A stretch of DNA of 33,319 nt from contig PHBN01000017.1 of assembly GCA_002840635.1 (NCBI GenBank), forward strand, positions 1 through 33,319, read 5' to 3'. This document shows, in pieces, positions 1-33,319 of the stretch. Within the stretch, counting starts at the first letter, position 1. Each line of letters opens with the position of its first letter. The translations under genes and the position numbers were made by a program. Under the pieces are notes generated by a model, which was not told the DNA's origin, searched no databases, and saw only the letters and a list, made by a program, of their open reading frames with translations. This DNA comes from Deltaproteobacteria bacterium HGW-Deltaproteobacteria-1. Its GTDB lineage: Bacteria; Desulfobacterota; Syntrophia; Syntrophales; Smithellaceae.

Positions 1-1
1 G

Positions 2-1558
2 GACGAAGCCATCCTGGTAAATGATGGCGATACCTATCTGAGAATAGGAAGACTCTTTGAGACGATGTCTACGGATCAGGCTGTGACGGCCGGAGGTCTC
101 GGCAGAGACGGTAAGGACGCCACCAATGACGTTACCTATATGCTGCTCGATATTTGCGAACTGCAACCTTACGCCTGTAACATGACGGCAAGGATTCATA
201 AGAACAGCCCTATCCAATATCTGGACAGGCTGGCAGAGGTATATATCAACGGTGCACCCATGCCTGCCTTGTACAACGATGAAATTTACCTGGAGACTTT
301 GAAAAAGCATTATCCCGCAACCCCCGTGGAGGATGCAAGAAATTACGCGGTAATCGGATGCGTTGAACCCAATGTGTCTGATGATCATTTTGGCAATACC
401 GACTGCGCCAATGTGAACGTTGCCCTACCTTTCCTGCAGGCCCTCAAAGGCGAAGAAGACGATTTGTGGAACATCGGCCTGGTCGATCAACTGGAGAAAA
501 TGACCACTAAGTTTTTTGAATACAACTGCCGCAGGGATAATAAATTTTCCAAATATGTCCTCTCGAAATACATGATCGCCCGGAAACGGTTCAAAAAGAA
601 AAAGACTGCCGCACCCAGGCCCCCCGCAAACATGGATGAGTTACTTCAGCGCTTCCAGGCGCGTTTGAATCATCTGACCAACTCCATCCTGGCCGATCAC
701 CAGAATATTGAGAAGGTGATTCGTGAAAGCTTTACAACGCCCCTTTCATCCTCACTTTCCAAGGGTTGTATTGAAAGCGGAAAGGACCTGTGCGAAGGCG
801 GCGCGACGATCAACAGCAGCGGCATTCAGGCGGTGGGCATTACGGACGTCGCGGATTCTTTATTTGCCATTGACGAAGTAGTCTACAAGAAGAACCTGTA
901 TTCCATCCATGACGTCATCGACGCCATCAACAACAACTTTGAGGGGGAATATTATCAGCAGGTAAGATCGGCATTACTCGAGGTCCCGAAATTCGGTCAT
1001 GACGGTTCGCATGAAGCCGTTGTTTGGGTAAACAAAACACTGCAGATTTACGTCAACGCATTGAACTCGGTTGCGAACTGTCCAAGAGGCGGTATCTATA
1101 CCGCGGGATATTATGCCCTGAATGTCAACGATGTCTACGGAGCAAAAACGCCTGCCTTGCCTTCAGGCAGATTGAGCGGCGTTTCTCTTGCCAACAGTAT
1201 CACTCCTCATTATGGAATGCAGATGACGGATTTATTGTCGTCCCTGAATGCTGTTGCCGGTGTTGATTTTGCAACCTATGCGCCCAACGGTACTACGGTT
1301 ACCTTCACGGTTGACTCAGCGCTGTTTCAAGGTCCGGACGGAGTCAGAAACCTCTCGGGTGTAATCAGTACGTACTTTGATAAAGGCGGTATGCAGTTCC
1401 AGCCAAACGTCATTGACAGACAAATTTTACTCGACGCATACGACCATCCGGGAAAATACCCACACCTGCTGGTTCGTGTTGCCGGCTACTGTTCATACTT
1501 CAATGACCTTTCCGATGATCTGAAAAAGATCATCATAAACAGAACCTGTTATCGTTAG
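2..1558 (+). CDS. Glycyl-radical enzyme (pyruvate formate-lyase-like), 5' end outside window
   Basis: Frame stays open upstream of the listed ATG to base 2 (DEAILVNDGDTYLRIGRLFETMSTDQ). Thiyl Cys motif 'VIGCVEPN' and C-terminal glycyl-radical motif 'RVAGYCSYFNDLSDDLKKIIINR'. Confidence 0.9.
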   Translation, partial: DEAILVNDGDTYLRIGRLFETMSTDQAVTAGGLGRDGKDATNDVTYMLLDICELQPYACNMTARIHKNSPIQYLDRLAEVYINGAPMPALYNDEIYLETLKKHYPATPVEDARNYAVIGCVEPNVSDDHFGNTDCANVNVALPFLQALKGEEDDLWNIGLVDQLEKMTTKFFEYNCRRDNKFSKYVLSKYMIARKRFKKKKTAAPRPPANMDELLQRFQARLNHLTNSILADHQNIEKVIRESFTTPLSSSLSKGCIESGKDLCEGGATINSSGIQAVGITDVADSLFAIDEVVYKKNLYSIHDVIDAINNNFEGEYYQQVRSALLEVPKFGHDGSHEAVVWVNKTLQIYVNALNSVANCPRGGIYTAGYYALNVNDVYGAKTPALPSGRLSGVSLANSITPHYGMQMTDLLSSLNAVAGVDFATYAPNGTTVTFTVDSALFQGPDGVRNLSGVISTYFDKGGMQFQPNVIDRQILLDAYDHPGKYPHLLVRVAGYCSYFNDLSDDLKKIIINRTCYR

Positions 1559-1892
1559 GCCCGGGTTTTGTTTCCACGAGATTTAATCCGTCAATAGTTT
1601 GATCACTTCACCGGGTTAATTTAATGATTCCAAACCCGCCTCAAAAGACTCATTATCAAAGACGGCTTTAGCTAAAAACAGGGGGTCAAAACAACTCCGT
1701 TTGCTTTAGGATTCACACCACTTGATTGCCGTTGACATAAGGGGCTGTAAGTCTTATAATATATTTAAGAAAGTAAATTATTACCAGCAAGCACAATTTC
1801 AAACTCTATCGGGACGTCTTGCATCCGGGTTTATTCAAACTGTACGGGAAGAAACTTTCAACAATCACTTAATCAGGTCATGGGTGGCAGGT

Positions 1893-2210
1893 ATGGATGA
1901 AGTGATCACCCGGATTGTCGAAATTGAAAGTCAATGCTCGGTTGATATCGAGCATGCCCAACTTGAGTACGCAAAGAATATTGAAGACCACAAACGTATC
2001 CTGGAAGAAAGAAAAACCAGGGAATTCGCCAAGATCATCGCCGCAGAAAACACCAGACTGACACAATCTATTGAGGAAGCAAAAAGGCAAACCGAGGCCA
2101 CTTCTGCTGCTTTTCGGAAGGACAGCGAAAGTCTTTTCCAGGACCCGGTCCTGAATGAAACAATCAAAGAAGATATCATTTCCATTCTGCTTATGGACCA
2201 GGAACGATGA
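1893..2210 (+). CDS. V/A-type ATPase subunit H/G-like (coiled-coil peripheral stalk)
   Basis: Charged helical ~105 aa protein from internal ATG 1893, first in ATPase cluster, TGA overlaps ATG of subunit C (ATGA). Confidence 0.6.
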   Translation: MDEVITRIVEIESQCSVDIEHAQLEYAKNIEDHKRILEERKTREFAKIIAAENTRLTQSIEEAKRQTEATSAAFRKDSESLFQDPVLNETIKEDIISILLMDQER

Positions 2211-3067
2211 GAAATTATGCTGACGCTGATAATCTCCACGCGAGGATTTACGCCATGAGAGGCCGCCTTCTCTCGCTCAATGATTATGCCTCCATATCCA
2301 GGGAGCAGGTTTCTGATAAAATTTTTGGAAATAGGAATATGATAGAAGCCAAGGAGATACTTTTTCGGGAGCAGATAGCCCCTGTTCTTTCGCTTGTCGA
2401 GGCCTACGACAAATATGCCGCTCTTTTTCTGGCTTACCTTCGTCAATATGAAGCGCACAACGTAAAACTTCTCCTCGCCAGGGCATTAGGAAAAGAAAGC
2501 CTGGATCAGTGGTATGATATTGGCCCCTTTGCTACCTTGAACAAAGATCTTCTTACTAAAAATCTATCGCTCGATGAAATAAAATCGCTTCTGGCCGACA
2601 CGTATCTCGGCCAGGCCAAAAAAGAATTTCAGGAGATGATGATCAGGCGGATTGCCGTGCTATCGGTGATCTGGTCCTACAGGCTTCGTGGATACTATCG
2701 TTTTCATGATGAACAGGTTCGTTCTTCTCTGAAGAAATTCCATGACCTCTTCGGCGGTCATGTAGAACCTCAGATGCGGATAGTGGAGGATGCTTTAAAC
2801 CGGCGCATAGAACAATTACAAAAAAGCGGCGCGCAGAAACCATCCATCGTGGATATAGAGCGTCATATTGAGCAGGATTATTACGTCTGGGTTTCGTCCC
2901 AGTTTCACAGGGATTTCCACTCCATATATTGTGTGATTGCCTATCTGTGGCTCCTCTTCTATCAAATACGTAATCTGTTTCGCATAAGGCAGGCATCATC
3001 CATCTCGCCCGTTTTCATGATCAAGATTCTAAAATGGACACCGGACTTCAGGATGAGGAAGCCCTGA
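2207..3067 (+). CDS. atpC: V/A-type ATPase subunit C (AC39 family); native C-terminus apparently lost
   Basis: AC39-like body ending 'IAYLWLLFYQIRNLFRI', then ~30 residues that read the start of subunit I in the wrong frame. Confidence 0.75.
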   Translation: MRNYADADNLHARIYAMRGRLLSLNDYASISREQVSDKIFGNRNMIEAKEILFREQIAPVLSLVEAYDKYAALFLAYLRQYEAHNVKLLLARALGKESLDQWYDIGPFATLNKDLLTKNLSLDEIKSLLADTYLGQAKKEFQEMMIRRIAVLSVIWSYRLRGYYRFHDEQVRSSLKKFHDLFGGHVEPQMRIVEDALNRRIEQLQKSGAQKPSIVDIERHIEQDYYVWVSSQFHRDFHSIYCVIAYLWLLFYQIRNLFRIRQASSISPVFMIKILKWTPDFRMRKP

Positions 3068-4715
3068 CCCGGGAGATTATATCGGGCACTGAGTATGCAC
3101 TCAATGCCTTGCTTATCCAGCCGGAAGCGGCCGATGTGACCAGGAAGACCATCGATAATCGTTCGGATGCTGCGTTTGTCTCCGGAACGAAAAAAGTCAT
3201 AGAGCGCGCAGTGAGACTGCGGTCCATGATTCGATCGGCAACAGATGAGGTTGACCGGCAAATCGAATATGGTGATGCCTTGTATCAGATGGGCATTGAT
3301 CCCGGAATGATTAAAAAAGCAAGACTCGTGAAGCCGGTTTTTGGTACGGTGGACAATGCCGTTTGGGATGTTCCCTCTGACGAGCGTTTTATGCTGACCA
3401 AGAGGGGAAACCTTGTGTTTGGCCTTGCTCTACCGGTCAATTATCCCGCAATGCTCCAATTCCTGAAAGGCTACGGGTTTGCCGACACATCCGCAGATGT
3501 CCGCGATGTCCCTCTGGAACGTCTGAAAAAACGGGCAAAGAGCCTGAGGCGTCGTCATGACGTAATTGATGACTACATCAATCGTCTGAAGGAAGAAAAA
3601 GGCCAGACTATCAAACAACTGAGCAGCACTTACCGTGGCTATGAAGAGATACTCAAGGCCATGCGCATGTCCCTCTTTTCTGCCAGGGCGATGTTTATTA
3701 CGGGGTGGATGGATATGAGGGAGCCCCGGTGCGCCTGATGAATATCAGACTGTTCAAGCCTTTCGAGCTTCTGGTGAAAACCATGGGCATGCCGTCCAAC
3801 AGCGAGATTGATCCCACACCGCTTACGGCCATTACCTTTATCCTCATGTTCGGCCTGATGTTTGGCGATCTCGGTCAGGGATTGGTGCTCATGCTGTGTG
3901 GCTTGATATTGAGAAAGGTCGGCAAAAAGAAATTTCAGGAAGATTTGATGCAGGCGGGCGGAATCCTGATGGTCTGCGGCTTTTCCGCATCTCTTTTTGG
4001 GTTGCTTTACGGCAGCCTTTTTTCCAGTGAACATATTATCCCTGCGCTGTGGTTTCATCCCTCCGCGCACATTATGAAATTGTTTGCCACAACCATCCTG
4101 ATGGGAGTGGTGTTTATCGCGGTAGGCCTGTGTATTAATATACTCAATAGTTTTCTTAATTCGGATTATACCGAAGCCCTTTTTGAGAAGCGAGGGCTGG
4201 CCATCCTGGTCCTCTATACCGCCATTGTGGTTTTTGCTTTAAATTACCAGAGGACCGGTCAGATGCCCACATTATGGGCCATCAGCGCTTTCATCTTCTT
4301 TCCTCTTATTCTTTTTTCACTGCGGGGGGTGCTGGGGTCTGTGCTTTTTCAGAAAGGAAAACCGCACAGCATTTCAGAATACATCATCGAAACCGTCATG
4401 GACATTGTAGAGATTGCCCTAGGCCTCTTCGCCAATACAATTTCATTTATCAGAGTAGGCGCTTTTGCACTTTCCCATGCAGGCTTAAGCATTGTAACGT
4501 ATACGCTTGCCGGCATGGTTGACCCCGCCATGAAATCCCTGGGCGCTCTCATCATTATTGTTTTCGGGAATATTTTTATTATCGGTTTCGAAGGTCTGAT
4601 TTGTGGAATTCAATCCATGCGTCTTGAATACTATGAGTTTTTCGGAAAGTTTTTTAAAGGGGACGGGGTTGTTTTTAGCCCGTTCACCTTAAAGGCAAAA
4701 GCATCGGAGGTGTAA
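2974..4715 (+). pseudogene. atpI: V/A-type ATPase subunit I (116 kDa/a-type membrane subunit), N-terminus missing and internally frame-shifted
   Basis: Frame 1 opens after a stop at 2971-2973 with 'SVSHKAGIIHLARFHDQDSKMDTG..' up to 'FITGWMDMRE'; it continues in another frame from 'APVRLMNIRLFKPFELLVKTMGMPSNSEIDPTPLTAITFILMFGLMFGDLGQG'. Confidence 0.8.
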
Positions 4716-4716
4716 G

Positions 4717-5049
4717 ATGACCAAGGATAAGCTGTCAGCGTATTTAGTATGGGCAATACTCATTGGTGTCATGTGGTTCCTTAACCCGACTGCAATTCTT
4801 GCCGCCGAGGGCGCCCCGGTCAAAGAAGGAGCGGACTGGATGGGCTTGGCTTACCTTAGCGCGGGGTTGGCTGTGGGTCTCGCCTGTATTGCCAGCAGCA
4901 TTGCCGTAGCGCGAATCGGTTCTGCGGCGATTGGAGCGGTAAGTGAGAAACCGGAGCTCATGGGGAGAACCCTGGTCTTTCTGGGCTTGGCCGAAGGTAT
5001 TGCTATTTACGGCCTGATCATTGCCATCATGATCCTGAATAAATTGTAA
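4717..5049 (+). CDS. atpK: V/A-type ATPase subunit K (c-ring proteolipid, single hairpin)
   Basis: Two TM helices with 'GLAEGIAIYGLIIAIMIL' carrying the conserved carboxylate; position in operon. Confidence 0.9.
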   Translation: MTKDKLSAYLVWAILIGVMWFLNPTAILAAEGAPVKEGADWMGLAYLSAGLAVGLACIASSIAVARIGSAAIGAVSEKPELMGRTLVFLGLAEGIAIYGLIIAIMILNKL

Positions 5050-5050
5050 T

Positions 5051-5356
5051 ATGGATAAAATTTACATTATCGGGGACATGGATACAGTGAGCGCGTTTCG
5101 TCTCTCAGGGCTGGAAGGCGCGGTGGCAAGCCCGGATGTCGCCGCGGCTAAATTAGAAGAGATCATCGGAAAGAGAGATGCCGGAATCGTGCTGGTGACG
5201 AATAATCTGGCCCGGAATCTCCAGGCACGGATCACGGATATTAACCTCAATATGCCAAATCCGGTGATCATTGAAATACCCGGCATTGACGATGCAGAAG
5301 GTTTCCGCCGGTCGGCCATGAGTTATATTGCTGAGGCATTAGGGGTTTCACTGTAA
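5051..5356 (+). CDS. atpF: V/A-type ATPase subunit F
   Basis: ~100 aa, 'IYIIGDMDTVSAFRLSGLEG...GIVLVTNNLA...VIIEIPG' pattern of subunit F; operon position. Confidence 0.88.
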   Translation: MDKIYIIGDMDTVSAFRLSGLEGAVASPDVAAAKLEEIIGKRDAGIVLVTNNLARNLQARITDINLNMPNPVIIEIPGIDDAEGFRRSAMSYIAEALGVSL

Positions 5357-5365
5357 GGGTCGAGC

Positions 5366-5998
5366 ATGTACAATACAACGTTGGAAAATTCTATCAAAGA
5401 AGAATCCGTCCGGACAATTGCTGTCATCAGGGGAAAAGGGGCTGATGAGATCCGGCGGTTGGAAGAGACTTACGCCGCAGAGCTGGAGAGTTTTCGGAAG
5501 AAGATTACGGCTGAAACGGAAGCTCGCCTCCAGCAGGAACTTTATAAAATGGAAAACAGGGCCATCCTTGAACGCAGGAAGCTCAAGCTTCTGAGTGTGG
5601 AAAATTTTATCAGCCGGACGATGGACAACGTTGTGAAAGGGCTGAGGGACAATCCACGTTACAAACCATTCCTCCTGTCGGTAGTCTCTAATGCCGTCGG
5701 ACAAATTCAGGCCGGAGTCGAAGTGAGGCTCAAGAATGAAGACCTTGCTTTGGAGCAGGACATCCGGGCGGCCATTGATATCACCGGCAGAAATCAGGGC
5801 ATTGTCATTAAGGGCGACAAAGGCATTCAGTGGGGCGGTTGCCTTGTCCTGGATGATGCGCAAGGACGAATCTTCAACCATACGATGGAAAGAATATACT
5901 TTCGGAAGTCTCTGCTGATCCGTCAAAAGGTCATGCAGATTTTGCTGGACCATTCCGGGAATGGCAAAAAGCAGGGTCCCCCCGCGGCTGGAGCGTAA
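5366..5998 (+). CDS. atpE: V/A-type ATPase subunit E
   Basis: Coiled-coil N-terminus plus '[33 protein letters not shown]' C-terminal domain. Confidence 0.85.
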
Positions 5999-6007
5999 GG
6001 AGCAAAC

Positions 6008-7780
6008 GTGGACGAGATATTGACAGGAAAGGTGATCGCGGTGAACGGCCCGATTGTCAAGGCAGTTTGGCTTTCCGGCATCAGAATGTTCGACATCGCC
6101 GAGGTCGGGCCTGACCGTCTCATTGGCGAAGTGATCAGGCTTGCAGAGGATATCACCATCATTCAGGTGTATGAAGACAACACGGGCCTGAAGCCGGGCG
6201 ACGAGGTGATCTCGTATGGACGTCCGCTTTCCGTCCTTTTGGGACCGGGGCTTATCGCCAATATTTATGATGGTATTCAACGTCCCCTCGTCGGCATCTC
6301 CGAGGTGTGCGGAAGTTATATCAAGAAAGGCATAAAACTCTCGCCGCTGGATATCCTTAAAAAATGGGAATTTCAGTCGCTGGCCAAAGCCGGGATGGAC
6401 GTGAAGGAAGGAACTCTGCTGGGAGAGATCCGGGAAAGCCCGCTTGTTTTGCACCGGGTGCTCGTCCCCCCCGGGATTTCCGGAAAATTGGCCAGCATTG
6501 CCGATTCCGGGGCATACACGATTGAAGACGATGTCTATACGGTGGAGATGGGGGCTGGTGTATACAACGGGAAGCTTGCTGCCTATTGGCCGGTGCGCAA
6601 ACCGCGGCCCAGCCAAAGCAGGAAGAAACCTTTCATACCCCTGATCACAGGCCAGAGAGTCATCGACACATTTTTTCCCATAGCCCGTGGGGGAACGGCG
6701 GCCATCCCCGGCGGTTTTGGCACGGGGAAGACCATGACACAACACGCCCTGGCGAAATGGTGCAATGCGGATATCATTGTCTACATTGGTTGCGGTGAAC
6801 GCGGCAATGAGATGACGGATGTTTTGACAGACTTTCCGAAACTCGTCGATGAAAGAAATGGCAGGCCACTGATCGAGCGGACCGTCATGATTGCCAATAC
6901 ATCCAACATGCCGGTGCCCGCCCGTGAAGTCAGCATTTACACCGGTGTAACCATTGCGGAATACTACCGTGATATGGGATACAGCGTAGCAGTCATGGCC
7001 GACTCTACCTCGCGCTGGGCGGAAGCCCTGCGGGAACTTTCCAGCCGCCTAGGCGACATGCCGGCCGAGGAGGGATTTCCACCCTACCTCGGCACCCGAT
7101 TGGCCGAGTTCTATGAGAGAGCCGGTTTCGTCGAAACGCTGTCAGGTCGGGACGGTGACATCACCATTATCGGCGCGGTCTCTCCTCCCGGCGGGGATTT
7201 CTCGGAACCGGTCACCCAACACACATCACGGTTTGTGAGGTGCTTCTGGGCACTGGATAAGACGCTGGCCGATGCGAGGCACTATCCATCCATCAGCTGG
7301 ATCGACAGCTATACCGAATACCTCACCGACATTGAGGATTGGTGGAAAAATATTGATTCTGAATGGCTGAACACAAGAAATGAAGTGATGAATATTCTGC
7401 TGGAAGACCATCGGCTTGAGCAGGTGGTGAAATTGGTCGGAAGTGATGCACTTCCGCCGGCTGAGCAGTACATTCTCTTCTGTGCCGAAATGATCAAGAA
7501 CGCTTTTCTGCAGCAGAACTCTTTCGATCCACAGGACAAGTTCTGCAGTCCGGAGAAGCAGCTCAAGCTCCTCAAAGGCCTGCTGTATTTATACAAAAAG
7601 GGTCTGGAACAGGTGCGTGCCGGTGTGAGTGTCAAGGAGATTGCGGCGCTCGATGTTGTCTCAGAAATTGTGCGGCTCAAATCTGAAATTCCGAACACGG
7701 AACTTGCAAAAATCGACACGTACATGAAAAGGCTGGAACAGGCACTTGCCGCGCTCCAATCATCGTCGCGAGGGGTATAA
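6008..7780 (+). CDS. atpA: V/A-type ATPase catalytic subunit A
   Basis: 590 aa full-length; P-loop 'GGFGTGKT', 'GCGERGNEMTDVL', '[28 protein letters not shown]'. Confidence 0.97.
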   Translation: MDEILTGKVIAVNGPIVKAVWLSGIRMFDIAEVGPDRLIGEVIRLAEDITIIQVYEDNTGLKPGDEVISYGRPLSVLLGPGLIANIYDGIQRPLVGISEVCGSYIKKGIKLSPLDILKKWEFQSLAKAGMDVKEGTLLGEIRESPLVLHRVLVPPGISGKLASIADSGAYTIEDDVYTVEMGAGVYNGKLAAYWPVRKPRPSQSRKKPFIPLITGQRVIDTFFPIARGGTAAIPGGFGTGKTMTQHALAKWCNADIIVYIGCGERGNEMTDVLTDFPKLVDERNGRPLIERTVMIANTSNMPVPAREVSIYTGVTIAEYYRDMGYSVAVMADSTSRWAEALRELSSRLGDMPAEEGFPPYLGTRLAEFYERAGFVETLSGRDGDITIIGAVSPPGGDFSEPVTQHTSRFVRCFWALDKTLADARHYPSISWIDSYTEYLTDIEDWWKNIDSEWLNTRNEVMNILLEDHRLEQVVKLVGSDALPPAEQYILFCAEMIKNAFLQQNSFDPQDKFCSPEKQLKLLKGLLYLYKKGLEQVRAGVSVKEIAALDVVSEIVRLKSEIPNTELAKIDTYMKRLEQALAALQSSSRGV

Positions 7781-7781
7781 C

Positions 7782-9126
7782 ATGTCAGCAGAAATTGAGT
7801 ACACAAACCTTTCTGGCATCTCCGGTCCGTTGATATTTGTCGATGGCGTTAAAGGTGTCGGCTACGGTGACATTGTAGAGATTCGCGACGCCTCAGGCGA
7901 GTTAAGGATTGGCCAGACGCTGGAGGTGGATGAACAACGGGCCGTAGTGCAGGTGTTTGAAGGGACAAGCGGGCTTTCGGTTCAGAAAACAAGAGTCACC
8001 TTTGTGGGAAGGGCCCTCGAGATTCCTGTGGATCGCGACATGTTGGGCAGGGTTTTTGACGGTCTCGGAAGACCCATCGATGGAGCCCCTCAAGTGATCA
8101 CGGACAGGATGATGAATGTCAACGGACTGCCGATTAATCCCTGGAGCAGAGAATATCCCAGAGACTTTATCCAAACGGGGATATCGGCGATTGATGGAAT
8201 GAATACGCTTATCCGGGGTTGCCGCCCAGATCGCGCGCCAGTCCCGAATCCTTACCGCCGAGGAAGAATTCACCGTTATCTTTGCCGCCATGGGCGTGAA
8301 GTTCGACGTGGCCAGGTTCTTCATCGATTCCCTGGAAGAATCGGGCGTGCTGACCCACTCCGCCATATTCTTAAGCCTTGCCGATTCGCCTTCCATCGAA
8401 CGCCTTGTCACACCTCGCACAGCACTGACGTTGGCGGAGTATCTTGCCTTCGAGGAAGGAATGCATGTTTTAGTCATCCTGACCGACATGACGAATTACT
8501 GCGAAGCGCTGCGGGAACTCTCCAGTTCGCGTGGCGAGATTCCTTCGCGGAAAGGCTATCCAGGTTATCTTTACAGCGATCTGGCTTCTGTGTATGAACG
8601 TGCCGGACGACTCAAGGGAGGTAAAGGGTCCATTACACAGGTGCCCATACTCACCATGCCGAGCGATGATATTTCCCATCCCGTGCCCGACCTGACCGGT
8701 TATATCACTGAGGGGCAAATCGTCCTGGAGCGGGCGCTTTTCAACAAGGGAATCTATCCGCCCATTGCCGGGCTGCCGTCACTATCCAGACTGATGAAAG
8801 ATGGTATCGGCGAAGGAAGAACGCGGAAGGACCATGGTCAGGTTGCCGCCCAGCTTTTTGCCTCTTATGCAAAAGTTAAGCGCATTCGGTCACTGGCGGC
8901 GATTGTCGGAGAAGAGGAGCTTTCCGAACTCGATAAAATTTATCTGAGATTTGGAACCGCGTTTGAGACGACATTCTTACGCCAGGCCTATGAGGAAAAC
9001 CGTTCCATTGAACAGACTCTCGATATCGGCTGGAGGATGCTTTCGTTGCTCCCCAGGGACGAGTTGTATCGCATCGCCCGGGAGGATATCCAGAGATACT
9101 ACATGCCGCAAGCGGAGGACGCGTAA
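7782..9126 (+). pseudogene. atpB: V/A-type ATPase subunit B, split by frameshift with missing codons at ~8216
   Basis: First part '..[13 protein letters not shown]' (start ATG 7782), remainder in another frame '[35 protein letters not shown]...' to 9126. Confidence 0.88.
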
Positions 9127-9746
9127 TGTCGAGGATAGAACTGCCTCCCACAAAATCGTCGCTTCGGAAGCTTAAGGAAGACCTGGCTTTTGCCTATGAG
9201 GGTTACGATCTTCTCAACCAGAAACGTGAGATCCTGGCCCTTGAGATCGTCCGGAAGATTGGCGAAATCCGCAGGATTGAGACCGATTTTCAGCAGGTTT
9301 TGAATGAGCTCTATGCGGCCTATCGAAATGCGGCCATTGATATGGGCTCTGATGTCATTACCATACAGAGTTGCTATGAAACGAGAAGCTATTTCCTCCA
9401 TATCGATTTTACCAAACTCATGGGATTAAGGTTGCCAAACATCCATATAAATCTTAAAAATCCCAATCCCATATTCACCTTGCCGCAAACAACCGCCACC
9501 TATGATGAAACAAAGGAGCAATCACACAAGGCGCTCCTGATCGTTGCCGAATATGCCACCATGACCAAGTCCATCATTATGCTATCACGGGAATTGAAGA
9601 AAGTGCAGCGACGTGTGAATGCCCTGGAGAAGATATTTATCCCCCAGCATGAGGAATCGAAAAAGTACATTACGGACAGAATTGAGGAAATGGAGCGTGA
9701 AGAAGTTTTTGTAAAGAAACTTATCCGGCAGCGTCAGTCAGGGTAA
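9126..9746 (+). CDS. atpD: V/A-type ATPase subunit D
   Basis: 'PTKSSLRKLKEDLAFAYEGYDLLNQKREIL...' typical subunit D; start overlaps stop of B. Confidence 0.93.
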   Translation: MSRIELPPTKSSLRKLKEDLAFAYEGYDLLNQKREILALEIVRKIGEIRRIETDFQQVLNELYAAYRNAAIDMGSDVITIQSCYETRSYFLHIDFTKLMGLRLPNIHINLKNPNPIFTLPQTTATYDETKEQSHKALLIVAEYATMTKSIIMLSRELKKVQRRVNALEKIFIPQHEESKKYITDRIEEMEREEVFVKKLIRQRQSG

Positions 9747-9795
9747 AAGTATTTAAATGGATTGTAGTCAAATCCAGAAGGAAAGGAGATTGACC

Positions 9796-10574
9796 ATGAG
9801 GATATATACCCGTAAATATGTAGAATTGGCAGAGCAACATGCGGAAAAGATGGCAAAAAGATGGGCCATGGATGTGCAGAATAATGTCAAAACACCAACC
9901 TACAAAAAACTGGATGAGCAGAAAATAATTTTTCAGTGAGTATTCCCATGGCCGAGACTATATATGCGTTGATTCTGATGCGGCGGCATATCTGGCTCTA
10001 TGCCGAGTTTCAGTTGATTTTCAGTTCCGAGATTGATCGGCAACAAGCCCTGGATACCCTGAACCGCACCATTCTGCTGTTTGATTACGCTACATACGAC
10101 GTGACCAATGAATATCAGCGGTTAATAAAGTTGGACCTGATGGAATCGATAAAGCTGTTGGACGTTGTGGAGGCCAACGTTGCAGAGATTGCTGGAAACT
10201 GGGCAGCATGTGTGAGGAAAGACAAGCGGACTGTTCATTATCATGATATACCGAAAGAGAAATTAATGTCTCAAGCTATCAAGTTTTATAATCATCTGAG
10301 AAGCCTTCTGGTTGAACCTGACCGTTTTGAAAAGGCGCATGAATTTTTTCGGCAATACGCAGAAACATGTTACAATAACAACATCCCTTTGCATGAATCC
10401 GTTTATGCACTTAATGTGATGCGCCGTCATATGTGGCTTCAGGCTGAGTTTCAGGATATTTTTATTAATGCGCTGGCGCATCATCAGGCTGTTGACAGTT
10501 TAATGCGTATTATGCTCATGATGGATTATGCAATGTTTGATATAACGAAGTTCTATCAGGATCGCTCGCAGTAG
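9796..10574 (+). pseudogene. Tandem-duplicated helical sensor-like protein (possibly RsbRD N-terminal-like), first repeat broken by deletion/frameshift
   Basis: Two homologous repeats: '..IPMAETIYALILMRRHIWLYAEFQLIF..' and '..IPLHESVYALNVMRRHMWLQAEFQDIF..'. First repeat is split between frames at ~9936. RBS GAAAGGAGAT before ATG 9796. Confidence 0.7.
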
Positions 10575-10685
10575 AATTAGGTTTTTCATAAGAACATCAG
10601 GAACTCTATTTTTCAACTGTCTACTCGACAGGGAATAGCTTAAGTCATTTGTAGAATGTAAGTTATTCATTACAAGTTGGCATAT

Positions 10686-11249
10686 TCAAGTTTTCTCTTT
10701 GTTTTCTATACGATACTCCAGTATCCAAACCACCAAACCAAATAGTATGATAAGCCCTATAATAACGAATTCATACTTTTTAACATCATCGAGAAGAAGC
10801 CCAGCTGTCTGTCCGAAGAAATAGCCCAAAGAGGTTAATGCTATAGCCCACATCAGCGCGCCAACGGCATTCAATACTAAAAATTTAAATGCAGAGACAT
10901 TGCTTACTCCAATTAGAACCGGTGTAACGGTGCGGATACCATAAACGAACCTGAATAGAAGAATAACAAGGTTTTGATGCTGCTGCAAAAGTTTCCGGAT
11001 GCGGTCCGCTCTTGTCTTCCATGATGGGTGTTTATTAAGAAATGCTATACCCTTTTTTCGTCCAATGTAAAAATAAAGTTGGTCAGCCACAAGGGATCCG
11101 GTAAATCCACTCAAAACAATCAGACAAAAAGTAAGGTAGCCGCGATGCGCAAGAAACCCGGCCAACATCAGAAATTCCTCACCTCCAAAGAAAGTCGTCA
11201 GTAAGATGACAATGTATCCATAATCAATGAGGTACGCCTCAATACCCAT
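10686..11249 (-). CDS. DedA family (SNARE-associated/VTT) membrane protein
   Basis: 187 aa, 'FFGGEEFLMLAGFLAHRGYL', 'RFVYGIRTVTPVLIGVSNVSAFKFLVLNAVGALMWA'. Confidence 0.9.
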   Translation of the reverse strand: MGIEAYLIDYGYIVILLTTFFGGEEFLMLAGFLAHRGYLTFCLIVLSGFTGSLVADQLYFYIGRKKGIAFLNKHPSWKTRADRIRKLLQQHQNLVILLFRFVYGIRTVTPVLIGVSNVSAFKFLVLNAVGALMWAIALTSLGYFFGQTAGLLLDDVKKYEFVIIGLIILFGLVVWILEYRIENKEKT

Positions 11250-11290
11250 ATATTTTAATCCTTAATTTTAATTCACTGATTATTTTTACA

Positions 11291-11312
11291 TTACAAAATG
11301 TACATTTTGTAA
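11291..11312. promoter_or_regulatory. Perfect 22-bp palindrome upstream of dedA
   Basis: TTACAAAATGTACATTTTGTAA, 42 bp upstream of the minus-strand ATG at 11249. Confidence 0.7.
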
Positions 11313-11474
11313 AATAATTACTTATTTTTTTCTTAATGCCAGCCAGTTCCATAATTATCAGTTGTAATTCAGCATAAAAGCGATAAATAAAAATTATGAC
11401 TACGGCAAAAAGTGTTTGTTGAGTTTATCCCCATATAGTATTTATATTTCTTGATGCAAAGATATCATTCAATA

Positions 11475-12173
11475 TTAAGCCCATCCTTCTATTGCAAGGG
11501 CATCATGCAGCTCGTCGGGATGATGACGGCAGTAGTGATATTCTAATTTGCTTGATTCGGCATGAGCCCTACTATAGGGCAATCCTTCCGCCATGCGGTT
11601 TCTCTCATGTAACTCATGCAAAAGCACATAACCTCGTTCCTGCTCGATTATATCATCATCAATCCAAACTTCATTTTCCGGGACAAACTCGTAGACCTTA
11701 TCATGTCCGCCTTCCGTAAAATCAATATCAAACGTACTTCTCACCAATCTGCCGTTGACCAGCCAGACTGTTATTCCATTTTCCAGCTTCTTCCACATTT
11801 TTTCGTGCATTTCTTTTCCATTCGGAAGTTTCTGGCTAAGTCTGGTAATTTTTTTCAAATCACCGGCACTTCTGCGTTCTTTTCTTTCATGTTTATCGGC
11901 CTCCACTATCGCATCTTCATATGGCATCCCGCGTTTCATCAAGCGATATTCCACCAATAAATGATCGATAAAAAATTGCCTCTCATCATGATGGGCTTCC
12001 TGATCCAGCCACAATTCTTTTTCCGGTATGTAAGAAAACCTGAAGTGTTGACCAAAATTGGTGAACTCCTCATCGATATGGCCGCGAATATAAATGCCGT
12101 CAACTATCCAAATTTGAAGATCGCCGCGCCTATCCACTTGTTCTAAATAAGGTGGTTTCAGAGGTTCTTTCAT
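11475..12173 (-). CDS. Hypothetical protein with two copies of a ~80-aa domain; second copy has 'VLLHELHERNRM...AHAESSKLE'
   Basis: RBS AAAGGAG before ATG at 12173. Internal duplication: 'IWIVDGIYIRGHIDEEFTNFG..YIPEKELWLDQEAHHDERQFFIDHLLVEYRLMKRGMPYEDAIVEADKHE' versus 'VWLVNGRLVRSTFDIDFTEGG..FVPENEVWIDDDIIEQERGYVLLHELHERNRMAEGLPYSRAHAESSKLE'. Confidence 0.8.
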   Translation of the reverse strand: MKEPLKPPYLEQVDRRGDLQIWIVDGIYIRGHIDEEFTNFGQHFRFSYIPEKELWLDQEAHHDERQFFIDHLLVEYRLMKRGMPYEDAIVEADKHERKERRSAGDLKKITRLSQKLPNGKEMHEKMWKKLENGITVWLVNGRLVRSTFDIDFTEGGHDKVYEFVPENEVWIDDDIIEQERGYVLLHELHERNRMAEGLPYSRAHAESSKLEYHYCRHHPDELHDALAIEGWA

Positions 12174-12198
12174 AAAAATACTCCTTTCAAAGCAGGAA

Positions 12199-12244
12199 TG
12201 ACCTACCCCTAATATTTGTACCATATGTCAATGTAGAGTTCAGC
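12199..12244. repeat. Dispersed repeat copy A
   Basis: TGACCTACCCCTAATATTTGTACCATATGTCAATGTAGAGTTCAGC; see copy B at 15632. Confidence 0.6.
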
Positions 12245-12466
12245 AATTTTGATTTTCAATTAAAATACGCTTCGGGCACTGGAGGATGGTAATTCAAGGT
12301 CATCCTCCCTGCTTACCTGAAATATTCCGGGGAAAGGGTGCATGATGTCATGTTCAAGATTTCGCAATTATTATTGACATAAAAAACCGTGACGCCTATA
12401 CTTTATATAAGAAAAAGAAGTCTCTTTTACAATTAAAAACAATTAATGTCACACGGAGGTAATAAT

Positions 12467-13428
12467 ATGTTTACTTTCAGTACAGACGTTAGTTCCGTTT
12501 TAGTGTGGCTTGTATGGATTGCAGCATTTGTTGCATTATTTGTATCTAATGAGGTTGGTCGTAGATTCAAATGGGCAGGTTTTGCATTGTTTGTCGTCTT
12601 GCCGATCGTTCTTACAGTTTTATGGCTGACGGTTTTGAGCGATACTGCTTATATGGACTGGTTCCATCTGGCAAAGGTTTACTCATCAACTGCCGGCTGC
12701 ATCGGTTTCTGGTGCATCAGACACCTTCGCGGCGTTGGCAAGGACGGCAAAGAATGGAAATTAAGCGAAAAGAAATGGGCATTGTGTTTCCCGCCGCTGA
12801 TTCTGGCCATTAATATCATGGAAGCCGTTGTTCGTGACTTTCAAGTCGGTGCAATTTATTCAGTTCCCACAATTGAGTATTTACATAATCAGATTCAATA
12901 CTACATTGGCGGTTCATGGAACTACATGAACGGAATTGCCGGCATCCTTAACACCATCACCATCACAGGCTGGTTCGGAATCTGTATCCGCAAGAAGACA
13001 GACAAAGATGGAAGCATGGATATGTTGTGGCCGGATATGCTCTGGTTCTGGATTATCGCTTATGACCTCTGGAACTTCGCCTACACCTACAACTGCCTGC
13101 CTGGTCACTCATGGTACGCCGGATTTGCACTGTTGGCCGCTCCCACACTTTGTGCCTTCACAGTAGGCAAGGGTGCCTGGCTGCAACATCGCGCCCAGAC
13201 ACTTGCTTTGTGGTGCATGTTCGCTCAGACATTCCCCACATTCATCGACAAGGGTCCATTCTTTGTAAACTCACATTGTTTGTTGTGAGTCTGCTGGCCT
13301 TACTTTCGAACATTGCCGTATTCGGCTATATGATATACAAGATTGCCAAAACCAGGCGCAATCCTTACACCAGCGAGCTCTACACTGATCTTAGTCAATT
13401 CAAAAGCATTAAAGCTCTGGCAGAATAA
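12467..13428 (+). pseudogene. DUF5692-like polytopic membrane protein, frameshifted near C-terminus
   Basis: RBS GGAGGT 6 nt before ATG 12467. TM-rich ORF ends early at 13288; natural C-terminus 'LFVVSLLALLSNIAVFGYMIYKIAKTRRNPYTSELYTDLSQFKSIKALAE' is in another frame to 13428. Confidence 0.65.
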
Positions 13429-13452
13429 GAAAGGTTTATTGCAAAATAAGAT

Positions 13453-13480
13453 CCGGGGGGAGGTTGAATCTGCCCCCCTC
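13453..13480 (+). terminator. GC-rich hairpin downstream of DUF5692-like gene
   Basis: GGGGGG AGGTTGAATCTG CCCCCC inverted repeat shortly after the stop codon at 13428; no strong U-tract. Confidence 0.45.
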
Positions 13481-13706
13481 GTTGATTGACAAGAATTTCC
13501 TTTTTGCGTGGTAAAGTATGAGAAACGCATCGAAATAATCAGCCGGAACGTAGCGTGTGGCTGGATTAACGTTTCGAAATTTATTAAATATTAATTGTCG
13601 TTTAACTACTCGTGGACAATTGTATTTGCAATGACGGCATAATATTGGTTCCCTCAAGTTTTAGTCTTGCAGTAAATGGAATTTGTTTCGGCTTAAAAAA
13701 TCGCGT

Positions 13707-15542
13707 TCAGATTAGGTCTTTGCTCAAATCACTCCCAATAGTGGTGCTTTTCAGTTTTAAACCTGACAAAGCGGCGGCTGTAACACCCAGGTCTGCAATA
13801 CGAATGGGCCTGTCATGTAAACCTGTCTTCCCGGCTGGTATCGAAACAGCGGCAACTATGGGTAGCGTATCCACCGAGCCGTGACCTCCGTTGTATACTC
13901 GCCAGGGAGGAGACCATGTGGGTGCTTTAATGCCGACATTAGGGATCTGCCCGTTATACACAGGAATCTGCCAGCCGTTTTTCGCCAGAATGATGAGGTC
14001 GGGCCAAATGACGGTCTGTTCCTTGTCAGCATCTACATAGTAGGTGTGGTAGAGCTCACCCGGCAGGCAAACTTCTTCAAGACCATTTTTCATGTCGGAT
14101 CGGTCCAGCACCCACCACGGGCACTCTTTGCTACCTGTCTGGGGGTTCAGTGCCCGATGAGCCAACAAAAACGCCTTGGCCTCTGAGACCTTTTCCTTGT
14201 TTTTTCTCCAGTACAACACCCCGTAACTGCTCACGCTGAAGGCATACATCTCCTTCTTTCCCAGCAATCCCGGTTTCTCAATTATCCCTGCACTCTCCAG
14301 AAGACCCACACAATCTGTTGATGAAAAATCTTCGGTATAAAGATGATTTACCGCGGAGTGATCGCTCAAGAGGATGACATTCGCTTTATCGAGTACACCC
14401 TGCCTTTGCAAACCAGCTATAAGGCGTCCGAACTGGATGTCTATATCACGAATTACATCCAGGATTGCCTCTTTGAAAAGGAGCTTGTTCCTGCTGCTGA
14501 CCAGCTGATACTCAGGCTTTTTTTCACATCCTTCCGGCGGTTTATACGGCGGATTGACATTGATGAATTCCGATGGGTCCCATGCGCATCCGATTGCATG
14601 CCCCGCATCGTCGCATTGGGCAAGGAGAATGTAGGCCATATCGGGTTTATCGCGCTTGAAGATCTCCAGGGTTGAATCCACGATCCAGCTGTCATGCGGA
14701 AAATGATTGGCAAAGTGTTCCATCTGCCAGGTCAGGAGGCTGCCCTGACCCGTATAGAGCCTCGTCATGACGTTGTTTGGATTCATCGATCCTCCGAATA
14801 ATCCGAGACGTGTCGATTCTGGGTCACAGGCTGCATCAATGTCGGTATGAGGATCGGCAAGGCTCTCCTTCAGCGGTGGTTTCAGGTAGTCAGGATGGTT
14901 AGGACCTGTCACCAAAATATCAATACCGGAGGAGTCACTTCCGTTTCCACGGAACATTTCGCCTACCCATTCCTTGCCTGTGATGAGCATGGTCTTGGAC
15001 TCAGGCCAGCGCCGCTTCCATGCATGAAAAAGTGTATCCACCGGCCTGCCCTTGTCATCCCTGGCAAAAGACATGCTTGTGCGGGTAACAATAGCCTCTC
15101 CATTCTCATCCCACCCGGTGGGTTGAGCCCACACGCTGATTATGCCACTCTGTGCGGAAGACGTTCCCGCAAGTACATTCAGATGATTCATGTCAGTAGC
15201 TGCAGGCAGATAGGACTTGGCATTTCTGTACCATAACGACTTTTTCAGGAAGGCGTGAATATTGGGCATCAGCCAATTTCCTTCACTTCCTCCCGGCAGA
15301 CCCCTGGCATCAAGCTCAAAGTATTTCGGGTGGAGGGCATCAATGGCAATGAAGATGAGCTTTTCTTGATTATTGCCTTTATTCGTTCCAAGGACTGATG
15401 CCAATGCGCCTTTGATGGAGAACAAACCCCAATCCATAAAGGTTAATCCACCTAGAAGAGCGGTAACCTTTTTCAGAAACGATCTCCGGCATATCTGCTT
15501 ATTTGTTGTGATGTGATTGCCCCTGAGGTTATCTTTTGCCAT
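13707..15542 (-). CDS. Tat-exported type I phosphodiesterase/alkaline phosphatase-superfamily protein
   Basis: N-terminal 'RRSFLKKVTALLGG' twin-Arg signal; 'KLIFIAIDALHPKYFE', 'NVILLSDHSAVNHLY', 'NGGHGSVDTLPIVAAV'. Confidence 0.75.
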   Translation of the reverse strand: MAKDNLRGNHITTNKQICRRSFLKKVTALLGGLTFMDWGLFSIKGALASVLGTNKGNNQEKLIFIAIDALHPKYFELDARGLPGGSEGNWLMPNIHAFLKKSLWYRNAKSYLPAATDMNHLNVLAGTSSAQSGIISVWAQPTGWDENGEAIVTRTSMSFARDDKGRPVDTLFHAWKRRWPESKTMLITGKEWVGEMFRGNGSDSSGIDILVTGPNHPDYLKPPLKESLADPHTDIDAACDPESTRLGLFGGSMNPNNVMTRLYTGQGSLLTWQMEHFANHFPHDSWIVDSTLEIFKRDKPDMAYILLAQCDDAGHAIGCAWDPSEFINVNPPYKPPEGCEKKPEYQLVSSRNKLLFKEAILDVIRDIDIQFGRLIAGLQRQGVLDKANVILLSDHSAVNHLYTEDFSSTDCVGLLESAGIIEKPGLLGKKEMYAFSVSSYGVLYWRKNKEKVSEAKAFLLAHRALNPQTGSKECPWWVLDRSDMKNGLEEVCLPGELYHTYYVDADKEQTVIWPDLIILAKNGWQIPVYNGQIPNVGIKAPTWSPPWRVYNGGHGSVDTLPIVAAVSIPAGKTGLHDRPIRIADLGVTAAALSGLKLKSTTIGSDLSKDLI

Positions 15543-15631
15543 ATGTCCTTTAGTTACTATAAACCTTACTTCCCGAGGGAATATAGGAAGAAGAAATATT
15601 TAGGTATTAAGCAAAAAATCTTTAAGTAGAG

Positions 15632-15677
15632 TGACCTTACCCCTAAATATTTACCATAAGTTAAGTTTGAGTTCAGC
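15632..15677. repeat. Dispersed repeat copy B
   Basis: TGACCTTACCCCTAAATATTTACCATAAGTTAAGTTTGAGTTCAGC; similar to copy A with short indels. Confidence 0.6.
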
Positions 15678-15691
15678 CTTTTTTTAGGTCT

Positions 15692-15734
15692 CCCCAAAAA
15701 CTGTACCAGCTTCATGGTTAGTTTTCTGGGGGGG
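15692..15734. repeat. Imperfect hairpin adjacent to repeat copy B
   Basis: CCCCAAAAACTGTACC - loop - GGTTAGTTTTCTGGGG, ~14 paired positions. Confidence 0.55.
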
Positions 15735-16086
15735 CACTTGATTATACCGATTGAAATGTTGTATGAATTGGAAAAATAAAAAATGACATTACAGGAAGCT
15801 GTCCGTAACAAAATATCTGATTACCGATTTTTCAAGATCACCCTTCGTCTGATTCACTATCTACCATTTAAAAGGGTAACTGTAAGTACGTCATCGAGAC
15901 TGAGTATTACGTATCGAAAGAAAGCAATCCTCATGACACCTGAATGCTCTCCCCGAATTCTCAATTCTTCGAATTATACTACTATGCCAAATATAGCGTT
16001 GATTCGAACCATATGCCTTTCTTGAAAGAATCGGATGGCCCGAATCAGGATAAAACGCCTTATATGTCTTGACAACGTCAATTGAT

Positions 16087-17349
16087 TTATCCCGATCGCG
16101 GATAGCTTTCGGCAATGGTTTTCCCGGCGGCCATCGCAAGAATCTCATTGTTGCCGTCTTCGATAAGCGATGCCCGTGCGTCGCGGAAAAGCTTTTCTGG
16201 CAGATATTCTCTGCAAACACCGTTGCCACCGAAGAGTTGAATGGCCTCATCAGCAACCTCCAGAGCAAGCCGGGTACAGGTAATCTTTGACGCCACGCTG
16301 TATTCAAGAAACGGTATGCCGTTCGGCGGCGCCGTATTATAGGCTCTGACGGTCCGGGAGAGGGCCCGGCACGTCTCGACTTTTGCAAACATCTCCGCCA
16401 GACGCTGCCGGACTGAATTATGTTCGACAATGGGTTTACCGCCTTGAATCCGCACCTTTGCAAAGTTCAACGCCTCTTCAAATGACGCCCTGGCCAGTCC
16501 CGTGGCGATATTGCCCATGACAGCGTTGGCGTTGCTCAAAGTGGCGCTGTGAAGGAACATCAACATGTCCGCTCCGAACAAGAGATAATCCGCTGGAATC
16601 CGGGCGTTGTCGAAAAAGATTTCGCCCTGGTTCAAATCACGCTGGCCCATTTTTTCGAGGGGCTTGCCCTTGGTCACACCGGCGATGTCTAAAGGGCAGA
16701 AGAACACACCCCCTCCGGCAATCCCTTTGGATGCATCCATCTCGGCAAATAAGAGAGCGTAATTGGCAATGGTGCCGCCGGATACCCACGCTGCTTTTTG
16801 ACCATTGATGACCCATTCCGCGCCCTCTTGCCTGGCCTTTACATTCCAGCGCACGTCCGGTTTACAAAAGATTTGTTCTTCGCAGGCAATCAGGTCCGAC
16901 CCGTGTTCCACTTCAGTTATGGCCCAGCAACCGCGCATGGAGCCGTCTTTACATTCGCAAAAAGGTCTTACGAAGGTCTCGGCAAGGGTCATGTCGCCTG
17001 TAAGCATCGCCCTTGCGGCGATGAGCGCAAACGGCATGCTGATGACGCTCAAAAGTACGGTCAAACCGAAGCTGCCCCATCCCAGTTCCTCGGTCACGAT
17101 ATGGGACTGGAGAGGACTCAGACCTGTACCGCCGACTTCAGCCGGCAAGTAGAAACAGTGATACCCCTGTTTGAAGGCGGCTTTGAGGAAATCCCACAAT
17201 GGAGAATCTTTTGCTATCGCTTCTTCAGCGCTCATACCGTCCAATTTTTTCGCGACCGGCCGCATGACCTCCGCCGCAAATTTGTGCGCCGTCTGCCGCA
17301 GTGCCATATCTTCTGTTGTGACACTCAAATCCAGATCCAGGTAATCCAT
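16087..17349 (-). CDS. Acyl-CoA dehydrogenase family protein
   Basis: 420 aa; 'CWAITEVEHGSDLI', 'WVINGQKAAWVSGG', 'IQLFGGNGVCREYLPEKLFRDARASLIEDGNNEI'; RBS AAGGAGG. Confidence 0.93.
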   Translation of the reverse strand: MDYLDLDLSVTTEDMALRQTAHKFAAEVMRPVAKKLDGMSAEEAIAKDSPLWDFLKAAFKQGYHCFYLPAEVGGTGLSPLQSHIVTEELGWGSFGLTVLLSVISMPFALIAARAMLTGDMTLAETFVRPFCECKDGSMRGCWAITEVEHGSDLIACEEQIFCKPDVRWNVKARQEGAEWVINGQKAAWVSGGTIANYALLFAEMDASKGIAGGGVFFCPLDIAGVTKGKPLEKMGQRDLNQGEIFFDNARIPADYLLFGADMLMFLHSATLSNANAVMGNIATGLARASFEEALNFAKVRIQGGKPIVEHNSVRQRLAEMFAKVETCRALSRTVRAYNTAPPNGIPFLEYSVASKITCTRLALEVADEAIQLFGGNGVCREYLPEKLFRDARASLIEDGNNEILAMAAGKTIAESYPRSG

Positions 17350-17390
17350 GCTGGTCCTCCTTACGGTTAAGACTTGAATCCATGCGATCG

Positions 17391-18188
17391 TTAATCCGGG
17401 CGCATGGCATCAAGTTTCATGAAGCCAAAGGGAGCAAAGGCTTGCGGGTCCGCTTCCGCGACAATGGCGCCCGGCATCATCGTGTTATCCCCTACCGTGT
17501 AAACAGCCCCTAAGACTCGAACGATCTCCACATCGCCCCAAAAATCATGTTTTGATGAACGGAAAGTCATTTCTGCCTGTCCCATCTTCATGGACTTGGG
17601 ACGCATTTGAACCGTTTCGCGCATCAGGCGGGGATTGTAATCAAAACCATTCCTCTCCGGTGCATGAAAATATTTGAAGTTGTAGACAACCGTGTCCGGC
17701 TGGGCAGCCTGTCTCTCCATTAGCACCTGCTGGATGGCCTGATCGTTGAACTTACCGGTCATCGTGGCTTTGATCTCCATAAAGCGCGTGCCATGACGTT
17801 CCGTCCATCCTTCGAGCCGATCGCCATCCTGTTTCAGCGAAATATTCGCAATTTTCTTAGGATAACCGAAAACCTCCCGCCCAAGGATCAAAGCCATATC
17901 GTTGGTGACAGGCATGGAGAGGCAATAAGCCCCCTCAACGCCGTCGTATTCCGTCAACAAGAATAGGGCGCTCTCCAAATAGGCGACGCCAAAATTCGTC
18001 CGCGGGTAATTGGCGACAAAAGCCGCACCGATAGGCATCAGGGCCGGCTTTAAAGGGGCGGGAAGCAGCCGAGCGACGACCTCCGGTTTTGTTTCAAAAT
18101 AAACGGTTAACATTTCCGCGCCATAAAATTCGACTTGCGGCACTTCATAGAAAGCCATCTCTTCCTTGAATTTGACAAAGCCCATCAT
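17391..18188 (-). CDS. Acetoacetate decarboxylase family protein
   Basis: 'LGREVFGYPKKIANISL' (Lys dyad region), ADC fold motifs; RBS AAGGAGGT before ATG 18188. Confidence 0.88.
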   Translation of the reverse strand: MMGFVKFKEEMAFYEVPQVEFYGAEMLTVYFETKPEVVARLLPAPLKPALMPIGAAFVANYPRTNFGVAYLESALFLLTEYDGVEGAYCLSMPVTNDMALILGREVFGYPKKIANISLKQDGDRLEGWTERHGTRFMEIKATMTGKFNDQAIQQVLMERQAAQPDTVVYNFKYFHAPERNGFDYNPRLMRETVQMRPKSMKMGQAEMTFRSSKHDFWGDVEIVRVLGAVYTVGDNTMMPGAIVAEADPQAFAPFGFMKLDAMRPD

Positions 18189-18591
18189 CGACCTCCTTTT
18201 TTTGTTGATCACACTAGGTGAAGTATTTGTTTAACTACCCTTAATGTCGAGAGGTTTACTATCACGATTTACGTTCGAAGTCATGTATCTTCATCAAAGG
18301 TGACAATTTACCGCTTACAGGAAGGCACCGTTAATCGTTGAAGCCACCTACTTATCCACAGTATTTAGCAGTCATCAGATTTAACTATTGCTGGTTGCAA
18401 GAAAGTACATCTGTAAAAAAATTATAAATCCTCACTTTATTGCTCCCGTTATTTCCTAGGAGCAACTCTGCGATAGTTCATGTTTGACATGAATGCAAAA
18501 CACATCGCCGTGAAACTGTGGGTGTTCCTAAAGGTTGACAAGGCTTTATGAAACAATACAGGCCAGGCGTATATTTGTCGGTTAATCTCTA

Positions 18592-19565
18592 TCATCTTCT
18601 GGGATAACTGATCAGGCGCCATACTGCCCGGGTCATGTCATAATGATTCCAATCCCTGGGGAAGTTGGTAAAGAGCAATCGCTGCTCCTCATGATAGCGG
18701 TTAAAAACCCGCGTGCCAGGTAGCGGAGTCAGAAATGTAGTCTGCATCACATCTATTTCATGATGAACCATGTAGTCGGCACGTTGTTGCAGTTTATCGG
18801 AGGTATCTCCATCCATCCCGAAGATAAAGGCTCCTAGAGCTGCAACACCTGCACGGTTGATGCGACGGAATGCATGGGAATAATAATCTACTCCACGATT
18901 AATATTGAGCTGTTTATGGACTTCTTCCAAGGTATCGACTTGCTCTGCTTCAAGGCCCAGGAAGACCATCTTGCAACCAGCCCGGCTTGCCCAGGAAACC
19001 ACTTCATCATCATCCCCAAAGTTCAGCGAAGCCTGACAGAACCACCACTTATTCAGCTTACGCTCCACCATCCCTTTGAAAATCTCCAATGCCTGCTCAC
19101 GTGAATCCTTTCCGTACCCAATGATGTTATCATCCCTGACAAATCAGACCATGATCCTCTGTAAATCTTCTGAAAACGCCCAGCCTCAACGTCCGACATC
19201 ACTTGCGGCCATACTGCCTCGGCCTCGCCTATAACCACGGCATCTGCAAAACAAAGGGCTTCATCAGGGCACATGGAAGCATGGATTCCCCCTATGATGA
19301 CAGGGACGCCTTTCTCCCGGTATAAGGAAGCGATTTCATATGCTCGACCGGCAGAGGCCGTAAAGGCTGTGATGCCTACCAGATCGGCTTCTCGATAGGA
19401 GAAGGACTCCCAGTTCTCATCAATAAGATGAACATCCCATGAAGGTGGCGTAAGAGCAGCAACAATACCCAAACCGATAGGGGGAAACCGGGAAGACCGG
19501 TTGACGGTAAGACCGACGCGGGCAGGATTCACGGGATTGACTAGGACAAGCCTTCTATTTGTCAT
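18592..19565 (-). pseudogene. B12-binding radical SAM protein, missing the region expected to carry the [4Fe-4S] CxxxCxxC motif, frameshifted
   Basis: N-terminal B12-binding-like '..PPIGLGIVAALTPPSWDVHLIDENWE..VGITAFTASAGRAYEIA..VIIGGIHASMCPDEAL' to 'SDLSGM', then another frame 'DDNIIGYGKDSREQALEIFKGMVERKLNKWWFCQASLNF...LTPLPGTRVFNR'. No CxxxCxxC between them. Confidence 0.85.
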
Positions 19566-19779
19566 GCCTATTACCTCGTTTAATTAGTCAAATTAATCTT
19601 CTTTAATTGATAAGACTTTGCTTATGGATAGCTAAACTATAGGAAGGCTGGTCTTGCATGTCAAGACAATCTTGGATTCACTGTTGACGATTTGGTTGTT
19701 ACAGGAAGAAAAAATGCGGTCTGCACCTACAATGCTGCAAATCGTTATGTCCTGTAATGTGTTTTTTCCCAATTGAAAG

Positions 19780-19838
19780 GTTTAACGTGCGGCTCAGCAG
19801 CGGCTGCAAGCTGTCCACTGGATTTGCTGGGTGGTGGT
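19780..19838 (-). other. attC-like (integron cassette recombination site-like) degenerate motif downstream of DUF3795 gene
   Basis: On minus strand '..CCAGCAAATCCAGTGGACAGCTTGCAGCCGCTGCTGAGCCGCACGTTAAAC': GTTAAAC fits GTTRRRY, preceded by GC-rich imperfect hairpin; opposite R'' box degenerate. Confidence 0.3.
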
Positions 19839-19848
19839 TTTCTTTCAC

Positions 19849-20253
19849 TCATTTTGTATTAGAACGCACTTGGTCAAGGTTCTTCTCTTTGGAAAAGAAA
19901 GCCTTGTCGAGAACTTCGATCTCTTCCGGACTACAGACATCGGATGCTTTGGACTTGAGATCCATTGACTTCTCAAATACTACCATAATGCTTTCACAAG
20001 GGTACTCTTGGCACAATCCACAGTTGTCTATTCCTTTTTCATAGGCACAATCACGAATTTTTGAATAGGCGCATGTATTCTTAGGTGTGCATCCAGAACA
20101 TGCTAAATTATGAACTGAGAAATCTCTATCTCTCAAACCAAGACGCACCCATAATTCCTTAACTTTTTCTAATTCCTCTAAACTTCTCGCTTGAGTTGCA
20201 AGATAACGAGGGCAACAAGAACAATTATCCCCGCATACTCCGATCATGTTCAT
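19849..20253 (-). CDS. DUF3795-like Cys-rich protein
   Basis: 'MIGVCGDNCSCCPRYLAT...CSGCTPKNTCAYSKIRDCAYEKGIDNCGLCQEYPCE' Cys pattern. Confidence 0.8.
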   Translation of the reverse strand: MNMIGVCGDNCSCCPRYLATQARSLEELEKVKELWVRLGLRDRDFSVHNLACSGCTPKNTCAYSKIRDCAYEKGIDNCGLCQEYPCESIMVVFEKSMDLKSKASDVCSPEEIEVLDKAFFSKEKNLDQVRSNTK

Positions 20254-20605
20254 ATCTCACTTCATCCCGCCAACAATTAATATATCAACTTGGTTTGTTT
20301 CAATTTTGAAGGGAAATATTACTCTTTATTGAAAAGAATGAAAAGAATAATTTACTTAAATCATCAAGAAAAGCAGATAGATGATGACCAATATCTGTTA
20401 ATCTGTCAAACATCCACTTGGTACGTATAGCAGGAAGCTCTCGCTGCCACCCACAAACAAATAATGAGATATTACTATTGGAATTGCAGATTAACAAAAG
20501 GTGTATGTTTGCGACCCAAGAAAATAATCAAATAACCTATTTATTGGAATGCCCGGAAGAGCCCGGCTGTTGGGTGCTGTCATTTTCACTAATAAAGCTG
20601 ACAAC

Positions 20606-21577
20606 CTACTTTTGCCCCTGGAAGATATAGGTCGTCCCAACAGCATTCAAGATGAAACACTCCGGCATCTGCTCTGCGAAACGGCTGATTGCCTTCCAAC
20701 CCGTGCAGTGCATGGGTGCGATATAGTCCGGATTGATTGATTTCATTTCTCTGATTGTGGGGTCTATGATTTTTTCATTTTCCCCTGAAAGGTGGAATCC
20801 GCCGAGGACAGCATGGACTTTGTCAATACATGAGATTTTTTGGAGGTGTTTAACTGTATTGATGATTCCGGCATGGGAACACCCCCCAACTACCACTAGG
20901 CCGCAACCCTTTATGTTGACCGCCAACCCCTGGTCGTCGTAAAATGGGTCCAATATCCATTCTTCATTAATTCTGGCTTCCATTTCCGGCATGCCCTTTT
21001 CAAAGTCCGTTTGTCGTGCTACTTTTCCTGAAAGTAGGACAAGGTCTGAAGCTATGGTCTGAGCCTCTTTTGTCTTCTCCAATTTCGCGCCTGCTTTTGT
21101 GAGTGCCATTTCATCCATCCCCGGCATGTCAATGTGGAGTTGAGGATTCACTTTAAAACGACGAGAGACAAATGCGTCCATCTGCAAAAACACCGGCATC
21201 CCTTTCTTCGCTTGTTCAAGAAACGCTAGCAGTCCTCCGAAGTGGTCGAAGTGTCCGTGACTGAGAACGACAGCCTCGATGTCTTTGAAATTAGCACCTA
21301 CTTGCCCCATCATCACAGCCATGCTCGATGCAAAGGCCTGGGCGTTGTGGAGCAGGCATGTTCCCGAAATCCCCGTATCAAAGAGCAGTGTGTGGGTCTC
21401 CGAACCTGCATAGACTTTAATGAGATAGGATAATCCCGGTTCTGACAGTGGCCCACTCGGCGGTAATACTCGCAGCCGTTTAGCGACATCTGTATCTGAT
21501 AGGAAGAAATCGGAGTAGTTGTCGACGAGAACGACGATTTCGACTTTATCTGCTTCCCTTATCATCATTGCGCTCAT
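20606..21577 (-). CDS. MBL-fold metallohydrolase
   Basis: 'VVLSHGHFDHFGG' HxHxDH motif, 'GGCSHAGIINTV', 'MHCTGWKA'; GGAGG precedes ATG at 21577. Confidence 0.9.
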   Translation of the reverse strand: MSAMMIREADKVEIVVLVDNYSDFFLSDTDVAKRLRVLPPSGPLSEPGLSYLIKVYAGSETHTLLFDTGISGTCLLHNAQAFASSMAVMMGQVGANFKDIEAVVLSHGHFDHFGGLLAFLEQAKKGMPVFLQMDAFVSRRFKVNPQLHIDMPGMDEMALTKAGAKLEKTKEAQTIASDLVLLSGKVARQTDFEKGMPEMEARINEEWILDPFYDDQGLAVNIKGCGLVVVGGCSHAGIINTVKHLQKISCIDKVHAVLGGFHLSGENEKIIDPTIREMKSINPDYIAPMHCTGWKAISRFAEQMPECFILNAVGTTYIFQGQK

Positions 21578-21636
21578 TAAGGCCTCCATTTAGGTTTGCT
21601 AGCAGCAACCTGACCCTGCCCCCAGCCTGCTTTTTA

Positions 21637-22182
21637 TTAAGATAGAAAGGTGATATTCTCTATGACAGTCTCACAACGACTATTGCCATCTTTCAAACAT
21701 TTAATCATTGTTTCTTTTACAGTCACTCCCATGGCTTCATACCAACCAGCACGTATACCAAAACAGCCGCATTGATAATCTTTATCAACATTAATACTCT
21801 TAACTTTTGTGTGGGCATAGCATCGCTTCATAATACCTATCCCTTTATCTGGACTCTGAAATTGAAATTCATAATCAAAATATTCCTGAGGGAGTAATGT
21901 CTGCATTGCTATTTCAAATAATATCATAAATTCATTTCTATCTTTAATCTTTTCCATATTCAATAACTTCACCAAGCGAAGCATTTCGACTTTACTAGTC
22001 CTTTGGGCGACTTGTAGATTCATTTGGTTGGCTATATCCCAACCTGAGTTCATCGCCACAGCCATCATCCAATATGAATCAAGTGTCCATTTGCTCTTAG
22101 CGAGAAGTTCTCTTTTTTCTTCCATGGTAATTTTATCCAGCATTTTTGGGGCAGTTTTCTTTAATAACTGATAATCATTCAT
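21637..22182 (-). CDS. DUF6125-like/hypothetical protein with conserved 'CGCFGIRAGWYEAMGV...CLKDGNSRCE'
   Basis: 181 aa intact ORF with RBS GGAGG; Cys motif near C-terminus. Confidence 0.55.
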   Translation of the reverse strand: MNDYQLLKKTAPKMLDKITMEEKRELLAKSKWTLDSYWMMAVAMNSGWDIANQMNLQVAQRTSKVEMLRLVKLLNMEKIKDRNEFMILFEIAMQTLLPQEYFDYEFQFQSPDKGIGIMKRCYAHTKVKSINVDKDYQCGCFGIRAGWYEAMGVTVKETMIKCLKDGNSRCETVIENITFLS

Positions 22183-22557
22183 TGTTGGCCTCCAAAAATA
22201 TTAATTCAATGTTTCATGTTTGAATTAAAATAAAATCCTAAAAACAGGAAAATAATTCCTTGGGGGCTAATAATGGGCAACTTCTGATAAATCATTTTCG
22301 TGTTGAACTCCAGAAGTTGAGGTTTAGGTTGATGGATTAACTGAAATAATAAGAGAGTCTATGATTTTTAAATGCTCTTATTAGAATTGAAAGTCAAGGA
22401 GGAAATTTCCTCCTCAAATTGTTTATTGTTAGTTGTAAGTAGCACTGAAGCTAAGGTTGCAACCAATGGCGCTTTGACTTTTGTTCATCCGTGACGCGTT
22501 TATGTAATTATACCAAGATATAGACCCCCTTTTTAGAAAATTATATATAAATATTGC

Positions 22558-22588
22558 TTGACAGATAATTGCAATATGGCTAAATTGC
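22558..22588 (+). promoter_or_regulatory. Promoter with overlapping operator for arsR
   Basis: TTGACA (22558) - 17 nt - TAAATT (22581) with inverted repeat GCAAT-N8-ATTGC (22571-22588) overlapping the -10. Confidence 0.6.
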
Positions 22589-22617
22589 CAAATAGTAATA
22601 TAGTGACGGAGGGCAAA

Positions 22618-22950
22618 ATGAAAAATACTTTAAAGACACGGTATGAGGCAAGGGCGAAAATAATCAAAGCCATGGCGCATCCCAGTCGGCTTCTGATTAT
22701 CGAAGAGCTCAATAGAAAGGAGCACTGCGTAGGCGAACTCACTGAAATGATCGGTGCGGACGCTTCGACCGTGTCCAAGCATTTGAGCATTTTGAAGAAT
22801 GCCGGTCTTGTGAACGATGACAAGCGGGGAAATTTAATTTTCTATACCTTGCGTGTTCCCTGCATCATGCAGTTCATGAGCTGCGTGGAGGATGTGATTT
22901 CGGCCAATGCCCGGCAGCAAAATGCTATTTTAAAATGCTGCAGGGGATGA
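22618..22950 (+). CDS. arsR: ArsR-family transcriptional repressor
   Basis: wHTH 'KAMAHPSRLLIIEELNRKEHCVGELTEMIGADASTVSKHLSILKNAGLV'; GGAGG before ATG 22618; C-terminal Cys cluster. Confidence 0.92.
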   Translation: MKNTLKTRYEARAKIIKAMAHPSRLLIIEELNRKEHCVGELTEMIGADASTVSKHLSILKNAGLVNDDKRGNLIFYTLRVPCIMQFMSCVEDVISANARQQNAILKCCRG

Positions 22951-23052
22951 ACAACGTGATGGCTTCAGTCACAGATTAAAGAACGGTATGGCCATAGAGG
23001 GGAATGCCTGAAAAAAAAATCATTAATGCTTCATTATAAAGGAGTGATCAAT

Positions 23053-23289
23053 ATGAAAATTGAGATTCTAGGCGTCGGATGTGCGAAGTGTCATAAACTG
23101 GAAGAACTGGTCCGCGAAGTTGTTAAAAAAGAAGGCGTAAGCGCGGATATTTCCAAGGTGGAAGACTTCAAAAAGATCATGGCCTATGGCGTCATGACGA
23201 CGCCGGCTCTGGTTGTAGACGGAGAAGTAAAGGTTGCAGGAAAGATTCCGTCCTCTGAAGACATAAAGAAACTACTTGGAATTAAATGA
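23053..23289 (+). CDS. Small thioredoxin-like redox-active disulfide protein
   Basis: 'MKIEILGVGCAKCHKLEELVREV...YGVMTTPALVVDGEVKVAGKIP' with CxxC. Confidence 0.9.
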   Translation: MKIEILGVGCAKCHKLEELVREVVKKEGVSADISKVEDFKKIMAYGVMTTPALVVDGEVKVAGKIPSSEDIKKLLGIK

Positions 23290-24356
23290 AGGATACACCA
23301 AAAATGGCTGAATATTGTAATACATTATCTAAAAACGAACAGGAAAATAAGAAGAAATACATTCCACTTGTGCTGATTCCACTGGCGGTTGCTGTTTATG
23401 TTTTTCTGGAACAGGGCGTTAATTTCTTTGTGGATCACGTAATAAATCTGGAAAAAGGAAGACATCTGACCGAAGCCATCCGCTTTTTTCTCTACGATAC
23501 CCCAAAAGTGCTGATCCTTCTTACGGTTATTGTTTTTGTCGTGGGAATTATCCGTTCCTATTTTTCAGCGGAAAAAACCCGAAAAGCGCTGGAGGGCAAA
23601 CCTTTGTTCGTTGGAAATATCATGGCCGCCTGTCTGGGTATTGTGACGCCCTTTTGCAGTTGTTCGGCCATACCCCTCTTTATCGGTTTTGTGGAGAGCG
23701 GCATTCCCCTGGGGGTTACTTTTTCATTTCTGGTTGCAGCGCCCATGATTAATGAAGTGGCGCTGGTGTTACTCTTCGGGCTCTTCGGCTGGAAGACGGC
23801 TCTGCTATATGCTTCAACGGGATTATTAATTGCCATCTTTTCCGGTTGGGTAATCGGCAGATTGAAAGTGGAGCGTTTTGTCGAGGAATGGGTTTATGAG
23901 ATCAAATCCGGTGATTTTCAAATGGTGGAACAAAAAATCACATTTAATGACAGAATTCAGACGGGCTATACGGCCGTTGTGGATATTGTCTCCAAGGTCT
24001 GGATTTACATTGTTGCAGGAATAGCCGTAGGGGCGGTGATTCACGGTTATGTGCCTGAGAACTTCATGGCTTCCCTCATGGGCAAGGGTGCATGGTGGTC
24101 GGTGCCGCTTGCGGTTGCTATCGGCGTACCGCTTTATTCCAATGCAGCAGGTTTCATTCCGATTCTACAAGCGCTCCTGGGCAAAGGCGCAGCATTGGGA
24201 ACTGCTCTGGCGTTTATGATGTCGACCATTGGGCTATCGCTCCCCGAAATGATTATTCTCAAAAAAGTCATGAAACTACCGCTCATAATTGTTTTTGTGA
24301 GTGTTGTGGCTACGGGGATCATGATCGTCGGATTTTTATTCAACTGGGTTTATTAA
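23286..24356 (+). CDS. Permease, ArsP/DUF318 family
   Basis: 'IVTPFCSCSAIPLFIGFVESGIPLGVTFSFLVAAPMINEVAL' TPFCSCS signature; polytopic. Confidence 0.88.
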   Translation: MKDTPKMAEYCNTLSKNEQENKKKYIPLVLIPLAVAVYVFLEQGVNFFVDHVINLEKGRHLTEAIRFFLYDTPKVLILLTVIVFVVGIIRSYFSAEKTRKALEGKPLFVGNIMAACLGIVTPFCSCSAIPLFIGFVESGIPLGVTFSFLVAAPMINEVALVLLFGLFGWKTALLYASTGLLIAIFSGWVIGRLKVERFVEEWVYEIKSGDFQMVEQKITFNDRIQTGYTAVVDIVSKVWIYIVAGIAVGAVIHGYVPENFMASLMGKGAWWSVPLAVAIGVPLYSNAAGFIPILQALLGKGAALGTALAFMMSTIGLSLPEMIILKKVMKLPLIIVFVSVVATGIMIVGFLFNWVY

Positions 24357-24417
24357 TTAAGTACCGACGATCTAAAACGATCTGTTTGAAGTCATCAAAA
24401 TAGTATGGAGGATAGTT

Positions 24418-25212
24418 ATGACCAAAGAATCGCGAATAATGGATTTGTCAATCGGTTTTATCGGTGGCGGGAGAGTTACACGAATACTGCTGGACGGATG
24501 GGAAAAAGATGGGGATTTACCGGGAGAAATCATTGTGAGTGATGCAAATCCGGATGCGTTACAAACGCTAAAAGCAGCGCATCCCGGAATTGAAATCAGC
24601 GCGGAAAGCAGTAAGGCAGCCGGGTGTGATGTCGTCTTTATAGCGCTGCATCCACCAGCTATCGATGGCATTCTGGAAGGTATTAAAGCCGCTTTAAAAC
24701 CCACTGCTGTTTTGATCTCACTTGCCCCCAAATGGACGATCGCCAAATTGTCGGCGTCGCTCGGCGGTTTTAACCGGATTGTTCGCATAATTCCTAACGC
24801 TCCCTCTGTTATCGGCAAAGGGTATAACCCCTTAGCTTTTTCTTCTGCCATAACCGATGACATGAAAAAAGATATTTGCCGTTTGTTTAAAGCTCTGGGC
24901 GATTGTCCGGAAGTGGAAGAAACAAAACTTGAAGCTTACGCGATACTGTCGGCGATGGGGCCGACCTATCTCTGGTTTCAGATGCAGAAACTTCGGGAAC
25001 TTGGCGCATCCTTTGGTCTGACGGCAGAAGAAACCGACAAAGCTTTATATGAAATGGTCAAGGGGGCGGCCAAAACGCTTTTTAAAGGCGGCATGTCCTA
25101 TGGCGATGTTGTCAATCTGGTTCCGGTGAAGCCATTGGCCGAAGATGAAGCCGCGATCCTTCAGGCGTATGAAACAAAGCTTAAAGGACTTTACGAGAAA
25201 CTGAAAGGTTGA
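24418..25212 (+). CDS. Divergent pyrroline-5-carboxylate reductase (ProC)-like NAD(P) oxidoreductase
   Basis: Rossmann 'IGFIGGGRVTRILLDGW', 'VRIIPNAPSVIGKGYNPLAFS' plus ProC-like C-terminal helices. Confidence 0.75.
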   Translation: MTKESRIMDLSIGFIGGGRVTRILLDGWEKDGDLPGEIIVSDANPDALQTLKAAHPGIEISAESSKAAGCDVVFIALHPPAIDGILEGIKAALKPTAVLISLAPKWTIAKLSASLGGFNRIVRIIPNAPSVIGKGYNPLAFSSAITDDMKKDICRLFKALGDCPEVEETKLEAYAILSAMGPTYLWFQMQKLRELGASFGLTAEETDKALYEMVKGAAKTLFKGGMSYGDVVNLVPVKPLAEDEAAILQAYETKLKGLYEKLKG

Positions 25213-25243
25213 TCATTTATCAAGAAAAAAGGGAGGTAGCGTT

Positions 25244-25651
25244 ATGGCGGAATGCTGCGGGGGTGGAACAAAATTGATTTATTCCTGCTCCGGGTCAGCG
25301 GATGTGGGAGAGATTGCTGATCACGTAACGCGCAGGTTACGGGACGATGGTTTTGCCAAAATGACCTGTCTGGCCGGTGTCGGGGCTGGACTGTCCGGAT
25401 ATGTGCAATCGGCGAAAGGCGCTGATGAGGTCATCACCATTGATGGATGTGTAACCGCCTGTGCCAGAAAATCGCTGGAGCGGATCGGTGTTCAGCCAAC
25501 ATCTTACATTTTAACCGATTTTGGTCTGGAGAAGCACGAAACCCCTGTTACGGATCAAGTCGTCAATGAAATTTCGGAAAAGATAAAAAAGAACACAGGA
25601 ATTTCGAAGGCCGCACCGCAATCATCAGGAGGTGGTTGTTGCGGCACGTGA
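25244..25651 (+). CDS. Putative zinc-binding protein, DGC-domain
   Basis: 'YSCSGSADVGEIADHVTRRL...MTCLAGVGAGLSGYVQSAKGADEVITIDGCVTACARKSLE..' and CC termini. Confidence 0.8.
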   Translation: MAECCGGGTKLIYSCSGSADVGEIADHVTRRLRDDGFAKMTCLAGVGAGLSGYVQSAKGADEVITIDGCVTACARKSLERIGVQPTSYILTDFGLEKHETPVTDQVVNEISEKIKKNTGISKAAPQSSGGGCCGT

Positions 25652-25713
25652 TGCTGAATAGAACTCTTGTAATAAAATACAGACTCGAAAAAACAATTTT
25701 AGGGAGATGATGT

Positions 25714-26136
25714 ATGACTTTTTGTTCAAAAATTATGGGAATTCCTGCGCTACTGGTTGTTTTTGTAATTATCTTTCTTACAGCGGGTTACGGTCAGGCG
25801 TTTGCCCAGGATAAAACCGGAAAATCCGAGGCATTAAAGCACTCTGTTATTAAACCATTGGTGACATTTGTAGAAATTGGCGCAGCCAGGTGTATTCCCT
25901 GCAAGGCCATGCAACCCATCATGAAAGAAGTGGCAGAAACATACAAGGGACAGGTGATTGTTCTTTTTCATGATGTTTGGACACAACAAGGCAAGGAAGA
26001 CGCGATGAAATACAACATCCGGGTCATTCCCACGCAGGTCTTTCTGGACAACGACGGCAAAGAATATTTTCGCCATGAGGGATACTTCCCAAAGGATGAA
26101 GTCATCAAAGTGATCAAGATGCAAGGGGTCAAATAA
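25714..26136 (+). CDS. Exported thioredoxin-family protein
   Basis: Signal peptide ending 'GQAFAQ', 'VEIGAARCIPCKAMQPIMKEVAETYKGQV', 'IRVIPTQVFLD'. Confidence 0.9.
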   Translation: MTFCSKIMGIPALLVVFVIIFLTAGYGQAFAQDKTGKSEALKHSVIKPLVTFVEIGAARCIPCKAMQPIMKEVAETYKGQVIVLFHDVWTQQGKEDAMKYNIRVIPTQVFLDNDGKEYFRHEGYFPKDEVIKVIKMQGVK

Positions 26137-26850
26137 ATGCTGGTTGACCTCTTTACTTCGCTTACGGCAGCTCTGACGCAGTCACCGGAAATTGCCGTAG
26201 GCGCGGCGTTCGCCTGGGGCATACTATCAGTCATTCTTTCGCCCTGCCATATTGCGTGCATCCCTCTCATTGTCGGATTCATTGACGGACAGGGAAACAT
26301 CAGCACGGGACGGGCCTTTGTCCTGTCTTTGCTTTTCGGCTTGGGGATTCTCATTACAATTGCACTGATCGGCCTCACCACGGCGCTGGCGGGCCGAATG
26401 ATGGGGGACATCGGCGGTTACGGAAGTTATTTTGTGGCGGTTGTTTTCTTCGCCGTCGGTTTGAATCTGCTGGGCATTCTACCACTGCCCTTTATGGAAG
26501 GCGGTGCGAACCCGAATTACAAAAGAAAGGGTTTTCTGGCGGCGTTTATTCTGGGGCTGATATTCGGCGTTGCCCTGGGACCCTGCACATTTGCTTACAT
26601 GGCGACGATGCTGGGCGTGGTGTTCAGCATGGCGTCAACACAATTGACGCTGGCTATGCTGATTCTGGCGGCGTTTGCCATAGGCCACTGTTCGGTGCTG
26701 GTTTTTGCGGGAACGTTTACGGAAGTCGTGCAGCATTATCTTCACTGGACGGAGAATTCCAAAGGTGCCGTGATTCTTAAAAAGATCTGCGGCGTGCTAG
26801 TGATTCTTGGCGGGATTTACCTGATCGCCCTGAATTTTATGCAAGGATAA
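26137..26850 (+). CDS. CcdA/DsbD-type transmembrane thiol-electron transporter
   Basis: Polytopic; 'LSPCHIACIPLIVGFI' and 'ALGPCTFAYMATMLG' Cys positions; directly after exported thioredoxin gene. Confidence 0.87.
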   Translation: MLVDLFTSLTAALTQSPEIAVGAAFAWGILSVILSPCHIACIPLIVGFIDGQGNISTGRAFVLSLLFGLGILITIALIGLTTALAGRMMGDIGGYGSYFVAVVFFAVGLNLLGILPLPFMEGGANPNYKRKGFLAAFILGLIFGVALGPCTFAYMATMLGVVFSMASTQLTLAMLILAAFAIGHCSVLVFAGTFTEVVQHYLHWTENSKGAVILKKICGVLVILGGIYLIALNFMQG

Positions 26851-26853
26851 AGG

Positions 26854-27270
26854 ATGAAAAAAAGAGTTCTCTTCTTATGCACGGCCAATTCCTGCCGGTC
26901 GCAAATGGCAGAAGGAATCACTAACCATTATTGGGGCGATTGGCTGGAAGCCTTTTCAGCGGGAACGAATGCGTCTTTTGTCAATCCGACAGCAATTGAG
27001 GTTTTGAAGGAGATCGGCATTGATATTTCAAAACACCGCTCGAAGAATCTTTCAGAGTTCAACGGGCAGACATTAGATTATGTGATTACGCTCTGCGGCG
27101 ACGCCAATGAAACCTGCCCATTCTATATTGGCGGGACGAAAAAGACACACATTGGCTTTGATGATCCGGCCAAGGCCATCGGGAGCAAAGAGGAAATTAT
27201 GCGGGAATTCCGGCGCGTGCGGGATGAAATCAAGATGAAGCTCGATGAATTCTTTAAACATGAAAAATGA
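26854..27270 (+). CDS. arsC: Thioredoxin-coupled arsenate reductase (LMW-PTP type)
   Basis: 'FLCTANSCRSQMAEG' P-loop and 'VITLCGDANETCPF' Cys pair. Confidence 0.93.
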   Translation: MKKRVLFLCTANSCRSQMAEGITNHYWGDWLEAFSAGTNASFVNPTAIEVLKEIGIDISKHRSKNLSEFNGQTLDYVITLCGDANETCPFYIGGTKKTHIGFDDPAKAIGSKEEIMREFRRVRDEIKMKLDEFFKHEK

Positions 27271-27467
27271 TGATGCAGGATAATAAAAAGCGGAACAGTT
27301 ACTGGAGACAGGTTATGTCAGACATCGCGGTAGTGATCAGAAAATATCGAAACATTCTCACAATTCTTCTGGCACTGGTCGGTATCGGGATCATGGCCTA
27401 TTATGATTACTGCGATACGACGTGCAGCTATCTGAAAGGTGACATTTTGGGCATCGATCTCAAATAG
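27267..27467 (+). CDS. Small membrane protein, possibly C-terminally truncated
   Basis: Overlaps arsC stop (ATGATG); one TM helix then 'YYDYCDTTCSYLKGDILGIDLK*'. Confidence 0.5.
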   Translation: MMMQDNKKRNSYWRQVMSDIAVVIRKYRNILTILLALVGIGIMAYYDYCDTTCSYLKGDILGIDLK

Positions 27468-27556
27468 GTGGGGATGGATTGACAAAACTGAAATTGTACC
27501 TGATGATCGGGAAGAAATAGTAAAGGTTCGGGGTTTTGCTGAGAGGATACTTTGTA

Positions 27557-27658
27557 ATGATTAAGAAAATAATTATGCTATTGGTAACATCGATTTTCCT
27601 GATGCCTGTCGTCTACGCCGCCGATAACGTAACTTTTGTATGGGGTATGGATTTATAA
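27557..27658 (+). CDS. 33-aa ORF consisting of a signal peptide plus 12 residues (truncated exported protein?)
   Basis: MIKKIIMLLVTSIFLMPVVYAADNVTFVWGMDL*. Confidence 0.35.
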   Translation: MIKKIIMLLVTSIFLMPVVYAADNVTFVWGMDL

Positions 27659-27699
27659 TGACGTGATGCAAGGCACAATCTTAATAAGAGAAAAATGGA

Positions 27700-28602
27700 A
27701 TGAGTCATAATCACAATCACCATGAAAAACCGGCATCGCTCGTAAACCTGATCTTTGCCATTATGATCAATGGTGGAATCGTCATTTTCGAAATGATCTT
27801 TGGCCTGCTGATTCAGAGCATGGCGCTGATTTCGGATGCCATCCATAATTTGAGCGACATCGCTGCCATGAGCTTCACCTATTGGGCGGAAAAGATGTCC
27901 CGTCGCCCGGCAACAGAACACAAAACATACGGCTGGCGAAAGATCGAATTTATCACCGCCTTCGTCAATAGCATCGTTTTGTCTGTGGTGATTGTCTTTG
28001 TCTTCTGGGAGTCTATTCAAAGGCTCTTTTCGCCTGCGCAAGTGTCAGGAAAGACGATGCTCTGGGTTGCCGTTGTGGCTTTTCTGGGAAACGGCGCAGC
28101 CACCTTGCTTTTGCAAAAAATATCGACGCGGAACTTCAACATCAAAAGTGCCTGGCTGCACTCGCTTCAGGATGCGCTATTTTCTCTGGGCGTGATTGTA
28201 GGCGCCCTGCTGATTACGTTCTATGACTTATATTTTGTCGATCCTCTCATATCGATGGTCATCTGCATCTTCATTGCCCACGAAATCTACAAAATTATCC
28301 GGCAGACTGTTAACGCGCTTCTGGATGCCGTGCCAGCGGATGTTGATTTCAACGCTGTAAAGGAAGATCTGCTTTCCGTTTCCGGTGTGGTGGAAGTCAA
28401 CGACCTGCATATTTGGCAAACCGGATCAGGCCAAAAACTGCTTTCCGCGCATTTGATATCCGATGACGAATCTCCTGATCATGAACAAATCATTCGCACT
28501 GTTCAGGAAATCCTTCACGAAGTTCATGGAATCAACCACACCACCATCCAGCTTCTGCCGTCTTCTGCCGGCGAAATGGAGTATTGCAACCACTGCAACT
28601 GA
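27700..28602 (+). CDS. Cation diffusion facilitator (CDF) transporter
   Basis: 'MALISDAIHNLSDIAAM', 'HSLQDALFSLGVIVGA', His-rich N-terminus, C-terminal cytoplasmic domain 'VVEVNDLHIWQTGSGQ'. Confidence 0.93.
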   Translation: MSHNHNHHEKPASLVNLIFAIMINGGIVIFEMIFGLLIQSMALISDAIHNLSDIAAMSFTYWAEKMSRRPATEHKTYGWRKIEFITAFVNSIVLSVVIVFVFWESIQRLFSPAQVSGKTMLWVAVVAFLGNGAATLLLQKISTRNFNIKSAWLHSLQDALFSLGVIVGALLITFYDLYFVDPLISMVICIFIAHEIYKIIRQTVNALLDAVPADVDFNAVKEDLLSVSGVVEVNDLHIWQTGSGQKLLSAHLISDDESPDHEQIIRTVQEILHEVHGINHTTIQLLPSSAGEMEYCNHCN

Positions 28603-28621
28603 TGCTTATGGAGGATAAATC

Positions 28622-29377
28622 ATGACGCTAACCATTTATATCGTATGTGCTGCGGCGGTCTTTTTCTTTTCGGGCCTACTGGCCATGGCAGGTCTGGGCG
28701 CCGCTTTTATTTTCGTACCCTTGTTTTACTATCTGGGGGTGCCGTTGGCCGAAGCAGTGCCTGCGGCGCTTTTGCTCAATGTTGTGAGTCTGATGTTTGC
28801 GGCTGTAAATTATTATCGCGGCGGCTTGATTAATTGGCAAATCGGCCTGCCGATCATGATCACGGCGGTCTTGCTTGCGCCCCTGGGCGCTCACACGACG
28901 CCTTTTGTGGACAAACGTCTTTTTCTTGGTATGTTTTCAGCCTTCCTGGTTTTTGCAGGTCTCATGATGCTCTTTTACAAGCCAAAACCACGATTGCAGC
29001 CACTGAGTCGGACCATCGAATCCAGCGCCGGAGCGGCTGTCGGCACAGTGGCCGGATTTCTCGGAGGTCTGCTGGGTGTAGGCGGCGGAAATTTTATTGT
29101 GCCCGTTCTCAACTGGATCGGCATGGATGCCAAGGTTGCCGCCGGAACCACGGCGATGGTGGTTGTGTTCGCTTCTTTATCTGGTTTCTTAGGCCATGTT
29201 ACCCTGGGCGGGCTGAGCCCCGTTTTTCTAGGCATCATGGCCGTGATGAGTGCCCTGGGTTCTATTGTCGGGTCACAGATGATGAAAACCAAAATATCCA
29301 GTTCTCAATTGAAGAAAATCATTGGCGTGCTGCTCATGGTGATCGCCGCCAAGATGATTTTTGATATCGTCAAATAA
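28622..29377 (+). CDS. TauE/SafE family sulfite/anion exporter
   Basis: 'GTVAGFLGGLLGVGGGNFIVPVLNWIGMDAKVAAGTTAMVVVFASLSGFLGH'. Confidence 0.92.
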   Translation: MTLTIYIVCAAAVFFFSGLLAMAGLGAAFIFVPLFYYLGVPLAEAVPAALLLNVVSLMFAAVNYYRGGLINWQIGLPIMITAVLLAPLGAHTTPFVDKRLFLGMFSAFLVFAGLMMLFYKPKPRLQPLSRTIESSAGAAVGTVAGFLGGLLGVGGGNFIVPVLNWIGMDAKVAAGTTAMVVVFASLSGFLGHVTLGGLSPVFLGIMAVMSALGSIVGSQMMKTKISSSQLKKIIGVLLMVIAAKMIFDIVK

Positions 29378-29400
29378 ACAAACCAAAAGGAGGTATTTTT

Positions 29401-30021
29401 ATGATGACGAAACATATTCCCCCCGAATGGGCCTTTGAGTTTCATGGCCACAAATGTCCCTTCATGCCGCTCGGTTACCGCATGGGCAAGTTAGCTCTTG
29501 CCTATCTGGGCATTGAACCCGAAGCGGATCATGGGTTTTTCATTTTCCCGGAAATCGGCGAAGGTCACCCTCAGGCCTGCATGATGGATGGCCTGCAGGC
29601 ATCAACGGGTGCCACCTACGGGAAGCTTCTGATGGCCAAGACCTTTTACGGTAAGCTGGCGGCAACGTTTTATCACCCTCAAAAAGGCGCTGTGCGCTAT
29701 TCATTGAAGCCGGAATTCGTTGACCAGTTCGGGAAATTCGAGTTTTTTGGATACCGCAAAAAGGGGATTGAACCTTCGAAGATACCAGCCGCTGCCGCGG
29801 ATGAAGTTCTTCAATGGGTTTATGACCAGCCGGATGATGTCATTTTTAAAGTGGAGGCAAAGCCCGACTTCAAGTTCACGCCGGTTAAGGGGTCGTTCAA
29901 CAAGGCCAAGTGCAGTATCTGTCAGGAATATGTGTTTGAGCGTTATGTCCGGACCAAAGACGGCCAGCCGGTCTGCATCCCCTGCTCGGGTTATGAAAAG
30001 CAGGTTTTGATTGAGCGTTAA
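29401..30021 (+). CDS. FmdE-domain protein with C-terminal zinc ribbon
   Basis: 'FHGHKCPFMPLGYRMGKLAL' FmdE motif and 'KCSICQEYVFERYVRTKDGQPVCIPCSGYEK'. Confidence 0.88.
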   Translation: MMTKHIPPEWAFEFHGHKCPFMPLGYRMGKLALAYLGIEPEADHGFFIFPEIGEGHPQACMMDGLQASTGATYGKLLMAKTFYGKLAATFYHPQKGAVRYSLKPEFVDQFGKFEFFGYRKKGIEPSKIPAAAADEVLQWVYDQPDDVIFKVEAKPDFKFTPVKGSFNKAKCSICQEYVFERYVRTKDGQPVCIPCSGYEKQVLIER

Positions 30022-30069
30022 AACTTTTTTGTGTCAGGCAGAAACACTAGCAAGAACGCAGGGAGATAC

Positions 30070-30112
30070 TAATCTACTCAGCCCACAGCAAGATGGTCAG
30101 CCGAGTAGATTA
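30070..30112 (+). repeat. Inverted repeat/hairpin
   Basis: TAATCTACTC - 23 nt - GAGTAGATTA perfect 10-bp stem between FmdE and phasin-like genes. Confidence 0.7.
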
Positions 30113-30176
30113 CCTATGTGGGAACAAAGGCCGGCAAGTGATGCAGGCCTATCCCCATTTTTATTTGGCGGTTAAA

Positions 30177-30440
30177 ATGGACCCGAAACAAATTGCCAAG
30201 CAGATGATCGTTTGTAACAAAACCGCTTTTGATAATAACTTCCGCGCCATGCAGTTATTGCAGGAACAGACGGAAAGACTGGTCGGCAAATTCTGGGAAA
30301 AGTGCCCCATGTTTCCCGAAGAAGGCAAAAAAGCGATTGCCGATTGGATGACGTCCTATAAAAAAGGCTGCGCCGATTTCAAAAATACGGTTGATGATAA
30401 CTTTAAGAAAACTGACGAATTTTTTAAAGAATCTAAATGA
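30177..30440 (+). CDS. Phasin-like small helical protein
   Basis: 'MDPKQIAKQMIVCNKTAFDNNFRAMQLLQEQTERLVGKFWEK...ADWMTSYKKGCADFKNTVDDNF'. Start chosen inside listed ORF; upstream part overlaps the hairpin. Confidence 0.5.
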   Translation: MDPKQIAKQMIVCNKTAFDNNFRAMQLLQEQTERLVGKFWEKCPMFPEEGKKAIADWMTSYKKGCADFKNTVDDNFKKTDEFFKESK

Positions 30441-30564
30441 GGAACGGTGATCGAGGCGAAGGTCCGTTGTAACAGAAGTTGGCTATTCTAACGGAATAGA
30501 AGTGAATTTTTTATATAATTGCACCTGATAGCGTTCCTATCAGAAGGACCGAAAGGGGAACTTT

Positions 30565-31968
30565 ATGAGTAAGAAAATTGATGTTGTCGTCATCGGTGGC
30601 GGTCCGGGGGGAACCCCAGCCGCCATGCATATGGCTTCCAAGGGAAAGAAGGTTCTCCTGGTGGAAAAAGCAGGAAAACTGGGGGGTGCCTGCCTGTTTG
30701 TCGGCTGCATCCCTTCAAAAATAATCAAGCATGCCGCCGATGAATATGATGCGCTCCGGAACAAACCGGCGGGCGATAGGCCATTTTCAGAGGATGCCGG
30801 CGTTTTCTGGAAGGAAATTCGCGCCCGGATGGACAGCATTTTGTCCATGCGCTCAGCGGGGGCTCTGCAACGGCTGACACAGATCCCCCAGGCAATGATG
30901 ATAGCGGGTTCGGCGAAGTTCACTTCCAATCATGAGATAGAAATCGAAGGAATGAATGGAGAACGGTCTGTTTATGGCTTTGACCATGCTATCATCGCGA
31001 CCGGCTCCATTCCTGTCGTTCCGCCGTTTAAGGGCGATGCCGTTCAAGACGTGCTCACCACTGAGCTTCTTTTTAAGCAAGAGACACTTCCCCCATCGGT
31101 TGTGATTATCGGCGGTGGACCCATCGGGGTCGAATTGGCCCAGATGCTGACCAAGTTGACGGTCAAATGCACGATTATCGAAATGCTGGAGACCATTTTG
31201 CCCGGCGTGGTCGAGCCGGAATTTGCCGAGGAGCTTGCCAAAAAACTTGCAGCATCGGGCATCGATGTCTTCACCTCGGCAAAGGTGCTGGAAGTGAACC
31301 GGTCGGGCGGAAATTTTACCACGACATTCATCGATGGCGCGGGGGGTCAACGGACCGTTCGATCGGAGAAAGTTCTTGCGGCGGCGGGAAGAATGCCCAA
31401 TCTGAAAGATCTTCATTTGGAAGCAACGGACATTCGATTTGACCGCCAAGGCATCGCGGTCGATGACTATCTTCAACCCGGCGTTTCGGGAATATATGCG
31501 GTGGGAGATGTAATTCACGGACCGAAGTTTGCCCATACGGCCACTTATGAAGCCTATATCGCGGCCGTCAATATCCTCATGGGACAAAATGTGCAAAAGG
31601 CCGATTTATCGAAAAATTCATGGGTGCTGTTTTCTGATCCGGAGATTGCCTCGGCGGGATATACGACGGCGGACGCCCTGAAAAACAATCATGATATCCT
31701 CACGGGGTCCTATGACTACAAAATTGACGCGACGGCGCAGATCAATCGCTCGCCCTTCGGATATCTGAAATTTGTTGTTGACAAGAAGAGTCTCGCGATT
31801 GTCGGCATCCATATCTTTGCGCCGGGCGCTTCTTCCATTGCCGGGGAGGCGGCCCTGATTGTGGCGAAAAATATGACGTTGCAGGATGTGGCACAAACGA
31901 TCCACCCGCACCCGACGTTAACGGAAGCATTCGGGTTTCTGGCGATGAACATGCTTATGGGAAAATGA
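30565..31968 (+). CDS. Dihydrolipoamide dehydrogenase/mercuric reductase-like FAD pyridine-nucleotide disulfide oxidoreductase
   Basis: 'VVIGGGPGGTPAAMHMASKGKKVLLVEKAGKLGGACLFVGCIPSK' CxxxxC motif; 'HPHPTLTEAF' C-terminal His-Glu. Confidence 0.93.
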   Translation: MSKKIDVVVIGGGPGGTPAAMHMASKGKKVLLVEKAGKLGGACLFVGCIPSKIIKHAADEYDALRNKPAGDRPFSEDAGVFWKEIRARMDSILSMRSAGALQRLTQIPQAMMIAGSAKFTSNHEIEIEGMNGERSVYGFDHAIIATGSIPVVPPFKGDAVQDVLTTELLFKQETLPPSVVIIGGGPIGVELAQMLTKLTVKCTIIEMLETILPGVVEPEFAEELAKKLAASGIDVFTSAKVLEVNRSGGNFTTTFIDGAGGQRTVRSEKVLAAAGRMPNLKDLHLEATDIRFDRQGIAVDDYLQPGVSGIYAVGDVIHGPKFAHTATYEAYIAAVNILMGQNVQKADLSKNSWVLFSDPEIASAGYTTADALKNNHDILTGSYDYKIDATAQINRSPFGYLKFVVDKKSLAIVGIHIFAPGASSIAGEAALIVAKNMTLQDVAQTIHPHPTLTEAFGFLAMNMLMGK

Positions 31969-32082
31969 CCGGCGGCCAAAAATATAACCGCTGCTTTTAA
32001 ACCGTCTTAGCGAAAGGAAAATCAAGCCCGGCGTCTTTGGCCCGGGGCTGTTAAATGAAGCCACTCTAAACGAAGGGAGAAA

Positions 32083-32133
32083 GACGTCCGGCCGGTCTGT
32101 ATTCCCTGCTCGGGCTATGGAGTTAAAAAATGA
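32083..32133 (+). pseudogene. 3' tail of a second FmdE-type zinc-ribbon gene
   Basis: 'DVRPVCIPCSGYGVKK*' versus 'DGQPVCIPCSGYEK' at 29959; 33/39 nt identical. Confidence 0.75.
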
Positions 32134-32159
32134 ATATAACACAGGACGAAGGGAGATAA

Positions 32160-32258
32160 ATGGACATTATAAAAATAGTGAAAGCCTTATCGGATGAAAA
32201 CTGGATGCGCATTTTAAATCTTGTCAATCATTCAGGCAGGTTGGGACACCCTGTCTAA
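32160..32258 (+). pseudogene. 5' fragment of an ArsR-family regulator
   Basis: RBS GAAGGGAG, then MDIIKIVKALSDENWMRILNLVNHSGRLGHPV*, matching only helix 1-2 of ArsR wHTH. Confidence 0.65.
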
Positions 32259-32311
32259 ATAATGTATGTGGTCAAGATTATCTCGGCATGTTCCGGTTAA
32301 TGCGGAAAGGA

Positions 32312-33245
32312 TCACGGGCATAATAAAATGCTTTTTGGCCAGAGGCAGTCGCCACACACGGGATGTATGTTTCTAAGACAATCTTCCTCGTTCGTTTCGA
32401 CATAATCACACCCTCCGCAGTGCATACAGGGGGGAAAATCAAACTTAATTACCTGTTTTCGAAATTCCCGATAATTTTTTTTATTCGTGCATATCCATTC
32501 GGGGCAGTATTAGATCAGGAACCAAAAATGGCCGTTCCTGTTCATTTCCGAATGTGCCGGGGATCCAATAAAGAATTTCATCCTTCATGTCTTCTGTACA
32601 TGGGAGCAGGTTCGATAGCACAATAAAGCTTGCTTCCATTAATCGTGCCTTTTCTGCGAGGTAGGGAATCTGATCGATATTGCTTTTCATAATGACAAAT
32701 TCCAGACCGACAACGGGATTTTTCCTGCACATCTTTGCACGCATCATGTTCATTTCCTTGATGTTCTCATCGACACACATGAGGTTACCGCCAAGGCGGA
32801 TAGCTTCATATGATGTCTGTGTTGTTCCATCCAGGGAAACAACGAGCGTATCCAAACCGGCCTCTATGAACCCTCTTGCCACATCTTTATCGAGAAGATG
32901 TCCATTAGTTATGACTTCTGTTTTCAGACCCATTTCATGCGCAAGAGCAACCATGTTGACAATTTCAGGGTGTGTGAGAGGTTCCCCGATTCCCCAAAAT
33001 GCCATTGTATGCAAAGAGGGAAATTCCCTAAGATCGGAGAGCAACTTTCGATAAATGGTCAAATCCATGGATCCGATGGTTTCATCCCAGGAATTTCTTA
33101 TGCACGTACGGCATTTAAGGTTGCACACGGTGGTGGGCTCAATATAAATTTTGGTCAGAGGACGCTTTATTGAATCAAGAGAATGCCTTCCAAGAATGCC
33201 CTTTGACTGTCTGTCGTGACTATTTATTTCAAGTACGGTGCTCAT
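32312..33245 (-). pseudogene. Radical SAM/SPASM protein (tungsten-cofactor oxidoreductase maturase-like), internal deletion with frameshift
   Basis: 'YIEPTTVCNLKCRTCIRNSWDETIG' rSAM motif up to 'LILPRMDMHE*'; C-terminus in another frame 'YREFRKQVIKFDFPPCMHCGGCDYVETNEEDCLRNIHPVCGDCLWPKSILLCP*'. Confidence 0.85.
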
Positions 33246-33319
33246 TTCTCAAGCCAGTTACCATGAATGTTTAGTTTAGGTCAGTCTTGGAATATCTTGA
33301 TGCAACTATTTTTTTATAA

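Follow-up and report, generated by a model that had tools for sequence, protein, structure and literature searches.

A gene directly behind the V-type ATPase operon of this Smithellaceae draft genome lacks 103 nt in the first of its two repeats, and the loss is an assembly artefact with a probability of about 0.9. The loss is real in the database record and most likely an artefact as biology. The organism itself most likely has an intact gene behind the V-ATPase operon, for a protein of ~297 aa with two RsbRD_N-like domains of globin fold. As biology, the broken gene is an ordinary accessory gene. The window (the whole analyzed stretch of 33,319 nt) carries the gene and its upstream neighbor as follows.

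9126 to 9746, + strand: V-type ATPase subunit D, intact (PF01813, E = 3.4e-39; gene order as in the orthologs).
9796 to 9939, + strand: 5′ fragment of the two-repeat RsbRD_N-like gene, the N-terminal part of repeat 1 (47 codons), placed by translation, with a TGA at the junction.
9936 to 9941, + strand: junction, with 103 nt of all homologs absent between 9936 and 9937 (ortholog alignment and tblastn).
9942 to 10139, + strand: remainder of repeat 1 in a different frame, from IPMAE to LIKLDL (translation, ortholog DNA alignment and self-alignment).
10140 to 10574, + strand: repeat 2, a complete RsbRD_N-like domain (self-alignment).

The frame from 9796 to 9936 is translated as MRIYTRKYVELAEQHAEKMAKRWAMDVQNNVKTPTYKKLDEQKIIFQ and is closed by the stop TGA at 9937–9939; repeat 1 is picked up in another frame from ATT at 9942, as IPMAETIYALILMRRH and onwards. 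The frame change at ~9936 that had been reported in a preliminary description of this DNA is thereby borne out. Self-alignment of 9796–10574, which that description had proposed as a check, placed both pieces of repeat 1 against repeat 2 without gaps. The N-terminal piece scored 54 and the C-terminal piece 167, against maxima of 46 and 57, respectively, in 2000 shuffles each. The hole between them corresponds to 36 residues of repeat 2 (10140–10574). These 36 codons are 108 nt, and with the 5 nt that remain (TGAGT) subtracted the loss is 103 nt, or 34 × 3 + 1. The internal-repeat argument is sound and the observation is exact to the base, i.e., the missing segment can be sized exactly by comparison of the gene with itself. 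Placement of the junction at 9936/9937 is ambiguous by ~2 nt, with TG common to both sides. Outside the junction the gene is undamaged.

Subunit D upstream shows that the broken gene and its orthologs are syntenic. The ortholog is a single frame directly behind subunit D in two further Smithellaceae, STD2_170 (297 aa, JAQUVQ010000006) and AS06rmzACSIP_589 (295 aa, JAAYDW010000025). The proteins of both share with the window gene the site, two repeats without a linker and 72–74% identity; they differ in being one open frame that contains the 103 nt, which the window gene lacks. The 5′ fragment is 87% identical to aa 2–48 of the intact 297-aa ortholog. In the DNA alignment, 108 nt lie between the Q codon (...FQ) and ATTCCC (IPMAE) in both syntenic orthologs vs. 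5 nt in the window, and tblastn with many homologous proteins returned a net difference of −103 every time. Repeat 2, the syntenic orthologs and tblastn thus agree on the loss of 34 codons plus 1 nt that had been claimed for repeat 1, and the homolog alignment, likewise proposed beforehand, gave the same result. It is extremely improbable that members of this RsbRD_N-like family are by nature without the helix pair in repeat 1, with nothing lost. Complete homologs, fused or as separate genes of ~150 aa, span repeat 1 (aa 2–145) without a gap, judged where the contig was complete, so this reading is refuted among the genomes examined. No homolog was found there in support of it; homologs that naturally lack the pair and start at GTG 9936 had been named as the contrary case, and the complete homologs keep the pair.

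Among the relatives compared, the fused pair behind subunit D was present in the window, STD2_170 and AS06rmzACSIP_589 only. A single-domain version stands behind subunit D in other Smithella-type genomes (five loci). Several Smithellaceae have an RsbRD_N-type globin-like gene behind V-ATPase subunit D, with either a single domain or two fused ones. A limited literature search found no paper on a sensor-type domain (RsbRD) linked to a V-ATPase. More distant Syntrophales (16 loci) have the domain joined to a hydrophobic C-terminal part in proteins of ~280 aa; this part was seen in the alignment for nine of them and is probably membrane-spanning. A candidate viral relative was set aside as uninformative (single weak match, 58% over 24 residues). 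The only chains returned by the PDB sequence search were engineered RecA fusions, matched over 48 positions.

RsbRD_N (PF14361) is the N-terminal domain of RsbRD-type stressosome co-antagonists. The AS06rmzACSIP_589 ortholog matched PF14361 with 29.2 bits (gathering cut-off 24.3, E = 1.5e-6); the STD2_170 ortholog fell under the cut-off and the window fragment had no match. Matches at E ≤ 0.01 were obtained for 9 of 31 family members, most members being without a significant match. The AlphaFold2 model of the intact ortholog contains two all-helical domains (pLDDT 81, pTM 0.74). The best single-domain Foldseek matches were 3pmd and 3pmc (probability 1.00 and 0.99, TM-score by target 0.70 and 0.71), at 17–20% identity and with E-values of 0.19 and 0.85 for the two-domain query. 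Globin-coupled sensors were likewise among the best single-domain fold matches, with high probability and E-values >0.1 for the two-domain query. The domain type suggests a signaling or regulatory role for the two-domain protein. There was no match to a C-terminal STAS domain, the protein ending after repeat 2, and it is therefore not an RsbR-type stressosome protein.

Residues 49–84 of the intact ortholog are absent through the loss, and with them most of the predicted helices 42–61 and 67–82, which matches the 'helix pair' that had been described as lost. With most of these two helices gone, the fragment would not be expected to fold as a normal domain. This bears on a further reading, in which the locus is a split working gene: a 47-aa piece ends at TGA 9937–9939, and translation restarts at GTG 9936 to give a shortened protein of 212 aa. 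The junction does produce a GTG/TGA overlap at 9936–9939 that could resemble a new gene start; its geometry is the usual one for coupling, and the 212-aa frame follows. However, this arrangement occurs in no homolog, all of which keep the helix pair, the loss is predicted to remove two core helices of a globin-like domain, and GTG 9936 has no good ribosome-binding site upstream. A split gene also presupposes a real deletion, and the reading is very improbable. GTG 9936 was accordingly rejected as an evolved start, since no homolog has it and a good ribosome-binding site is lacking.

Two further genes of the same operon are cut in the window.

About 2986 to 4715, + strand: V-type ATPase subunit I, 76 nt missing at junction 3722/3723; clean, out of frame.
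7782 to 9126, + strand: V-type ATPase subunit B, 47 nt missing at junction 8218/8219; clean, out of frame.

These breaks are what a genuine loss would have in its favor. A recent out-of-frame deletion would have made the accessory gene a pseudogene, possibly as part of a decay of the whole V-ATPase operon. The cut is clean and the remainder of the gene undamaged, as after a recent event; three breaks are clustered in a single, possibly dispensable operon, and relatives carry the intact ortholog in the same place. Subunits A and D, however, are intact in the window, which speaks against operon decay. To distinguish operon decay from an assembly-wide property, proteins of relatives were aligned to further contigs of this genome, a MAG of 3.30 Mb in 558 contigs (completeness 83.2, contamination 4.9).

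Cuts of the same kind were found on other contigs. The acetate kinase gene ackA lacks 76 nt (contig C80) and meaB lacks 139 nt (contig C170), both as clean losses, out of frame and without N. A second copy of ackA exists in the assembly and is not cut likewise. The gene nadE lacks 86 nt (contig C190), cut directly behind the SGGLDS loop; no other NAD+ synthase was found in the assembly. In a directed look at universal genes, rpoC (contig C97) was found to be cut twice (−49 and −58 nt). The relatives that have full-length rpoC all carry it as a single open frame. The gene alaS is probably cut at position 45784 of contig C224, with ~116 nt lost across a 1-nt junction, a size taken from profile positions only. 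The rpoB fragment and two EF-G copies were not cut in this way, and one EF-G match contained a single TAG.

The assessable coding sequence of the genome itself, 95.9 kb, contained six events (subunits I and B, the window gene, ackA, meaB and nadE). The reciprocal scan of one relative (G008) covered 78.0 kb and showed no net loss, and none was seen in 136 kb of loci from other relatives, these loci being redundant. Six events against none has a probability of ~0.03 by exposure alone, in a count that includes the finding at 9936 itself, and without the three events of the window the difference is not significant (~0.14). As these event counts are small, it is the essential genes that carry the argument. 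A free-living bacterium cannot do without rpoC, alaS and its sole NAD synthase. Because a living cell cannot lack those genes, the junctions in rpoC, alaS and nadE were taken as false joins, and the junction at 9936 was read as one more on account of its shared form: clean, without N, in the range of ~50–140 nt and without long shared sequence.

A genuine deletion at 9936 is thus unlikely, given that rpoC (at two sites), the only nadE and probably alaS carry identical-looking cuts on other contigs, which cannot be decay. Breaks of this kind are not confined to dispensable genes, and decay limited to the V-ATPase operon was rejected on the same grounds, namely the same cuts on other contigs and in essential genes. 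It is quite unlikely that the V-ATPase operon and the linked sensor gene are really decaying by several deletions of 50–100 nt, with the sensor perhaps a translationally coupled split gene. Of the preliminary description's central claim of a deletion, the loss, its size and the frame change stood; a genuine loss in the organism was not supported, with rpoC, nadE and probably alaS cut alike.

No long shared sequence was present at the joined ends in the junctions viewed (TG at 9936, perhaps GGG in subunit B). A repeat-driven deletion was dismissed on this basis, be it repeat slippage or collapse of a long repeat. The sampled contigs of the genome contain 15 internal N runs in 376 kb (10–154 nt), some of which may be masking and not scaffold gaps. 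Their size class is like that of the losses, which suggests that short gaps in some cases remained as N and in others were closed with no bases inserted. We infer that the junction at 9936 originated in the assembler, and the assembly step responsible would be one in which short unassembled stretches (~50–140 nt) were bridged by direct joins, with neither Ns nor the missing bases. Such joins would have removed part of the gene and shifted its frame.

For users of this record, the draft genome carries repeated silent losses of ~50–140 nt, and gene integrity cannot be relied on anywhere in the assembly. Apparent pseudogenes, split genes and odd frame changes from it are to be regarded as errors of assembly as long as reads do not show otherwise.

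Compared with known systems, the orthologs and the RsbRD_N family are alike in that the AS06rmzACSIP_589 protein scores above the family cut-off; the predicted fold of the intact ortholog is all-helical and may be globin-like. RsbRD proteins differ from the orthologs, which are without STAS and consist of two tandem sensor-like domains or of a single domain. The predicted fold of the ortholog may also be like that of 3pmd and 3pmc, the heme-less globin sensor domains of the sporulation inhibitors pXO1-118 and pXO2-61, a fold match from which function is not comparable. For the lesion itself, assembly errors have been documented as a main source of apparent pseudogenes (Cooley and Wright, 2024; PMC11017572), and a poor assembly is recognizable by its surplus of broken genes (PMC11017572). 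The window agrees with that work in its apparent gene breaks, most likely from assembly, and the lesion type recurs in unrelated genes of the same assembly and is absent from the better assemblies of relatives in the loci scanned. The cited study covers frameshifts and internal stops in general, whereas the signature here is the loss of ~50–140 nt.
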